DNA from: Microbacterium commune
Lineage (GTDB): Bacteria; Actinomycetota; Actinomycetes; Actinomycetales; Microbacteriaceae
Direction: 5' to 3'
Length of the DNA: 64,000 nucleotides
Assembly: GCF_014836945.1 (NCBI RefSeq)
Contig: NZ_JACSPX010000001.1
Span: 923,727 to 987,726, forward strand
Shown: in pieces, positions 1 through 64,000 of the stretch
Layout of the letters: every line of letters begins with the position of its first letter
Numbering within the stretch: the stretch's first letter is position 1
The notes under the pieces: generated by a model
Seen by the model: only the letters and a program-made list of their open reading frames with translations
The model's database searches: none
Told to the model about the DNA's origin: nothing
Position numbers and translations under genes: made by a program

Positions 1-3000
1 TCCATGATGGCGCGGCCCGGGGCGGAGCGCTCGTCGAGCACGTCCTTGGGCGCGTTCAGCATCGCGTACGCCGACTCGTCGGCCAGGCGCAGCACCACCC
101 GTCGCGACACGTTCGCGCTCACGGCCGTGGGCACCGAGCCCGAGCGATCGGCGGTGGCGACCACGTGCACGCCCAGCGGGCGGCCCTCGCCGAGGATGCG
201 CATGAACGTCTGGTAGAACGGCATCCGGGCGGTGGTCGACTCCCACTCGGAGCGGAACTGCGGGAACCCGTCGATCAGGAAGAGGATGCGCGACTCGTCG
301 CGGCCGGTGATCTCGCGGTACTCGGTGAGGCTGGCGGCGTTCGCCGCGCTGAACCGCTTGCCGCGGTCGTCGAGCACCCGGGCGAGCGAGCGCAGGATGC
401 GCTGCACGCGCTCGGCGTCGTCGCCGGCGATGATCGACCCGACGTGCGGCAGCACCTCGAGGCTGCGCAGCGACCCCGAGCCGAAGTCGAGGCCGTACAC
501 CTCGACGCTGCTCTTCGGGTCGTGGCCGGCCGCGATGGCCAGGGTGCGCAGCACGGTCGACTTGCCCGACCCGCTCGTGCCGTACACGAGCAGCGAGCCG
601 TCCCTGTCGGGCACGAAGTAGGTCGGCTCCTGCAGCTGCCGCGCGGGCACGTCCATCTTGCCGAGCAGGATCTCTCCGTCGCCGCGCAGCGGCAGGTCGC
701 GCAGGTCGACGGCCCGCTCGAGGTCGTCGAGCCAGGGTCGGCGCGGCGCCGGGATGCCCGCCTGCGCGGACGCCTTCACCAGCGTCGCGACGATGCGCTT
801 CTGGTCGGTGGGACCGAGGTCCTCATCGTGCGAGTCGGACTCCGGAGCCTGCTCGGCTTCCCAGAGCTGGGTCGAACCGAAACGCAGCTCGGCGATCTTC
901 ACCTCGGCGACCTGCGCCTCGTCGGTGGTCCACCCGCCGGCGTACGCCGACTGGAAGGGCACGAGACGCCCCGGTCCGGTCTTGGCGATGCCGCGACCGG
1001 GGATCGACGGCGGGAAGGATGCCGCGATCGGGTCGTCCACGACGTCCTTCGAGTCGGACTCGTCGGCCATCCGCAGAGCCACGCGCAGGTTCGTGTTGGC
1101 GCGCAGGTTGTCCTTGATCACACCGGCGGGCCGCTGCGTGGCCATGATCAGGTGGATGCCGAGCGAGCGGCCGCGCTGGGCGATGTCGACCACGCCGTCC
1201 ACGAACTCGGGCACCTCGCCGGCGAGCGCGGCGAACTCGTCGATCACGAGCACGAGCGCGGGCGGGGTGTCGGGATCGCGGCGCTTCTCGAGCTCGAGCA
1301 GGTCCTTGGCCTTCTTGCGGTTGAAGAGGTGCTCGCGATGGTGCAGCTCGGCGCGCAGGCTGGTGAGCGCCCGGCGCACGAGGTGCGGGCTGAGGTCTGT
1401 GACCAGGCCGACCGTGTGCGGCAGGTCGACGCAGTCGGCGAACGCCGATCCGCCCTTGTAGTCGACGAACAGGAAGGTGACGCGGTCGGGACTGTGCGCT
1501 GCGGCCATGCCGAGCACCCACGCCTGCAGGAACTCGCTCTTCCCCGCGCCCGTGGTGCCGCCCACGAGGGCGTGCGGACCCTGCGTGCGCAGGTCGAGGG
1601 TCATGGCATCCGTCTGCGACTGCCCGATGATCGCGCGCAGGTTGCCGGCCTTCTTCAGCCGCGACTGCGGGGTGCCGGAGCGGTCGATGATCGTGTTGTT
1701 CTGCCGCCAGCGGTCGATGACCGCGGTCGGGTCGGATGCCACCTCGCCGCCGACCAGCGAGAGGAACATCACCGAGTTCGGGATGTCGGAGGAGTCCTCG
1801 ACGACCGTGCTCGAATCGACGACGGGAGCGAGGCGCTTCGCGAACATGGTCATGTACGCGTGCGACACGCCCTCGACCTGCACGCCGGTGTACGAGACGC
1901 CGTTGCGGACCGTGCCGACGCGCGCGTTCTCGAGTCCGCCGGTGACGTCGATGAAGCTGCGGCATGCGGCCGGCAGCGCCTCGACGACGGGCGCGACGAA
2001 GAGCCCGTAGACACCGACGTCGGCACCTCGTTCGAGGATCTGGGTGAGCCGGGCGCGGTCGACGGGTGCGTCGTCGGTGATGATGACGAGCACGGCGGTC
2101 TGGCCGGGGAAGCTCGCCTCCTCTGCAGCGCGCTTCACGTCGGTGCCGAAGAGGGTCGGGTCCCAGTCGTCGCCGTAGGGAGGGCGGGGAGCGGATGCCG
2201 CCTTCGCCCGGCGCATGACGAGCTCTTCCAGCCCGTTCAGCAGCGCGGCTCCCGTCGATGCCGAGTCGGCCAGCGGCACGTCCTTGAACGGGTTGCGCTC
2301 ACTCGAGGTGTGCGGCAGCCACTTCAGCCAGTCGAGCTCGTTCGCCCAGCCCGGCTCGGTGATCGCCACGGTGACGAGCTCGTTGGGCGAGTGCATGCCG
2401 AACAGCTGCACGGCGAGGCCTCGCAGCGCGTCGCTGGCCGACGAGGTGGGGCCCGCGACGCCGATCGAGCCGACGCTCTGCAGCGACTCGAGGATCGGCA
2501 CGTCGCTGATCATCCGGTAGCGGTCTTCGAGCCGGTCGACGCGTTCGACGTACTCGACCAGCGCCTCGGGCACCTCGGCGCGCTTGACTTTGGTGCGCGA
2601 TTCGTCTTCGCAGGTGCCGAGGCGAACGGCGAGGAAGTTCCAGTGCTCGGGGCGCCGGGTCCACAGCATGGGGCCCAGGCGCATCGACTCGTCGAAGACG
2701 ATCGCCACGGCCGGCACCTCCGCCTGGCGCACCTCGCGCTCGCGCGGCTGGGCGTGGTAGAGCTTCTCCTCGAGGCGTTCGAACTGCTCCTCGAACGATT
2801 CCACCTCTTTGCGCAGTCGCTGACCGATGTGGGTCTTCTGCGAGATGTAGTTGCCGAACATCATCATCGGCGACATGACCATGATCAGCAGCGAACGCGG
2901 GTTGTCGAAGATGAAGAACATCGCCGCGCCGAGCAGGATCGGGGCGATCAGCATCGGCCACGGGAACAGCCGCTGCACCTGGTCCTTCGGGTACCGCGGC

Positions 3001-3704
3001 TCGTCGAGGTCGGCCCCGGTGTAGCGCTCCTCGACGCGCGGGCTGCGGTTGAACAGCAGTGCTCCGCCGCGCTCGAGCACGGGGTCGGCGGCTGCCGAGC
3101 CGTCGTAGTCGCTGACCAGGTGCACGACCAGCTCGCAGTCGCCGAGCGTGAACTTCTGGCCCGGGATGACTCTCAGCCGCTGCACGAGCCCGCCGTCGAC
3201 GAGGATGCCGTTGGCGGAGTTCAGGTCGACGATCTCGACGAAGGTCGATGCCACCTCGATGCGCGCGTGTCGCTTCGAGACGAGCGGGTCGGTGAGCACC
3301 ACGTCGTTGGAGGTGTCGCGGCCGATGAAGAAGTGTCCCACCGGCAGCGGGAACTCCTGCCCGGCGGCCGGCCCCGAGACGACCGTCAGCAGTGCCGCCG
3401 CGCGGCTGGACAGCATCGCCGTGGCGGCGCGGTTGGGGCCGAGGTTGACGACCTCGGCGAGGAACCCCGAGCCGACCGGCGCGTCGCCGATCAGCAGGTC
3501 GGGGTTGAGGGTGATGAGCTCGTCGCTGGTGGGCGGGGCGACCGAGAGGCTGAGCACGTCGCCGCTGGATGCCACGACCGAGCGCTGCGGGTCGGTGCCG
3601 GCGATCTGCCCGGCGACGTCGGCGACCGTGGCCGTCGAGTCCGCCATGACGACGATGTCGGTCAGGGGGACACCCGGGCGCCGCAGCGTCAGCTTGATTC
3701 TCAT
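1..3704 (-). CDS. FHA-containing FtsK/SpoIIIE ATPase, EssC/EccC-like (3' end outside window)
   Basis: Membrane-anchored motor ATPase of the type VII secretion kind; about 1234 codons are visible and the gene runs off the left edge. The start ATG has AGGAG upstream. Residues 1-90 look like a degenerate first FHA-like domain. A clear FHA domain follows at about 110-190 (GRDTSND, SKRHARIE, NSANG). Two membrane segments lie near 250-290. ATPase 1 has Walker A GGTTGAGKSEFL (about 714) and an intact Walker B LVLVIDEFAAL (about 818). ATPase 2 has Walker A GTSGSGKST (about 1040) but a weakened Walker B, FLIDGF (about 1140). Tandem N-terminal FHA domains followed by several FtsK-like ATPases is the Firmicutes EssC/YukB layout; mycobacterial EccC lacks the FHA part. 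It is the last visible gene of the run. No WXG100 substrate gene is in the window; one could lie to the left. A chromosome-partitioning FtsK is unlikely. Confidence 0.88.
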   Translation of the reverse strand, partial: MRIKLTLRRPGVPLTDIVVMADSTATVADVAGQIAGTDPQRSVVASSGDVLSLSVAPPTSDELITLNPDLLIGDAPVGSGFLAEVVNLGPNRAATAMLSSRAAALLTVVSGPAAGQEFPLPVGHFFIGRDTSNDVVLTDPLVSKRHARIEVASTFVEIVDLNSANGILVDGGLVQRLRVIPGQKFTLGDCELVVHLVSDYDGSAAADPVLERGGALLFNRSPRVEERYTGADLDEPRYPKDQVQRLFPWPMLIAPILLGAAMFFIFDNPRSLLIMVMSPMMMFGNYISQKTHIGQRLRKEVESFEEQFERLEEKLYHAQPREREVRQAEVPAVAIVFDESMRLGPMLWTRRPEHWNFLAVRLGTCEDESRTKVKRAEVPEALVEYVERVDRLEDRYRMISDVPILESLQSVGSIGVAGPTSSASDALRGLAVQLFGMHSPNELVTVAITEPGWANELDWLKWLPHTSSERNPFKDVPLADSASTGAALLNGLEELVMRRAKAASAPRPPYGDDWDPTLFGTDVKRAAEEASFPGQTAVLVIITDDAPVDRARLTQILERGADVGVYGLFVAPVVEALPAACRSFIDVTGGLENARVGTVRNGVSYTGVQVEGVSHAYMTMFAKRLAPVVDSSTVVEDSSDIPNSVMFLSLVGGEVASDPTAVIDRWRQNNTIIDRSGTPQSRLKKAGNLRAIIGQSQTDAMTLDLRTQGPHALVGGTTGAGKSEFLQAWVLGMAAAHSPDRVTFLFVDYKGGSAFADCVDLPHTVGLVTDLSPHLVRRALTSLRAELHHREHLFNRKKAKDLLELEKRRDPDTPPALVLVIDEFAALAGEVPEFVDGVVDIAQRGRSLGIHLIMATQRPAGVIKDNLRANTNLRVALRMADESDSKDVVDDPIAASFPPSIPGRGIAKTGPGRLVPFQSAYAGGWTTDEAQVAEVKIAELRFGSTQLWEAEQAPESDSHDEDLGPTDQKRIVATLVKASAQAGIPAPRRPWLDDLERAVDLRDLPLRGDGEILLGKMDVPARQLQEPTYFVPDRDGSLLVYGTSGSGKSTVLRTLAIAAGHDPKSSVEVYGLDFGSGSLRSLEVLPHVGSIIAGDDAERVQRILRSLARVLDDRGKRFSAANAASLTEYREITGRDESRILFLIDGFPQFRSEWESTTARMPFYQTFMRILGEGRPLGVHVVATADRSGSVPTAVSANVSRRVVLRLADESAYAMLNAPKDVLDERSAPGRAIM

Positions 3705-3726
3705 CGGTTCTCCTGGTTGTCGACTG

Positions 3727-5085
3727 TCAAGCCCGCTCGATGGTCAGCGTGCGGTCGCCGAAGCGGACCACGTCGCCGGCCTGCACGGGCACCGGATCGC
3801 CGGGGGTCAGGGTCAGGTCGGAGCCGTCGCGGACGACGGCGCTGCCGTTCGTGGATCCTCGGTCGACGACGAGGACTCCTCGTCGAGACGGGAGGATCGC
3901 GAGATGGGTCTTCGACACGGATCGGGTGTCGTCCGCCACGGCGACGAGCTGCATGGCACCCTCCCCCGCGACCGGAGCCGGGGCGCGGCCGAGCAGCGTG
4001 GCACCGCGCACCTCGACGCGGCTTCCGTCGTCGAGACGCAGCACCGCGCGCACCGCGGGAACCCCGCCGGCTGCGGATGCCGCGGGCGCAGCCGCCGCGG
4101 GACTCGGTGCCGGCTCATCGGAGCCGGCCGCGCTCGGCGGCGTCGGCGCCGCAGGACTCGGGGCGAAGGAGTCGAGCAGCTGGCCGGCCACGAGGGGCGG
4201 CGGCACGGCATCCACCATTCCGGTCGGCGCGACGGCGGGCGCGAACGGCGTCGCGGCTGCCGGCGCGACGGGCGTGGCTGTCGGCGCGGACGGCGCGACG
4301 GGCGCGCCGGGCGCGCCGGGCTGGGGCGGCGACATCCTGCGGTGGGCGCCGATCACGCCGCCCGACAGCCGTCCCGACGGGGTGTACTGGGCTGGAGCGT
4401 CTCGCTCGACCGGGGTGGCAAGGGAGGGAAGCGCGGGCCCGCTCGCGTGCTCGGTGATCCGCACCGACTTGCGGGCGATGCGCATGCGCTTCACGTCGTA
4501 CGGGTTGAGCCCGCGGCGCACGTCGACCATCCACGTCGCACCCGCCTGGTCGAGCCAGCTGCGGCCGCGGCGTTCGGAGTCGAAGAAGGGCGACAGCGCC
4601 ACCACGAGCAGCGGCCCGAGCAGCGGAAGCAGGAACGACAGCGACAGCACCAGGTAGCGCACGACCGCGCCGCGCCAGAAGCCGGGGCGTTCCAGGGTGC
4701 GGACGTTGACCGTACGCAGGCCGAAGACGGCCTTGCCCGCCGTCACTCCCTTCCGCCCGAGCAGCACGAGCTGCACCACGATGAACACGGTGGCGAGCAC
4801 GTTGCCGACGGCGAGGGTGACGATCGGCCACACCAGTGCCCCGTCGGCCAGCATCGCGCCCGCATCACCGGCCCCGCTGAGGATCTCGGCGAGCGCCGGC
4901 GTCGCCACCAGCATCGCCGGCAGGGCGAACAGCGCGAGCACGAGCAGCTCCGCCAGGGTCGCCATCGTCCGACGCCCGAAAGGCGCGGGCAGCAGGCCGA
5001 GGGATGCAGCGTATCCGGGGTCGGGGTGCCCGGTGGCGTCGAGGCCCTCGATCTGCTTCTCGCCGTCGTCGATCTCCCAGATCAA
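3727..5085 (-). CDS. RDD-family membrane protein with C-terminal FHA domain
   Basis: 452 residues. The N-terminal half has the RDD-type arrangement: about three hydrophobic segments between residues 30 and 160 and a GKAVFGLRTV loop. A long Pro/Ala-rich linker (about 200-340) leads to a C-terminal FHA domain with LLGRAP, SVSKTHLAI and GSTNGS. FHA domains bind phosphothreonine, so this protein probably recruits a kinase substrate to the membrane. I chose the TTG start at 5085: it overlaps the upstream stop by four bases (TTGA), has GGAG about eight bases upstream, and gives LIWEIDDGE in a region that otherwise lacks a start. The next gene (the EssC-like ATPase) begins 22 bases downstream. What RDD domains transport is not known. 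Confidence 0.85.
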   Translation of the reverse strand: MIWEIDDGEKQIEGLDATGHPDPGYAASLGLLPAPFGRRTMATLAELLVLALFALPAMLVATPALAEILSGAGDAGAMLADGALVWPIVTLAVGNVLATVFIVVQLVLLGRKGVTAGKAVFGLRTVNVRTLERPGFWRGAVVRYLVLSLSFLLPLLGPLLVVALSPFFDSERRGRSWLDQAGATWMVDVRRGLNPYDVKRMRIARKSVRITEHASGPALPSLATPVERDAPAQYTPSGRLSGGVIGAHRRMSPPQPGAPGAPVAPSAPTATPVAPAAATPFAPAVAPTGMVDAVPPPLVAGQLLDSFAPSPAAPTPPSAAGSDEPAPSPAAAAPAASAAGGVPAVRAVLRLDDGSRVEVRGATLLGRAPAPVAGEGAMQLVAVADDTRSVSKTHLAILPSRRGVLVVDRGSTNGSAVVRDGSDLTLTPGDPVPVQAGDVVRFGDRTLTIERA

Positions 5086-5795
5086 TCCAGCTCTCCTTCG
5101 GGTTCGCTCTGGGGCGCGTCCAGCATGGCGAGGTCCTCTCGCGTCACCAGTCGTGAGGCGATCGCGTGCTCCACGAGCCGCGCGCGCCGGTTCGTGGCGA
5201 AGCTGCGCTGACCGCCGCGCATGCCGGGCACACCGATCCGGTCGAGCTTGTCGCACACGTTGTCGAGCTTGCGATTGAAGCGCGTGACCGTCCAGCCCAG
5301 GCGCTGCGCCGCCTTGGCCGAGCTGGGGATCTCGCTCATCCCGGTTCCGTCGCGGCGCAGCTGCGGCTCGGCGAGGGCGAGGATGAGCAGCTTCTGACTC
5401 TCGGTCAGCGGCACCGCGCCGATCGTCGAGACGCCGTCGCCCTCGGCCTCGCGGCGCACCGCGCGGAACGGCGGCTCGGCGGAGTGCACGGTCATCTCGT
5501 AGGTGGTCGGTCCGGCGGTGAAGACGATCGTCGTCCGCTCGAACACCAGCGGCAGACGGGCGCCGGGTGCCAGCCAGGCCTGCACGCCGCCGGCCGAGTC
5601 CGTCACGGTCGCCGAGAGGCGGCTGCCGATGTTCGTGAGCCACCACAGACCGTCGTCGTGCGCGATCTCGAGGAAGTGACGGTGCAGGAAGAGGTTGTCG
5701 TCGAGTTCGAGATCGCCCTCCCTGCCCACGGTGAACGACGTCGAGGTGTCGACGGGGAAGTATTCTCCTGCGAACTCCACGGTGACAGCGGTCAT
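5082..5795 (-). CDS. FHA domain protein with C-terminal helix-turn-helix-like domain
   Basis: 237 residues, no membrane segment. The N-terminal FHA-like fold (TVGREGDLELDD, LHRHFLEI, NIGSRL) keeps the Arg and the RH pair but has no canonical TNG. The C-terminal third (about 125-237), starting PLTESQKLLILALAEPQL, contains SSAKAAQRLGWTVTRFN, which looks like a winged or sigma-region-4-like helix-turn-helix followed by a basic stretch. The start at 5795 forms an ATGA overlap with the kinase stop; an in-frame ATG three codons upstream is less likely. A phosphothreonine reader fused to a possible DNA-binding domain, directly after a kinase gene, suggests kinase-dependent gene control. That role is inference. 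Confidence 0.75.
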   Translation of the reverse strand: MTAVTVEFAGEYFPVDTSTSFTVGREGDLELDDNLFLHRHFLEIAHDDGLWWLTNIGSRLSATVTDSAGGVQAWLAPGARLPLVFERTTIVFTAGPTTYEMTVHSAEPPFRAVRREAEGDGVSTIGAVPLTESQKLLILALAEPQLRRDGTGMSEIPSSAKAAQRLGWTVTRFNRKLDNVCDKLDRIGVPGMRGGQRSFATNRRARLVEHAIASRLVTREDLAMLDAPQSEPEGELD

Positions 5796-7450
5796 CCGAC
5801 GCACCCTCTCACTTCCTGCGCGGACCGGCCATCAGCACGGACCAGGCTGACGTCGATGCACGTGCGGCCGGGGTGCGGCCCGTCGAGGGTCACGGTCGTC
5901 TTCTCCGTGGTCTGCGCCTGGAGGGTGCCGTCGAGCGTCACCTCGGCCCAGATGTACGAGTCGCCCTCTTCCGGGCTGGGGTTGCTCCACGTGAAGGTCA
6001 CCGTGTCGCCGCTGCGGGTGCCGGTGACATCGTCGACCGGGGGGACGATGCCCGAGATGACGTCCTGCGGGGCGGGTTCCTCGCCATCGACCGGCGCAGC
6101 CGTGGACCGCGCCGCCGTGCTGAGGCTGCCGCCCAGCCAGATGCCGCCGCCGATCACGACGACGAGGGCGACCGCCGCGGCCCACAGCCACGGTGCCACG
6201 CGATGCCGGCCCGTGGGGAGCTTCTCTGCGGCGGACGCCGCCGCTGCCGTGTCCGCGGGCGCCTGAGGGGGGATGCTCGCGGCACTCGGCGTGCCGGGCG
6301 CACTGGGCGAGAGGACGGTCGGCGGCCGCAGCAGGGTGGGCTCGTCATCGTCCATGGGCGGTGCGGGTGCCGCAGGTGCCGATGTCCTCCGCACGGTGTG
6401 CTCTGCGGACTCCTGCGGCGCGGGGGTGTCGAATCGGGGCACCCCGATCATGCCTCCGCCGGCGAGCCGCGGCTCAGTCGCCGCCGACGGGCGGGTCGCC
6501 GCGGGGCTGTCCGGGCTGATCGACTGCACCTCCCGCACGCGGGTGAGGCCGTCGTCATCGTCGCGCATCTCGTCGGCGGAGGGATGCTCGTCGACGATGT
6601 CGATGGGGGTGACGGAGTGCGCGAGTTCGATCTGCACCTTCTGCAGCGCCCGCGCGAAGGCCACCGCGCTCGGATAGCGATCGTCGGGGTTCTTCGCCAT
6701 CGAGCGCGCAAGGGTCGCCTGCAGGCTGCCCGGCGAATCGGCGCGCGCGAGCACGGGAAGAGCCATCCGCTCGATGCGCTCGATGAGGTCGGCGCTCGTG
6801 TTGCGCTCGCCCGGACGCTCGAACGGCGAGCGGCCGGCGAGCAGCGTGTACACCGTGGCGCCGAGCGCGTACACGTCGGTGCGCGGTCCGCTGCGCGGCG
6901 GCTCGGCGAACGACTCCGGCGGCGACCACGGGATCGACATGCCCGCAGCCTCGGTGACGGCGCCGGCGGTCGACGCGATCCCGAAGTCGGTGAGCGCGGG
7001 CCGGTTGTACTCGGTGACGAGGATGTTCGCCGGCTTGATGTCGCGATGCAGCACCCCGGCCCGGTGCGCGGTCTCGACGGCTCCGGCGACCTGGATGCCG
7101 ACGCGCAGCGCTTCGGCGACCGAGAACGGCTCGCGACGCGCACGCGCCTGCAGGTTCGGTCGCGGGCAGTACTCCATCACGAGGTACGGCCGGCCGTCAC
7201 CGGCGACCCCCGCCTGGTAGATCGTGACGATCGCCGGGTGGGTCGACAGCATGGCCATGACGTTCGCCTCGTCGGTGAACTCCTGGGCCGCCCCCGTGGT
7301 GATGCGATCGGCGAGCAGCACCTTGACCGCCACCTTGCGGCGCGGCATCTCCTGCTCGTACAGGAAGACGTCGGCGAACCCGCCCGCTCCCAGCGGCTGC
7401 AGGTACGTGAAGCCGGGCAGCTGCGGCGGAGGCGACGGCGTGCGATTCAT
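5792..7450 (-). CDS. Transmembrane Ser/Thr protein kinase (PknB type) with extracellular Cys-containing domain
   Basis: 552 residues. The kinase domain (about 12-280) is complete: glycine loop GAGGFADV (21-28), Lys43, HRDIKPAN (135-142, catalytic Asp137), DFG (Asp155) and the APE-equivalent PPES (177-180). A low-complexity cytoplasmic linker with several acidic-Thr-hydrophobic sites (for example DDDEPTLL) leads to one membrane segment, WLWAAAVALVVVIGG. The outer domain of roughly 110 residues has an FN3-like strand pattern (TVTFTWSNPSP) and two Cys (TCIDV, RGCVG) that could form a disulfide. It lacks the PASTA repeats of PknB/Stk kinases. Start and stop overlap both neighbours by four bases, placing it among three FHA genes and one phosphatase, its likely partners. 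Confidence 0.92.
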   Translation of the reverse strand: MNRTPSPPPQLPGFTYLQPLGAGGFADVFLYEQEMPRRKVAVKVLLADRITTGAAQEFTDEANVMAMLSTHPAIVTIYQAGVAGDGRPYLVMEYCPRPNLQARARREPFSVAEALRVGIQVAGAVETAHRAGVLHRDIKPANILVTEYNRPALTDFGIASTAGAVTEAAGMSIPWSPPESFAEPPRSGPRTDVYALGATVYTLLAGRSPFERPGERNTSADLIERIERMALPVLARADSPGSLQATLARSMAKNPDDRYPSAVAFARALQKVQIELAHSVTPIDIVDEHPSADEMRDDDDGLTRVREVQSISPDSPAATRPSAATEPRLAGGGMIGVPRFDTPAPQESAEHTVRRTSAPAAPAPPMDDDEPTLLRPPTVLSPSAPGTPSAASIPPQAPADTAAAASAAEKLPTGRHRVAPWLWAAAVALVVVIGGGIWLGGSLSTAARSTAAPVDGEEPAPQDVISGIVPPVDDVTGTRSGDTVTFTWSNPSPEEGDSYIWAEVTLDGTLQAQTTEKTTVTLDGPHPGRTCIDVSLVRADGRSAQEVRGCVG

Positions 7451-8823
7451 GTGAGTCCCTCGAAGGTGACGGTGACCCCGTCGCCGAGGTCGACGACGTC
7501 TCCGCTGAGCACGAGCGTGTGCTCGCCGGGGTGCAGGCGCACGGGGTCGGCACCGGGGCGCAGCAGCGTCGAGCCGTTCGTGGTGTGCAGATCGATGACC
7601 ACGACGGAATCGCCCTCGGGGCGGATCTCGAGGTGGCTGCGCGAGATGTCCTGCTGTGGGCTGTCGACAGCCACGAGATGCGGCAGGCTGTCGCCGCTCG
7701 CGCGTGTGGCGCGAGGGCGCCGTCCGATGATCACGACGCGATCGAGCGTGACCACCTGACCGGTCGACAGGCGGGCGGCCCCGTGGGCGACGGCCGAGTT
7801 CTCCACGGCCGGCAGCACCTCGGTCGGCGTGTCGGGCCCGGCGGTTCGTGCGGCCTGCCCTGGCGCCTCGCCGGCCTCGCGCATGCGCCGCAGTTCGGCG
7901 AGAGAGATGGTTGAACCGTCGTGGTCGCCCGCGGGCGCATCGGGGGCGGCGGCGGGGCCCCGCGGCACGGAATGCACGGTGGCGTCGAGGACGTCGTCGT
8001 CTGGAGAAGACGGCGGCGCGGGCGCGAAGGTGTACTCGGCGGGGACGAGGGTCGGGAATCCTGCGTCGACGGCGGGAGCATCCGGTGCGGCAGTCACGGG
8101 CATCGCCTCGGTCTGCACTGGATCGGCGTGCTCCGGGTCTCGGACGTCCGCCTCCCCTGCCGTCGCGTCGGCCTCGGCCGCCGGCGCGAGATCAGCCGGT
8201 GCGAGATCAGGCTGCGCATCCGGTGCTTCTGCGGGGTCAGCCGCCGCGTCAGCCGGCGGCGTCACGCTGTCGGCCGGCGTCGCCTCGACGGGTTCCGCAT
8301 CCGCCGGCGGCGTGACGACCGGAGCACTCACCTCGGCCGGCGCTGCCGCTGCCGTCTGCACGCCGGCACGCCCCTCCGCTGCGGGCAGGTCGTCGCCGGG
8401 GAACGCGACCGACGCCGCCAGCACCGTGCCGGAGCGCACGACGAGCGACGTGGTCGACTGGCCGTCCTCGAGCGACACGAGGAAGGAACGCGGGTCGGTG
8501 ATGTACCGCTCGGTCCAGGTGCTGATCTCGGCCCCGGAGACGACCTCGTCGCCCTCCGTGCCGGCCACGGTCACCGTGACGTCGCCGCGCACGGCGAGAC
8601 GCGCGAAGCCGTCCCCGAGCAGGGCGACGACGAACGAGCCGAGCGACGCGATCCTGCCACCCGTGAGGACGTCGATGACCTCGGTCAGCTGGGGTGCGCC
8701 GTCGTGCATGAGCCCGGACAGGGCGGCGACCCTCTCGACCGGAGTGTCGCCCGGAACGGCGATCATTCCGTGCTGCTCCGCGATCACCTGCCAGCTGCCG
8801 GGTCGGTACGCGAACTGGTTCAT
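7447..8823 (-). CDS. FHA domain protein with uncharacterised N-terminal domain and acidic Ala/Pro linker
   Basis: 458 residues, cytoplasmic. Residues 1-140 (MNQFAYRPGSW...) form a globular mixed alpha/beta region I do not recognise; it includes GSFVVALLGDGFARLAV and TERYITDPRSFLVS. Residues about 150-340 are an Ala/Pro/Asp-rich linker with possible phospho-sites such as DDDVLDATVHSV. The C-terminal FHA domain has IIGRRPR, DISRSHLEI and TTNGST. Four-base overlaps link it to the PP2C phosphatase upstream and the kinase downstream. By context it is a phosphothreonine reader for that kinase. The N-terminal domain may deserve a family of its own. Confidence 0.8.
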   Translation of the reverse strand: MNQFAYRPGSWQVIAEQHGMIAVPGDTPVERVAALSGLMHDGAPQLTEVIDVLTGGRIASLGSFVVALLGDGFARLAVRGDVTVTVAGTEGDEVVSGAEISTWTERYITDPRSFLVSLEDGQSTTSLVVRSGTVLAASVAFPGDDLPAAEGRAGVQTAAAAPAEVSAPVVTPPADAEPVEATPADSVTPPADAAADPAEAPDAQPDLAPADLAPAAEADATAGEADVRDPEHADPVQTEAMPVTAAPDAPAVDAGFPTLVPAEYTFAPAPPSSPDDDVLDATVHSVPRGPAAAPDAPAGDHDGSTISLAELRRMREAGEAPGQAARTAGPDTPTEVLPAVENSAVAHGAARLSTGQVVTLDRVVIIGRRPRATRASGDSLPHLVAVDSPQQDISRSHLEIRPEGDSVVVIDLHTTNGSTLLRPGADPVRLHPGEHTLVLSGDVVDLGDGVTVTFEGLT

Positions 8824-9629
8824 CGAACCCCTCCATTCAACGATTCCCGCGGTCTGGTGTCGTCGTCGACGTCCGAGAGCACGATGGTTCCCGGCCGTGA
8901 GGCGACCGAGACGGCATCCACGACCACGACGGTGACGTTGTCGCGGCCGCCCGCTTGCACCGCCTCGGCGGTGAGCTGCGCGGCCGCACGCTGCGGATCG
9001 GGTTCGCTCTGCAGCACCTCACGGATGCGCGCTTCGCCGATCTCGGATGTCAGGCCGTCGGTGCAGATGAGCATCCGGTCGCCCTGCTCGGCGGGGAACA
9101 GCCAGAAGTCGGCGTCGCCCGTGCTGCCGGCGCCGATCGCACGCGTGATGATGTTGCGCCGGGAGTCGTGCGGTGCGTCTTCGGGACTCAGCTCACCCGA
9201 GTCCAGGAGCTCCTGGATCACCGAGTGGTCGACCGTGATGCGCTCCATCTCGCCGTCGGCGAGCCGGTACGTGCGCGAGTCGCCGATGTTGACCGCGAGC
9301 CAGTAGCCCAGCCCGTCTACCGACGAGATGACGACGCCGCTGAGGGTGGTGCCCGCACGCGACTCGCCGGACGTCGCGAGGTGCTCGACGACCTCGCGTG
9401 CCCTGGCCAGCGTCTGGCGGACGTCGTCGAGGCTGAGCGCCTCACGGCCCACGAGGGTCGCGAACTCGTCGACGACCGCGGCGCTCGCGCGCTCTCCCGC
9501 CTCGTGACCGCCCATCCCGTCGGCGACGATGAAGACCGGTGCGGATGCCAGCTGCGCGTCCTCGTTGAGCGCGCGGCGCCGCCCGGTGTGGGTCGCCGCG
9601 CCGGAGTAGACGAGCACGGGCGCGGTCAT
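8820..9629 (-). CDS. PP2C-type Ser/Thr protein phosphatase (copy 1)
   Basis: 269 residues, soluble, near the length of the PstP/PrpC catalytic domain, without the membrane tail of mycobacterial PstP. Metal-binding PP2C motifs are all present: RRALNEDA, FIVADGMGGHEAG, NIGDSRTYRL, CTDGLTSE and GGRDNVTVVVVD. It should remove phosphate from Thr/Ser of kinase substrates using two Mn/Mg ions. The start MTAPVLVYSG at 9629 forms an ATGA overlap with the RDD-FHA gene; its own stop overlaps the next FHA gene. The second phosphatase (22331-23158) occupies the same place in the other copy of the module. Confidence 0.92.
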   Translation of the reverse strand: MTAPVLVYSGAATHTGRRRALNEDAQLASAPVFIVADGMGGHEAGERASAAVVDEFATLVGREALSLDDVRQTLARAREVVEHLATSGESRAGTTLSGVVISSVDGLGYWLAVNIGDSRTYRLADGEMERITVDHSVIQELLDSGELSPEDAPHDSRRNIITRAIGAGSTGDADFWLFPAEQGDRMLICTDGLTSEIGEARIREVLQSEPDPQRAAAQLTAEAVQAGGRDNVTVVVVDAVSVASRPGTIVLSDVDDDTRPRESLNGGVR

Positions 9630-10849
9630 GCGAAGCCGCCGATCGTGAGGATGCGGTCGCCGATCTCGACGGCGTCGCCCAGGCGCAGCGGCACACGCTG
9701 TCCTGGCGGGCATGCGATGCGCACGCCTTCGCGCACGACCACGGTGCCGTTGGTCGACTGCCGGTCCATGATCCAGCCGCCGGACGGCGCGGAGGCCGCC
9801 TCGAAGTGCGTCTTCGACAGCGACAGGGTCTCGTCGCGCACGGAGATGACCACCGCGCCCGGCTCCTGCTCGGGGTTGCGCCCGAACACGGTGCGCCCGG
9901 CCACCGTCACGCGCTGCCCGTCGTCCCAGGTGAACACGAGGCGGTGACCCGGGATGCTGATCCGCGTCGACTCGACGTCGTCGTCGGCGTGGGCGGTGGC
10001 CGGAGCGGCCTGCGCAGCTGGGGCAGGGGGCGCGGCCGGGGTGGAGATCGTCGGAGCCTGGGGCGGAACCGCCGGGGCTGCAGACGTCGCGGACCCGCCG
10101 TGCTGCGTCACCCCGGGGACGAACGAGATCAGCGGGTCGCCCGGCACATCGGCGCCGGGACGCGGAGCCGCGACCGTCTGGTCGGGTGCCTCATCCGCCG
10201 CAGCCGCCGGGGAGGTCCTGGTCGGCACGACCGTCTCGTCGACGGCATCCGGACGCGGCGCAGCGCTCGGCGCCGCGGGCGCGGGGGGTGTCGCGACACC
10301 GGCGCGTGCGTCGGCCGCCGGTGGCCTCGGCGGCGAGGGGAGCGCGGTGGCCGTCGAGGCGTCGGCCGCGGCGTCGCGTGCGGGCACGGCCGCAGCATCC
10401 AGCATCACGGCCCCGCCGACCTTGTCATGCCAGCCCTGATAGCGGCCGGATCCGTCGAAGAGCGGCGAGAACATCCCGACCACGAACGCACCCGTCACGG
10501 CGAAGACGACGTTGCGCAGGAGCGCACGCCAGAAGGTCACGGGCGCGAGGTCGGCCGCGCGGACGAGCCGGATGCGCTGCGCGCGCATGCCGATCGACCC
10601 GCGTCCGGTCTGCATGAGCGTGTAGATCACGAACCAGGCGAGGATCAGCAGGCCGAACACGCCCGACACCACCGCCACGGAGACCATCGCGCCGGCGGCC
10701 GACTCGGGGTCTCGCAGCGCGCCGACCGTCATGGTCACCGTGATGACCAGGGCGAGCATCGGCAGCACGGCGGCGATCAGCGCATCGATGATGTAGGCGA
10801 TGACCCGTCGCGAGATCGGCGCGACGTCGCCGGGGGGAATCATCGTCAT
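9626..10849 (-). CDS. RDD-family membrane protein with C-terminal FHA domain
   Basis: 407 residues. The N-terminal RDD domain (about 8-150) has four hydrophobic segments, RRVIAYIIDALIAA at the start and GSIGMRAQRIRL typical of RDD loops. A Pro/Ala linker with acidic-Thr sites (VDETVVPTRT, DDDVESTRIS) precedes a C-terminal FHA domain with VFGRNPE, SLSKTHFE and QSTNGT. It corresponds in position to the DUF5684-FHA protein of the other copy (23155-24852), so the two differ in membrane module but keep the FHA reader. ATG at 10849 overlaps the transglutaminase-like stop by four bases. Confidence 0.87.
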   Translation of the reverse strand: MTMIPPGDVAPISRRVIAYIIDALIAAVLPMLALVITVTMTVGALRDPESAAGAMVSVAVVSGVFGLLILAWFVIYTLMQTGRGSIGMRAQRIRLVRAADLAPVTFWRALLRNVVFAVTGAFVVGMFSPLFDGSGRYQGWHDKVGGAVMLDAAAVPARDAAADASTATALPSPPRPPAADARAGVATPPAPAAPSAAPRPDAVDETVVPTRTSPAAAADEAPDQTVAAPRPGADVPGDPLISFVPGVTQHGGSATSAAPAVPPQAPTISTPAAPPAPAAQAAPATAHADDDVESTRISIPGHRLVFTWDDGQRVTVAGRTVFGRNPEQEPGAVVISVRDETLSLSKTHFEAASAPSGGWIMDRQSTNGTVVVREGVRIACPPGQRVPLRLGDAVEIGDRILTIGGFA

Positions 10850-13233
10850 GGGGTCTCGCTCTCGGCCGTCGGGCTGTTCTTGTCGATGTTGCCAGGTTCA
10901 CGGCGCACGCGGGCGGCCGCGGCGTCCCTGAGCTCCTGGACGCGTTCGCTCACACTGCCGTTCCCGGTCAGCGAGCGCACGCTGAGCCGCGCCTTCATCC
11001 GCCCCCAGAAGGTGGTCGCGCTGCGCATGCCGTTCACCGCCTCGTCGACCTCGCGCCAGAACGCCTCGACCTCCTCGGCGGTCGGCTCGCCCGGCCCGAA
11101 GACCTGGCCGTCCGCGCGCTCGGCCAGCGTCGTGGCCGCGGGCAGAGGGAGGACGGATGCCACCACACCGGCCTCTTCGACACGGGTGCCGCCCGGGGGG
11201 ATGCGCGCACCGTGATCGATCGCGCGATCGGTCAGCTCGTCCCAGCCGCCGCTGATCCGGTCGGAATGGCGCTGCGCGTTGCGGCGGGCGCGGCGTCTCG
11301 CCGCCTTCCACGCACCGATCACGATGAATGGCGATGCGAGCAGCAGCAGCACGCCGAGCGAGATCCCCGCGATCGCGAGGATCAGGCCGATGATGCCGAG
11401 CACGTTCAGGCTCTCGTCCTCCGCCTTGCGGTCGTCGGGCACCGTCGGCGGCAGATCCACCGGCTCCTGCGGCGGGGGCGGCGGCTGCAGCACCTGCGGC
11501 TTGGGATCGACGCGCGGCTTCGTGTTCTGGTCCTGTGGGACCTTGTCCTCGGGAGGCGTGGGGTCGAACGGGATCCATCCGAAGCCCTCGAACGCGATCT
11601 CGACCCAGGCGTGCACGTCGTCACCGGTCGCGGCGAAGACCGGCTCGTTCCTGCGCCCGGCATCCGGGTAGTAGCCCATCACGACGCGCACCGGCATCCC
11701 GACCTCCTGCGCGGCCAGCGCCATGGCGACGGCGTACTGCTCGTCGTCGCCGATCATCTGATCTCCCCCGAGCAGAGTGCTGATCCGCTCGGCGGTGTGT
11801 CCTGCGCGCGAGAGCACCTCGCCCTCGAGACCGTGACTGAAGAACCCGCCCTCGGCGAAATACGTCTCGAGGGCCCTGGCCTGCTCGATGGGCGTCTCGG
11901 CGTCGGTCACGATGTCGGCCGCCGTCGCCGAGAGGTCCTCGGGCGAGTACGACGAGACCTTCTGCTTGATGTTCGCGAACGGCGCGTCTTTGAGCTGCTC
12001 GTCGCCGACCTTCGGCGCGATGATCGCGTCGACGGTGTACGCGTCGCCCTTCTTCAGGCCTGCGGTGACGACCGTCGTGTCGGTCGCGGTGTTGCTGTAC
12101 GCACTGCGGCGCAGCTCATCCGCACGCGGGCCGTCGAACGTGACGTCGTCGACGACCGTGGTGCCCGGCAGCCACACCCCGGAGTAGTCGGCGATCTCGA
12201 AACGCAGCCGCGCGGGCACGCCCTCGACACCGGTCGCCATGTCGCTGCGCAGGGGAAGGAAGGCGCTGGATGATCCGGGGCCGCCGTCGGTCACGTTGTA
12301 GACCACGCCGTCCCAGCCGTCCATCGCCGCCAGACGCACGCGTGCGTCTTCCGGCAGCCCGGTCACCGTGAACAGCGTCTTGGTCTTCTGGTCTCGGACC
12401 GTCTTGCGGAAGCCCTGCATCGGGCTCGCGTAGTCGCGGATGTTGAACGGGGGGATGATCGCGTCGCGGAACACGTGCCGCGGTGCGGAATCCGCGGCGA
12501 TCGCATTCACTCCGGCACCGGCGCCGGCTGCGACCGCGACGACCGCAAGACCGCCGACGAGCCTGCGGGTGCGCATGTGCCTCGCGCGAGCCGGGTCCGC
12601 CTCGCTGACGTTGACCGCCGACGACTGCGGCGCCCACCAGGAGCGCAGCGACAGCCAGCCGGCGGCGACCGCCGCGATCGCGATCCCCTGCACGAGCGGG
12701 AAGGCCGCTGTCGGCACGCCCAGCGCGATCACCAGGAACAGCGCGGCGACGATCGGCAGCAGCGACCAGGCGAGATGACGCAGCCGCAGCGCGAGCGACG
12801 CCGCGACCACGCTCGCCACGAGGCCGATCAGGAAGGGCACGAGCAGGTGGCCGTCTGCGGCCGAGACCGGCGCCACGGTGGTCAGCAGCTGCTTCCACGA
12901 CGTGATCACTCCCGTCGCCAGCCCGACCAGGGTGTCGATCGTGGGGATCACGCCGAGCAGCGCCGTGTGCGGCAGCGCGAGCGCACCGCCGAAGACGAAG
13001 TAGACCGCGACGGTCGCGCCGGTGATGATCAGGATTCCCCACCCGCGCCATGCGCACACGGCGGCGACGGCGAGCCCGAGGACGACCCCTCCGACGGCGG
13101 CGAGCAGGAAGCTCGGCCCGGCGAACGTGGTCCAGAAGCCGATGAGCGCGGCGATCAGCAGCATCCCGACGGCGACGAGGTCGAGAATCCAGCCGCGGCG
13201 CAGGCGGGACGAGGTGGTCATCGGAGCGGTCAT
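10846..13233 (-). CDS. TgpA-like membrane protein with inactive transglutaminase domain (copy 1)
   Basis: 795 residues. About six membrane segments occupy residues 15-270. An outer region with a transglutaminase-like core follows (about 380-570), then a Pro-rich linker, one membrane segment (LGIIGLILAIAGISLG...) and a basic cytoplasmic tail. In the usual G-F/Y-C-E motif the catalytic Cys is replaced: the sequence is IGDDEQYAVAM, with Asp497 at the Cys position. His541 (DVHAWVE) and Asp557 (PFDPTPP) are kept. Catalysis as in Pseudomonas TgpA is therefore unlikely; it may bind peptide or protein. MTAPMTTSS at 13233 forms an ATGA overlap with the DUF58 stop. It belongs to the MoxR-DUF58-transglutaminase triad known from many bacteria. 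Confidence 0.88.
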   Translation of the reverse strand: MTAPMTTSSRLRRGWILDLVAVGMLLIAALIGFWTTFAGPSFLLAAVGGVVLGLAVAAVCAWRGWGILIITGATVAVYFVFGGALALPHTALLGVIPTIDTLVGLATGVITSWKQLLTTVAPVSAADGHLLVPFLIGLVASVVAASLALRLRHLAWSLLPIVAALFLVIALGVPTAAFPLVQGIAIAAVAAGWLSLRSWWAPQSSAVNVSEADPARARHMRTRRLVGGLAVVAVAAGAGAGVNAIAADSAPRHVFRDAIIPPFNIRDYASPMQGFRKTVRDQKTKTLFTVTGLPEDARVRLAAMDGWDGVVYNVTDGGPGSSSAFLPLRSDMATGVEGVPARLRFEIADYSGVWLPGTTVVDDVTFDGPRADELRRSAYSNTATDTTVVTAGLKKGDAYTVDAIIAPKVGDEQLKDAPFANIKQKVSSYSPEDLSATAADIVTDAETPIEQARALETYFAEGGFFSHGLEGEVLSRAGHTAERISTLLGGDQMIGDDEQYAVAMALAAQEVGMPVRVVMGYYPDAGRRNEPVFAATGDDVHAWVEIAFEGFGWIPFDPTPPEDKVPQDQNTKPRVDPKPQVLQPPPPPQEPVDLPPTVPDDRKAEDESLNVLGIIGLILAIAGISLGVLLLLASPFIVIGAWKAARRRARRNAQRHSDRISGGWDELTDRAIDHGARIPPGGTRVEEAGVVASVLPLPAATTLAERADGQVFGPGEPTAEEVEAFWREVDEAVNGMRSATTFWGRMKARLSVRSLTGNGSVSERVQELRDAAAARVRREPGNIDKNSPTAESETP

Positions 13234-14492
13234 GCGAGAACCCTCTGCAGTGCGGCGGGGAGCTGGTCGAGGGCGCCGACGGTCACGACATCCGCTTCGC
13301 CGATGCGGCGCAGCTCGGGTCGGTCGAGCCCCGAGCGGGCGACGACGGCGAGCGCACGCGCACCGAACGGCAGCCGAGCGCAGGCTCGGCGCAGATCCTC
13401 GACGTCGACGGCATCCCCGCACACGAGCACGACGACGCTGGCCAGCGGCATCGTGGCCGAGACCACGCCGGCCAGCTCGGCGATACCACCCTCACGTGCC
13501 TTGGACTGCTCGACGGCCGAGAGCGAGTCGAGCAGCTGCTTGCCGGTGCCGGATGCCAGTTCGCGGCCCTGCACGCGCACGTCGACGCGCTGCGAGTCCT
13601 GCAGCGCGCGCAGCCCGATGGAGCCGGCGATCGAGATGCCGAGCTCGAACTCGTCGTCGTCGCGGTAGTCGCCGCGCGAGCGGGACAGACCGATCACGAA
13701 GTGCGACCGGCGCGTCTCCTCGAACTGACGCACCATCATGGTGCCGGTGCGCGCCGTCGAGCGCCAGTGCACGTGACGCAGGTCGTCGCCCGGCTGGTAC
13801 TCGAGCAGCGCGTGGAACGACACGTCATCTCGCGAGAGATCCGTGGCGGGAAGGCCCTCGAGATCACGCAGGAAGCCGAGCGACTGGCCGCCGAACCGCA
13901 CGGTGCGGGGATGCACGAACAGATCGACGGGGTCGTCGCGTCGGTGGGCGCGTTCGAACACCCCCAGGGGGTCGCCGCGCACGACGCTCACCGGCCCGAC
14001 TTCGACAACACCGCGGCGCTGCGTGGGGATGGCGAACAGCTCCTCGGCGCTCTGACCGGCGGCGAGGCGCTGGATCGAGAACTCTCCCCGGCCGGCGCCG
14101 ACCGGCAGCACCACACGCGACGGGAGGATCGCTCGCGTGCCGCGGTTCTCGAGCTTCAACGCGCCGATCGCGCGCTCCCCCACCACGACCCGGGTGCGAG
14201 CCAGGTCGAGCGACACGTCGTACTGCGTGCGGCCGATGAGGAAGAGCGCGCAGATCACGAGCAGGAACGCCATCACCCAGGCGGCGACGACGAGCTCGCG
14301 CCAGCCCTGCACGGCACCGACGATCCAGAACAGCACGGTGAGTGCCATCAGCATCCATCCGAGCGGACGCACGACGCGTGCGGCCGTCTCAAGGTGCCCC
14401 AGCGCGCGTCCGCCGAGCACGGCGGCGACATCGCGCCAGCCCGCCTGCTGCTCTGCGGAGGCCCTCCCCTCCGCCACCGTCGCCTGCGACAT
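13230..14492 (-). CDS. DUF58 membrane protein (copy 1)
   Basis: 420 residues. Two close membrane segments near the N-terminus (about 43-90) are followed by a beta-rich domain and the DUF58 signature VHWRSTARTG with MMVRQFEE, then a vWA-like alpha/beta region (HFVIGLSRSRGD). DUF58 proteins regularly pair with MoxR AAA+ ATPases, which are thought to remodel them or their partners. The start ATG shares one base with the MoxR stop (TGATG), and the stop overlaps the transglutaminase-like start. The metal-ion site of the vWA part looks weak. The biochemical role of the family is not settled. Confidence 0.9.
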   Translation of the reverse strand: MSQATVAEGRASAEQQAGWRDVAAVLGGRALGHLETAARVVRPLGWMLMALTVLFWIVGAVQGWRELVVAAWVMAFLLVICALFLIGRTQYDVSLDLARTRVVVGERAIGALKLENRGTRAILPSRVVLPVGAGRGEFSIQRLAAGQSAEELFAIPTQRRGVVEVGPVSVVRGDPLGVFERAHRRDDPVDLFVHPRTVRFGGQSLGFLRDLEGLPATDLSRDDVSFHALLEYQPGDDLRHVHWRSTARTGTMMVRQFEETRRSHFVIGLSRSRGDYRDDDEFELGISIAGSIGLRALQDSQRVDVRVQGRELASGTGKQLLDSLSAVEQSKAREGGIAELAGVVSATMPLASVVVLVCGDAVDVEDLRRACARLPFGARALAVVARSGLDRPELRRIGEADVVTVGALDQLPAALQRVLA

Positions 14493-15463
14493 CAGACCGC
14501 GGCGCGGGCCTGCGGCGCTGCGACGTTCTCGAGCACCCGGCCGATCACGCTCTCGGCGGTCGTGCCCGCGAACTCGGCCTCGGCGTCGAGCAGCAGACGG
14601 TGCTGCCAGACGGGACGGGCGAGCGCCTTGATGTCGTCGGGCAGGACGTAGTGCCGGCCGTGCGCCGCGGCCCACACCTTCGCGATGCGGATCATCGCGA
14701 TCGCACCGCGCACCGACACGCCCAGACGGATGGCGGAATCGGCGCGGGTCGCCTCGGCGAGCTCGGCCGTGTAGCGCAGCACCGCAGGCTCGACGTGCAC
14801 GCTCGCGCCCAGGTCGGCCATGTCGGCCACCGCACTCGTGGTGATCACCGCGGCCAGCCCGGCCGACGGGTTTCGCTGCGAGGCTCCGGCGAGGATCCGC
14901 TCGGCGACCTCCAGGTCGGGGTATCCGATCGACGTCTTGATCAGGAAGCGGTCGAGCTGAGCCTCGGGCAGCTTGTACGTTCCGGCCTGCTCGATCGGGT
15001 TCTGGGTGGCGATGACGAGGAACGGTCGCCCGGCCTCGTGGGTCACGCCGTCGACGGTGACCCGGGACTCCTCCATCACCTCGAGCAGCGCCGACTGGGT
15101 CTTGGGCGAGGCGCGGTTGATCTCGTCGGCCAGCACGATGGACGCGAAGATCGGGCCCCTGTGGAACTCGAAGCGGTGCTCACGCTGGTCGTAGATCGTC
15201 ACGCCGGTGACATCGGACGGCAGCAGGTCGGGCGTGAACTGGATGCGCGAGCTGGTGCCCTGCACCGTGGCCGCCAGGGCCTTCGCGAGGCTGGTCTTGC
15301 CGGTGCCGGGCGCGTCCTCGAGCAGCACGTGCCCTTCGGCGAGCATCGCGGCGATGACGAGACCGACGACCTCGCTCTTGCCCTGCAGTGCCTTGTCGAC
15401 GTTCTCGACGAGGCGGTGGAAGGTGCCTTGGAACCAGGCAGCCTGTTCGGGGGTCATGCTCAT
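14492..15463 (-). CDS. MoxR-family AAA+ ATPase (copy 1)
   Basis: 323 residues, the usual MoxR length. Walker A DAPGTGKTSLAKAL, Walker B with LADEINRASPKTQSALLEVM, sensor 1 IATQNP and the family's PEAQLDRF are all present. These chaperone-like ATPases act on vWA or DUF58 partners. I chose ATG 15463 (MSMTPEQ) because AAGGA lies nine bases upstream; a second in-frame ATG two codons on (15457) is possible. It lies 61 bases after the giant surface gene and overlaps DUF58 by one base. Copy 2 is 28756-29721, clearly homologous along its length. Confidence 0.93.
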   Translation of the reverse strand: MSMTPEQAAWFQGTFHRLVENVDKALQGKSEVVGLVIAAMLAEGHVLLEDAPGTGKTSLAKALAATVQGTSSRIQFTPDLLPSDVTGVTIYDQREHRFEFHRGPIFASIVLADEINRASPKTQSALLEVMEESRVTVDGVTHEAGRPFLVIATQNPIEQAGTYKLPEAQLDRFLIKTSIGYPDLEVAERILAGASQRNPSAGLAAVITTSAVADMADLGASVHVEPAVLRYTAELAEATRADSAIRLGVSVRGAIAMIRIAKVWAAAHGRHYVLPDDIKALARPVWQHRLLLDAEAEFAGTTAESVIGRVLENVAAPQARAAV

Positions 15464-15524
15464 GCGTCGGTGTCCTTCTGTTCGTGCGTCGTGTCGAGGT
15501 CTGGGCGGGCGAGGTTCTGGTCCG

Positions 15525-18500
15525 TCAGTAGAACGTGCCGTAGGCGTTGCCCGGGTTGCCGCCCTTGATGACGAGCTGCTTGTCGTTGGAGTATCCCGAG
15601 TAGCACTGCAGCTGCTTGCTGCCACCGGAGGGGATGTCGACGGGGAAGCCGGCGTTGTTGCCGAGGAGCCTGCCGCTGACACGGCACTCGATGTTGTAGC
15701 TGCCGCCCTTGAAGTACTGGTTGGTCGACACCTTGAAGTAGTGACATGCCCCGCCGCCGACCGCGGTGCATCCGGGCACCACGGAGCCCGCAGAAAGCCA
15801 TGCCTTCGGCGTGGTGTCCGGCTTCGGACCGGAGGTCGCGCTGTAGGTGGGCGATTCCGCGGAGCCGCCCTCGGACGCGGTCGCTCGCACCCTGATGGTG
15901 TGCTGCGTGCTGTACGTGTTGCCGACGATCCTGCTGCCGCTCGTGGCGACCTGCTGCCAGCCGCCGCCGTCCACGCTGATGTACGTGGTGATGGGTCGGC
16001 CGTTGTCCGATCCCCCGGCGTTCCAGGTGACCTCGACCGACCGGTCACCCGATGCTCTCGCGGATCCGGTCGGCGCGAACGGCGCCCCGAACGGGGTCAC
16101 GGAGTTCGACGCGGTGGACGGCCCGGTGTTGGACTGCTGCCCGCCGACCACCGAGTAGGCACGCACCCGCACCGTGTAGGGGGTGCCGTTGTTCGCGGGG
16201 ATGTTCGAGCGCCCGTCCCAGGCCTGCCACGCCTGCGAGTTGAGCTGGTACTGGTAGCGCATCTCCCCCTCGGAGGCGCCGTTGCGGGCGGCCTCCGTCA
16301 TGGTGAAGGTGACCGCGATCGCCCGGTCCTTCGGCGTCGCGCTGACGCTCGACGGTGCACCCGGCTGGCCGAACGCGCGCTGCGGAGCCGACTGCGGCCC
16401 CAGCTGGCCCCACTGCGGTGCCTTGTTCTTCGCTCGCACGGCGTACGTGTAATCGGCCGTGCTCGTGGGCACCCGCACGGTCTGCGACGTTGCCGTGCCC
16501 GTCGTCGTCCGCGACACCTCGGCACCACCGCGGTAGGTCACGAGCTCGTACTGCTCGATCGGGGCGCCGTTCGTGTCGGGCTGGGCCCAGCTGACGGTCA
16601 TCTGCGCCTCGGAGCCGACCGACGGAGCGCTGCTCACGCTGGGCGCCGCGACGGCCGCCGGCGGGCCGGCGGGGATCTCGGCCGCCGAGTAGATGCTCCA
16701 GCCGGAGGGGTCGGGCGCCCGGTTGTGCGCCTGGATGCGCACGCTGTAGCTCGTGCCGTTCTCGAGCCCCTCCCAGCGCAGGGAGGTGCCGGTGACGCCG
16801 GTCTTCTGTCCCATCCCCGAAGGCGGGGTGGGCGAGATCTCGAGGGTGTACGACTCCACCGGCGACCCGCTCGACGTCGGCGTCGTCCACGTCACGTCGA
16901 GCGCGCGGTCGCCGAACTTCAGCTTCGGCGGCAGGGGCGTGTCGGGGCGGGTGTCAGGACGGGCGATGTCGGATGCCGGTGACGCCGGGCCCTCGCCGAC
17001 GCGGTTCGTCGCGGTCACCGCGAAGGTGTACTCGACGTTGTTGGTGAGCCCGTCGAGCGTGCACGTCGTCGATGCGCACGCCTTCGTGTACGGGTTGCCC
17101 GAGACCGACTTCACGGTGTACCCGCTGATCTCGGCGCCGTTGTTCGAGGGCGCCGACCAGTTGAGCACGACGGTGCGGTCCTCGACCGTCGTCACCGTCG
17201 GCCGTCCGGGTGCGTCGGGGATGCCCTGCACGGTCACCGTGATGCGGCCGTCGACTTCGCGGTCGGGGTCCTTGGTGGCGTCTTGAACGCGGTATCGCAC
17301 CACCATCACGCCGACGAATGACTTGCTCGACGTGATCTCGACGCCCTCGCCGGCGACCTTCGCTCGCCCCTCACCGCTCTCGACGGTCGCCGAGAGGATC
17401 TTGAGCGCCTTGCCCTCGGCCTGGAACGGGTTGATGTCGTTGGCCAGCGCGGGCACGGTGATCGTCTCGCCCTGGTCGGCTTCGTCGACCGAGTCGGGGC
17501 TCGCCACGGCGAGCGAGCGGGTCGACGCCGTCACCGCCACCTGCACCGTGCCCTGCACGGGCTCGGTGGTGCCGTCGGTCACGCTGATGCCGACCGTGGC
17601 CGTCGTGCCCTTGGGCGTGTCGGACCCCGTCTCGGCATACAGCGTGGTGCCGTCGATGCGCGCATCGATGCCCTTGCCCGGCTTCGACGTCACCGAGAAG
17701 CGCAGCTTGCCCGCATCCTTCGGATCGGGATCCGTCGCAAGGCCCGACAGGTCGAGCGCGGTCGCCTTCTCGCCGGGTGCGATCTGCATCTCGGCGCTGC
17801 CCAGCGTCGGCGGCTGGTTGTCGGGCGGCAGCACGGTGATGGGGATCGTCAGCGTGGACTTGCGCCCGCTCGGGTCGTCCGGCCCTTCTCCGTCGGTCAC
17901 CTCGAACGTCAGCGCGTCCTCGCCGAAGAAGCGGTCCTTCGAGGTGTACACCAGGGTCGTGGTGTCTTTGATCAGCGAGTCGCCGTTCGTGAACGAGGCG
18001 CTCACCTTGGAGGCCTCGGTCAGACGCACCGTGCCGCCGCCCGCGACGACGACGTACTTGTCGAGCGGGATCTCCTTGGTCTCGCCGCTCTTCACCTCGA
18101 GCGGCTTGGTCGACTTCAGCCGCGGACGCAGCTCACTCAGCGCGGGTACGAAGATGAACGCCGACGAGCTGAGCTCGTCCTGGTCGGTGATCACGTAGCG
18201 GATCAGCTGGCGCTGCTCGCCCACGGTCACGCGGACCTTGCCGTCGTCGAGCATCCGCGCGCCGTCCTCCAGCGTCACGTCGACGCCTTCGATGGTGCCG
18301 TCGGGATCCTCGTCGTTGCGGAGGATGTCGAGATCGACGGTCAGATCCTCCTCGACGTCCTCGACCTGCACGCGGTCGTCGCGCGCGATCGGGTTCATCA
18401 GCGGGACGTCCTCATCGACCTTCACGAAGATCGCGGCGGTCGTGCGCGCGCCCTTCGCATCACTGATCGTGTACTGCAGCGAGGTCTCCAGCGCCCTGTC

Positions 18501-21500
18501 CGGCACGACGATGACGACCCGGTCACCGGAGATCTTCGCCGACATGCCCTCCACGTCGGGGGGCAGCGTCAAGCCCGACTTGACGAGACCGATCTGATCG
18601 CCCTCGGGGTCGGAGTCGTTCGCGAGGACGGGTACGGCGACGGAGCGGCCGGGACGCACCACGACCGAGTCGTTCACCGCGTACGGCGCCTGGTTGGTCG
18701 CCTCCGGAGGAGCGATGCCCACGCGGATGGTCGCCCGACCCTCCGCGCCGAGGCGATCGCGGACACGGTAGCTCAGGGTGTCGACGCCCTTCGCGTCGTC
18801 GTACGCCTCGTAGGTCAGATAGTTCGCGCCCTGCTCGACGATGCGGCCCTTGAGCGGTGCGCTGTCCACGCCGATCAGCTCGACCGAGTCGCCGTCGGCA
18901 TCGAGCCCGTCGAGCGGCACCGGGATGTTGATCTTCGACCCCGCCAGGGTGCGGGCCGTCAGGTCGCGTGGGCGCGGTGCCGCGTTGGTGCCGTCCTCAT
19001 CGACCGGCAGCACCTGCACGGCGATGTACGCCCCGGCCTTCTGGCCTCGGGAGTCCACGGCTTCGTAGGTGATGTAGACCGTGCCCGGATTCTCACTCGC
19101 CCGGAAGCGCACGGTGTCCTGGGAGACGAAGGCCTCGCCGTCTTCCGGTTCGACCAGCGGCTCGACCAGGTCGGGAGCGACGTGCAGCTTGTCACCGCTG
19201 GGGTGGACGTCGTTGTCGAGCACCGGGATCGTCACGACGTCACCGGCGCGCACGACGGCCTCGTCGTCCTTGGCGACCGGGGCGAGCAGCTTGGTCGGTG
19301 CGGGAATCGGGATGACGACCACGTCGGCCTCCGCCGAACCGCTGCCGTTCGAGATCCGGTAGGTGACGCGCACCGGCTCCTCGAGACCGCCCTGATCGCT
19401 GATCCGCAGCGTCTCGTGATTGAGGACCGAGACGTTCAGTCCGCTGCTGGGCGGAACGGTGACGGACTGCACGACCAGCACGCCGCCGGCTGGATCGCTG
19501 TCGTTGCCCAGCACGCCCACGAGCGCCTCGCTGCCGCTGGGGAGCATGGCGACGTCGCGCACCGCCACGGGCGGCAGCTCGCTCTGCTGCTTGTCGAGCA
19601 CATCGACCCGCACGATGCCCTTCGCCGGCTTGGGGCCCGCCGTGGCCAGATACTGCACGTAGTAGGTGCCGGCCGCCTGCGCCTTGAACGAGAACTTGCG
19701 GTTGGCGTAGTCGCGGTCGATCTCGGCGCCCGGGGTGTCTTCGACGCGGGCCAGGCGAAGCTGCTCCCGACCCGAGCTCGTGTCGTTCGCCAGCGGCGAC
19801 ACGGTCACCGACTCCCCCACGCGGGTGACCACGTGGTCGGCATTGGTGACCGGGTTCGTCGACCCCTCCGGTTTGACGTCGAGCAGGATCCTGCCTTCGG
19901 TGCCCTTGCCCATGGCATCCGACACCAGAACGGTGATCTCCTTGCGCCCCTGCAGGCTGGCCACGGCGCGGTAGGTGATCTTGCCGTCGGTGGTGAACTC
20001 GACCTCGTCGCCGTCGGCCGCCACCACGCCGCTCAGATACAGATCATCGCCGTCGGGGTCGCTCCAGTCGGGCAGCACGTTGTACGAGACGGTGCCGCCG
20101 ACTTCGACGGCGAGCTTGCTGGCTCGCTTCGGCCGCGGTGCGCCGTTGGTCTTCTCGTCATGCACCGAGAGCGTGACGATCGCGGTGTCCTTGCCGCCAC
20201 GGCCGTCCTCGATCTCGTACTCGAACGACGCGGTTCCCGTCGCGTCGTCGGGGACGGAGATCTGCAGGGCCGCGCCGTTGAGGATCGGACGCACCTCGCC
20301 CACCGACGGCTGCTTGCCCACGAGAGAGGCGACGAGCACATCGCCGTCGGGGTCGTTGTCGTTGTCGAGCACGGGCAGCAGGGTCGTGCCGCCGGGACGC
20401 ACACCGAGATCGGGGTCGTCCTCCGCGGTGGGAGGGGTGTTCTCCTCCTTGCGGTCGGGGAGCGAGGTCTCGACCGTCTCCTGGGAGGTGTTCTCGTCGT
20501 CTTCGCTGTCGCCCTCCGGCGGCACCAGCACGCTCCAGTCGTCGACGCGCTGCAGGCTCTTGTTCGCCAGCCACGCGGCGCCGCCGACGATGTCGTTGAG
20601 CACGATGACGTCGCGGTTGACGCGGAACGTCAGCGATCCGGCATCCTCCGCTCCGGGGATCGTCTCCTTCACATCCAGGGAATCGCCGGAGCAGTCCCGG
20701 ATGAAGGTCGCCGAGATCGCCCACGCACCGTAGGTGCAGCCGCGCAGCTGCACGGGGACGGCCGGGGTGCCGGTGCCGTCGGCCGGGGTCTCGACCGGCT
20801 CGCCGCCGTCGAGCGGCACCTGCACAAGCGCGGTGGGCGTGGCGAGGGCGACGGCGTCGGACTGCGCGGATGCCTGCTGCAGCACGGCGTCGGCGGCCTG
20901 ATCGATCTCGGTGCGGAACCCGCCAGGTGTGGTCAGGATGCCGGCCGCCGCGTCGAGCACGACCGGCGTCGAGCCCACGGCGGTGATGCTCGGCGTCTTG
21001 CTGACGTCGATCTCGCCGACCGACTGGGACGTCGGCTCCTGGGGCAGCCCGTCCGGGTCGACCGGGACCTCGACGACCTCGCCGCGCTCACCAGACAGGG
21101 CGAAGACGGTGCCGTCACGCCCGACTGTCACATCGGCGCCCTTGCCCAGCTCGGCGGTCGGGTCGGCCGCCTTGATGTCGAAGCCCGACAGCGCCTTCGC
21201 CGCGGTCACCCACAGATCGCCGGATTTCTGGTCGAGGATCGCGACGGTCTTGGCGCCGAGCGCGACCTTGGCGCTGCCAGGCACCGACGCGCTGTCGCTC
21301 AGCGCCATCCGCGCCGGGTCGACCGCGGTGAGCGTGCCGGCGCCCTCGTCGGCCACCAGCACCGTGCCGCCGTCCTGCAGGATGTCGTAGTCCTCGCTGG
21401 CGGCGCGCATTCCGCCGTCGAGCACCGTGGATTCGTGGTTGAAGTGCCCCACGAGGAAACTCGACGACTTGGTGAGCCAGACGCCGGCATCGTTGAGATC

Positions 21501-21626
21501 GACTTTCGTCGTGGGCAGCCCGTCGTACGCCACAGCCATGGTCGTCAGCGCCACCGCGCCGATCACCACACCGGCCACGGATGCTGCGGCCTTCGGCCGA
21601 GACCGCACCCACGACAGTGCCTTCAT
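15525..21626 (-). CDS. Giant membrane-anchored Ig-like/FN3 surface protein (copy 1)
   Basis: 2033 residues. A signal-anchor (about 12-34) puts almost the whole chain outside the cell. Residues about 40-390 look like a repetitive beta-propeller-like region with two Cys. An acidic linker is followed by roughly a dozen tandem Ig/cadherin-like repeats (about 410-1465), each marked by variants of VLDNDNDPDGD, a likely calcium-binding turn. Five FN3 domains follow (about 1470-1930). The C-terminal 90 residues contain four Cys and many Gly/Tyr (CTAVGGGACHYFKV) and look like a separate small domain. No LPXTG sorting signal was seen. The start ATG has GGGGGA upstream. It matches the fn3 gene of the bifidobacterial PFNA cluster in position and style, so adhesion or mechanosensing is a fair inference. 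Confidence 0.87.
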   Translation of the reverse strand: MKALSWVRSRPKAAASVAGVVIGAVALTTMAVAYDGLPTTKVDLNDAGVWLTKSSSFLVGHFNHESTVLDGGMRAASEDYDILQDGGTVLVADEGAGTLTAVDPARMALSDSASVPGSAKVALGAKTVAILDQKSGDLWVTAAKALSGFDIKAADPTAELGKGADVTVGRDGTVFALSGERGEVVEVPVDPDGLPQEPTSQSVGEIDVSKTPSITAVGSTPVVLDAAAGILTTPGGFRTEIDQAADAVLQQASAQSDAVALATPTALVQVPLDGGEPVETPADGTGTPAVPVQLRGCTYGAWAISATFIRDCSGDSLDVKETIPGAEDAGSLTFRVNRDVIVLNDIVGGAAWLANKSLQRVDDWSVLVPPEGDSEDDENTSQETVETSLPDRKEENTPPTAEDDPDLGVRPGGTTLLPVLDNDNDPDGDVLVASLVGKQPSVGEVRPILNGAALQISVPDDATGTASFEYEIEDGRGGKDTAIVTLSVHDEKTNGAPRPKRASKLAVEVGGTVSYNVLPDWSDPDGDDLYLSGVVAADGDEVEFTTDGKITYRAVASLQGRKEITVLVSDAMGKGTEGRILLDVKPEGSTNPVTNADHVVTRVGESVTVSPLANDTSSGREQLRLARVEDTPGAEIDRDYANRKFSFKAQAAGTYYVQYLATAGPKPAKGIVRVDVLDKQQSELPPVAVRDVAMLPSGSEALVGVLGNDSDPAGGVLVVQSVTVPPSSGLNVSVLNHETLRISDQGGLEEPVRVTYRISNGSGSAEADVVVIPIPAPTKLLAPVAKDDEAVVRAGDVVTIPVLDNDVHPSGDKLHVAPDLVEPLVEPEDGEAFVSQDTVRFRASENPGTVYITYEAVDSRGQKAGAYIAVQVLPVDEDGTNAAPRPRDLTARTLAGSKINIPVPLDGLDADGDSVELIGVDSAPLKGRIVEQGANYLTYEAYDDAKGVDTLSYRVRDRLGAEGRATIRVGIAPPEATNQAPYAVNDSVVVRPGRSVAVPVLANDSDPEGDQIGLVKSGLTLPPDVEGMSAKISGDRVVIVVPDRALETSLQYTISDAKGARTTAAIFVKVDEDVPLMNPIARDDRVQVEDVEEDLTVDLDILRNDEDPDGTIEGVDVTLEDGARMLDDGKVRVTVGEQRQLIRYVITDQDELSSSAFIFVPALSELRPRLKSTKPLEVKSGETKEIPLDKYVVVAGGGTVRLTEASKVSASFTNGDSLIKDTTTLVYTSKDRFFGEDALTFEVTDGEGPDDPSGRKSTLTIPITVLPPDNQPPTLGSAEMQIAPGEKATALDLSGLATDPDPKDAGKLRFSVTSKPGKGIDARIDGTTLYAETGSDTPKGTTATVGISVTDGTTEPVQGTVQVAVTASTRSLAVASPDSVDEADQGETITVPALANDINPFQAEGKALKILSATVESGEGRAKVAGEGVEITSSKSFVGVMVVRYRVQDATKDPDREVDGRITVTVQGIPDAPGRPTVTTVEDRTVVLNWSAPSNNGAEISGYTVKSVSGNPYTKACASTTCTLDGLTNNVEYTFAVTATNRVGEGPASPASDIARPDTRPDTPLPPKLKFGDRALDVTWTTPTSSGSPVESYTLEISPTPPSGMGQKTGVTGTSLRWEGLENGTSYSVRIQAHNRAPDPSGWSIYSAAEIPAGPPAAVAAPSVSSAPSVGSEAQMTVSWAQPDTNGAPIEQYELVTYRGGAEVSRTTTGTATSQTVRVPTSTADYTYAVRAKNKAPQWGQLGPQSAPQRAFGQPGAPSSVSATPKDRAIAVTFTMTEAARNGASEGEMRYQYQLNSQAWQAWDGRSNIPANNGTPYTVRVRAYSVVGGQQSNTGPSTASNSVTPFGAPFAPTGSARASGDRSVEVTWNAGGSDNGRPITTYISVDGGGWQQVATSGSRIVGNTYSTQHTIRVRATASEGGSAESPTYSATSGPKPDTTPKAWLSAGSVVPGCTAVGGGACHYFKVSTNQYFKGGSYNIECRVSGRLLGNNAGFPVDIPSGGSKQLQCYSGYSNDKQLVIKGGNPGNAYGTFY

Positions 21627-21688
21627 GCGTTTCCCCCGGATTCACAACTGGTCCGCCCCGCGTCACCGCGTGGCGGGCATACCGGAAC

Positions 21689-21724
21689 ATCCTAACCGCG
21701 GCGTGATCCGCTCCCCATGGGGAG
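21689..21724 (-). promoter_or_regulatory. Candidate promoter and palindromic operator between the two module copies
   Basis: The 124 bases between the small tail-anchored gene and the copy 1 giant gene hold a -10-like TAGGAT on the minus strand (21694-21689) and, upstream over the -35 position, the perfect 14-bp palindrome CTCCCCATGGGGAG (21711-21724). The -35 match itself is poor. This is the only sizeable gap inside the 36-kb run, so it is the natural place for a second promoter or a control site. Confidence 0.35.
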
Positions 21725-21750
21725 AGATACCCATCCGGCGGCCTCAGCCG

Positions 21751-22329
21751 TCAGCTCAGCAGCGCGACGACCAGGCCCACGAGACCGGCCATCGAGACCA
21801 CGCACGCGACGCCGACTGCGGTCACCGCGATCGCACTCGACCGTCGATCCCGCCGGACGACGGACGCCAGGACGGCATCGGTGTCGCGCGTCGGCGCCCT
21901 AGCGCCGACCACCGCCGGCGGCCTGGACGGCGCGACCGGAGCCGAACGCGGCTTGTAGATGGCGGGAGCCGCGTCGCCCGGACGGCGTCGGGGCGACGCG
22001 GCGATCGTGTCGGCCGTCGACGGGTCGTCCTCGGTGGGGGCGGGCCGAGACCGCACGACGATCGTGTCGGCGGCCGCCGGGTCGAGGTCGGATGCCTCGG
22101 ATCCGGCGCGCAAGGCCTGCGCCCCCAGGCCGGGCCGCCGGTCGACGACCACCGTGCGCTCGTCCGCATCGTCGCGGAGGATCACGACCGTGCGCTCGTC
22201 CGCATCGTCGTCCGAGAGCGCAGACGCTCCCGCGTCGGGCGCATCCGGCCGCGCATCGACGTCGCGCCCGCGGCGCGCGCGGCGGGTCAGCTCGCCGGCG
22301 GCCGCCGCGTCGGGGTCGTGTGCGCCCAT
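21751..22329 (-). CDS. Small tail-anchored protein with DERTVV repeats
   Basis: 192 residues, no family recognised. The N-terminal part is charged and probably disordered. A 12-residue unit (DDADERTVV plus three residues) occurs twice around residues 41-64, placing Thr47 and Thr59 in identical acidic-Thr-Val-Val settings, followed by ADTIVVRSR and STADTIAAS. A single hydrophobic segment (SAIAVTAVGVACVVSMAGLV) sits at the very C-terminus, so the bulk should face the cytoplasm. The start ATG follows the PP2C stop after one base (TGACATG). It ends copy 2 of the module. The repeated Thr sites resemble the phospho-acceptor ETTS region of GarA/OdhI-type proteins, so it may be a kinase substrate and FHA docking platform. 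That is inference. Confidence 0.7.
   Translation of the reverse strand: MGAHDPDAAAAGELTRRARRGRDVDARPDAPDAGASALSDDDADERTVVILRDDADERTVVVDRRPGLGAQALRAGSEASDLDPAAADTIVVRSRPAPTEDDPSTADTIAASPRRRPGDAAPAIYKPRSAPVAPSRPPAVVGARAPTRDTDAVLASVVRRDRRSSAIAVTAVGVACVVSMAGLVGLVVALLS
22151..22210. repeat. 36-bp tandem period within the small tail-anchored gene
   Basis: An identical 24-base stretch occurs at 22151-22174 and again at 22187-22210, a 36-base period that encodes the duplicated DERTVV phospho-site-like unit. Confidence 0.85.
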
Positions 22330-22330
22330 G

Positions 22331-23158
22331 TCAGCGTCGCCTGCGCACGGGAACGGTGGTGCTCTCGAGCATCGAGTCGGTGCGCGGCACCGACGACATG
22401 CGGCTGTCGGTCGCACCGTCCGATGCTCCCGCCGCACCGCCGGCGACCACATCGATCACGATCACCGAGATGTTGTCCCGACCACCGGCCTCCTTCGCGC
22501 GGCGCACCAGCGCCTCGGCGGCCGTCTCCGGCCGCCCGCACATGGTCAGCGTCGCGCGGATGCTCTCGTCGCTGATCTCGCCGCTGAGCCCGTCCGAGCA
22601 GATCAGCAGCCGCTCGCCGTCGACCACGGGCACGAGCCAGCTGTCCGCGACGCTGTCGGCGGCGCCGACCGCTCGGGTGATGACGTTGCGCTGGGAGAAG
22701 TCGGCCAGGTTCTCGGGTCGCAGCTCGCCGGCATCCACCAGCGCCTGCCCGAGGGAGTGGTCGACGGTCAGCTGGTCGAGGGTCGATCCGCGGTGCCGGT
22801 ACACGCGGGAGTCGCCGACGTTGAAGACCAGCCAGTGCGGTGCGCCGTCGTGTTCGACCAGCGCCGCAGCCGCGACCGTGCTTCCCGCCCCGCGGGCGTG
22901 CTGCGCCGAGATCGCCGATACCGTCTCGTTCGCGCGGGCCAGGGCGGCACCGATCAGCTCGGTCGATACGGGCGATCCGACCAGCGGCGCGAACGCCTCG
23001 ACGATCGCGGCGCTGGCCTTGTCGCCGGCTTCGTGCCCGCCCATCCCGTCGGCCACGAGGAACACCGGCGACTCGGCGAGCACCGCATCCTCGTTGATCG
23101 CCCGCTTCAGACCCACGTCGGTGAGGGCGGCGACGTTGAGCACGACACCCGTCGTCAC
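22331..23158 (-). CDS. PP2C-type Ser/Thr protein phosphatase (copy 2)
   Basis: 275 residues. The PP2C metal motifs are complete: KRAINEDA, LVADGMGGHEAGDK, NVGDSRVYRH, CSDGLSGE and GGRDNISVIVID. After the catalytic domain comes a Gly/Ala- then Ser/Thr-rich tail ending MLESTTVPVRRRR, which carries an ESTTV site resembling the phospho-acceptor motif seen elsewhere in the run. There is no membrane segment. ATG at 23158 overlaps the DUF5684-FHA stop by four bases. It is homologous to the phosphatase at 8820-9629 but clearly diverged, so the duplication is not recent. Confidence 0.92.
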   Translation of the reverse strand: MTTGVVLNVAALTDVGLKRAINEDAVLAESPVFLVADGMGGHEAGDKASAAIVEAFAPLVGSPVSTELIGAALARANETVSAISAQHARGAGSTVAAAALVEHDGAPHWLVFNVGDSRVYRHRGSTLDQLTVDHSLGQALVDAGELRPENLADFSQRNVITRAVGAADSVADSWLVPVVDGERLLICSDGLSGEISDESIRATLTMCGRPETAAEALVRRAKEAGGRDNISVIVIDVVAGGAAGASDGATDSRMSSVPRTDSMLESTTVPVRRRR

Positions 23159-24852
23159 GCGCCGGACTCCACGGCCACGTGCATCCCGACCTCACCGAGG
23201 ATGAAGCGCCCGGCGCCGATCACGCTCTCCCCGGGATCGAGCAGCGTCTCGGCACCGTCGTCGGCCACGACGACGACGCCGTTCGTGGAGCGCAGGTCGG
23301 TGAGGCGCCACTCGTCGCCCTGGACGACGAGGCGCGCGTGCGTCTTCGACAGCGTGCGCGTCCGGTCGGGGATCGGCAGTCGCTGCTCGCCCGGCTGGCC
23401 CTCGGGGTTGCGGCCGATCACGATGCTCGTCGCCGACAGCGCGAAGCGTCGACCGTCGTCGAGCACGAGCACGCGTCGCGCCCCGCGTCGACGGGAGACG
23501 ACGACCGTGGCGTCGAACTCCTCGTCCTCGTCTGCGGTGGGTGCGGGTGCCGGGATGCCAGCCGGCGGGGCGGCCGCGGCCGGCGGCGCCGGGCGCACCT
23601 GCGCTGCCAGGTCGGCCCGGGTGACCGGAGGAGAAGCCGCACCCGCCGGCGGCGCGAACGGCGAGTCGGCGTCTCCGGCGCGCCGCACAGCCGGCGGGGC
23701 GTCGACGGTGTCGGCCGTCGCGGCGTCGGAGGCTGCCGTGGAATCCTCACCTGGCGCGGCCGGGGCAGCGGGTGCCGGGTGCACGAGAGGCGCAGCCTCG
23801 GCATCCGGAAGGGCGGCACGGGCGGATTCCGCAGTCGGCTGATGCAGGAGGCGCGCCGACGCGCGCGTCTGCGGGGCGTCGACGGACGCTGCCGCGTCCC
23901 CGGGAGCGGGTAGGTCAGTCGAATCCGTCGTGTCCACCGCGGCCGGAGCGGCCGACACGGCCGGGCGCGCGGGAGCGGGAGGCGGTGCCGGTGCGGCGGG
24001 AGCCGACGCGGCGGGCACCGCGGGAGCGGACTCGATCGGCGACATCGCCGTGGCGGGCGGAGGCGGAGGGGGGCCCGTGACCCCTGGCTGTCCCGAGGTC
24101 CACGGCACAGACTCGATCAGAGCCGCCGAGCCGCTGCCGCGCTCGGGATCCTGCGGGCGAGCAGCGCGATCAGCCGGAGCAGCCGAGGAGTCCGGGGACG
24201 CCGGAGGAGCGGCCGTAGGCGCAGGCTCGAGAGGAGGTGCGAGGGGCGGAATGACCGATGCCGCGTGAGCGGGCATCGCGGCGACGCCGGCCGCCGTTCC
24301 CCGATCCCCCGGCTCTGTGCGCGCGGGAGGCGCGACCGGCCCTGGCGGCAGGATCGGCGGGGCCAGGTAGCCGTGCGAGTCGACCGGTCCGGCATCCGCG
24401 GGCTTGCGAAGCGGGCCCGGCCGGATGCCCGCCAGCCGATCACCCTCGGGGTAGGGCGGCGGCCCGGCGACGAGCACGGTCGCCCATGCCGGAGGCAGCA
24501 GCACGGCCAGCACGGTCATGCCCGCCCCGCGGTCGAATCGCTGATTGATGCGGTGCACCGCGAGGATCTTCACGAACAGTCCGTACAGCTGCACGATCGG
24601 GATGAACAGCAGCACGGCGTTCCAGGCGGGCTTGCCACCCAGGGTGAGGATCGTCGCCTCGTTGAGGACGGGGATCCAGCCCTTCCAGCCCTCCTCGCCG
24701 AGCCGGGTGAACAGCTTCGAGAGGGCGATGGCGTACCAGATGTACACGCCCAGACCCACGATGAGATAGGCCGCGATCACGACGAGCGTCGGCACCGGCA
24801 TCCCGCCCCCGGCCGCTGTCTCGAACGACCGCGGATCTGCGAGCGCATTCAT
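23155..24852 (-). CDS. DUF5684-like membrane protein fused to a C-terminal FHA domain
   Basis: 565 residues. The N-terminal 135 residues have three hydrophobic segments with the layout of DUF5684: a Y-x-I-x-L start, then GEEGWKGWIPVLNEA and an FIPIVQLYGLFVKIL helix. A very long Ala/Pro-rich linker (about 165-460) ends in an acidic EDEEFDATVVVSRRR just before the FHA domain (IVIGRNPEGQ, LSKTHARLV, RSTNGV). In copy 1 this slot holds an RDD-FHA protein, so the membrane module was swapped while the FHA reader stayed. MNALADPRS at 24852 forms an ATGA overlap with the transglutaminase-like stop. Confidence 0.82.
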   Translation of the reverse strand: MNALADPRSFETAAGGGMPVPTLVVIAAYLIVGLGVYIWYAIALSKLFTRLGEEGWKGWIPVLNEATILTLGGKPAWNAVLLFIPIVQLYGLFVKILAVHRINQRFDRGAGMTVLAVLLPPAWATVLVAGPPPYPEGDRLAGIRPGPLRKPADAGPVDSHGYLAPPILPPGPVAPPARTEPGDRGTAAGVAAMPAHAASVIPPLAPPLEPAPTAAPPASPDSSAAPADRAARPQDPERGSGSAALIESVPWTSGQPGVTGPPPPPPATAMSPIESAPAVPAASAPAAPAPPPAPARPAVSAAPAAVDTTDSTDLPAPGDAAASVDAPQTRASARLLHQPTAESARAALPDAEAAPLVHPAPAAPAAPGEDSTAASDAATADTVDAPPAVRRAGDADSPFAPPAGAASPPVTRADLAAQVRPAPPAAAAPPAGIPAPAPTADEDEEFDATVVVSRRRGARRVLVLDDGRRFALSATSIVIGRNPEGQPGEQRLPIPDRTRTLSKTHARLVVQGDEWRLTDLRSTNGVVVVADDGAETLLDPGESVIGAGRFILGEVGMHVAVESGA

Positions 24853-27389
24853 GCGTCCTCCTCCTGCCGGCGTGCGCCGGCCACTGTGAGCGTATCGAGC
24901 AGGCGGCTGCGAATCGAAAGCGCCGGGGTCCGGCGCGGGCGGATCCGCTCGAGGAGCGATCGCATCCGCAGACGGGTGCGAAGCCGCCGCCACCGTCGAT
25001 CACCGCGGCCGATGTCCGAGCGCTCGCGGTCGACGATCGCCCACGCGGCCGAGGCGTCGGTGTCGGCGGGCGGATGCGGCGAGAAGACCCCCGCGTCGAC
25101 GAGTCGGGCGAGCTCCTCGGCCGCCGGCCGCCCCGACGACTGCGCCCGCTGCACGCGCGTGCCGCCGCCCGGCATCGCCACCCCGTGGTCGACGTACAGG
25201 TCGACCAGATCCTCCCAGGCGCCGACGAGACGGATCTCGGCGTCGCCGGCTGTGCGTCGAGCGCGCCGACGCACGACCTTCGCGACGAGCAGGGTGAGCA
25301 GCGGCAGGGCGAGCAGCAGCAGCGCGAGCAGACCGATCGCGATCGCGCGGAGCGCGGGCAGGAACCCGCCGAGCAGCGGCGGATCTCTCTGGTCGAGGGG
25401 AGCCGCATCGGCCTGCGCGTCGTTCTGCGCCTGGGGCGGGTCCAGCGCTTCGCTGCGCGGCTGCTCGGGAACAGTCGGATGCTGGGGAAGCTGCTCGCCC
25501 TCGGTGATGGTACTGGGCAGCACCGCGAACTGCGGCGTCACGTCGACAGCGACCCACTCGGCACCCGGAGCGCGCACCTCCACCCACGCGCTCATGCTGG
25601 CGCCGGTGCAGGTCTCGGTGCAGGAGGCGATGCCGGGCACCTCGTCGGTGGTGCCGAGGCGCGCGCCCATGACGACCCGCGACTCGAGGCCCCAGTACCG
25701 GGCCAGCAGAGCCGCGGCGGCAGCGAACTGCTCGTCGTCGCCCACCGCCGAGACGAGCATCTCCGGCGGGGCGTCCGAGCCCACCTTCGCCTCCTGCCGT
25801 CGCAGTGCCGCGAACACCTCCTCGACGCGGGCCGAGGAGTGCCCGGCGTAGCTGGCGGCGAAGGAGTAGCCCTCCGAGCCCAGGGCAGCGATCCAGCCGG
25901 CCGCGGCCGCGTCGTCGAGCAGGGCGTGGCTGAGGTAGCCGCGCGAGCGGAGCCGATCGATCAGCTCGAGATACCCTGCACCGGTGCGCGGCTGCTCCTG
26001 GAGCTGAGCCCAGTCGACGAGCTCGGAGTACGCCTCGGCATCCAGCAGCGACGGCCCGCCCTGCGCCGTCGAGAGGTCGTCGCGATCTCCGCCGGCAGCC
26101 GCTGCGAGCACGGTGTAGCGATCCCCCGGCGCCAGTCCTCTGCCGCCCTCCGGCGCCTCCGCGATCGTGATGGCCGAGTCGCCGCCGTCGTCGATGTGGA
26201 AGCCGTCGGCCAGCGCGTCGGCACGGGGCCCCGAGAACGTCGGGGCCACGATGAGCTCGCCGGGCACCGGGGTCCAGATGCCGCGGTACGCGTCGCCGAT
26301 CGTGATCGTCAGCTCGGCGCGGTCCTGCCCCGGCGCGCTCGTGCGCGGCAGCCGACTGAAGCGCGCGTCGGGTGAGACGTGGAAGTCCTGTCCGTCGTAC
26401 CGGTCGAGCGTGACCAGCCGGATGCGATCGATGGCGCCCACGTCGCCCTCGATGCTCAGCACCGTCTCGTCGAGACGGTCGCCGGCGAACCACGACCGGT
26501 ACGACGCGAGCGGGCTCGGCTGCTCGCGCACGACGACCATCGGGTCCACGGCATCGCGAAGCACCGAGCGTTCCGACCAGTCGGCCGCCGCGGGCGCCAC
26601 GAGCGCACCCGCGGCGAGCGCGGCGACCACGAGAGAGCCGGCGAGCAGACGCCGGCGCACGGCGGGCCAGATCGGGGTGCCGCGCCGTGCCACGCCACGA
26701 GCGGCGACGGCGCGCAGCGCCGCTGCCCGCTGCAGCCGGGATCGTCCGACCAGCCAGGCGAGGGATGCGATGAAGAGCACGGCCCCGAGGGTCAGCTCCC
26801 GAGGCGCCGGGATCGTGACCGGCCCCAGGATCAGGGCGGGGCTCGGCGCCGAGACGCCGAAGGCTGTGCCGAACACGCCCATCGCCGCGACCACGACGAC
26901 CGCCGCCGCGGCGCGGCGGCCGGGGTGCAGGGCCAGGAGGGTCGCGACGAACGCGCCGAACAGGCTGACGACCAGCAGGGGCACGAGCACCGCCTGGTAC
27001 TCACCGAGCGGCGGCGCGAGGGTGAGGATCTGCTTCCAGCCGACGACGACGCCGAGCACCGCGTCGCACAGTCCGGCGAGGAACGCCGGAGCGGACCTCA
27101 GCCCGGAGGGCACGGCCAGGGGCACGGCGAGCACGAGGTAGCTGCTCACCACCGCGACGCCGCCGAGCACGGGGCCGAGGCGACGCGCGCGCACGAGCAC
27201 GCCCAGCCCGATGCCGGCCAGGCCTCCCACCGCGGCCACGGCGATCGCCCGCGACGACTCGTACACGGGCCACGCGCCGGCCGCCGTCACGGCCACGCCG
27301 ACGAGCACGTAGCCGAGACCCCACAGGGTCAGCGCTCGCGAGCGCGGCGGCCGACGGCGAGGCCGCGCGGCGGCATCCGTCCTGCTCAT
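24849..27389 (-). CDS. TgpA-like membrane protein with degenerate transglutaminase domain (copy 2)
   Basis: 846 residues. Layout follows copy 1: six or so membrane segments (about 20-260), an outer region, a degenerate transglutaminase core (about 430-620), a Pro/Gln-rich linker, one membrane segment (ALRAIAIGLLALLLLALPLL) and a cytoplasmic tail. Two of three catalytic residues are gone: VGDDEQFAAAA has Asp552 at the Cys position and MSAWVEV has Ser600 at the His position; Asp616 (VAVDVTP) remains. A Cys pair (ASCTETCTG) lies beside the lost His and is absent from copy 1. It cannot be an ordinary transglutaminase. ATG 27389 overlaps the DUF58 stop by four bases. Confidence 0.87.
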   Translation of the reverse strand: MSRTDAAARPRRRPPRSRALTLWGLGYVLVGVAVTAAGAWPVYESSRAIAVAAVGGLAGIGLGVLVRARRLGPVLGGVAVVSSYLVLAVPLAVPSGLRSAPAFLAGLCDAVLGVVVGWKQILTLAPPLGEYQAVLVPLLVVSLFGAFVATLLALHPGRRAAAAVVVVAAMGVFGTAFGVSAPSPALILGPVTIPAPRELTLGAVLFIASLAWLVGRSRLQRAAALRAVAARGVARRGTPIWPAVRRRLLAGSLVVAALAAGALVAPAAADWSERSVLRDAVDPMVVVREQPSPLASYRSWFAGDRLDETVLSIEGDVGAIDRIRLVTLDRYDGQDFHVSPDARFSRLPRTSAPGQDRAELTITIGDAYRGIWTPVPGELIVAPTFSGPRADALADGFHIDDGGDSAITIAEAPEGGRGLAPGDRYTVLAAAAGGDRDDLSTAQGGPSLLDAEAYSELVDWAQLQEQPRTGAGYLELIDRLRSRGYLSHALLDDAAAAGWIAALGSEGYSFAASYAGHSSARVEEVFAALRRQEAKVGSDAPPEMLVSAVGDDEQFAAAAALLARYWGLESRVVMGARLGTTDEVPGIASCTETCTGASMSAWVEVRAPGAEWVAVDVTPQFAVLPSTITEGEQLPQHPTVPEQPRSEALDPPQAQNDAQADAAPLDQRDPPLLGGFLPALRAIAIGLLALLLLALPLLTLLVAKVVRRRARRTAGDAEIRLVGAWEDLVDLYVDHGVAMPGGGTRVQRAQSSGRPAAEELARLVDAGVFSPHPPADTDASAAWAIVDRERSDIGRGDRRWRRLRTRLRMRSLLERIRPRRTPALSIRSRLLDTLTVAGARRQEEDA

Positions 27390-28755
27390 CGCAGCGCTCC
27401 CCTCGCCAGCATCTTCGGCAGGTCGCCCAGTGCGCCGAGAGTGAGCACGGAGAGCTCGCGCGCGTTGCGCAGCGTGGGCTCCGCGCCCAGCTCGCTGCGC
27501 ACGGCGACGGCCCCCACCGCGGCGGGCAGCCGCACGGCGGCATGCCGCAGCCGGCCTGTCGGCATCCTCGATCCGGTGAGCAGGAAGGCGATCGAGAGAT
27601 CGGGGTACGCCTGGGCGGTCAGGGCGGTGACGGCCTCGAGGCGCATCACGTCGTCGGCGAGGTCGACCGTCGAGGTGCCGTCGAGCAGCGCCCGGGGGGT
27701 GAGGGTCGAGAGCGTTCTGATCGACTGCGTCGTCGTGGCGCCGTGCTCGGAGACGATCCCGCTGACGGCGAACAGCACGTCGCGGCCCTCGAACACGCCC
27801 TGCAGCGCGAGAGACGCGGCGGCGCTGACGGTGTTCTCGAACTCGTCGTCGCCGTCGTACGAGTCGGCCGCGAGATCGAGCAGGACGGCGATGCGCGCGT
27901 GGCGCGACTCCTCGTACTGCCGCACCATCAGGCGGCCGGTCTTGGCGGTCGACTTCCAGTGCACGTGCCGCTGCGAGTCGCCGACCACGTACTCGCGCAC
28001 GGCGTGGAACGAGAGGTCCGCGTCGACGAGCGTGCTGCTGGGTGTGCCCTCGAGGTCGCGGATGAGCCCGGCCGCGGTGCTGGGGATCGCGACGGTCACC
28101 GGATGCACGTGGATGCGCTGCACTTCTGGCCAGCTGAGCTCGCGGCGCAGCAGGCCGATCGGGTCTGCGCGGGTGATGGTCATCGGGCCGACGTCGATCA
28201 CCCCGCGACGGTGCGCGCCGATCGTCAGCTCTTCGCGGTGCTGCGCACCGGGTCGCAGCAGGGGCACGTGCGCTTCGATCAGGCCGTCGCCGACGGGCAC
28301 GTCGACGACGCCCGGCAGCGACAGGCGCGCGCCCTCGTTGCGCACGTCGAGAGTCGCCGCGATCTCGGATCCGGCCACCACGCGGTCCCGGTCGAGCACG
28401 AGCCCGATGCGGTGATCGTTCGCTCCGAGCACGAACGGGATGCAGAGCACGAGCAGCGCGAGCGAGACGGCGGCGACCGCCCACGCCTCCACCCAGCCGA
28501 ATGCCCGTCCTGCGGCCACGCCGAGCACGAGCGCGACCACGACGAGCGCCCCGGCCGCGGTCACGGTCTCGTGCACCCACGCACCGACGGCGCGGCCCGC
28601 GCGGCCGAGGGCGCGCAGGGTCCTGCGAGCGCCGGACACCGCGCCGCGGACAGCACCGCGCTGCGTCGTCGTGGAGTATCGCGTGACGGTCGAGGTGCGG
28701 GTCGACGTGCTCGTGCGCGCCGCCGCCCTGGTGATCCGCGATTCGGTGCTGAAGC

Positions 28756-28759
<4 letters not shown>
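27386..28759 (-). CDS. DUF58 membrane protein (copy 2)
   Basis: 457 residues. A Ser/Thr/Arg-rich N-terminus of about 40 residues (TSTSTRTSTVTRYSTTT) precedes two membrane segments (about 65-112). The DUF58 signature VHWKSTAKTG and MVRQYEESRH is intact, followed by a vWA-like region (IAVLLDLAADSYDGDDE). The Thr-rich cytoplasmic N-terminus is absent from copy 1 and could be a kinase target. Both ends overlap their neighbours by four bases. Presumed partner of the MoxR protein encoded just upstream. Confidence 0.9.
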
Positions 28760-29721
<962 letters not shown>

Positions 29722-29767
29722 GGAGCATCCTCTCGAAGGGGGCGGGCGACGCGGGCACCGCGGAAGG

Positions 29768-32700
29768 TCACGGGCATGCGGTCATCCGCTGGGTGATCGC
29801 AGACAGGGTCCCGTACGCGCCGTTCCACGACAGCGTGACGTCGTACGAGCCCGGCGCGTCGGCCGCCTCGGCCGCCGCCACCCGGTACGAGCCCCGCGCT
29901 GCAGCGGAGACGCTGACGGCGTCGGACGGGTCGGTGGGTGACAGGCACGCCGCGAAGTCGACCTGGACGATGGTCGGCGCCGTGGCGGCGGTGACCTTCA
30001 CCGGGTCGGAGCACCGTTCGGTCTCGGTCGCGTGACAGGCGCGGGCGCGCACCTGGCCGGGCGACGCGTCGGGGCTCAGCGTGAACTCGTCACGCCACGA
30101 CCCGTACATCTGGTACTGGGCGACGAATCCCGGTTCGACGTCGATTGCGGGTGCCGAGGCGAGCGGGTACGAGTACCGATCACCCTGACGGGTCGGCGTC
30201 TCGGCGACCCGGTAGGTCGTGTCGCCGCCCGGGCCGGCGACGAAGGTGAAGGTGAACACGCGCACGGTGGTCGACTCCGCGACGCCGTAGCCGTTCGACA
30301 CGCAGGCCTTCACGCTGTACGCCTGGTACGCCTCGAGCCCCTGCAGCGAGGGCGACGACGAGGTGACCTCCGCTCCGGAGACCCGCAGGCCACCGGAATC
30401 GTCGGCGCTGCACGTCGCCCCGCCCGATCGCCACGCCAGGTAGACGACCTCGAGCGGCTCGTCGCTGCCGTTGCCCTGCGGCGAGATGCCCGACACGTTC
30501 ACCGCGGTGTTCGAGGCGGCGGTGGCCTGGGTCTGAGCGGGGTCGAAGTACGGTGCGCCGGCGACCGTGACGGAGACAGGGTAGGCGGCCCCCTCGTTGC
30601 CGCCGCCGGTCGGCGGCTGGAACTGGCTGACCGGCACGAGCGTGATGGTCTGCGCTCCCGGAGCCAGCGTGAGCTCGGCGGTGGTGGTGGCTCCGGTGCG
30701 CGGGATCACGTCACCGGTCTCCGCCACGCGGAACGCGCGGGCGTCGCTCGCGGCGGTGATGGCCAGCGAGACCACCCCTCTGCCCCGATCGTTGCCTCCC
30801 TGCCGGTACACGGGTGTCGCGGTGGCCTTCGAGATCACCGGCGCCTCGTACGCCCAGCTGGTGTGCGCCGAGGTCGCGGCCGACGTTCCCACGGCGTTCA
30901 CGGCGGCGGCGGTGAAAGAATGCGGCACACCGTTCACCAGACCATTCACCGTGCAGCGGACGGTGCTGCCCGCCGGCCGGCAGGCAGCACCCGCCGGTGA
31001 GCCGTCGCGCAGGATCGTCACGCCGGTCAGTGCCGGATGCGCCCGCGCGGCCTGGCCGAGCGAGACCTCCAGCTCGACGCTGGATCGGCCGAAGCCGATC
31101 GTCGTGAGGCTGGCCGGCGGCTGGGGGAAGCCCTGCAGATCGAGCGTCAGAGTGCCTCCGCCGGTACGGCCCTGAGCATCCGCGACCGTGAACGGCACCG
31201 TGCACTGGCCGCCGGGAGCCTGTCCGCCGGACGGCCAGCTGACGGCGATGGCTCGTTCGTTCACCGCAGCGAGAGCGGCGACGTCGCAGCGCGCCCCGGC
31301 ACCCAGCGACACCAGCTGCAGCCCGGCGCCGGGCTTGCCGGCGAACGGATCGTACTCGCCGGCGATGTCGACGACGTCGATCGAGCATCCGCCGCTCGTG
31401 ACCACGCACTGACGGGTCAGGGTCGCCCCGCGCGGTGCGTCCGGCGGTGCGGCGCCGACGACGAGGCGCAGCACGGCCGTCGGCTCACCGTCGGACGGAA
31501 CCGTCACGGCGACCTGCTCGACGGCGCCGGATCGGGCGTCCGCCCGCGCCTCCACGCTCAGCGTCGCGCCCTTCTGGGTGACGATGAACGACGATCCCGA
31601 GTAGGCGATGCGGTACTGCAGCGACGACCGGTCGCCCTCGCGTCCGCCCTCCCAGGAGGCCATGCCGGCGTACAGGTCGATGTCGGTCGTCGCGCCGGGG
31701 GCGACGGTGTGCGCGATCGACGACAGCACGAGCTGCGGCGCCGACGGCCGGATGCCCACCGGCACGTCGACGTACGACCAGGTGCGCTGTCCGTCCAGAC
31801 GCACGGGCACGAGGCAGGTGTCCGACCACGGGGCCTCGCGGCCGGCCGTGTACACGGCTGTGGTGCCCGAGCCTGCGGTGCAGGTGGCGGCACCGCGCTG
31901 GGCGAGGAACGGCCCCTCGCCGAGCTGCACCCCGTCGGATGCCGGCAGATCGAGCATCTCGCGCACATCGAAGGTCGTCGACGCATCCTCGTCGACCGTC
32001 ACCGGCTTCACACCCTGCTTCAGCTGCACCCGCATGTCGTCGAAGGCGGGGATGTGCAGGAATCCGTATCCGACGACGTCACGCCCCGCGGGGGACGTGC
32101 CGGTGACCTGGAACGGCACGAGAGCGCCGTCTTCGGGGGCCGGTCCGATGATGCGGCTGCCCTTCACCGTGTATCCGCCGGTGTCGCCCCACAGGCTCAG
32201 CGTCAGCGATCGCACATCGCCCGACGCCCACTGCACACGCTCGCCGAGCACGTCGATGCCGCCCGACGCCAGCTCGGCCCGATCGCGCGCGGTGAGCACC
32301 GTGTCGGACACCACCGGCTGGTCGACGACCGCGCCGTCGGAGACCGAGACGACGATCAGTCCCTGCGCGGTGCTCGCCGTCCGGCTCGAGCGCACCGTGT
32401 AGAAGTACGAGTTCGTGCCCGCCACATCGCCCGCACGCAGCACGATCCGTCCGTCCTCGAGCGACGTGTCCGGGTCGACGAGCGCGTCGAGCCGCGCGTA
32501 CAGCGGGTTGCCCGGCACGGCAGGGGCGTTGGGCACGAGGTCGACGATCTCGAGCTCCCCCTGCGCGGGATCGGAGTCGTTCGCCGCCGGGTGGATCACC
32601 ACCGGCGTCGCGGAGCCGGTCTCGACGCGCACGTAATCGCTGTACGCGACGGGTGCGGCGTCGCTCACCCTCGCGTCGAGCACGCCGATGCGGATCCGGG

Positions 32701-35689
32701 CCGAGGCCGTCTCGCCCTGCGAGTCGCGAACCGAGTACCGGAACGTCACCTGACCGCCCTCCACCCCGCCGGCGGGGGCGCGGTAGACGATCGCATCACC
32801 GGCGGCGGAGATCGTGGCCGTCCCGCGCCCGCGATCCGGCTGCTCCACCGCGGCGAGGGTCACGCGGTCGCCGTCGGGATCCACGCCGTCCGTCGGCACG
32901 GTGAGCGAGACGGTCTGCCCGCTCAGCACGCGTCCGATGAGCGCCTTCGGGCTGGGTGCGCGGTTGGTGCCGGAGGGGACGACGGTGACCGTCACCGCTC
33001 CGCTGTCGAAGAGCTCGGGACTGCGCTCGAGCGACACGGCGTAGGTCAGCCGGTACGTGCCGGGCGTGGCCGGTGCGAGATAGCGCAGGGCGCCGCCGTC
33101 TGCGAAGACCAGTTCGCCGTCCTGGCCGGACCCGCCCACATCGGAGCGCACGATCAGCGGCTCTCCGCGCGGCGCCACGTCGTTGCCGGTGACGTCGATC
33201 CTGGTGAGGGCGCCTGCGCGCACGGTGACCGCATCGGGGAACACGATCGGTCGTGTGACGGTCGACGGCGGGGTGAGGAACACCGTCACCGTGCCCTCGA
33301 CCGCCGCCCCCGACCCGTCGGCCACCGTCACCGTGGCCCTGCCGATGACGCCCGGCTCTCCGTCGGAGGTGGTGCCGCTGACGCGGAGCCGCTCGTTGCC
33401 GACGACGTTCGCCGTCAGCTGCGGGGTCGAGCTCATCGCGCCGGCGAGGATCAGCACGCGTCCGTTCGTGTTCCGCACGGCACGCAGCACATCGACCGTC
33501 GTGTCCTCCCCCGCGCGGACGAACGCGGTCAACGGCGCCATCGTCAGCGGGGCGGCACCGTCGACAGCGGTGATCCGGATGACCGCGGACTGCTCGGCCT
33601 GGGTCATCGTGTCCTGCGCGGTGTAGGTGACGACGTACTCGCCGGCCTCCGGCACCGTCACCTCGACCACGCCGGATGCCGTGTTCGGCACCACCGTCAT
33701 CCCCTCGGCGGTCGCGGCGGTCTGCACGGCGTCGACGAGGCGGTACGATCCGGATCCGCCGGTGAGATGATCGCCGATGCGCACGCTCTGCGGCTCGCCG
33801 ATGCGCGCCGTGATCGCCACCGGCGCGGCCCGCATCGCCGGGCTGCCGTTCACGCGCACCTCGAGCGTCTTCTCGGTGGCCGCTCCGCGGGCGTCGGCCA
33901 CGATGACCGTCACGGGGATCACGGCATCCGCCGCGTTGGGATCGGTGTGGCGGATCGCGACGCGCCCATCCGCGGTCGGCACGACCATGACCGGCGCCGC
34001 GCTGTCGACCTCGTACGCGTCGCTGAGCACCAGGGGGTCGCCCTCGGGGTCGACCCATCCGGCCAGCACCGGCACGATCGTGCTGCCGCCGGGCAGCAGC
34101 TCGGGAGACGGCCAGTCCTGCCGGCACGCGTCGACACCGCACCAGACCGGCGCCGAATTCGCGTCGTCTGCGACCACGGTGAGCGTCACGGTGGCCGGCT
34201 GCGAGACGGATGCACCGTCGGTCACCGTGTAGCTGAACGTGGTCTGGCCCGACGTCGCCCGCACGTCGACAGCCAGCGACTGCGCGTTGCCCACCAGCGA
34301 CAGCTGCCCGAAGGCGGGATCGGTCAATCCGCCCTCGACGGACGACGCGTCGATCGTGAGCACGTCCTTGCGGTTCGGATCGTGGTCGTTGAGCAGCACG
34401 GGCAGCACGACCTGCTCACCAGCCCTGACACCGAAGGCGTCGTCCACGGCGATCGGAGGCAGCTGCTCGGCGACGTCCTCGACGACGACCCGGCCTTCCT
34501 GCTCCTTCGTCTCGTCGTCGACATCCCACTGCTCCAGCGGCACCGGGCGCCCGTCCGGGGCCGTCCAGATGAGCCCGGTCGCGAGTTCGGTGAGCACCGC
34601 CCGGTCGCCGTTGGCGCGGAAGACGGGCTGGATGTCGACCGAGTCGAGCACCTCGTCCGGCACGGTCAGCGCGGTGACGTCGCCGTCGGATGACCACAGC
34701 GTCGCCGAACCGGTGTCCACCCATCCCGCGTATCGCGCCGAGCCGACCACGACGGGCGCGGCGGGCACCCCGGCGGCGTCGGCGATGCGCTCGGCCTCGC
34801 CGCTGCGCAGCGCCACCGACACGAGCCCGTCCGAGTCCGCGATCAGCACGTCGTCCCCGCGGGCCGCGCCGCCCTGCAGAACGGCGTCGTCGGCGACATC
34901 GAGATCGACGGCGTCGTCGCGGCCGGCGACCCAGAGCCTGCCCTCACCGCGCTGCAACAGCGCCCAGCGCTCGCCGATGACGGTCAGGGCCAGGTCGGCA
35001 TCACCGTCTGGAGCCGCGGCGAGCGTCGAGCCGTCGCCGACGAAACGGTGCTCCTCGACGTCGAAGAGGCGCACGGCGCCCTCGTCGGACGAGTACAGCG
35101 CGAGCAGCCCTGCGGGCGAGAGGCCGATCGCGTCGGCGACATACGTCGGGCGCTCCTCACCCTCCTCGACCTCCGCCTCCGCGAACGGGTCGACGAGGGC
35201 CGTGGCGGCTCCGGGCTCGAGGGACGACACCGCCACCTGCCCGGTGTCGGTGCGGTACGCGACGAAGGATCCGGCTGACACGATCTGACGCGTGCCGGCC
35301 GGCGTGGGGACGGATGCCGAGGGAGCGCCGTCCTCCGCGGCATCCGCGAGCAGATCCGTGGGACTCGCCGGGTCGATGTCCCAGCGCTGCCGGCTGCCCT
35401 GGCTGAACAGCACCGCCGACTGCCCGCTCTGCCACACCGCCTCGGGTGAGTCCGCCGACCGGACGGTGTCGATCTCGGCGAGCTCGGTGTTGACCCGCGC
35501 GTACTGGCCCGCTTCGCGCAGCACCCACACCGACGACTCCAGCCGGGGCACCTCCTGCGCCGGGTAGCCCTGCGCGGTGACGGCGAGCACGATGACGACC
35601 AGAACGGCGACAGCGCCGGCGATGCCCGCGATGAGGCGCCTCCGGGAGCGGGCGGGCGCGGGCGCCTGGCCCTCCTTGCCGAGTGCCAT
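29768..35689 (-). CDS. Giant membrane-anchored Ig-like surface protein (copy 2)
   Basis: 1973 residues. Signal-anchor at about 19-40 after a basic cluster (ARSRRRL). An outer propeller-like region (about 45-395) is followed by an acidic linker and many Ig/cadherin-like repeats with degenerate D-x-D-P-x-G-D turns (VLLNDHDPNRKD, VTGNDVAPRG, TDGVDPDGDRV). FN3-like domains follow from about residue 1520 (VNGLVNGVPHSFTAAAVN). The C-terminus ends in Cys-Pro without an LPXTG signal. The repeats are more diverged from each other than in copy 1. The start at 35689 shares one base with the kinase stop (TGATG). Likely an adhesin or structural fibre. Confidence 0.85.
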   Translation of the reverse strand: MALGKEGQAPAPARSRRRLIAGIAGAVAVLVVIVLAVTAQGYPAQEVPRLESSVWVLREAGQYARVNTELAEIDTVRSADSPEAVWQSGQSAVLFSQGSRQRWDIDPASPTDLLADAAEDGAPSASVPTPAGTRQIVSAGSFVAYRTDTGQVAVSSLEPGAATALVDPFAEAEVEEGEERPTYVADAIGLSPAGLLALYSSDEGAVRLFDVEEHRFVGDGSTLAAAPDGDADLALTVIGERWALLQRGEGRLWVAGRDDAVDLDVADDAVLQGGAARGDDVLIADSDGLVSVALRSGEAERIADAAGVPAAPVVVGSARYAGWVDTGSATLWSSDGDVTALTVPDEVLDSVDIQPVFRANGDRAVLTELATGLIWTAPDGRPVPLEQWDVDDETKEQEGRVVVEDVAEQLPPIAVDDAFGVRAGEQVVLPVLLNDHDPNRKDVLTIDASSVEGGLTDPAFGQLSLVGNAQSLAVDVRATSGQTTFSYTVTDGASVSQPATVTLTVVADDANSAPVWCGVDACRQDWPSPELLPGGSTIVPVLAGWVDPEGDPLVLSDAYEVDSAAPVMVVPTADGRVAIRHTDPNAADAVIPVTVIVADARGAATEKTLEVRVNGSPAMRAAPVAITARIGEPQSVRIGDHLTGGSGSYRLVDAVQTAATAEGMTVVPNTASGVVEVTVPEAGEYVVTYTAQDTMTQAEQSAVIRITAVDGAAPLTMAPLTAFVRAGEDTTVDVLRAVRNTNGRVLILAGAMSSTPQLTANVVGNERLRVSGTTSDGEPGVIGRATVTVADGSGAAVEGTVTVFLTPPSTVTRPIVFPDAVTVRAGALTRIDVTGNDVAPRGEPLIVRSDVGGSGQDGELVFADGGALRYLAPATPGTYRLTYAVSLERSPELFDSGAVTVTVVPSGTNRAPSPKALIGRVLSGQTVSLTVPTDGVDPDGDRVTLAAVEQPDRGRGTATISAAGDAIVYRAPAGGVEGGQVTFRYSVRDSQGETASARIRIGVLDARVSDAAPVAYSDYVRVETGSATPVVIHPAANDSDPAQGELEIVDLVPNAPAVPGNPLYARLDALVDPDTSLEDGRIVLRAGDVAGTNSYFYTVRSSRTASTAQGLIVVSVSDGAVVDQPVVSDTVLTARDRAELASGGIDVLGERVQWASGDVRSLTLSLWGDTGGYTVKGSRIIGPAPEDGALVPFQVTGTSPAGRDVVGYGFLHIPAFDDMRVQLKQGVKPVTVDEDASTTFDVREMLDLPASDGVQLGEGPFLAQRGAATCTAGSGTTAVYTAGREAPWSDTCLVPVRLDGQRTWSYVDVPVGIRPSAPQLVLSSIAHTVAPGATTDIDLYAGMASWEGGREGDRSSLQYRIAYSGSSFIVTQKGATLSVEARADARSGAVEQVAVTVPSDGEPTAVLRLVVGAAPPDAPRGATLTRQCVVTSGGCSIDVVDIAGEYDPFAGKPGAGLQLVSLGAGARCDVAALAAVNERAIAVSWPSGGQAPGGQCTVPFTVADAQGRTGGGTLTLDLQGFPQPPASLTTIGFGRSSVELEVSLGQAARAHPALTGVTILRDGSPAGAACRPAGSTVRCTVNGLVNGVPHSFTAAAVNAVGTSAATSAHTSWAYEAPVISKATATPVYRQGGNDRGRGVVSLAITAASDARAFRVAETGDVIPRTGATTTAELTLAPGAQTITLVPVSQFQPPTGGGNEGAAYPVSVTVAGAPYFDPAQTQATAASNTAVNVSGISPQGNGSDEPLEVVYLAWRSGGATCSADDSGGLRVSGAEVTSSSPSLQGLEAYQAYSVKACVSNGYGVAESTTVRVFTFTFVAGPGGDTTYRVAETPTRQGDRYSYPLASAPAIDVEPGFVAQYQMYGSWRDEFTLSPDASPGQVRARACHATETERCSDPVKVTAATAPTIVQVDFAACLSPTDPSDAVSVSAAARGSYRVAAAEAADAPGSYDVTLSWNGAYGTLSAITQRMTACP

Positions 35690-36816
35690 CAGATGACACC
35701 GGTCAGGTTGAGGACCACGACGCCGATCGCGGTGATCGCGGCTGCGCCGACCAGCGCACCGATGACCCCGGCCGCCCACGGCGAGTGCGCACGGGACGGT
35801 GCAGGAAGGTCGTCGCGGTCACGGAGGCTCGTGCGCTGCTTCTCTGCGCGAGCGGCCCGACGGGAATCCGGAGCGACGGTGGTGATCACGGGGCCGCGGT
35901 GACCGGCATCCGCGAAGCTGACGGGGGCCGCGGCAGCCCACTCCGCCGATGCCGCCTCGAAAGCCGTCGGGGCGATGCCGAGCTCGTACTGGGCCCAGCG
36001 CAGGCGGTCGGCGAACGCCGCCATCGACGGGAAGCGCTGCGCCGGGTCGCGGTGCATGGCCGTCGCGAGCAGCTGATCGATGATCGGCGGCATGCCCGCG
36101 ACGGGGATCGGCGTGTAGCGCGCGCGGATGATGCGCTGGCGCAGCTGATCGCGGGAGTTCGCGTCCCGGTCGGGGCGCTCGAACGGGCTGCGCCCCGCGA
36201 GCAGGGTGTACAGGGTCGCTGCGAGGCTCCACACCTCGCTGGGCACCGATCCGGTCACGCGCTCCTGCAGCACCTCGGGCGAACTCCACGGCACCGACAT
36301 CGCGAAGACGTCGCTCTCACCGGCATCCACCACCGCCGCCGCGATGCCGAAGTCGGCCAGCACCGGGGAGCCGAGCGAGTTGATCAGCACGTTCGACGGC
36401 TTGATGTCGCGATGCAGCAATCCGGCGCGGTGCACGGTCTCGAGCGCGCCCGCGATGCGCACCCCGGTGTCGAGCACCTCGGCGAGCGGCAGAGGCGCCT
36501 TCCGGTAGCGGGCGCTCATCGTGTCGGGGCAGTACTCCATCGCGAAGTACGGCCGGCCGTCGGCCGAGATCGACGCCTGGTAGATCGTGACGATCGACGG
36601 GTGCGCGCTGAGCCGCGCCGAGATGTCGGCTTCGGCGTTGAATGCACGCAGCACGTCGGGGTTCACGGCGTCGGCCAGCAGCACCTTCACCGCGGCGACG
36701 CGACGGGGCATGTCCTGCTCGTAGAGGAAGACATCGGCGAACCCGCCCGAACCCAGCGGTCGCACGTAGCTGTAGCCGGCCAGCGTGGGAGGCGGCGACG
36801 TCATGCGCTTCGCCAC
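35689..36816 (-). CDS. Tail-anchored Ser/Thr protein kinase (PknB-like, copy 2)
   Basis: 375 residues. The catalytic domain is complete: GSGGFADV loop, Lys44 in AAVKVLL, HRDIKPSN, ADFGIA and PWSSPEV. After a short linker with Arg-rich stretches the chain ends in one membrane segment (GVIGALVGAAAITAIGVVVL) with only a few residues outside, so unlike the copy 1 kinase it has no sensor domain. The GTG start at 36816 has an excellent GAGGAGG about five bases upstream; an internal ATG four codons on lacks this spacing. It is the first gene of the 36-kb run and matches the pkb2-first order of the bifidobacterial PFNA cluster. Confidence 0.92.
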   Translation of the reverse strand: MAKRMTSPPPTLAGYSYVRPLGSGGFADVFLYEQDMPRRVAAVKVLLADAVNPDVLRAFNAEADISARLSAHPSIVTIYQASISADGRPYFAMEYCPDTMSARYRKAPLPLAEVLDTGVRIAGALETVHRAGLLHRDIKPSNVLINSLGSPVLADFGIAAAVVDAGESDVFAMSVPWSSPEVLQERVTGSVPSEVWSLAATLYTLLAGRSPFERPDRDANSRDQLRQRIIRARYTPIPVAGMPPIIDQLLATAMHRDPAQRFPSMAAFADRLRWAQYELGIAPTAFEAASAEWAAAAPVSFADAGHRGPVITTVAPDSRRAARAEKQRTSLRDRDDLPAPSRAHSPWAAGVIGALVGAAAITAIGVVVLNLTGVI

Positions 36817-36897
36817 GAGTCCTCCTCACGATGTCCCGGGGCGACTGAACACACGGGGCGCGTCGTCTGCGCGCGCGGGAAGTTCCCCCTGACGAGG

Positions 36898-36903
36898 AGT
36901 ATA
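36898..36903 (-). promoter_or_regulatory. Candidate -10 box for the 36-kb surface/signalling run
   Basis: TATACT on the minus strand, 82 bases before the kinase GTG start. No convincing -35 is seen. It is the best -10 match in the 153-base gap after tag and the only obvious entry point for transcription of copy 2. Confidence 0.4.
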
Positions 36904-36969
36904 TCGGCCGGGCGCAGCCCCGCCGCGTCTCGCGCCCGGCCTACGGCGGGGGCTGCGTCCGGGCCATGA

Positions 36970-37542
36970 TCACGCCGCCCGCCAGCATCCCGCCACATGA
37001 TCGTCGACCATGCCCGCCGACTGCATGAGGGCGTACATGGTCGTCGGTCCCACGAAGCGGAAGCCGCGTGCGCGCAGCGCCGTGCTGAGCGCCGTCGACT
37101 CCGCGGTCACCGCGGGCACCTCTCCGAGGTCGCGGGGTCGGAGACCGGATGCCTGTGGCGCGAACGACCACATCAGGGCATCCAGCTCCCCGTCGGCCAT
37201 GTCGCGCACGAGGGCGGCGTTCGTGATCGTGGCCTCGATCTTCGCCCGGTTGCGGATGATCCCGGCATCCGTCATCAGCCGTTCGACGTCGTCGGCGCCG
37301 AACGCCGCCACCTGCGCGGGGTCGAACCCGGCGAACACCTCGCGGAAGCGCGGGCGCTTGCGCAGGATCGTGATCCAGCTGAGCCCCGCCTGGAAGCCCT
37401 CCAGCGCCATCTTCTCGAACAGCGCGCGGTCGCCGTGCAGCGGGCGGCCCCACTCCTCGTCGTGGTAGCGGCGGTACTCGGCGTCGTCACCGACCCACGC
37501 GCAGCGGTCGCGGCCGTCGGCCGCGGTGAGCAGGGATGCCAT
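36970..37542 (-). CDS. tag: DNA-3-methyladenine glycosylase I
   Basis: 190 residues, standard Tag length. Removes 3-methyladenine from alkylated DNA to start base excision repair. RCAWVGDD, YHDEEWGRP, LEGFQAGLSWITIL and FRFVGPTTMYALMQ are family hallmarks. The zinc ligands match E. coli Tag by position: Cys14, His27, His182 and Cys186. The ATG has no Shine-Dalgarno site, but TATCGT ends exactly six bases upstream, so the mRNA is probably leaderless. It is transcribed away from the acyl-CoA oxidase end, with its own promoter. Confidence 0.95.
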   Translation of the reverse strand: MASLLTAADGRDRCAWVGDDAEYRRYHDEEWGRPLHGDRALFEKMALEGFQAGLSWITILRKRPRFREVFAGFDPAQVAAFGADDVERLMTDAGIIRNRAKIEATITNAALVRDMADGELDALMWSFAPQASGLRPRDLGEVPAVTAESTALSTALRARGFRFVGPTTMYALMQSAGMVDDHVAGCWRAA

Positions 37543-37548
37543 GGCGCC

Positions 37549-37554
37549 ACGATA
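37549..37554 (-). promoter_or_regulatory. -10 box of leaderless tag
   Basis: TATCGT, six bases, then ATG at 37542; the expected transcription start coincides with the A of the start codon. Confidence 0.6.
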
Positions 37555-37670
37555 CCGGCGGGGTCAGACACCCTGTGTCGGCGCCCCTGCGCGGTGCCCG
37601 TGCCCGGCGAAGCCCCGTCGCCGTCGCGTGACGGAGAGGGGGCCTCGACAGCGGAGGAGGGCGCCGACGC

Positions 37671-39737
37671 TCAGCGTGTGCGCTGCTTGAGCGCCTTTTC
37701 CGACACGGGCGCCTCGCCGGACGCCTCGAGCGCGGCGTAGTACGCACGGGCCTCGTCCTGGCGCTGCTGCTCGACGCCGCTCGCGATCTGGGCGCGCACG
37801 TGCTCGGGCTCGTAACCGAAGGCCTGCACGAGCTCGAGGGCGTGCGGACGCAGGCGCGCGCAGAGGCGGTCGATGTAGCTCGACACCGCGGCGGCGCGCT
37901 GCGTCGACAAGCGGCCGTTGATCATGTGCCAGGCGAGGTGCTTCTCGATCAGCGACAGGCCGAACAGGTCGCGCAGCCAGGTGAGCACCTGCCGGGTGCC
38001 GGCGTCGTCGATCCTGCGGATGGCGTCGGTGAACGCCTCCCACTGCAGCAGCTCGCCGTGGGCACGGGCGGCCTCGATCAGCTCGGCCTGGTTCTCGTTG
38101 AACAGCTTCTCGCCGAGCACCTTGTCCTTGCCCGCGGCGCGCAGGCGCCCGGCGATGTCGGCGACCATCTGCTGCACGCGCTCGGTGAGCAGCTCGTGCT
38201 GCTGCTCTTCGCGCAGGCCGAGTTCGACCGAGCGGGCGACCTGGCCGAAGTCGGCGACGGCCTGGCCGAGGGCGCGCAGCCCCGCACCGTGGAACACCTT
38301 GCCGGCCGTCTGACCGACGGCGTAGCGGGCGAGCTTCCTGGCATCCGCGCCCTTGAACTGCTTCGCGAAGTCGGTGAGCAGGCGCTTGCCGACCAGCTGC
38401 AGCAGGATGTTGTTGTCGCCTTCGAAGGTGACGTAGATGTCGAGGTCGGCGCGCAGGCCGACCAGACGGTTCTCGAACATGAACCCGGCGCCGCCGCAGG
38501 CCTCGCGTGCCTCCTGCAGGGTGTCGAGCGCGTGCCAGGTCGACAGCGGCTTGAGCGCGGCGGCCAGGGTCTCGAGGTCTTCGCGGTCTTCGGGGGTGTC
38601 GGTGCGGCCCGAGAAGACGCCGTCGAACTTCTGCAGGAACTCGTCGTGCGCGAAGATCTGTGCGTACGTGGTGGCGAGGCGCGGCAGCAGCCGGCGCTGG
38701 TGCTTGCCGTAGTCGAGCAGCACGGTCTCTTCGCCGTTCGCGCCGTCGAACTGGCGGCGCTGGGTGGCGTACGTGATCGCGATGTGCAGACCGAGGGCGG
38801 ATGCCCACGACGCTGCGCCGTCGAGCGAGACGCGCCCCTGCACCAGCGTGCCGAGCATGGTGAAGAAGCGGCGGCCTGGGCTGCTGATCTCGCTCGAGTA
38901 GGTGCCGTCCGCGGCGACGTCGCCGTAGCGGTTGAGGAGGTTGGTGCGCGGGATGCGCACGTGGTCGAAGCTGAGGCGGCCGTTGTCGATGCCGTTCAGC
39001 CCGCCCTTGAGCCCGTCGTCCTCGCGGCCGATGCCGGGCAGGTCGTTGCCGTCGTCTCCGCGCAGCGGCACGTAGAAGCAGTGCACGCCGTGGTTGACGC
39101 CGTTGGTGATCAGCTGCGCGAACACCGTCGCCGCGATGCCGTGCAGGGCTGCGTTGCCGAGGTACTCCTTGGTCGCCGCGCGGAACGGCGTGTTGATCAC
39201 GAACTCCTCGGTCTCGGGGTCGTACGTGGCGGTGGTGCCCACCGCGGCGACGTCGGAGCCGTGACCGATCTCGGTCATCGCGAAGGCGCCGGGGATCGAC
39301 AGGTCCATCACCCCGGGCAGCCACTTCTCGTGGTGCTGCTCGGTGCCGAGCTGCAGGATCGCCGAGCCGAACAGTCCCCACTGCACGCCCGACTTGATCT
39401 GCAGGCTCGGGTCGGCCGCGACGAGCTCTTCGAATCCGGCGATGTTGGCGCCGTTGTTCTCTTCGCCGCCGAAGCGCTTCGGAAAGGCGCGGTGCACGGC
39501 ACGGTTCTCGACGAGCAGGTGCAGCTGCGAGAGCACCCGCTCGCGGTGCGCGTCTTTGGCGAGGCTGTCGTCGCGCCAGAAGGCCGGGTCCTTGATCATC
39601 TCGCGGGCCTCGCGGCGGGTCTCGGCCCAGGTGCCGAGAAGAAGCTCGTTCACTCGATCGACGTCGATCGTGTGGGGCGCCGGCGCCGCGGTGGGGGCGT
39701 CAGCGGCAGGGGTGGGACGGATGGCTGCGTCGACCAT
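37671..39737 (-). CDS. Acyl-CoA oxidase/dehydrogenase family protein
   Basis: 688 residues, matching acyl-CoA oxidases (two fused C-terminal helical domains) rather than the 380-residue dehydrogenases. FAD-dependent first step of fatty-acyl-CoA beta-oxidation. GAFAMTEIGHGSDV (substrate and FAD region), CGGAGF and TFEGDNNILLQ are present; Glu439 of the last motif matches the catalytic Glu of peroxisomal acyl-CoA oxidases. No peroxisomal signal is expected or seen. The ATG has GAGAGGAA upstream. Whether O2 or an electron-transfer flavoprotein is the acceptor cannot be told from sequence. It stands alone, with a 296-base upstream region. Confidence 0.9.
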   Translation of the reverse strand: MVDAAIRPTPAADAPTAAPAPHTIDVDRVNELLLGTWAETRREAREMIKDPAFWRDDSLAKDAHRERVLSQLHLLVENRAVHRAFPKRFGGEENNGANIAGFEELVAADPSLQIKSGVQWGLFGSAILQLGTEQHHEKWLPGVMDLSIPGAFAMTEIGHGSDVAAVGTTATYDPETEEFVINTPFRAATKEYLGNAALHGIAATVFAQLITNGVNHGVHCFYVPLRGDDGNDLPGIGREDDGLKGGLNGIDNGRLSFDHVRIPRTNLLNRYGDVAADGTYSSEISSPGRRFFTMLGTLVQGRVSLDGAASWASALGLHIAITYATQRRQFDGANGEETVLLDYGKHQRRLLPRLATTYAQIFAHDEFLQKFDGVFSGRTDTPEDREDLETLAAALKPLSTWHALDTLQEAREACGGAGFMFENRLVGLRADLDIYVTFEGDNNILLQLVGKRLLTDFAKQFKGADARKLARYAVGQTAGKVFHGAGLRALGQAVADFGQVARSVELGLREEQQHELLTERVQQMVADIAGRLRAAGKDKVLGEKLFNENQAELIEAARAHGELLQWEAFTDAIRRIDDAGTRQVLTWLRDLFGLSLIEKHLAWHMINGRLSTQRAAAVSSYIDRLCARLRPHALELVQAFGYEPEHVRAQIASGVEQQRQDEARAYYAALEASGEAPVSEKALKQRTR

Positions 39738-39760
39738 GGCGGTTCCTCTCAGAAAGGAGC

Positions 39761-39778
39761 AGAGATCTCTCGATGGTA
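39761..39778 (-). promoter_or_regulatory. Candidate -10 box and small palindrome upstream of the acyl-CoA oxidase
   Basis: TACCAT on the minus strand (39778-39773) sits about 36 bases before the start codon. The perfect 10-bp palindrome AGAGATCTCT (39761-39770) covers the predicted transcription start, where a repressor could bind. Confidence 0.35.
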
Positions 39779-39886
39779 GATCCGCGACAACTCATGGCGA
39801 ACCCGAGTGTGGAACACCTCCAATCCGGTCCCGCGGAGGCGTCGCGCCCCGTTGTCGCCACCCCACAGCATCCCCCACCTACTTCA

Positions 39887-39907
39887 CCCCGCCGCTCCCG
39901 CCCTCCC
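39887..39907 (-). other. G-quadruplex motif in an extended G-rich tract
   Basis: On the minus strand this reads G3-A-G3-C-G3-AGCGGC-G4: four G-runs with loops of 1, 1 and 6 bases, the canonical pattern. The surrounding 39850-39950 is C-rich on the plus strand, so the G-rich strand is the non-template strand upstream of the acyl-CoA oxidase. No coding potential was recognised in 39738-40033. Confidence 0.6.
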
Positions 39908-39950
39908 ACCGCATCCCCGAGCCGCCCCTAACGCCACCACCCCCGCCATT

Positions 39951-40014
39951 CGCTCCGGTATGAGTTTGTGCCGCCTACACCGGCATGCAGGCGGCACAAA
40001 CTCATACCGGAGCG
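39951..40014. repeat. Perfect 26-bp inverted repeat with 12-base loop
   Basis: Arms 39951-39976 and 39989-40014 are exact reverse complements (inner ends GCCGCCT and AGGCGGC); the loop is ACACCGGCATGC. It begins 20 bases after the MFS stop codon, so it could serve as that gene's terminator, but the stem is far longer than usual and no T-run follows. It could be an extragenic palindromic element. Confidence 0.9.
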
Positions 40015-40033
40015 AGAAGCGGTTCGGGCGGGG

Positions 40034-41467
40034 TCAGGAGAGCTGATCCTCGGCGTCGACATCCTTGCCGGTCGGGTCCCACCGGATGATGAGCAGCGAG
40101 ATGAGACCCGCGAGCGGCGCGAGCGCGACGATCCAGAAGACCCCGGTCGACAGCGACGTGGCGAGCACGGGGAAGAACACCAGCGAGACGATCGAGAACA
40201 CGCGCTTCACCGCCTCGTTGAAGCCGACCCCGACACCGCGCAGACGCGTGGGGTACGACAGGGTCGCGTAACTCATCAGGTTCGCCCCGGGGCCGCCGGC
40301 CTGGGCGAAGACGAAGGCGGCGAGCATCGCGATCGAGATGATCACGAGCGCTCCGGTCGGGATCCCCACGATCGCGAGGGTGAGCAGCGAGGCGGCCTGG
40401 ATGGCGAAGCCGATGATGGTCATCCGCCGCGCACCCACACGGTTGACCAGGCCGACACCGAGCAGGCCACCGGCAGCGCCGAAGCCCAGGTTGATGACGA
40501 GGGCCGAGAGGATCGTCACCAGCGGTCCCTGCTGGAAGAGCAGGGCGATGATCAGCGGCGTGCCGTAGGCGACCGCGTTGTAGCCGAAGGTCGAGAACAC
40601 CGAGACGCACAGCGCCGCGATCGTGCGGAGCCGGTAGCGGGCGGCGAACAGCTCGCCGTACTGCCGCCAATGACCGGTGCGCGCCCTGACCGCGGTGCGC
40701 GAGTCCTCGGCATCCGGAGCCAGTTCGACGTCGAGCCCGTGGTGCGAGCGCATCACGTCGACCGCGCCACGCAGGTCTCCCTGGTCGGCGAGCCACTGCG
40801 GCGACTCGGCCATGTACTTGCGCCGCACGAGCAGCACGATGATGGCCGGCACGGCACCGAAGCCGACGACCACGCGCCACAGGATGTCGTGCTGCGCGAC
40901 GGGCAGCACGAGGAACACGGCCAGCACGAGCAAGTAGCCGAAGCCGGTCGCGATGTACCAGGCCGGCGACCAGGCGTTGACGCGCTGCGAGCGGCTGCCC
41001 GAGCCGCGCAGCTTCGAGAACTCCGCGAGGAACGCCATGGCCACCGGCAGGTCGAGGCCCACGCCGATTCCCATCAGGAAGCGGAAGAAGATGAGCACCC
41101 ACTCGTTCGGCGCAAGCGCGCAGCCGATCGCCGCGACGACGAAGAACGCCATGTCGGCCATGAACAGCTTGTACCGGCCGAAGCGGTCGACGAGCATGCC
41201 GCCGAAGATCGCGCCGACCACGGATCCGACCATGATCGCGGCGTTCACGAATCCCGTCATGAGCGGGTCGAGCCCGAACTCCTCCTTGACCGCGGTGATG
41301 CCGAAGGCGAGGGAGGAGAAGTCGTAGGCGTCCATGAAGATGCCGCCCAGCGCGAGCACGATGATCGCCTTCGTCTTCGCACCCTGCGACCCCTTCTCGG
41401 CGAGCAGGGCGTGCACGTCGCGCCGGGTGCGGATCACCGTCGTCGCGGTCTTCTGGTCGAGGCTCAT
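40034..41467 (-). CDS. MFS transporter of the sugar/metabolite-proton symporter type
   Basis: 477 residues with 12 predicted membrane segments split by a cytoplasmic loop. GGMLVDRFGRYKLF after segment 2 and the charged motif near RRKYMAESPQWL match the PF00083-type (sugar and other metabolite) transporters; the conserved acidic residue in FMDAYDFSSL near segment 1 is typical of symporters. The substrate cannot be inferred, and no catabolic genes adjoin. The ATG at 41467 has no Shine-Dalgarno site; TAGCGT lies eight bases upstream, so it may be leaderless. Upstream lies the metQ stop and a hairpin, downstream the 26-bp inverted repeat. Confidence 0.85.
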   Translation of the reverse strand: MSLDQKTATTVIRTRRDVHALLAEKGSQGAKTKAIIVLALGGIFMDAYDFSSLAFGITAVKEEFGLDPLMTGFVNAAIMVGSVVGAIFGGMLVDRFGRYKLFMADMAFFVVAAIGCALAPNEWVLIFFRFLMGIGVGLDLPVAMAFLAEFSKLRGSGSRSQRVNAWSPAWYIATGFGYLLVLAVFLVLPVAQHDILWRVVVGFGAVPAIIVLLVRRKYMAESPQWLADQGDLRGAVDVMRSHHGLDVELAPDAEDSRTAVRARTGHWRQYGELFAARYRLRTIAALCVSVFSTFGYNAVAYGTPLIIALLFQQGPLVTILSALVINLGFGAAGGLLGVGLVNRVGARRMTIIGFAIQAASLLTLAIVGIPTGALVIISIAMLAAFVFAQAGGPGANLMSYATLSYPTRLRGVGVGFNEAVKRVFSIVSLVFFPVLATSLSTGVFWIVALAPLAGLISLLIIRWDPTGKDVDAEDQLS

Positions 41468-41489
41468 GAGGGTCAACGCTAGAACCGGA

Positions 41490-41527
41490 TGACGCTGCGT
41501 GACGTCACGGGCCGTCACGCAGCGTCA
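41490..41527 (-). terminator. Hairpin terminator of the met operon
   Basis: Perfect 15-bp inverted repeat (41490-41504 and 41513-41527) with loop TCACGGGC, five bases after the metQ stop. No strong T-run, as is common in high-GC genomes. It also lies just upstream of the MFS start, so it could influence that promoter. Confidence 0.65.
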
Positions 41528-41531
41528 CGAA

Positions 41532-42350
41532 TCACCAGGCGGTCTTGATGGTGCCGTTGCCTTCGATGACCGTGCGCACCTCGTCGCTCGTGAACGCCTT
41601 CTCGAGCGCTTCGGTCGCCGCGGAATCGGCATCCTTCTGCTGCACGACGAGATTCAGCGCGAAACGGTCGTCGAGTTCGGTGATCAGGCCGTCGTCGTCG
41701 GGGTTGAGGCCGAGCGCCTTGATGTGCGAGGGCCACTGGAAAACCAGGTCGGCCTCTTCGTACGCGGCGTTCAGCGACGAGATGGGCACCTGCACGAACT
41801 CGAGGTTCTTCGGGTTCTCGGTGATGTCCTTCACGGTCGCCGCGTACGGGTCGACCGCCGGGTCGAGGGTGATGACGTCGTTCGCGGCGAGCAGCTTCAG
41901 CGCTCGGCCGGTGTTGGACGGGTCGTCGGGGATGGCGACGGTGCCGCCCTCGGGCAGGTCTGCGATGTCGTCGAGCGTCTTGGAGTAGAACGCGATGACG
42001 AAGTTGTACACCGGCTGCACGCCGACCAGCTCTGCGTCGTTGCCCTCGTTGAACGTCTGCATGTAGGGGATGTGCTGCGAGAAGTTCGCGTACACGTCGC
42101 CGCTGTTCAGGATCGTGTTCGCGGTGATGTAGTCCGCGACCTCCACGAGCTCGACCTCGTAGCCGTCCTCGATGGCCTCTCCTGCGGCCTTCACGACGTC
42201 GGTCATCGGCGCCTGTACGGCGGCTACCTTGAGCACGGTGGGCTCTCCGGCACCGGCATCCGGCTTCTCGTCCGCCGCAGGCGCACAGGCGGTGACGAGG
42301 AGCGCGAGACCGAGACCGGCTGCGGCGAACGCGAGGCGTGACTTCTTCAT
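41532..42350 (-). CDS. metQ: Methionine ABC transporter substrate-binding lipoprotein
   Basis: 272 residues, NlpA/MetQ family. A lipoprotein signal peptide ends at the lipobox LLVTAC (Cys22). The mature part has the family's LKVAAVQAPMTDVV, VEVADYITANTILNSGDVYANFSQH, with IPYMQ after it, and TVAIPDDPSNTGRALKLL. Delivers methionine (D- or L-, possibly its oxides) to the MetNI importer. The ATG has GGAAGA upstream. It is the last gene of a metN-metI-metQ operon and is closed by a hairpin. The GNA1946-type binding residues were not aligned, so specificity for methionine rests mainly on the operon. Confidence 0.93.
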   Translation of the reverse strand: MKKSRLAFAAAGLGLALLVTACAPAADEKPDAGAGEPTVLKVAAVQAPMTDVVKAAGEAIEDGYEVELVEVADYITANTILNSGDVYANFSQHIPYMQTFNEGNDAELVGVQPVYNFVIAFYSKTLDDIADLPEGGTVAIPDDPSNTGRALKLLAANDVITLDPAVDPYAATVKDITENPKNLEFVQVPISSLNAAYEEADLVFQWPSHIKALGLNPDDDGLITELDDRFALNLVVQQKDADSAATEALEKAFTSDEVRTVIEGNGTIKTAW

Positions 42351-42387
42351 GGGTGTCTTCCGTTTCGATGGGGGTTCGGGGTGAGGC

Positions 42388-43059
42388 TCAGCGGTGGTCC
42401 AGCCGCACCGAGGTGCGGTGACCGATGGCCTGGATGGCGAGCACGCAGACGATGATGATGACGATCGTGAGGTACATGAGGTTGTCGTTGTAGACCTGGT
42501 AGCCGTAGCGCATGGCGAAGTCGCCGATGCCGCCACCGCCCACCACGCCCAGCACGGTGGAGTACGACAGCAGGCTGATCGCGGCCGAGGTCAGGGCGTA
42601 GACGAGGCCCGAGCGCGCCTCGGGAAGCAGCATCCGGAACACCGCCTGCGGCACCGTCGCGCCCGACGCGACGGCGACCTTCGAGATGCCGGCGGGGATC
42701 TCACGGAGGATCTGCTCGGTGAGGCGGGCGTAGATCGCGACGGCGACGAAGCAGAGCGGGAGGGTCGCCGCCTGGGTGCCGAAGCTCGTGCCGATGACGG
42801 CTCTGGTGAACGGGATGAGGAACACCACGAGCAGCAGGAACGGGAACGAGCGGACGATGTTGATGTACAGGTTGGCGATGGTGTTGACGGCGCGATTCTC
42901 CGCGATGCCGCCGCGTTCGGTGAGGTACACCACGGTGCCCAGCGGCAGGCCGACGAGCACGGCGGCGAGCAGCGAGACGAGCACCATGTATCCGGTCTCG
43001 GCCATCGACTCGGCGATGTCGGCGCCGTATTCGGCGAGCAGGTCGGTGAGCCACGTCAT
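42388..43059 (-). CDS. metI: Methionine ABC transporter permease
   Basis: 223 residues, five or so membrane segments, normal MetI length. The EAA-type coupling loop appears as VASGATVPQAVFRMLLPEA, followed by the family's SLLSYSTVLGVVGGGGIGDF and the C-terminal YGYQVYNDN. Forms the channel of MetNI. The start ATG overlaps the metN stop by four bases (ATGA). Spacing to metQ is 37 bases. Confidence 0.94.
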   Translation of the reverse strand: MTWLTDLLAEYGADIAESMAETGYMVLVSLLAAVLVGLPLGTVVYLTERGGIAENRAVNTIANLYINIVRSFPFLLLVVFLIPFTRAVIGTSFGTQAATLPLCFVAVAIYARLTEQILREIPAGISKVAVASGATVPQAVFRMLLPEARSGLVYALTSAAISLLSYSTVLGVVGGGGIGDFAMRYGYQVYNDNLMYLTIVIIIVCVLAIQAIGHRTSVRLDHR

Positions 43060-43856
43060 GCCGTCAGCTCCCGCTTGACCTGTTCGTAGTAGCTCGGCAG
43101 CGATCGGGGGCCTGCGGCGTCGATCTCGAAGAGCTCGCGCAGGCGGCCCTTCTCGAGCAGCGCCGCGCGGTCGCAGATCGCCTTGACGACGTCGAGGTCG
43201 TGCGTGATGACCACGATGGTGGTGCCGAGCTGGTCGCGGGCGTCGGCGAGCACCCGCAGCACGTCGGCGGTGGTCGAGGCGTCGAGCGACGAGGTGGGCT
43301 CGTCGCACAGCAGCAGCGGCGGCTTCGAGACGAGGGCGCGGGCGAGTCCCACCCGCTGCCGCTCGCCGCCGGAGAGCTGGGCCGGGAAGTGGTCGGCGCG
43401 GTGCGACAGGCCGACGAACGAGAGGATCTCGTCGACGGCATCCCGCTGCTGCGCCGCCGTCATGCTCTTCTCGCCGCGCTTGCCGCTGCGCGTGCCGTTG
43501 CGCTGCGCCAGACGCAGCGGCAGGCGCACGTTGTCGCGCACGGTGCTGTTGCTGAGCAGGTGGACTCCCTGGAAGACGACGCCGATGTCGCGGCGCAGGG
43601 CGCGCAGGGCGGCTCGGTCGAGGCGGGAGACCCGGGCGCCGTGGACGAGCACGTCGCCTTCGGTCGGGCCGGTGAGGCCGTTGATCAGCTCGAGCAGGGT
43701 CGACTTGCCGGCGCCGCTCTCGCCGATCACGCCGAAGATCTCGCCCGTCCGGATGCTGAGCGTCACGTCGTCGAGCGCCGGACGTTCATCGGCGTCGGGT
43801 CGGAAGCGTTTGCTGACGTGGCGGAACTCCACGATCGCAGGCAGGTCGGTGGCCAT
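43056..43856 (-). CDS. metN: Methionine ABC transporter ATP-binding protein
   Basis: 266 residues. Walker A GESGAGKSTL, Q-loop VVFQGVHLL, signature LSGGERQRVGLARAL, Walker B LLLCDEPTSSLD and the switch His in ITHDLDVV are present. I chose the ATG at 43856 (MATDLPAI) with GAAAGA upstream. A longer reading from TTG 43931 is rejected because that codon lies directly next to a consensus TATAAT box. The C-terminal regulatory ACT-like domain of E. coli MetN (about 340 residues) is missing or very short, so transinhibition by internal methionine may be absent. Confidence 0.93.
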   Translation of the reverse strand: MATDLPAIVEFRHVSKRFRPDADERPALDDVTLSIRTGEIFGVIGESGAGKSTLLELINGLTGPTEGDVLVHGARVSRLDRAALRALRRDIGVVFQGVHLLSNSTVRDNVRLPLRLAQRNGTRSGKRGEKSMTAAQQRDAVDEILSFVGLSHRADHFPAQLSGGERQRVGLARALVSKPPLLLCDEPTSSLDASTTADVLRVLADARDQLGTTIVVITHDLDVVKAICDRAALLEKGRLRELFEIDAAGPRSLPSYYEQVKRELTA

Positions 43857-43931
43857 CGCGTCTTTCGAGTGGGTGGCGGGCCGGCTGTCGGGCCCGAGCA
43901 GGCCGAGCGGCCTTTTCTGTACGTGATCCAA

Positions 43932-43939
43932 ATTATAGT
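43932..43939. promoter_or_regulatory. Overlapping divergent -10 boxes of metNIQ and the OsmC gene
   Basis: AATTATAGTT contains TATAAT on the minus strand (43937-43932, for metN) and TATAGT on the plus strand (43934-43939, for the OsmC-family gene). The plus box ends six bases before ATG 43946, so that mRNA should be leaderless. The metN leader would be about 70 bases, too short for a SAM riboswitch. The AT-rich core stands out sharply in this sequence. Confidence 0.75.
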
Positions 43940-43945
43940 TGCCCT

Positions 43946-44359
43946 ATGACCCTCAGGTACCGGACGGAAGCGATCAACGGCGACGGCGGGACGGGCACGG
44001 CTCGCGTGACAGGCGGCATGGAGGTGCCGGTGGCGTCGCCGCTGACTTCGGATCCCGATCCGGATGCTTCGAACCCGGAGCAGCTGCTGGCGCTGGCGTG
44101 GTCGACGTGCCTGAACGCGACGGCGCAGGCGTTGGTGAAGCGCGAGCGCCGCACGGCGGTGCGGATCGAGGTCGAGCTGCACGACGCCTCCGATGGCCCC
44201 GGGTATGAGTTCCACGTCGACACGTATCTGTCGGCGGAGGGGCTGACCCTGGACGAGACGGCGGATCTGCTGGCGCGTGCGCACGCGCGCTGTCCGGTGT
44301 CGAAGCTGCTGCGGGGTGCGACGACGGTGCAGGTACACGCGGAGGAGTTCGCCGGCTGA
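43946..44359 (+). CDS. OsmC/Ohr-family peroxidase
   Basis: 137 residues, normal family length. Thiol-dependent reduction of organic hydroperoxides is the family role. The two redox Cys are present: Cys55 in WSTCLNATAQ and Cys116 in ARCPVSKL. The second motif and the length favour Ohr over OsmC proper. No ohrR regulator is adjacent. ATG 43946 follows the -10 box with no room for a ribosome-binding site. It is divergent from the methionine importer with which it shares a promoter core, which is suggestive since methionine and thiols are oxidation targets. Confidence 0.88.
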   Translation: MTLRYRTEAINGDGGTGTARVTGGMEVPVASPLTSDPDPDASNPEQLLALAWSTCLNATAQALVKRERRTAVRIEVELHDASDGPGYEFHVDTYLSAEGLTLDETADLLARAHARCPVSKLLRGATTVQVHAEEFAG

Positions 44360-44553
44360 GGATCGGCGGGCCGGATCGGGTGCGCCCCGGTGTGCCCCGG
44401 TTCGGTTGGCAGTTCGAGTTGCGAGGCGCGTGAGGCGTCCGGAGATGCGCGAGGCGGGTGCACCGGCGCGTCGCGTGCGCCAGAGGGAGCGCGGCGTCCG
44501 CGCGGGTTCGCGCGGCCAGGTGAGTGCGGGTGCGACGCGCCGGGGTGGCGGAC
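44360..44553. other. Convergent intergenic region, 194 bases
   Basis: Between the ends of the OsmC-family gene and recQ. It holds only small GC hairpins (for example GCGCGG-CGT-CCGCGC at 44489-44503) that might terminate transcription weakly. No gene was recognised. Confidence 0.4.
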
Positions 44554-46557
44554 TCAGTGCGCCGCGATCACCTCGAGCACGGCGGTGCCGTACGCATCCC
44601 GCTTTTTCTCCCCGATCCCGCTGATGCCGCCGAGGCCGGTCACCGTCGTCGGGCGCTGCTCGGCCAGCGCCCGCAGCGTCGCATCGCCGAACACGATGTA
44701 CGCGGGCACGCCCTGCTCGCGAGCGGTCGCCGCCCGCCAGGCGCGCAGCGCCTCGAAGAGGTCGCGGTCGCCGGCATCCAGCGAGGCGGATGCCGGGGCC
44801 TTGCGCGCACGGGCAGAACCGCCGACACGTCCGATGGTGTCCTTGCGCAGCGGCACGGGGGTCTCACCGCGCAGCACACCGGCCGCGGCATCCCCCGGCG
44901 CGAGCGTGCCGTACTCGCCCTGCGCGACGAGGATGCCCCTCGCCAGCAGCTGCCGCACGACGCTGCGCCAGTCCTGGTCGGACAGGTCGGCTCCGATCCC
45001 GTACGTCGCCATCTGCTCGTGGCGCATCTTGCGGATGCGGTCGTTCGACGCGCCCCGCAGGATGTCGATCAGATGCCCGGCGCCGAACGCCTGGTTGCGC
45101 TCGCGCTTCAGGCGCACGATCGTCGACAGCAGCTTCTGCGCGGGAACGAGCCCGTCGAAGGTGTCGGGCGTCTCGAGGCAGGTGTCGCAGTTGCCGCATG
45201 CCTCGCTGTCCTGACCGAAGTACCGCAGCAGGTTCTGCCGTCGGCACGCGACCGTCTCGCACAGCGCGAGCATGGCGTCGAGGTGCTGCCCCATCCGCAT
45301 CTTGAACGTGCGATCGCCGGGACTCTGGTCGATGAGCCGGCGCTGCTGCACGACGTCACCCAGCCCGTACGCCATCCATGCGACCGACGGCTCGCCATCG
45401 CGTCCGGCTCGGCCGGTCTCCTGGTAGTAGCCCTCGACGGACTTCGGCAGGTCTATGTGCGCGACGAAGCGCACGTCGGGCTTGTCGATCCCCATGCCGA
45501 AGGCGATCGTGGCGACCATGACCACACCGTCTTCCCGCAGGAACCGGGCCTGGTTCGCCGCGCGCACCTCGGCGGGAAGGCCGGCGTGGTACGGCAGCGC
45601 GTCGAATCCCTTGGATGCCAGATGCTCGGCCGTCTGCTCGACCGACTTGCGACTCAGGGCGTAGACGATGCCCGCGGCGCCCTCGGGCTGAGACCTGATG
45701 AACTCGACGAGCTGCCGCCGCACCTCGACCTTCGGCACGATGCGGTACTGGATGTTCGGGCGATCGAAGCTCGCGACGAAGTGCTCGGCGCGCCCCAGCC
45801 CGAGGCGCTCGGTGAGCTCCTGATGCGTCGCGCGGGTCGCCGTGGCGGTGAGAGCCATGCGCGGCACTCCGGGGAACCGCTCGGCGAGGTCGCCGAGCGC
45901 GAGGTAGTCGGGCCGGAAGTCATGACCCCACTGCGACACGCAGTGCGCCTCGTCGATGGCGATCACGCTGAGCGTCCCGCGCTGCAGCAGCTGCGTGGTC
46001 TGCGCCGATGACAGCCGCTCGGGGGCGACGTAGATCAGGTCGAGCTCGCCGGCGATGTACGCGCGCTCGACCTCACGGCGCTCGTCGGGCGCCTGGGTCG
46101 AGTTGAGGTACGCCGCACGTACGCCGTTCGCGCGGAGCGCGTCGACCTGGTCGTGCATCAGCGCGATGAGCGGGCTGATCACGAGCCCCGTGCCCTCGCG
46201 CACGAGCGCCGGCACCTGGTAGGTGATCGACTTCCCGCCGCCGGTGGGCATGAGCACGACGGCATCGCCTCCGCCGACGACGTGCTCGACGATCGCAGCC
46301 TGATCGCCCCGGAACGCGTCGTACCCGAAGACGGTGCGCAGCGCCTCGATCGCCGTCGGATACTTCGACGGCGCCGCTCCGGATGCCTGGATTCGTCCGG
46401 CTGTCGCAGCCGGCGTCATCGGTCCCTGACCCCAGTCGAGCGGAGGCTCCCAGCCGTCGGCAGGTGGGACCCAGTCGAGCTCGTCGGGCGGCAGGTCGTC
46501 GTACGGTTCGTCGGGGTACGGCACGTCCTCGTACGGGTCAGGGGAAGACGGCGGCAT
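44554..46557 (-). CDS. recQ: ATP-dependent DNA helicase RecQ
   Basis: 667 residues. 3'-5' helicase for recombination and fork repair. An acidic Pro-rich N-terminal extension of about 60 residues precedes the core: MPTGGGKSITYQ (Walker A), IDEAHCVSQWGHDFRPDY (DEAH with RecQ loop), ALTATAT and QETGRAGRDG. Four Cys of the zinc domain are in ACRRQN, then EACGNCDTC. A winged-helix region and a C-terminal HRDC domain (FEALRAWRAATA, GLGGISGIGEKK) complete the standard form. ATG 46557 has TACGCT exactly six bases upstream, so it is probably leaderless; the intervening GGAGGG is too close to act as a Shine-Dalgarno site. Confidence 0.96.
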   Translation of the reverse strand: MPPSSPDPYEDVPYPDEPYDDLPPDELDWVPPADGWEPPLDWGQGPMTPAATAGRIQASGAAPSKYPTAIEALRTVFGYDAFRGDQAAIVEHVVGGGDAVVLMPTGGGKSITYQVPALVREGTGLVISPLIALMHDQVDALRANGVRAAYLNSTQAPDERREVERAYIAGELDLIYVAPERLSSAQTTQLLQRGTLSVIAIDEAHCVSQWGHDFRPDYLALGDLAERFPGVPRMALTATATRATHQELTERLGLGRAEHFVASFDRPNIQYRIVPKVEVRRQLVEFIRSQPEGAAGIVYALSRKSVEQTAEHLASKGFDALPYHAGLPAEVRAANQARFLREDGVVMVATIAFGMGIDKPDVRFVAHIDLPKSVEGYYQETGRAGRDGEPSVAWMAYGLGDVVQQRRLIDQSPGDRTFKMRMGQHLDAMLALCETVACRRQNLLRYFGQDSEACGNCDTCLETPDTFDGLVPAQKLLSTIVRLKRERNQAFGAGHLIDILRGASNDRIRKMRHEQMATYGIGADLSDQDWRSVVRQLLARGILVAQGEYGTLAPGDAAAGVLRGETPVPLRKDTIGRVGGSARARKAPASASLDAGDRDLFEALRAWRAATAREQGVPAYIVFGDATLRALAEQRPTTVTGLGGISGIGEKKRDAYGTAVLEVIAAH

Positions 46558-46563
46558 CCCTCC

Positions 46564-46569
46564 AGCGTA
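46564..46569 (-). promoter_or_regulatory. -10 box of leaderless recQ
   Basis: TACGCT, then GGAGGG, then ATG 46557. The same GGAGGG spacer precedes the GTG of the gene at 48179. Confidence 0.55.
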
Positions 46570-46628
46570 GCCACCGGCGCCGACACCGTGGCCGGGCGTC
46601 CACAGCCGCGCGCGGACCGCGACACCTC

Positions 46629-46695
46629 GGGGGCCGACACGCCAGATGTCAGACGTACTCGCGGGGATCGTCCGACATCTGGAGTGTCGGCCCCC
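46629..46695. repeat. 27-bp near-perfect inverted repeat with 13-base loop
   Basis: Arms 46629-46655 and 46669-46695 match at 25 of 27 positions (outer ends GGGGGCCGACAC and GTGTCGGCCCCC). It lies between the divergent promoters of recQ and the cell-wall-binding gene, so it cannot be a terminator for either. Confidence 0.88.
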
Positions 46696-46771
46696 GGTCT
46701 GTACGCCCCTGGCCGTGGCGACACCACCCGGCCCGGGCCCTGGCCCGCACACCGATACGCAGCCCACCGCG

Positions 46772-46777
46772 TACTCT
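46772..46777 (+). promoter_or_regulatory. Candidate -10 box of the cell-wall-binding gene
   Basis: TACTCT, about 46 bases before ATG 46824. No clear -35. AAGGAG at 46813-46818 serves as ribosome-binding site. Confidence 0.4.
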
Positions 46778-46823
46778 GAGGGCGGGGCGCACGAACGAGA
46801 TCTGGGGCGACGAAGGAGAACCG

Positions 46824-48146
46824 ATGCCCGTGAAGACCTCCGGTCGCGTCCGCACCGGCACCGGCATCGTGATCCTCGCTGCGCTGCTCGCGACTCTGCC
46901 GCTCCCCGGAGCGGCGCCGGCGGCCGCTGAAACCCCGGTCACGGGCATCCGCACGCCGACCGCCGCACCCGACCGCCCTGCGCCGCCTCGACGCATCGCT
47001 CTCGGCGACACCGAGGTGCAGTTCACCTGGCCGGCGATCGCCGGGGCATCGGGGTACCGCATCCGCCTCACGTCGGGCGGTCAGGTGCTGCGTGTGCAGG
47101 ACTGGTCGGCGACCAACGTGTTCATCGACGGGCTGACTCCCGAGACGACCTACGACTTCAGCGTCGCCGCCGTGAACTCGTCGGGAACAGGCGCGTACTC
47201 CGCACCGGTGCGCTTCACGACCCCGTTCGACTTCGTCGAACGGCAGTTCGGTCTGGATCGCTTCGCGACAGCCGCTCGCGTCTCATCGCGCGCCTATCAG
47301 GCGCAGGGTGCCGCTTCGGCCTTCATCACCGACGGCACCACCTTCCCCGACGCCCTCTCCGCTGCAGCGGCTGCCGGTCGCGCGGGGGCGCCGGTGCTGC
47401 TCACCCGACCGACGTCGCTGCGCGAGCCCACCCGACAGGAGCTGACGCGCCTGGGCGCGGACCGAGCCTTCATCGCCGGTGGAGATGGGGCGGTGAACGG
47501 CGATGTGCAGCGCCGTATCGCCGAGATCACGACCGGCGGTGTCATCCGGCTCGCAGGGCCCGATCGTTATGCGACCGCGGCCGCGGTGTCGACACTGTGG
47601 GGTTCCGCGGCGACGGTGTACCTCGCGAGCGGACTCGACTTCCCCGACGCCCTCGCCGGAGCCGCCGCCGCCGGGTCGAAGGACTCCCCCGTGCTGCTCA
47701 CACGTGGCGATTCCCTCCCTGACGAGACGGCGAGCGCCCTCGCGCGGCTGCGCCCGGCGAAGATCGTCGTGCTCGGCGGCACGGGTGTGATCAGCGATGC
47801 GGTCGTCGAATCCGCCGTCGCGGCGACGGGGGTCAGCACCGCCACGCAGCGCCTGGGCGGCATCAACCGGTACATGACCGCGATCGCCGTGTCGAAAGCC
47901 ACGTTCCCCACCGCCGGGGTTCCGGCCGTCTACATCGCTAGCGGCCTGTCGTTCCCCGACGCTCTGGCAGGGGCCGCAGCCGCCGGGCATCGTGGCGGCC
48001 CGGTGCTCCTCACCGGTCAGAGCGCTCTGCCGACAGCAGTCCTCGACGAGATCCGGCGTCTGAAGCCGCAGCGGGTGATCCTGCTCGGTGGTCCCGCGGT
48101 GATCAGCGACACCGCGATCGCCCAGCTTCTGCCTCTCGGCCCCTGA
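46824..48146 (+). CDS. Secreted FN3 and CWB2 cell-wall-binding protein
   Basis: 440 residues. Signal peptide about 1-36 (TGIVILAALLATLPLPGAAP, cleavage near AAA-ET). One FN3 domain spans about 50-135 (EVQFTWPAIAGASGYRI, TPETTYDFSVAAVNSSG). Three CWB2 repeats follow, each with R-Y/F-x-T-A and FPDAL: RFATAARVS, RYATAAAVS and RYMTAIAVS. CWB2 repeats bind secondary wall polymers in clostridia and are common in actinobacterial surface proteins. There is no catalytic domain, so it may be an adaptor or adhesin. AAGGAG is six bases before ATG. Confidence 0.88.
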   Translation: MPVKTSGRVRTGTGIVILAALLATLPLPGAAPAAAETPVTGIRTPTAAPDRPAPPRRIALGDTEVQFTWPAIAGASGYRIRLTSGGQVLRVQDWSATNVFIDGLTPETTYDFSVAAVNSSGTGAYSAPVRFTTPFDFVERQFGLDRFATAARVSSRAYQAQGAASAFITDGTTFPDALSAAAAAGRAGAPVLLTRPTSLREPTRQELTRLGADRAFIAGGDGAVNGDVQRRIAEITTGGVIRLAGPDRYATAAAVSTLWGSAATVYLASGLDFPDALAGAAAAGSKDSPVLLTRGDSLPDETASALARLRPAKIVVLGGTGVISDAVVESAVAATGVSTATQRLGGINRYMTAIAVSKATFPTAGVPAVYIASGLSFPDALAGAAAAGHRGGPVLLTGQSALPTAVLDEIRRLKPQRVILLGGPAVISDTAIAQLLPLGP

Positions 48147-48166
48147 CCGGGGTCGGCCATGGCCGA

Positions 48167-48172
48167 TACCCT
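48167..48172 (+). promoter_or_regulatory. -10 box of leaderless ECF S-component gene
   Basis: TACCCT, six bases (GGAGGG), then GTG 48179. It lies just after the stop of the cell-wall-binding gene. Confidence 0.5.
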
Positions 48173-48178
48173 GGAGGG

Positions 48179-48721
48179 GTGGCACTCCGTCAGGCGCTGA
48201 ACACGCGCACCCTCCTCGTCTGCGCTGCCATCGGTGTCGCCACGGGCATCCTCGGCGGCGTGGCCGGACTCGTCACCGTCGGCGTCATCGCTCTCGCGCC
48301 CTACGTGTACGGGCTCGTGCTCGGGGTGCACGTTCTGCCCGGCATCATCGCGCAGGAGGTGCTGCGCAAGCCGATGGTGGCGCTGATCACGCACGTCATC
48401 GCGGCGCTGATCTCGAGCGCGTTCACCCCGATGTGGGCGATGCGGTACATCGGCACCGCACTGCTCTTCGGGGCGATCCAGGAGGGGGTGGCCGCCCTCA
48501 CCCGGTACCGCGCCTGGGGTCGGTGGCGCTTCTTCGTGTCAGCCGCGCTCATCGGCGTGCTCGTGGCCATCGTCGTCGGCCTGATCGTCGACCTGAGGCA
48601 GTTCGCCCCCTGGGTGCAGCTGAGCTACCTGATCGTCTCGGTGCTCGGGCCGGTGGCGTGGACGGCGATCGGGATCGCGATCGGGAACGCGCTGCGTCGG
48701 GCCGGCATCGCTCCGCGCTGA
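48179..48721 (+). CDS. ECF transporter S component, YkoE-like
   Basis: 180 residues, about five membrane segments. The pattern GVATGILGGVAGLVTVG, then LPGIIAQEVLRKPMVALITH and FGAIQEGVAALTRYRAWGRW resembles YkoE, the substrate-binding subunit for hydroxymethylpyrimidine or thiamine. The following gene supplies the energy-coupling subunits in the order expected for a Yko-type system. No TPP riboswitch was seen, so thiamine as substrate is unproven. GTG is probably a leaderless start. Confidence 0.8.
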   Translation: MALRQALNTRTLLVCAAIGVATGILGGVAGLVTVGVIALAPYVYGLVLGVHVLPGIIAQEVLRKPMVALITHVIAALISSAFTPMWAMRYIGTALLFGAIQEGVAALTRYRAWGRWRFFVSAALIGVLVAIVVGLIVDLRQFAPWVQLSYLIVSVLGPVAWTAIGIAIGNALRRAGIAPR

Positions 48722-48753
48722 AGGATGCGACGACTCTCGCAGCGTCATCGGGG

Positions 48754-48772
48754 TTAGGTCAGACTAAGTTAG
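48754..48772 (+). promoter_or_regulatory. DtxR/IdeR-like iron box overlapping a -10 site
   Basis: TTAGGTCAGACTAAGTTAG matches 14 of 19 positions of the DtxR consensus I recall. It overlaps a TAAGTT -10 candidate (48765-48770) for the fused ECF gene. If real, metal-bound DtxR/IdeR would repress the energising subunit independently of the S component upstream. Confidence 0.45.
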
Positions 48773-48804
48773 GAGGGAACCGCCCGCTCACAGAGGACCC
48801 GCCC

Positions 48805-51234
48805 GTGCGCCCTTCCGCGCCCCTGCTCCGCGTGCGCGACCTGAGCGTCACGCACGAGGGCGCCGCGCACCCCGCCCTGCGGGACGTCTCGTTCGACGTG
48901 CACCCGGGCGAAGTGGTGCTGCTGCTCGGTCCGAGCGGATCCGGCAAGTCGACTCTCACCCTCGCTCTGAACGGTCTGATCCCGCAGTCGGTCGAGAACG
49001 CGACCATGACAGGGTCGGTGCAGGTGGCCGGCCGCGACACCCGCACGACTCCGGTGGCTCAGCTCAGCACCGAGATCTCGATGGTCTTCCAGGACCCCGA
49101 CTCGCAGCTCGTGACCGGGACGGTGCTCGACGAGGTCGCCTTCGCGCTCGAGAACCTGCGGCTGCCGGCATCCGACGTGCTCGCCCGCGCCGAGCAGGCG
49201 CTGCGCCGCGCCGGTCTTTGGAGCCGACGCCGCTGGAATCCCGACCTGCTCTCCGGCGGAGGACGCCAGCGTCTCGCGATCGCCTGCGCGCTCGCCCTCC
49301 GCTCGCGCGTCATCGTGCTCGACGAGCCGACCGCCAACCTCGACCCGCAGGGTGTGCGCGACGTCTACTCCGCCCTGGGCGAGCTGATCCGGGATGCCGA
49401 GCAGCGCGCGATCGTGCTCGTCGAGCACGACGTCGACGCGGCCGTCGACCTCGCCACCCGCGTGATCGTGCTCGACCACGACGGGCGCCTGCTGCTCGAC
49501 GGCCCGGTCCGGGAGACCCTGCAGCAGCACGCCGAGACCCTGCGGGAACTGGGCGTGCTGACACCCGCCACCCGAACGCCCGCCATCCCGACGCCCGTCA
49601 TCCCGACGCCCGTCATCCCGACGTCCGTCAGCGGAGGCACCGCGCGATACGACGCCCCGACGCGCGCAGCCGCCGCTCACGACCCCGCTCCGGCGATCAC
49701 CGCGCGTGATGTCGTCGTCGAGAAGCGCGGCGCACGTGTGCTCGACGCGCCGCACCTCGACATCGCGCGGGGCTCGTTCACGGTCATCATGGGGGCGAAC
49801 GGCGCCGGGAAGACCTCTCTGCTGCAGGCGCTCGGCGGCGTGGTGCCGCCGACGCGCGGTACGGTGCTCGTCGACGGGATCGATGTGGGGCGGGCTTCAC
49901 CGCGCGTGCTCGCCGCGCACGCCGGGTTCGTCTTCCAGAATCCTGAGCACCAGTTCGTCGCCGGCACCGTGCGCGACGAGCTGGCGCACGGTCTGCGGCT
50001 GCAGCGGATCGAGGATGCGGAGATCGACGAGCGCGTCGCCGAGATGCTGGCCCGCTTCGGTCTGACGGCCAAGGCCGACGTGCATCCCTTTCTGCTCTCC
50101 GGCGGCGAGAAGCGGCGACTGTCGGTGGGCACCGCGCTGATCGCCCGCCCCGCGGTGATCGCGCTCGACGAGCCGACCTTCGGTCAGGACAGAGCGCGGG
50201 CGGCGGAGCTGCTCGGCATGCTGCAGGAGCTGCAGCAGGCGGGCACGACCGTGGTCATCGTCTCCCACGACCGACGACTGATCGCCGAGTACGCGACCCA
50301 CGCGGTGCTCGTCGCAGACGGCGAGGTGATCGCCGCCGGTCCCGCGGCCGAGCTTCTCGCGCAGACCGATCCGGATGCCGTGGCATCCGCCTCCGCGGGC
50401 GACCCGATCGTCCCGGTGACCGAGCCCACCCCCGTCGACCCGTACGCCGATGCGCCGGTGCCGGCGCGCTTCTGGCTGCACGGCATCAACCCGCTCGCCA
50501 AGTTCGGCGCCGTCGTCCCGGCGATGGCCCTGCTCGCCTTCACCCGGGATCTGCTCACCCCGACGATCTTCCTCGCGCTGGCCTACGCCGTCATGCTGAC
50601 CGGCGCACGGCTCACCCGCCGCGCGGCGGCGGTGCTGCTGCTCGGCGTGCCGCTGGCGGTCGTCGTGCTCAGCGTCGGCTTCGGCGTCTGGGTCGACGCG
50701 GCGCAGGTCGCCGACACGACCGCGTTCGTGCGGATCGGCGACTGGACCCTGCACTCCGGCGCCCTGCTCAGCGGACTCGCCACCGCGCTGCGCCTGGCCG
50801 CGATCCTCGCGCTTGCGCTCATCGGCGGCCTGACCACGCACGGACCCGACCTCGTGCGCGCCGCCGTGCAGCAGCTGCGCGTGCCATACCGGATCGGCTA
50901 CACGGCCCTCGCCGCCTACCGCTTCGTGCCGCGGTTCGGATACGAGCTGTCGATCATCCGCGCCGCGCATCGCGTGCGCGGCCAGGGCGGCGGTCGCGGT
51001 CCGCTCGCCCGGCTCGCGCGGGGCTGGGGATACATCGTGCCGCTGCTGGCATCGGGCATCCGGCATGCCGAGCGGGTGGCCCTGTCGATGGATGCCCGCG
51101 CCTTCGGCGCCTATCCCACCCGCACCGAGCGGCACGTCGTGCTGTGGCGCACGCGCGACACGATCTTCACAGCGACGGTGCTGCTGGCATCCGCCGCGGT
51201 GCTGGCTCTGACCTTCCCCTGGCAGCCGAGCTGA
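48805..51234 (+). CDS. Fused ECF transporter protein: two ATPase domains plus T component
   Basis: 809 residues. Domain A1 (about 10-245) has Walker A GPSGSGKSTL, signature LLSGGGRQRL (Gly for the usual Gln) and VIVLDEPTANLD. A linker with tandem IPTPV repeats follows. Domain A2 (about 290-520) has GANGAGKTSL, LLSGGEKRRL and VIALDEPTFGQD. The C-terminal part (about 560-809) is an EcfT protein with five or so membrane segments and the coupling motifs HRVRGQGG and MDARAFGAYPTRTE. In Bacillus the YkoD ATPase is already double and YkoC is separate; here all are one chain. GTG 48805 has GAGGA seven bases upstream. Works with the S component just before it. Confidence 0.9.
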   Translation: MRPSAPLLRVRDLSVTHEGAAHPALRDVSFDVHPGEVVLLLGPSGSGKSTLTLALNGLIPQSVENATMTGSVQVAGRDTRTTPVAQLSTEISMVFQDPDSQLVTGTVLDEVAFALENLRLPASDVLARAEQALRRAGLWSRRRWNPDLLSGGGRQRLAIACALALRSRVIVLDEPTANLDPQGVRDVYSALGELIRDAEQRAIVLVEHDVDAAVDLATRVIVLDHDGRLLLDGPVRETLQQHAETLRELGVLTPATRTPAIPTPVIPTPVIPTSVSGGTARYDAPTRAAAAHDPAPAITARDVVVEKRGARVLDAPHLDIARGSFTVIMGANGAGKTSLLQALGGVVPPTRGTVLVDGIDVGRASPRVLAAHAGFVFQNPEHQFVAGTVRDELAHGLRLQRIEDAEIDERVAEMLARFGLTAKADVHPFLLSGGEKRRLSVGTALIARPAVIALDEPTFGQDRARAAELLGMLQELQQAGTTVVIVSHDRRLIAEYATHAVLVADGEVIAAGPAAELLAQTDPDAVASASAGDPIVPVTEPTPVDPYADAPVPARFWLHGINPLAKFGAVVPAMALLAFTRDLLTPTIFLALAYAVMLTGARLTRRAAAVLLLGVPLAVVVLSVGFGVWVDAAQVADTTAFVRIGDWTLHSGALLSGLATALRLAAILALALIGGLTTHGPDLVRAAVQQLRVPYRIGYTALAAYRFVPRFGYELSIIRAAHRVRGQGGGRGPLARLARGWGYIVPLLASGIRHAERVALSMDARAFGAYPTRTERHVVLWRTRDTIFTATVLLASAAVLALTFPWQPS
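49576..49632. repeat. Tandem 15-bp repeat in the ECF fusion linker
   Basis: About three to four imperfect copies of ATCCCGACGCCCGTC encode IPTPV units joining the two ATPase domains. Confidence 0.8.
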
Positions 51235-51253
51235 CCGCCGGGCCCCACATCGC

Positions 51254-52417
51254 TCAGCGCCTGCCGGCGATCTGACGTCCGACGATCTCGCGCATGATCT
51301 CGTTCGTGCCGCCGTAGATGCGGTGCACGCGGGCGTCGGTGAAGGCCCGGGCGATCGGGTACTCCATGATGTAGCCGTAGCCGCCGTGCAGCTGCACTCC
51401 CGTGTCGAGCACCTCCCACTCGCGCTCGGTGACCCAGAACTTCAGCTGCGCGGCCTCTTCGGCGGTGAGCTGCGAGGCGGCGTAGGCCTTGAGACCGCGG
51501 TCGACGTAGGCCCAGACCGCGTCGGCGGTGGTCGCCATGTCGGCGATGCGGAAGCGGGTGTTCTGGAAGTCGATGACCCGCTCGCCGAACGCGTCGCGGC
51601 TCTTCGTGTAGTCGACGGTCCACTTCACGGCGGCCTGGATGACCGCGGCGGCAGACACGGCGATCGACAGGCGCTCGAGCGGCAGGTTCATCATCAGCTG
51701 GATGAAGCCCTGCCCCTCCTTGCCGCTGATGAGGTTCTCATCGGGGACGAAGACGTCGGTGAAGCTGAGCTCGGCGGTGTCCCAGCCGTGGAAGCCCATC
51801 TTGCTGAGTTTCTTGCCCTGGTCGAAGCCGGCCATGCCCTTCTCGACGATCAGCAGGCTGAAGGCATCGGGGCGGTTGCCCTCGCCGGTCTTGACGAAGG
51901 TGACGACGATGTCGGCGGTGGTGCCCGACGAGATGAACGTCTTGGCGCCGTTGAGGATGTACCCGCCGTCGACCTTCTTCGCGTTGGTCTTGATGCCGCG
52001 CAGGTCGCTGCCCGCGCCGGGGTCGGTCATCGCGAGCGCGCCGAGGATCTCACCCGTCGCCATGCGGGGCAGCCACTTCTCCTTCTGCTCCTGCGTGCCC
52101 ATGTGCACGAGATACGGCACGGCGAGATCGTCCTGGATGCCGAGGGCGCCCGCCAGCGATCCGGCACCGGCGCCGATGACCTCTTCGTTGACGATCGCGC
52201 GGAAGCGGTAGTCCTGCAGCATGCCCGCGCCGCCGAACTCCTCGGGCACGGACAGGCCGATGATGCCGGCCTCACCGGCGGCGAGCATGGTCTCGCGGTC
52301 GACCTCGCCCGCGGCATCCCACCGCTCGATCGACTCGTTCGAGACGTGCCGTCTGACGAAGTCCTTGATCAGGTCGCGGAAGGCCTCGTGGTCTTCTTCG
52401 TAGATGTCGCGCTCCAT
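51254..52417 (-). CDS. Acyl-CoA dehydrogenase
   Basis: 387 residues, normal for the family. FAD-linked alpha,beta-dehydrogenation of an acyl-CoA. ALAMTDPGAGSDL, FISSGTTADIVV and KLSKMGFHGWDTAEL are typical. The motif near the C-terminus is IYGGTNEIMREIVGR, as in long-chain and isovaleryl types, so the catalytic Glu is likely in the helix around LPLERLSIA rather than in Y-E-G-T. The ATG has GGAGGA upstream and a TAGACT -10 candidate at 52460-52455. It ends 19 bases from the convergent ECF gene. Substrate chain length is not predictable. Confidence 0.92.
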   Translation of the reverse strand: MERDIYEEDHEAFRDLIKDFVRRHVSNESIERWDAAGEVDRETMLAAGEAGIIGLSVPEEFGGAGMLQDYRFRAIVNEEVIGAGAGSLAGALGIQDDLAVPYLVHMGTQEQKEKWLPRMATGEILGALAMTDPGAGSDLRGIKTNAKKVDGGYILNGAKTFISSGTTADIVVTFVKTGEGNRPDAFSLLIVEKGMAGFDQGKKLSKMGFHGWDTAELSFTDVFVPDENLISGKEGQGFIQLMMNLPLERLSIAVSAAAVIQAAVKWTVDYTKSRDAFGERVIDFQNTRFRIADMATTADAVWAYVDRGLKAYAASQLTAEEAAQLKFWVTEREWEVLDTGVQLHGGYGYIMEYPIARAFTDARVHRIYGGTNEIMREIVGRQIAGRR

Positions 52418-52454
52418 GGCGTCCTCCTCGAATCATGTGCGTCGTCGCACGGCG

Positions 52455-52460
52455 AGTCTA
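52455..52460 (-). promoter_or_regulatory. Candidate -10 box of the acyl-CoA dehydrogenase gene
   Basis: TAGACT on the minus strand, giving a leader of about 30 bases that contains GAGGAGGA before ATG 52417. The remaining 52461-52555 holds only a short CTTGT-ACAAG inverted repeat. Confidence 0.45.
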
Positions 52461-52555
52461 GGTCGGAATGACATCGCCGGACAGTCGCTTGTGGGAACAA
52501 GTCTCACACACGATGACACTGCGTCCCGCGTTTGTGGGATGTCGCGGTCTGTGCC

Positions 52556-53512
52556 TCAATGGCTGTAATCCGGGGCGGGCGGCAGCCCGAAGAACTCCTC
52601 GAGCGTGTGGAACCCGCCGTCGTGATACGCCTGGGCGAGCTCGGGCCCGATGTAGCGGATGTGCCACGGCTCGGGTGCGTACCCGGTGGTGCCTGTGCGC
52701 CCCGGTTCGTAGCGCACGATGAAGCCGTGCCGCCAGCCGTTCTCCGCGACCCACCGCCCCTGCGGCGTCGCGCCGAAGGCCTCGATGGTGCCGCAGCGCG
52801 GGTCGCACGCGACGAGGTCGAAGGCGAGACCACTCTGGTGCTCGCTGAAGCCGGGGCGCGCCGACACGGCATCCGCTCCGCTCTGCCCCTTGTCACGCAC
52901 GTGCCCGTCGTAGGTGCTCTCCTGCAGGCCGAACGACCGGTAGCCGTTGTTGATCCCGATCGTGCCCGCACCCGCTCGACTCGCCTCGGTCGCCATCGAT
53001 TCGAGGGCGTCCTTGGGCTCGGGGCGCAGCTCGTTCGAGCGGGTGGTCGCGCTCAGTCCGATCTCGGCGAGGGATGCCGGCGCGAAGCTCGCCGGCTCGA
53101 GCGGACGCTGCTTGTTGATGACCACCCACGACCGGTTCGGGTCGGAGAGCGAGACGCAGGGCGCGTTGCCGTTCGCGACCGCCTCGCGGAACGCGGCGCC
53201 GCCGCCGAACGCTGCTATGACACCCGCGTCATCACCCGTGTCGAGCGCCGCCCGCACGGCGTCGTCGGCGCAGGGATCGGCGGCCGGCCGGGCATCGACC
53301 TCCACGGTGGGGATCGCGAGCGCGGCGGCGGGCGCCGGCAGCTCGACTCGGGCCACGGGGCTGTCGGCGATCACGCCGCACAGGGTCGCCAGAGACGCCA
53401 TCGCCGTGAACAGCACTCCGAGCGGCAGCGCGATCCGCACGGCGAGCGGTTCGCGCGCGACGTGTCGGGACTGCGCGGCGTTCACCGATCCATTGTCCCC
53501 CACGGCGCGCAT
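52556..53512 (-). CDS. D-alanyl-D-alanine carboxypeptidase, VanY/M15B type
   Basis: 318 residues. N-terminal membrane anchor (about 29-55), a 110-residue stalk with Cys, then the M15B peptidase domain. FSEHQSGLAFDLVACD carries the zinc-binding His and Asp, and PEPWHIRYIG the third ligand, as in VanY/DacB-type enzymes that trim peptidoglycan pentapeptides. I chose ATG 53512 because GAGGA lies six bases upstream; an in-frame GTG at about 53479 is an alternative. No van genes adjoin, so this is a housekeeping wall enzyme rather than a glycopeptide-resistance gene. Confidence 0.88.
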   Translation of the reverse strand: MRAVGDNGSVNAAQSRHVAREPLAVRIALPLGVLFTAMASLATLCGVIADSPVARVELPAPAAALAIPTVEVDARPAADPCADDAVRAALDTGDDAGVIAAFGGGAAFREAVANGNAPCVSLSDPNRSWVVINKQRPLEPASFAPASLAEIGLSATTRSNELRPEPKDALESMATEASRAGAGTIGINNGYRSFGLQESTYDGHVRDKGQSGADAVSARPGFSEHQSGLAFDLVACDPRCGTIEAFGATPQGRWVAENGWRHGFIVRYEPGRTGTTGYAPEPWHIRYIGPELAQAYHDGGFHTLEEFFGLPPAPDYSH

Positions 53513-53544
53513 CGGCGTTCCTCGAACGCATCTGCGATACATGG

Positions 53545-53573
53545 TTGACATGAATGCGTTCTTTTGTTCGAAT
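53545..53573 (+). promoter_or_regulatory. Promoter of the radical SAM gene
   Basis: Consensus -35 TTGACA (53545-53550), 17-base spacer, -10 TCGAAT (53568-53573), then six G bases and ATG 53580, giving a leaderless transcript. It is the only perfect TTGACA that I paired with a usable -10 in the window. Confidence 0.7.
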
Positions 53574-53579
53574 GGGGGG

Positions 53580-54635
53580 ATGAGATGGCAGGGGCAGGCG
53601 GTACGCGAAGAGGATGCCGACGCGCTGCCGGGCATGGAGAGCCGCACCGGGATCGTGCGCTCGGTGACCACGCCCGGGTTCGCCGGGATGACCTTCCACG
53701 AGGTGCTCGCCAAGTCCGCCCTCAATGCGGTGCCCGGCGCCTCGCGCATGCCGTTCGCCTGGACCGTGAACCCCTACCGGGGATGCAGTCATGCATGCGT
53801 TTACTGCTTCGCTCGGGGAACGCACGAGTATCTCGATCTCGATGGCGGCGCGGACTTCGATTCTCAGATCGTCGTGAAGACGAATGTGGTCGAGGTGCTC
53901 GAGCGCGAGTTGCGACGCGGATCGTGGCGTCACGAGACGGTTGCGCTGGGCACGAACACCGACCCGTACCAGCGCGCCGAGGGGCGCTACCGGCTCATGC
54001 CCGGCATCGTGCAGGCCCTCGCCGACTCGGGGACGCCGATGTCGATCCTCACCAAGGGCACGCTGATCCGCCGCGACATCCCCGTGCTCGTCGAAGCGAA
54101 GAAGCGCGTGCCGATCGACATCCAGATGTCGATCGCGATGTACGACGACGACCTGCAGCGTGCGGTCGAGCCCGGCACCCCCGGCACGCAGGCGCGGCTC
54201 GACACCGTGCGCGCGCTCAGCGATGCGGGTTTCCGTGTCGGCGTCTTCCTCATGCCGGTGCTGCCGCACCTCACCGACTCGCTCGCGGCGATCGACGACG
54301 CCCTGCGTCGCATCAAGCAGTCGGGCGCCGACCACGTCGTCTACGGCTCGCTGCATCTGCGCCCGGGCGTGAAGCCGTGGTTCTTCCAGTGGCTGGAACG
54401 CGAGCATCCGGAGCTGCTGTCGTCGTATCGGGGGCTGTACCCGGGCGTCGCGGTCGAGGCGCCGAAGGCGTATCGGCAGTGGCTCGCTCGACGCATCCGT
54501 CCGCTCATGCGCGTGCACGGGCTCGACGCCCGATCGGAAGAGGAGAACGACAGCATGCGCGGAAGACGGATGCGCGCGCGCCCGACTCCGGCATCCGTCC
54601 GCACCACCACCTCCCGCGACGACATGCTGTTCTGA
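53580..54635 (+). CDS. Radical SAM protein, Rv2578c family
   Basis: 351 residues. The 4Fe-4S motif CX3CX2C is NPYRGCSHACVYCFARG (Cys69, Cys73, Cys76). Sequence around it (GTHEYLDLDGGADF, QIVVKTNVVEVLEREL, LGTNTDPYQRAEGRYRLM) is that of the actinobacterial Rv2578c family, related to SPL-like photoproduct lyase proteins. The reaction is not known. The C-terminal tail is Arg-rich. The leaderless ATG gives MRWQGQAV. It is divergent from the carboxypeptidase and followed 41 bases later by the ASCH gene. Confidence 0.92.
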   Translation: MRWQGQAVREEDADALPGMESRTGIVRSVTTPGFAGMTFHEVLAKSALNAVPGASRMPFAWTVNPYRGCSHACVYCFARGTHEYLDLDGGADFDSQIVVKTNVVEVLERELRRGSWRHETVALGTNTDPYQRAEGRYRLMPGIVQALADSGTPMSILTKGTLIRRDIPVLVEAKKRVPIDIQMSIAMYDDDLQRAVEPGTPGTQARLDTVRALSDAGFRVGVFLMPVLPHLTDSLAAIDDALRRIKQSGADHVVYGSLHLRPGVKPWFFQWLEREHPELLSSYRGLYPGVAVEAPKAYRQWLARRIRPLMRVHGLDARSEEENDSMRGRRMRARPTPASVRTTTSRDDMLF

Positions 54636-54664
54636 CCGGCGACTCGACGCCGTCGCTCGACGCA

Positions 54665-54670
54665 TAGGCT
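54665..54670 (+). promoter_or_regulatory. -10 box of leaderless ASCH gene
   Basis: TAGGCT, six bases (GAGCGG), then ATG 54677. Confidence 0.55.
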
Positions 54671-54676
54671 GAGCGG

Positions 54677-55096
54677 ATGTCGACGCCTGATGACCTGCCC
54701 GTCTCCGAGTACGCCTTCCCGGGGTCGCTGCGCGACCGGCTGGTGGGGGCGATCCTCGCGGGCGAGAAGATCACGACGACCTTCCTGCTGCGTGAGCTCG
54801 AGATCGACGACGAGCCGATGCCCGCCGTCGGCGACCGCGCGGCGGTGGTCGACTCCGCGGGACGACCTGTAGGCGTCGAGACCATCGAGGATGTGCGCGT
54901 CGTTCGTCTCGCGGACGTCGATCTCGCGCACGCTCTCGGCGAGGGCGAGGGCTACGCGACCGTCGCCGAATGGCGAGCCGGGCACGAGAGCTTCTGGCAC
55001 GGCCAGGAGTACCGCGAGTACGTGGGCGACCCGGAGTTCCACGTCGACGACGACACCCTCGCCGTGCTGGTGCGGTTCAGCTTCCAAGCGGGGTGA
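54677..55096 (+). CDS. ASCH domain protein
   Basis: 139 residues, a single ASCH domain: GEKITTTFLLREL near the N-terminus, VGDRAAVVDSAGRPVGV, a conserved aromatic-acidic segment EWRAGHESFWHGQE, and a C-terminal strand TLAVLVRFSF. ASCH domains share the PUA fold and are thought to bind RNA or nucleotides; some bacterial members act on modified cytidine. No direct functional clue from neighbours. Leaderless start. Confidence 0.85.
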   Translation: MSTPDDLPVSEYAFPGSLRDRLVGAILAGEKITTTFLLRELEIDDEPMPAVGDRAAVVDSAGRPVGVETIEDVRVVRLADVDLAHALGEGEGYATVAEWRAGHESFWHGQEYREYVGDPEFHVDDDTLAVLVRFSFQAG

Positions 55097-55169
55097 CCCA
55101 CGGTCGGGTTCTGCTCGCAGCCCGGTCGACGAGCCGCGGACTCCACCACGGCTCCGGAGATCCGACAGC

Positions 55170-55211
55170 GAAGCCGCCGGATTCGGGCACGAGCGCGAAT
55201 CCGACGGCTTC
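55170..55211. terminator. Bidirectional hairpin between the ASCH and DEAD-box genes
   Basis: 16-bp inverted repeat with one mismatch (55170-55185 and 55196-55211; outer ends GAAGCCG and CGGCTTC), 10-base loop, located between two convergent genes. Confidence 0.65.
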
Positions 55212-55228
55212 TCGGCGGTGGGGGCAGG

Positions 55229-57487
55229 TCAGGCGGTGAGCTCGGCCTCGCTCGGCATCCGACCGGCGATCTCCTCGATCACGTCGTCACCGGGAGCCGC
55301 CTGCTCGAACGGCGCGTCGATCTCGGCGCGGCCGAGCAGATCCTCCATGCGGCGACGACGCTGACGGGTGATCAGCGTGACCACACGGCCCGAGCGACCG
55401 GCGCGGCCCGTGCGGCCGGAGCGGTGCAGGTACGTCTTGTACTCGTCGGGAGCGTCGGCCTGCACGACGAGGTCGATGTCGTCGACATGGATGCCGCGGG
55501 CGGCGACATCCGTGGCGACGAGCACCTGCACCTTGCCGGCCGTCAGCTTCTGCAGGTTGCGCGTGCGCTTGGCCTGGTTCAGGTCGCCGTGCAGCGAGAC
55601 CGCGGCGATGCCGGCGTCTTCGAACTGCTCGGCGAGCATCTCGGCATAGGCGCGGGTGCGCGCGAAGACCAGCGTCTGTCCGTCGCGGTCGACGAGCGAG
55701 GTGAGCACATCGGCCTTGTCGCGGTGCTCGATGACGAGCACGCGGTGGTCGATGGTGCTGGAGTCCTGATCCTCACCGGCGACCTCGTAGACGGCCGGGT
55801 CGACGAGGAACTCGTCGACGATGGCCGCGACCTCGCGGTCGAGCGTGGCCGAGAACAGCAGCTTCTGGCTGGTGGCGCCGTCGGGGAGGGCGGTGCCGGT
55901 CTTGCGCAGGATGCGCTGCACCGGCTCGGCGAACCCGAGCTCGGCCATGTGGTCGGCCTCGTCGAGCACCGCGATGCGCACCTCGGAGAGGTCGAGCTTG
56001 CGCTGCTCGATCAGGTCTTCGATGCGGCCGGGGGTGCCGATGATGATGTCGACGCCCTTGTTCAGGGCACCCACCTGGCGCGCCTGGGGCACGCCGCCGT
56101 AGATCTGGGTGGTGAACAGGCCGACGCTGCGCGCGATCGGCTGCACGGTGCGGTCGATCTGCAGCGCCAGCTCGCGGGTCGGGGCGAGGATGATCGCACG
56201 CGGCTTGCGGCCGAACTCCCGGCGCGTGCCCTTCTGCGACAGCAGGATGCTCTCGACGAGCGGTGCGCCGAACGCGATCGTCTTTCCTGAACCGGTGCGG
56301 CCCCGGCCGAGCACGTCTCGCCCCTGCAGAATGCTGGGGATCGTCGCGGCCTGGATCGGGAACGGCGTCGCTGCGCCCATGTTCTTCAGGATCTCGACGA
56401 TGTTCGAGCCGATCCCCAGGTCACCGAAGGTCACATCTGCGACCTCGGTGGCCTGGACGGCCTCCGCCTCGAGCCGCTCGTGCACCACGTCGACCTGCTC
56501 GTCGTGCGCCTTCGCGGTCGAGGTGGCATTCCAGTCGCTGCGGTTGGGGCGGGCGTCGCGGTTCTGCCGTGCCGGGCGCGCGTCGCGGTCGAAACGGGGG
56601 CGCTCGCTGCGCTCGAAGCCACCGCGGCGGTCATCGCGTGCCGGGCGGGCGTCCCGGTCGAAACGGTCGGTCCGGGCGGGGCGGGTGTCGCGATCGAACC
56701 GGCCGCCGCGCTCCGGGCGGGCGTCGCGGTCGAAACGAGGACGGTCTGATCCGCCGCGACGCTCATCACGAGCGGGGCGGGCATCACGGTCGAAACGGTC
56801 GGTGCGGGCGTAGCCGGAGCGCTCGTCACGCGCGGGACGGGCCTCACGGTCGAAACGGTCGTTCCGCGCCGGACGGGCATCGCGATCGACACCACCCCGG
56901 CGGTCGAAGCCGCCGCGCTCGTTGCGGGCCGGGCGTTCGCGGCGGTCGAAGCCGCCGCGCTCGTTGCGGTCGAAGCCGCGGTCCCCGCGGTCGTCGCGCG
57001 CCGGACGCGCATCCCGACCGAACCGGTCATCGCGCGCCGGACGCGCATCCCGACCGAACCGGTCATCACGCGCCGGACGCGAGTCCCGACCGAACCGGTC
57101 GTTGCGGTCGAAGCCACGGCCCCCGCGGTCGTCGCGGTCGCCGCGGTGGTGCGGAGCCTCGCGGCGACCGGACTCGGCGCGGTTGCGGATCGAGCGGGCC
57201 TCGTCGCGACCCGCACGCTGCGTGTCCGACCAGCGCCCCTTCGACGCCGAGCCCTCGGCGTCCGTGGGGCGGTAGCCCCGGTGCTTCGGGCTCACGCTGC
57301 CCGGGCGGCGGTCGGCGCGGGCATCCGATGAGAAGGAGCGGCGCTCCGCGCCGTCCGTGCGGCGGTCGCCGTCGCGCGACGGACGTCCGCCGGAGTGGCG
57401 CTCGTGGAACGAGGGTCCGCTCTTCGCGTACCGCGGCTCGAAGTTGCGCGACGGGCGTCCGCCCTTGGGCTTGCCGTTCTTGGGCAT
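55229..57487 (-). CDS. DEAD-box RNA helicase with long repetitive N-terminal region
   Basis: 752 residues. The helicase core is C-terminal (about 370-750): PFPIQAATIPSIL, GRTGSGKT, PTRELALQI, LDEADHMAELGF, SATLDREVA and HRSGRTGRAGRSG. About 300 residues before it are Arg/Asp/Gly-rich and disordered, built from units such as DRFGRDARPARD and NERGGFDRR, resembling RGG tails but placed at the N-terminus instead of the C-terminus. Role: ribosome assembly or mRNA unwinding, probably cold-related. The ATG has CAGGAAA upstream; there is ample room for a long 5' leader before the divergent epimerase gene. Confidence 0.93.
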   Translation of the reverse strand: MPKNGKPKGGRPSRNFEPRYAKSGPSFHERHSGGRPSRDGDRRTDGAERRSFSSDARADRRPGSVSPKHRGYRPTDAEGSASKGRWSDTQRAGRDEARSIRNRAESGRREAPHHRGDRDDRGGRGFDRNDRFGRDSRPARDDRFGRDARPARDDRFGRDARPARDDRGDRGFDRNERGGFDRRERPARNERGGFDRRGGVDRDARPARNDRFDREARPARDERSGYARTDRFDRDARPARDERRGGSDRPRFDRDARPERGGRFDRDTRPARTDRFDRDARPARDDRRGGFERSERPRFDRDARPARQNRDARPNRSDWNATSTAKAHDEQVDVVHERLEAEAVQATEVADVTFGDLGIGSNIVEILKNMGAATPFPIQAATIPSILQGRDVLGRGRTGSGKTIAFGAPLVESILLSQKGTRREFGRKPRAIILAPTRELALQIDRTVQPIARSVGLFTTQIYGGVPQARQVGALNKGVDIIIGTPGRIEDLIEQRKLDLSEVRIAVLDEADHMAELGFAEPVQRILRKTGTALPDGATSQKLLFSATLDREVAAIVDEFLVDPAVYEVAGEDQDSSTIDHRVLVIEHRDKADVLTSLVDRDGQTLVFARTRAYAEMLAEQFEDAGIAAVSLHGDLNQAKRTRNLQKLTAGKVQVLVATDVAARGIHVDDIDLVVQADAPDEYKTYLHRSGRTGRAGRSGRVVTLITRQRRRRMEDLLGRAEIDAPFEQAAPGDDVIEEIAGRMPSEAELTA
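56530..57120. repeat. Imperfect tandem repeats encoding the DEAD-box N-terminal region
   Basis: Units of roughly 36 bases recur many times (cleanest around 56997-57090), encoding DRFGRDARPARD and variants. They are in frame and part of the coding sequence. Confidence 0.85.
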
Positions 57488-57722
57488 GGTGTTTCCTGAC
57501 TGTCTCTGACACGAGAACAGCGTCCGCTCCGCGGGCACAGAGATCAGCGCGCGTGGGACATACCCGAGCATCCGTCGACCGGGGCCATTCATGTGATGGT
57601 TATGAACCATCGGCCCCTGAGCTCACAGTGAGCATGAGTAGTGCTCGGAAGAACCGCGTGACGCGGGTGCTCGAAGCCGACTCCTTCCAGAATACCGGGC
57701 TTTGCTGAGAGAGTGCCCGCCG

Positions 57723-57728
57723 TACGAT
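57723..57728 (+). promoter_or_regulatory. -10 box of leaderless aldose epimerase gene
   Basis: TACGAT, six bases (GACCTC), then ATG 57735. Confidence 0.55.
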
Positions 57729-57734
57729 GACCTC

Positions 57735-58652
57735 ATGCCTCTTGACGATGTGATCGGCTCCCCCACCGGCATCCAGATCCACCTGCGACGTGGCGACGTG
57801 ACGGCGCAGATCGCGCAGGTCGGCGCTTCACTGCGCCATCTCACCGTCGGCGACGTCGAGATCGTGCCGCCCTACCCGGCCGATCAGCCGACGCCCTCGT
57901 GCTCGGGCGTCGTGCTGGCGCCCTGGCCGAACCGCATCCGCGGCGGGGTCTGGCAGGACGGCGACGCCGAGCGCGCCCTGTCGATCAGCGAGCCGAAGTT
58001 CCGCAACGCCAGCCACGGGCTGCTGCGCTACACCGCGTACGAGATCGTCGAGCACACCGATGATGCCGTCACTCTCGCCGCGAACATCGTGCCGCAGACC
58101 GGCTACCCGTATCTCGTGGCGACATCGGTGACCTACGCGCTGACGGATGCCGGGATGGATGTCACGCACACGCTCACCAACCACTCGACCGACCCGGCGC
58201 CGGTCGCGCTCGGCACCCACCCCTTCTTCGTCGTCGACGGGGTCGACTCACGAGAGCTGGTGCTGCGGCTGCCGGCCGAGACGTACTTCGAGACCGATGA
58301 CCGGATGCTGCCGGTCGGCGAGAGCCCGGTCTCGTCGGCGACCGACCTGCGCGAGGGCCGTCGTCTCGGCGACGTTCAGCTCGACACCGGGTACGCCAAC
58401 CTGCACCGCGACGCCGACGGCTACGTGCGCACCACGCTCTCCGCCCCGGACGGCCGCACGGTGACGCTGCAGCAGGGCCCGGGGTTCGACTACGTGCAGG
58501 CGTTCACGACCGACAAGTACCCCGGGCGACCGCTCGCCGTGGCGATCGAGCCGATGACGGCGCCCGCCGACGCCTTCAACTCCGGCCGCGGGCTGCGCCG
58601 CCTCGCCGCAGGCGAAGCGTGGAGGCTGCAGTGGGGCATCCGCTTCGACTGA
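57735..58652 (+). CDS. Aldose 1-epimerase family protein
   Basis: 305 residues, galactose mutarotase fold. APWPNRIRGG, NASHGLLRY, GTHPFFVVDG and VAIEPMTAPADAFN are family motifs; the His of the second, the His of the third and the Glu of the last match the catalytic set of GalM-type enzymes. Interconverts anomers of an aldose or a sugar phosphate. No sugar operon adjoins. I use ATG 57735 rather than an in-frame codon 33 bases upstream because the -10 box lies between them. It converges on the RND gene with a 13-base gap. Confidence 0.9.
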   Translation: MPLDDVIGSPTGIQIHLRRGDVTAQIAQVGASLRHLTVGDVEIVPPYPADQPTPSCSGVVLAPWPNRIRGGVWQDGDAERALSISEPKFRNASHGLLRYTAYEIVEHTDDAVTLAANIVPQTGYPYLVATSVTYALTDAGMDVTHTLTNHSTDPAPVALGTHPFFVVDGVDSRELVLRLPAETYFETDDRMLPVGESPVSSATDLREGRRLGDVQLDTGYANLHRDADGYVRTTLSAPDGRTVTLQQGPGFDYVQAFTTDKYPGRPLAVAIEPMTAPADAFNSGRGLRRLAAGEAWRLQWGIRFD

Positions 58653-58665
58653 GCGGCCCGCCGGC

Positions 58666-61600
58666 TCATTCGTGCGCGTCAGCCGCGCGCAGCTGACGCC
58701 GCGTGAGGGCGACCCCGTCGGCCGGTGCGGCGGCAGGTGTCGGCCCTCCGGCATCCGGCCCTTCGGCATCCGGACCGCCGGCATCCGGACCGCCGGCATC
58801 CGGACCTCCGGTGCGCTTCGCGTGACGGCGCTCCTTCGCCCCCTCGACGAGGTTGTAGAGCGTCGGCAGCACGATGAGGGTGAGCACGGTCGACGACACG
58901 AGTCCGCCGATCACGACGATCGCGAGCGGCTGCGAGATGAACCCGCCGTGCCCGGTGATCCCCAGTGCCATCGGCGTCAGCGCGAAGATCGTCGCGAGCG
59001 CGGTCATGAGGATCGGCCGCAGACGCTTCTCACCTCCCGCCATCACCGCCTCGGGCGTGGTGAGCCCCTTCGACCGGTACTGGTTGACCAGATCGACGAG
59101 CACGATCGCGTTCGTCACCACGATGCCGATCAGCATCAGCACGCCGATCAGCGAGGCGACGCCCAGCGGCACACCGGTCACGATCTGCAGCAGGATCGCG
59201 CCGGTCGCGGCGAACGGCACCGACACGAGCAGCAGCAGCGGCTGACGCAGCGACTTGAACGTCGCGACCATCACCACGTAGACGATGAGGATCGCCGCGA
59301 GCATCGCCAGTCCGAGCTGCGAGAACGAGTCGGCCTGCTGCTCGGCGACGCCGCCCACCTCGGCGCGAGCGCCGTCGGGCAGGTCGACCGCGGCGAGCGC
59401 CGCGGTGACCGATGCGGTGGCGACGGCGAGGTCGTCGGATGCCGGCGGCACGGTGATCGTGGCCGTGCGGCGTCCCTGCTCGGTCGAGATCGAGGTGGGG
59501 CCCTCACGCTGCTCGACGGTCGCGAGCTCCTGCAGCGGCACAGGTCCGGTGGCGGTGGGGATGGACAGCTGCTTCAGCGCCTCGACGGATGTCGGCGGTT
59601 CGGGGTCGACGAGGTACACCGTGAGAGCGCTGTCGTCGACCTCGACCGAGCCGATCTGCTGCGGACGCATCGTGCCCGAGACGATCGATCCGACCGCGAC
59701 CTCCGACAGTCCTCGCGCGGCGGCGGCCTCGCGGTCGACGACCACGGCGATGTAGGGCAGTGAGGCCGACAGGTTGTTCGTGACCTGGCCGATGCCGTCG
59801 CGTCCCTCGAGCTCCTTCATGAGTGCGTCGGTGCCGGCCTGCAGATCCTCCGCGTTCGGGGCGGTCACCGTGACCGCGATGTCGCTCGAGCCGAATCCGC
59901 CGCCGCTCGCCGCGACGGTGATCTCACCGGCGTCGTCGAGACCGTCGACCTTCTTCTGCACGTCAGCGCGCAGCTGCTCCTGATCGACCTCGTCGCTGGT
60001 CTGGATCGAGTACGTGATGCCCGCGCCGCCCGAGAACGCGTCGCGCAGAGCCGATCCGCTCGAGCCGATCGACGCCTGCACATGCGTGATCCCGTCGAGG
60101 CCGTCGAGGGCCTCCTCGACCTTCTTCGCCGCCTCGGACTTCGCCTCCAGGCTCGCGGTCTCGCCGATGTCCTGCGTGACGGTCATGGTGTTCTGGCCGG
60201 AGTCGCTGAGGAAGTTGATCTTCATCAGCGGCGCGGCGGCGAGCGTGCCCGCGAGCACGAGCACCGCGAGCACGACGGTCACCGCGGAGTGCTTCAGGGT
60301 CCAGCCGAGGATCGGCCGGTACATCCGCTGCAGTGCCGTGGGCGGGGCATCCGGATGCTCGGGATCGATGCGCGAGCCGTCCGCCGCGAGCAGCGGCTTG
60401 CCCGGCCGCAGGAACCAGTACGCGAGCACCGGCACGATGGTCAGCGCGACGAGCAGCGACGCGACCATCGCGATGGTCACGGTCATCGCGAAGGGTCGGA
60501 ACAGCTCGCCGACCATGTCGCCGACGAACACGATCGGCAGGAACACCGCCACGGTCGTGATGGTCGAGGCGGTGATCGCCGATGCCACTTCGCGCACGGC
60601 CAATCGGATCGCTGCGCCCTTGTCGGCCCCCTCGACGTAGTGCCGCTTGATGTTCTCGATCACCACGATCGAGTCGTCGACGACGCGGCCGATCGCGATC
60701 GTGAGCGCGCCGAGGGTGAGCACGTTGAGCGAGTACCCGAACGCCTGCAGCCCGATGAAGGTGATCAGCACGCTGGTGGGGATCGAGATCGCGGTGACCA
60801 GGGTCGAGCGGATCGACAGCAGGAAGACGAGGATGACGAGCACGGCGAACGCCAGACCGAGCATGCCCTCGGTGGCGAGCGTCTCGATCGACTGCTGGAT
60901 GTACGGCGCCTGGTCGAAGATGACGGTGAACTCGGCGTCCGGGAACGTGTCGCCGAGCTCGTCGAGCGCGGCCAGCACGCCCTGCGAGACCTCGACCGTG
61001 TTCGCCGCGGGCAGCTTGGTGACCGCGATCGACAGCGCGTCCTCACCGTCGACGCGGGAGATCGACGTGACCGGATCGGCCACCTGCGCCACGTCGGCGA
61101 CCTCGCCGATCGTGAGATCGGTGCCGCTCAGCGGCAGGGCCGCGACGTCTGCGGCGGAGGTGAGCTTCGCGCCGGACTGCACGGTGAGCGTCTCGCCGGC
61201 CTCGGTGATGTCACCGCCCGGCAGCAGCACGCCGTTCTGCTCGAGTGCCTGGCTGATCGCCTGCGTCGTCTGCCCTGCCGCGAACAGCTTCGCCCGGTCG
61301 GGGGTGATCGTGATGCGCTGGCCGACGCCGCCGACGATCTCGGCGGCGTTGACGCCGTCGACGTCTTCGAGTTCGGGGATCACCGTGGTCTCGAGGTCCT
61401 GCTGCGCGGTCTCCGAGTCGTCGAAGCCGGTGACGGCGATCTGGATGACGGGGAAGTCGTCGATCGAGACGCTGAGCACCTGCGGGCTGACGTCATCGGG
61501 CAGCTGCTGCGAGATGCGGTTGATCGCCTGCTGCATCTTCTGCTCGGCCGTGGCGAGATCGGTGCCGTAGGCGAACATCGCCTGCACGATCGACGCGTTG

Positions 61601-61860
61601 GTGGTGCTCGTGGCGCTGCTCGACTCCAGGCCGGGCACGCCCTGGATGGCTTTCTCGATCGGGGTGGAGACGTCGTTCTCGACCACCTCGGGCGATGCGC
61701 CGGGGTAGGTGCTCATGACCACCAGCGCCGGCAGCTCGAGCGAGGGGATCAGCTCCTGCTTGAGGTTGGTGAGCGCCAGGCCGCCGAAGACGGCGGAGAC
61801 GACGGTGATCAGCGCGATGAGTGCGCGGTTGCGCAGGCTGAGGATGGCGAGGTTCGACAC
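58666..61860 (-). CDS. RND-family efflux permease (AcrB/HAE1 type)
   Basis: 1064 residues, 12 membrane segments in two halves, each followed by a large outer loop. GRVVDDSIVVIENI in segment 4 carries the Asp pair for proton relay; GIVVTNAIVLVDLV is the pseudo-symmetric segment 10. The length and paired porter domains fit drug or lipid exporters. No membrane-fusion or outer-membrane partner is present, as expected for a Gram-positive. The C-terminal cytoplasmic tail has GGPDA repeats. GTG 61860 lies 11 bases after the tetR stop, so both probably share one transcript and the regulator controls the pump. Confidence 0.92.
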   Translation of the reverse strand: MSNLAILSLRNRALIALITVVSAVFGGLALTNLKQELIPSLELPALVVMSTYPGASPEVVENDVSTPIEKAIQGVPGLESSSATSTTNASIVQAMFAYGTDLATAEQKMQQAINRISQQLPDDVSPQVLSVSIDDFPVIQIAVTGFDDSETAQQDLETTVIPELEDVDGVNAAEIVGGVGQRITITPDRAKLFAAGQTTQAISQALEQNGVLLPGGDITEAGETLTVQSGAKLTSAADVAALPLSGTDLTIGEVADVAQVADPVTSISRVDGEDALSIAVTKLPAANTVEVSQGVLAALDELGDTFPDAEFTVIFDQAPYIQQSIETLATEGMLGLAFAVLVILVFLLSIRSTLVTAISIPTSVLITFIGLQAFGYSLNVLTLGALTIAIGRVVDDSIVVIENIKRHYVEGADKGAAIRLAVREVASAITASTITTVAVFLPIVFVGDMVGELFRPFAMTVTIAMVASLLVALTIVPVLAYWFLRPGKPLLAADGSRIDPEHPDAPPTALQRMYRPILGWTLKHSAVTVVLAVLVLAGTLAAAPLMKINFLSDSGQNTMTVTQDIGETASLEAKSEAAKKVEEALDGLDGITHVQASIGSSGSALRDAFSGGAGITYSIQTSDEVDQEQLRADVQKKVDGLDDAGEITVAASGGGFGSSDIAVTVTAPNAEDLQAGTDALMKELEGRDGIGQVTNNLSASLPYIAVVVDREAAAARGLSEVAVGSIVSGTMRPQQIGSVEVDDSALTVYLVDPEPPTSVEALKQLSIPTATGPVPLQELATVEQREGPTSISTEQGRRTATITVPPASDDLAVATASVTAALAAVDLPDGARAEVGGVAEQQADSFSQLGLAMLAAILIVYVVMVATFKSLRQPLLLLVSVPFAATGAILLQIVTGVPLGVASLIGVLMLIGIVVTNAIVLVDLVNQYRSKGLTTPEAVMAGGEKRLRPILMTALATIFALTPMALGITGHGGFISQPLAIVVIGGLVSSTVLTLIVLPTLYNLVEGAKERRHAKRTGGPDAGGPDAGGPDAEGPDAGGPTPAAAPADGVALTRRQLRAADAHE
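58746..58811. repeat. 15-bp tandem repeat in the RND gene tail
   Basis: About four to five copies of CCGCCGGCATCCGGA (minor variation) encode GGPDA units at the C-terminus of the RND protein. Confidence 0.85.
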
Positions 61861-61871
61861 GCGGTGCTCTT

Positions 61872-62444
61872 TCAGTCGCTCGTGGTCGTAGGTTCGGTGC
61901 CGAGGATGCCGGCGAGGGCGTTCTCGATCAGAGACGCGTTCAGCGTCTCGTCGTGGATGCGGGCGTGCCAGAGCACGCCGTCGATGAAGACGGCCGCGGC
62001 GGTCGCCCGCTCTACGCCGTAGGCGGGGATGAGGAAGCCGGTCATCCGCTCCGACCACCGCCGGGCCATGGCGCGCAGCTGGGGATCGTCGACGGCGGCG
62101 GTCACGACGGCGCGGTCGGCCTCGAGTGCGCGCGCGTCGGCGAGCGCCTGCACGATCAGCTGCGTCAGCACCTGCGGGGTCGCGCCGCGCTGCTCCAGCG
62201 CTGAGCGGATGCCGTCGACGCGAGCGTCGAGCTCGGCGACCAGGTGATGCAGAGCCTGCGAGCGCAGGTCGTCGAGCGTGGCGAAGTAGTGCGTGGTCGC
62301 ACCGAGGGGCACGCCCGCGCGAGCGGCGATCAGACGGTGAGTGACCGCGCTCACCCCCAACTCGAGGATCAGCTCGGCTGTCGCGGCGATGATCTCGGTA
62401 CGGCGCGCCTCGGGATCACGACGGCGGCGTGGCGGCTCGCTCAT
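61872..62444 (-). CDS. TetR-family transcriptional repressor
   Basis: 190 residues. The N-terminal helix-turn-helix reads ILELGVSAVTHRLIAARAGV, then PLGATTHYF, typical of TetR. The C-terminal ligand domain is variable. I use ATG 62444 with GGGAGG just upstream; GTG 62459 is a close alternative (five residues longer). Directly upstream of the RND gene and in the same direction, with an inverted repeat over its own promoter, so autoregulation and pump control are likely. Inducer unknown. Confidence 0.9.
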   Translation of the reverse strand: MSEPPRRRRDPEARRTEIIAATAELILELGVSAVTHRLIAARAGVPLGATTHYFATLDDLRSQALHHLVAELDARVDGIRSALEQRGATPQVLTQLIVQALADARALEADRAVVTAAVDDPQLRAMARRWSERMTGFLIPAYGVERATAAAVFIDGVLWHARIHDETLNASLIENALAGILGTEPTTTSD

Positions 62445-62464
62445 GACCCTCCCGGGCACTCAAG

Positions 62465-62484
62465 ATGTACGTCTGTACATTATG
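62465..62484 (-). promoter_or_regulatory. TetR promoter and operator
   Basis: ATGTAC-GTCT-GTACAT (62465-62480), an inverted repeat with 6-bp arms, overlaps a -10 box CATAAT (62484-62479, minus strand). Size, symmetry and position suit a TetR dimer. Confidence 0.6.
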
Positions 62485-62515
62485 CGCGCCCGAACCTGTG
62501 GCCTGACTGGCAACC

Positions 62516-62878
62516 TCAGCCCAGCGCGCTCCCGCAGGCGAGGCCGACCAGCGCGGCGACGAGCGAGAGCACAAGCATCCCGACCACATCGACGACCGCC
62601 GCGCGCCGCGCGCCGTCCCGCCACAGCGAGACCGCGTCGATCATCGCCGTGCTGAAGGTGGTGTAGCCGCCGAGGAACCCGGCACCCACGACGAAGGCGC
62701 TGCCGGGAAGCATCCCGACCACCACGCCCAGCAGCAGCGAGCCGGTCACGTTGATCACCATCACGCCCCACGGGAAGCGCGAGCGGGCGATGCCCGCGAT
62801 GCCGATGTCGATCAGGTACCGGGCGGCGGCGCCGAGTCCGCCGCAGGCGGCGGCCAGCGCAAACACCAGCGGACTCAC
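62516..62878 (-). CDS. crcB: Fluoride channel subunit CrcB (second of pair)
   Basis: 120 residues, four membrane segments. GGLGAAARYLID, FPWGVMVINVTGSLLLG and GAGFLGGYTTFSTAMID are Fluc/CrcB motifs, with the pore Asn in the middle segment and the Phe-box region in the last. Exports fluoride as a dual-topology or paired dimer. GTG 62878 overlaps the first crcB stop (GTGA). Two adjacent non-identical crcB genes usually form a heterodimer. No fluoride riboswitch was seen. Confidence 0.92.
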   Translation of the reverse strand: MSPLVFALAAACGGLGAAARYLIDIGIAGIARSRFPWGVMVINVTGSLLLGVVVGMLPGSAFVVGAGFLGGYTTFSTAMIDAVSLWRDGARRAAVVDVVGMLVLSLVAALVGLACGSALG

Positions 62879-63264
62879 GACGCCCGCCCGACGCGGAAGG
62901 ATCCGCCGATCCGCAGGCCGAGCCACGCGGACACCAGCCCGCCGCCGACGCTCGCGACGACGTATCCCACGGCGCGCGCGGGCGAGTCGGCCCACAGCTC
63001 GACGCTGTCGAGCGCGAACGCGCTGTACGTGGTGAATCCGCCCAGCATCCCGGTGCCGAGCAGGATCCGCAGGTCGGATGCGGGAAGACGAGCGGTCAGG
63101 ATGCCGAGCAGCATGGCCCCCGCGATGTTGGCCACCAGCACCGCGACGGGGGCGTCGGCGATGAGCATCCCGAGCCCGAGGCGGGCGGCGGTGCCGACCG
63201 TCCCGCCCACCGCGGCCAGCCCCGCCCGACGGATGACGGTGCGCACGGGGGTCGGGGTGGTCAC
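62875..63264 (-). CDS. crcB: Fluoride channel subunit CrcB (first of pair)
   Basis: 129 residues, four membrane segments. VGGTVGTAARLGLG, VLVANIAGAMLLG and GTGMLGGFTTYSAFALD match CrcB. The GTG start at 63264 has TAGAGT exactly six bases upstream, so the operon is probably leaderless and lacks room for a fluoride riboswitch. Forms a pair with the overlapping downstream gene. Confidence 0.92.
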   Translation of the reverse strand: MTTPTPVRTVIRRAGLAAVGGTVGTAARLGLGMLIADAPVAVLVANIAGAMLLGILTARLPASDLRILLGTGMLGGFTTYSAFALDSVELWADSPARAVGYVVASVGGGLVSAWLGLRIGGSFRVGRAS

Positions 63265-63270
63265 TGCGCC

Positions 63271-63276
63271 ACTCTA
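63271..63276 (-). promoter_or_regulatory. -10 box of leaderless crcB pair
   Basis: TAGAGT, six bases (GGCGCA), then GTG 63264. Confidence 0.55.
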
Positions 63277-63314
63277 GCCGCGCGCCTGCCCGCGGTCGCT
63301 CGCCCGCCGTTGCA

Positions 63315-63320
63315 TAGACT
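63315..63320 (+). promoter_or_regulatory. Candidate -10 box of the Pr6Pr-like gene
   Basis: TAGACT, giving a leader of about 53 bases with GGGAGGA ten bases before GTG 63381. Divergent from the crcB promoter. Confidence 0.45.
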
Positions 63321-63380
63321 CGAAGCGGTGGTGCGGCTGCGCCCCCGATGCCGCCGGACCGCCGGGAGGACGACGCTCGA

Positions 63381-64000
63381 GTGCTCACGCGAAGGATCTT
63401 CGGCTGGTCTCGTCTGGCGACCGCCGCCGTGTGCATCGCGGCGCTGGTGCACCGGATGCTGTGGGGCATGGGCTCGCAGACCATGGCCGGCTCGAACTTC
63501 TTCGCCTATCTGACGATCCAGTCGAACACCGCGTTCGCTGTGCTGGCTGTCGTCGCCGGGGTCGTCGCCCTGCGCCGCGAGGAGGATCCGGCGTGGCTGA
63601 CCACGGCTCGCGCCCTCGTGCTCAGCTGGACGATCACCGCCGGTCTCGCGTTCGCGCTCATCGTGTGGCAGGCCGGCGAGCACGGCATCCCGATCACCGT
63701 CCCCTGGTCGGACGTCGTGCTGCATTTCGTGCTGCCGGCGTGGGCGGTCGTCGCGTGGGTGTTCGGCCCCGGCCGGCGTGAAGCGTCGTGGCGCGTGGTG
63801 CCGTTCGTGCTGCTGTATCCGGTGGCGTGGGGCGTCTTCACGATCTGGCGCGGCACCGTCATCGGCTGGTATCCGTACTACTTCCTCGACCTGCGCCAGG
63901 TGTCCGGCGTGGGCGAGATGGTGCTCAGCTGCGCGCTGGCCCTGGCGATCTTCGCCGGGGTCGCGGTCGCGCTCGTGCTGCTCAGCAAGGTGCGGCCCAC
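63381..64000 (+). CDS. Pr6Pr-family integral membrane protein (3' end outside window)
   Basis: 206 codons visible, running off the right edge. Six membrane segments can be traced. HRMLWGMGSQTMAGSNFFAY, then LTIQSNTAFAVLA near the start, LHFVLPAWAVVAWVFGPG in the middle and GWYPYYFLDLRQVSG near the end are typical of Pr6Pr-type proteins, small six-helix proteins of unknown function found in actinobacteria. GTG 63381 is supported by GGAGGA upstream. Confidence 0.8.
   Translation, partial: MLTRRIFGWSRLATAAVCIAALVHRMLWGMGSQTMAGSNFFAYLTIQSNTAFAVLAVVAGVVALRREEDPAWLTTARALVLSWTITAGLAFALIVWQAGEHGIPITVPWSDVVLHFVLPAWAVVAWVFGPGRREASWRVVPFVLLYPVAWGVFTIWRGTVIGWYPYYFLDLRQVSGVGEMVLSCALALAIFAGVAVALVLLSKVRP

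Follow-up and report, generated by a model that had tools for sequence, protein, structure and literature searches.

REP elements are described in PMC3733652 as palindromes that have a 6-13 bp stem, a short loop and one of two tags, GTAG or CGTC; the same source describes RAYT genes with either GTAG repeats or inverted repeats of another kind at their flanks, and CGTC REPs that are without a known transposase there. Two further systems read long DNA sites. AbiEi-family antitoxins are reported to bind 23-bp inverted repeats that lie 3 or 13 bp apart (PMC7319586), and the endonuclease I-Bth0305I is described as forming a dimer on a DNA target almost 60 bp long (PMC3943268). A DUF559 Vsr-like protein of Caulobacter has been studied in another context (PMC12907096), and MTES_1575 is given as the name of a Vsr-type domain in a HEPN fusion protein (PMC3710099). 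Our search of the open-licence literature, preprints excluded, found no link between DUF559, MTES_1575 or AbiEi proteins and dispersed palindromes.

The palindrome described here lies in a 64,000-nucleotide stretch of the Microbacterium commune genome, referred to below as the window. From the sequences compared in this study, we propose that this palindrome family (F1) is probably the two-armed site of a nuclease that combines an AbiEi-like part with a Vsr/DUF559 part, in a system that resembles REP/RAYT but is built on another protein.

RESULTS

The F1 palindrome and its setting

A repeat search of the window found an inverted repeat with two 28-nt arms (46628-46655 and 46669-46696) that are 93% complementary and 13 nt apart, in agreement with the original prediction of 25 paired positions in 27 and a 13-base loop. 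In the register of the family alignment the same element consists of two 21-bp cores around 15 bases (Table 1), and the arm 1 core is an imperfect inverted repeat on its own (CCGACA-N7-TGTCGG). The copy is located between two divergent genes, with ~70 bp separating it from the start of the RecQ-like gene on one side and 127 bp separating it from the ATG at 46824 on the other. The -10 boxes that had been proposed on both sides were not recovered, as a sigma-70 scan of 46480-46900 gave no promoter-like site, which is a weak test in an actinobacterium. No Rfam RNA family matched the window above its gathering score. This copy is probably a passive site between its two neighbours. Elsewhere in the window, a perfect 15-bp stem with an 8-base loop (41490-41527) is found where the MFS gene starts, next to a substrate-binding lipoprotein gene (both named from their translations).

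Table 1. Location of the palindromes and genes under discussion (window coordinates, unless a contig is given)
Feature	Position	Strand	Remarks
F1 palindrome (studied copy)	46628..46696	none	stem of 28 with 26 pairs, loop 13
F1 arm 1 core, 21 bp	46634..46654	+	family consensus CCGACAC[G/T]CCAGATGTCGGAC, from the family alignment
F1 spacer, 15 bases	46655..46669	none	near-fixed length and variable sequence in the family
F1 arm 2 core, 21 bp	46670..46690	-	arm 1 in inverted copy
RecQ-like helicase gene, left neighbour of the studied copy	44554..46558	-	start assumed at the ATG near 46558; named from translation
Gene for secreted cell-wall-binding-repeat-like protein, right neighbour of the studied copy	46824..48146	+	named from translation
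F2 palindrome	39950..40015	none	27-bp perfect stem, loop 12
F2 copy in family register	39953-39974 and 39991-40012		22-bp arms around 16 bases
MFS-type transporter gene	40034..41518	-	stop codon ~20 bp from the F2 copy; named from translation
P0001 gene (279 aa), F1-associated	G000:C1:460655-461494		F1 ~100 bp before the gene, another 1.6 kb beyond
P0002 gene (342 aa), F2-associated	C1:1489287-1490315		F2 copies on both sides

Several palindrome families share one geometry

Genome searches of M. commune (2.73 Mb) found 21 full copies and 2 partial matches of F1, and 19 copies of F2, the family of the element at 39951. The two families are unrelated in sequence and alike in geometry: in both, inverted arms of ~21-25 bp enclose a spacer whose sequence varies. 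F1 consists of CCGACAC[G/T]CCAGATGTCGGAC, 15 bases and the inverted copy, in M. commune mostly within GGGGG...CCCCC, so that its core of 57 bp holds two inverted sites of ~21-23 bp around the 15 bp. F2 consists of CTCCGGTATGAGTTYGTGCCGC, a spacer of 15 or 16 bases (17 and 2 of the 19 M. commune copies, respectively) and the inverted copy. A third family of M. commune, F4, flanks another DUF559 gene on either side and is found in at least four other places among the matches listed. When spacers of 4-30 bases were allowed in a scan for F1 (117 rows, from which 5 were removed as off-register readings of self-complementary arms), the spacer was 15 bases long in 109 of 112 elements; the exceptions were 10 (one element of genome G259), 16 (one of G034) and 26 bases (one decayed M. 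commune element). A partly conserved YGT[A/C] stretch is present a few bases outside both arms of the M. commune F1 copies and is weaker in other genomes.

In 464 kb of M. commune (the window and 20 systematic 20-kb stretches) only four hairpins had a stem of at least 24, two of them F1 and two F2, with loops of 12-17, and the other perfect stems of at least 18 numbered four, with loops of 3-7. The original prediction of a class of intergenic palindromes defined by geometry was set against two alternatives, namely that no further elements of this size exist or that such stems are equally frequent in randomised sequence. Neither was found: further copies are present in the numbers given above, and 12 hairpins scored at least 16 as compared to none in ten third-order Markov replicates. 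The class can thus be upheld, with F1, F2 and F4 as members of unrelated sequence in one genome and others in relatives. Among the roles that had been suggested for it, a protein binding site and a miniature element fit best.

Exact F1 cores occurred in 38 stretches, 37 of them from Microbacterium records and one labelled Actinomycetales bacterium, and no F1 match was found in phage, plasmid or viral sequences. The distribution is patchy: F1 was matched in 92 of 247 congener genomes and unmatched in 155, with up to 20 candidates scored per genome and every genome that was not positive taken as negative. Some copies have identical spacers, which points to copying.

Some copies have an unusual structure. 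Two F1 copies lie in a ~118-bp direct duplication (L082, G000:C1:749251-749436), both with the same altered inner arm. At four loci of G033 (L122, L119, L117 and L120) one side of the F1 element has a replaced mid-arm, with the outer GGGGGC and the inner TGTCGGAC mostly kept, which looks as if half-sites had been exchanged. Relatives also carry a different palindromic repeat, CTTCGACAAGCTCAG... (L105:19653-19702, L108:14911-14959 and L221:5178-5239), which we take to be widespread in bacteria.

The arms are held while the spacer drifts

Among the 21 F1 copies of M. commune, the mean pairwise difference was 5.7% in the arms and 43% in the spacer. F1 is also found in the same interval in different species, and we compared arms, spacer and outer flank at such orthologous sites. 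The differences were 13%, 41% and 60%, respectively, at site 1 (four species, without G021, whose arms are altered, and G005, which has no F1 there), 7%, 53% and 56% at site 3 (five species), and 5%, 67% and 46% at site 5 (two species). Arms thus differ far less than the spacer or the flank, indicating that they are held while their surroundings drift. In G005, site 1 carries an ordinary short-loop hairpin where the other species have F1. At site 3, position 8 of the arm is T in at least one arm of M. commune and G094 and G in three other species; T at this position is also found in most M. commune F1 copies, and this match suggests concerted change.

Some arms have changed symmetrically at orthologous sites, and pairing or arm-to-arm conversion may lie behind these changes. 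We considered an RNA hairpin under selection for pairing, for which the case is weak: paired cells and the covariation score exceeded most shuffles but two-sided changes did not, and several columns are often unpaired in 40 aligned elements. Variation of the spacer through cut-and-join repair is unlikely because the spacer hardly varies in length. No clean target-site duplication, exact empty site or clean insertion boundary was found in five aligned orthologous sites. Two F1 copies, L218:4705-4771 and L180:14308-14365, overlap a called reading frame or are contained in one, and the aligned intervals are common to other species.

Genomic position of the copies

We classified the surroundings of 36 copies (18 of the 21 F1 and 18 of the 19 F2; two F1 copies overlapped a gene call) with a simple purpose-made gene caller. 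Convergent genes flanked 18 of the 36 copies as compared to 20 of 145 intergenic regions (P = 1e-5), and divergent genes only 3 of 36, the copy at 46629 among them, as compared to 45 of 145. This means that the predicted location between divergent genes holds for that copy but is not typical of the copies. The convergent setting, like the ordinary hairpin that replaces F1 at site 1 of G005, would suit bidirectional transcription terminators or 3'-end RNA hairpins. Termination, however, requires neither a single conserved arm sequence nor a 15-base spacer of almost fixed length, pairing fails at several variable positions, and the copy at 46629 lies upstream of both its neighbours. We regard terminators as unlikely, with termination a possible by-function of the palindromes.

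The copies are also distributed unevenly along the chromosome. The F1 and F2 copies on contig C1 of M. commune (20 and 18, respectively; contigs C2 and C3 were not placed relative to the origin) had a median distance of 262 kb from dnaA as compared to 497 kb expected (P = 0.00055), a bias that was moderate after clusters had been thinned (P = 0.02 and 0.05). In G034, 8 of 9 copies lie in the origin-proximal quarter, and in G021, 11 of 13 copies among the matches listed lie in the half nearer to the origin. Such a bias in three genomes could indicate an origin-proximal site by which the host organises its chromosome, read by the proposed nuclease or by another DNA-binding protein. This is quite improbable, as F1 has no match in 155 of the 247 congeners and the arm sequences vary between relatives, and as the bias itself is moderate after thinning, leaves C2 and C3 unplaced and is not seen for two of the seven G005 copies, which are 1.48 Mb away from the origin. 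Nor does the bias amount to evidence of insulation, so that the domain insulator among the suggested roles gains no support from it. Among the matches listed, F1 and F2 are confined to G000 C1:357842-1708038 apart from a single copy of either family close to the beginning of C2; no copy is listed for the remainder of C1, for the greater part of C2 or anywhere on C3.

Palindromes bracket genes for predicted DUF559 nucleases

The P0001 and P0002 genes of M. commune have palindromes nearby (Table 1), and similar arrangements are present in relatives. F1 closely brackets the P0001 orthologue in G005, where the second copy is incomplete, and in G195, where the two copies are identical, spacer included. 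It lies close by on both sides of the gene in M. paraoxydans and on both sides, at a contig edge, in M. bovistercoris, while in G033 and G089 one F1 copy is close to the gene and the other ~1.5 kb away.

We then counted matched pairs, defined as a palindrome on each side of the gene within 350 bp with matching arms. A matched pair was present at 22 of 87 homologue loci, which were best matches by protein similarity and not a random sample and which include the M. commune loci that prompted the idea. The controls, 301 genes of comparable size, gave one pair, at the G005 nuclease; as two of these controls proved to be such nucleases, the figure for other genes is 0 of 299. At least one palindrome was found at 51 of the 87 loci versus 34 of the 301 controls. 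With P0002 as the query, matched pairs occurred at 9 of 30 loci in 59 Microbacterium genomes and at 10 of 27 loci in 149 genomes of the order, nine of these ten being outside Microbacterium, in five GTDB families; with P0001 they occurred at 3 of 30 loci in 59 Microbacterium genomes. Homologues were present in 97 of the 149 genomes of the order. Two of the pairs are less certain: that of L301 resembles an ordinary GCGGATGCCGC terminator and is maybe a false positive, and that of L272 is borderline (score 11). No pair of this kind was detected within 350 bp at the remaining 65 loci. The same applies to three of the six M. commune DUF559 genes (one of the three has a single weak palindrome), and the P0001 homologue of G034 has no palindrome nearby even though this genome is rich in F1.

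The arm sequences beside the nuclease genes differ from locus to locus. At 29 loci chosen for having a palindrome, protein identity tracked arm similarity to some extent (Mantel rho 0.198, with 7 of 2000 permutations as high). The palindromes also recur away from the gene. We used 15 gene-adjacent palindromes (without L263 and L316) as a joined query in their 15 genomes, and among the matches listed they recurred away from the gene in 13 of the 15. Each genome gave between 3 and 48 rows when both strands are counted, and one of the rows listed crosses to the palindrome of another genome. In G033 (family F3) and G005 the matches listed were the gene-side copies only. Furthermore, a close P0001 homologue (at least 300 bits) was found in 12 of 13 F1-rich genomes (at least 4 rows) and in 5 of 46 others (P = 6e-8, with no phylogenetic correction). 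The F1 nuclease locus between fumC and phoH is common to many species by descent, so its occurrences are not independent cases.

At locus L226, M. commune has a P0001 paralogue between two conserved genes, and in G087, G034 and Microbacterium sp. MYb62 these genes enclose a solo F1-type palindrome instead. This contrast fits the arrival of a gene at the palindrome or its loss from there, in either direction. The flanks of the paralogue hold 7 F1-type half-sites in 497 bp as compared to 12 in 400 kb, counted with a motif that was picked after the region had been viewed. The half-sites (CAGATGTCGG / CCGACATCCG) form an array around the DUF559 gene (L226:660-997 and 1830-1990), one of them near the start codon, and are possibly operators.

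These data also bear on whether the palindromes could be selfish elements, REP- or MITE-like, that are moved by another transposase, with the DUF559 genes as passengers or preferred neighbours. F1 is indeed multi-copy, intergenic, mostly 3' of genes and patchy (92 of 247 genomes), and the identical spacers of some copies speak for copying. On the other hand, genes of one protein family are accompanied by different palindrome families, and this across several bacterial families, and the arms are constrained at old orthologous sites where the spacer drifts, unlike in dead transposon copies. M. commune also has no Y1/RAYT gene, the one kind of transposase that was sought: PF01797 gave 0 matches in M. 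commune at E<=1, while the control matched in 10 of 14 genomes, and we rejected RAYT/Y1 as the mobiliser. Selfish palindromes of this kind are therefore unlikely.

Domains and predicted folds

According to Pfam, P0001, P0003 and P0004 have an N-terminal domain of the AbiEi_4 type (PF13338, above the cut-off) and a C-terminal DUF559 domain. For P0002 both domain scores were below the cut-offs; 38 of its 41 aligned homologues match DUF559. AlphaFold models had pLDDT values of 93.7 and 93.6. In Foldseek searches with P0001, AbiEi (6y8q) ranked first (E = 2e-5), and matches were also obtained to the Vsr endonuclease 1cw0 (E = 0.007) and to the homing endonuclease I-Bth0305I (3r3p, E = 0.04, TMt 0.75). 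With P0002, 3r3p ranked first at E = 0.018, no match reached E = 0.001 and 6y8q was not listed. Profile searches matched 3hrl and 3r3p. The candidate catalytic residues, which we assigned ourselves, are invariant or nearly so, and together with the models they argue for a Vsr-like PD-(D/E)XK fold with conserved acidic/His residues. PADLOC returned weak AbiEi matches and one weak ZorE match. No AbiEii-like toxin was recognised beside the genes when the neighbours in L087 and L177 were read by eye.

DISCUSSION

We propose the following model for F1. Two protomers of the nuclease would each read one inverted arm of ~21-25 bp, with an AbiEi-like module on each arm, and the two nuclease domains would then be placed over the 15-bp spacer. 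Reading of this kind would account for the conserved arms, for a spacer of fixed length and free sequence, and for arms that differ among species along with the protein. The element at 46629 would be a solo copy of the cognate site, and the nuclease gene would be the one found at another place in the genome, with palindrome copies on one or both sides. Conditional nicking or cutting at the palindrome could give rise to copies of it elsewhere, sometimes as a palindrome-gene-palindrome unit. TnpA-REP acts on single strands. Simple cutting of duplex DNA would endanger a genome that holds the nuclease gene together with ~20 intact sites, so the activity would have to be conditional, limited to nicking, directed to single strands or cruciforms, or absent.

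A wider reading is that AbiEi-Vsr (DUF559) proteins are natural TALEN-like dimeric nucleases, with paralogue-specific half-sites of ~21-25 bp and a spacer of ~15 bp that is nicked or cut, and that with their palindromes, which would co-diverge with them, they form a new class of two-component repetitive element that is widespread in Micrococcales. We put this forward tentatively, as a serious possibility that falls somewhat short of being probable. If the proteins do read such half-sites, the families would amount to a natural library and record of long-site DNA recognition. Under the model, a class of chromosomal palindromes gains a partner, a geometry and a testable biochemistry, and the large DUF559 family of unknown function gains a proposed target.

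How does this system compare with those already described? In common with AbiEi and Rv2827c (AbiE, a type IV toxin-antitoxin system), the proteins are predicted to have the N-terminal fold, and AbiEi sites are reported as 23-bp inverted repeats with gaps of 3 or 13 bp (PMC7319586); unlike in AbiE, the module is fused to a nuclease and the sites are dispersed over the chromosome. The predicted nuclease fold is that of the EDxHD homing endonuclease I-Bth0305I (3r3p, TMt 0.75), for which a long target read by a dimer is described (PMC3943268). That one species has the gene where three others have a solo palindrome is at most suggestive of homing. The gene is free-standing and chromosomal, the DNA-binding part is AbiEi-like and many intact sites coexist with the gene, which sets it apart from I-Bth0305I. 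MITEs are likewise short, non-coding and multi-copy with long inverted arms; however, the spacer of the palindromes varies freely between copies, no clean target-site duplication was seen in the five aligned sites and no parent transposase is known (Y1 alone was sought).

The closest likeness in arrangement is to REP/RAYT: the palindromes are extragenic, dispersed and mostly 3' of genes, a genome can hold several families of them, and palindromes with dispersed copies can bracket a cognate nuclease gene, the nuclease being a different one. REPs are given stems of 6-13 bp and short loops in PMC3733652, while the palindromes studied here have arms of 21-28 bp and a 15-base spacer. As to the GTAG or CGTC tag of REPs, the flank columns hold no GTAG, and the YGT[A/C] stretch of the M. 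commune F1 copies lies outside both arms. M. commune has no Y1/HUH protein; the protein is AbiEi-like with a Vsr/DUF559 part. As the elements share the life-style of REPs but not their size or protein, we do not class them as REPs. The bracketing of the gene for this predicted nuclease, which is frequent in related bacteria, points to an undescribed repeat-plus-nuclease genetic element. A relation like that of REP and RAYT, it would seem, is possible with an unrelated nuclease as well.
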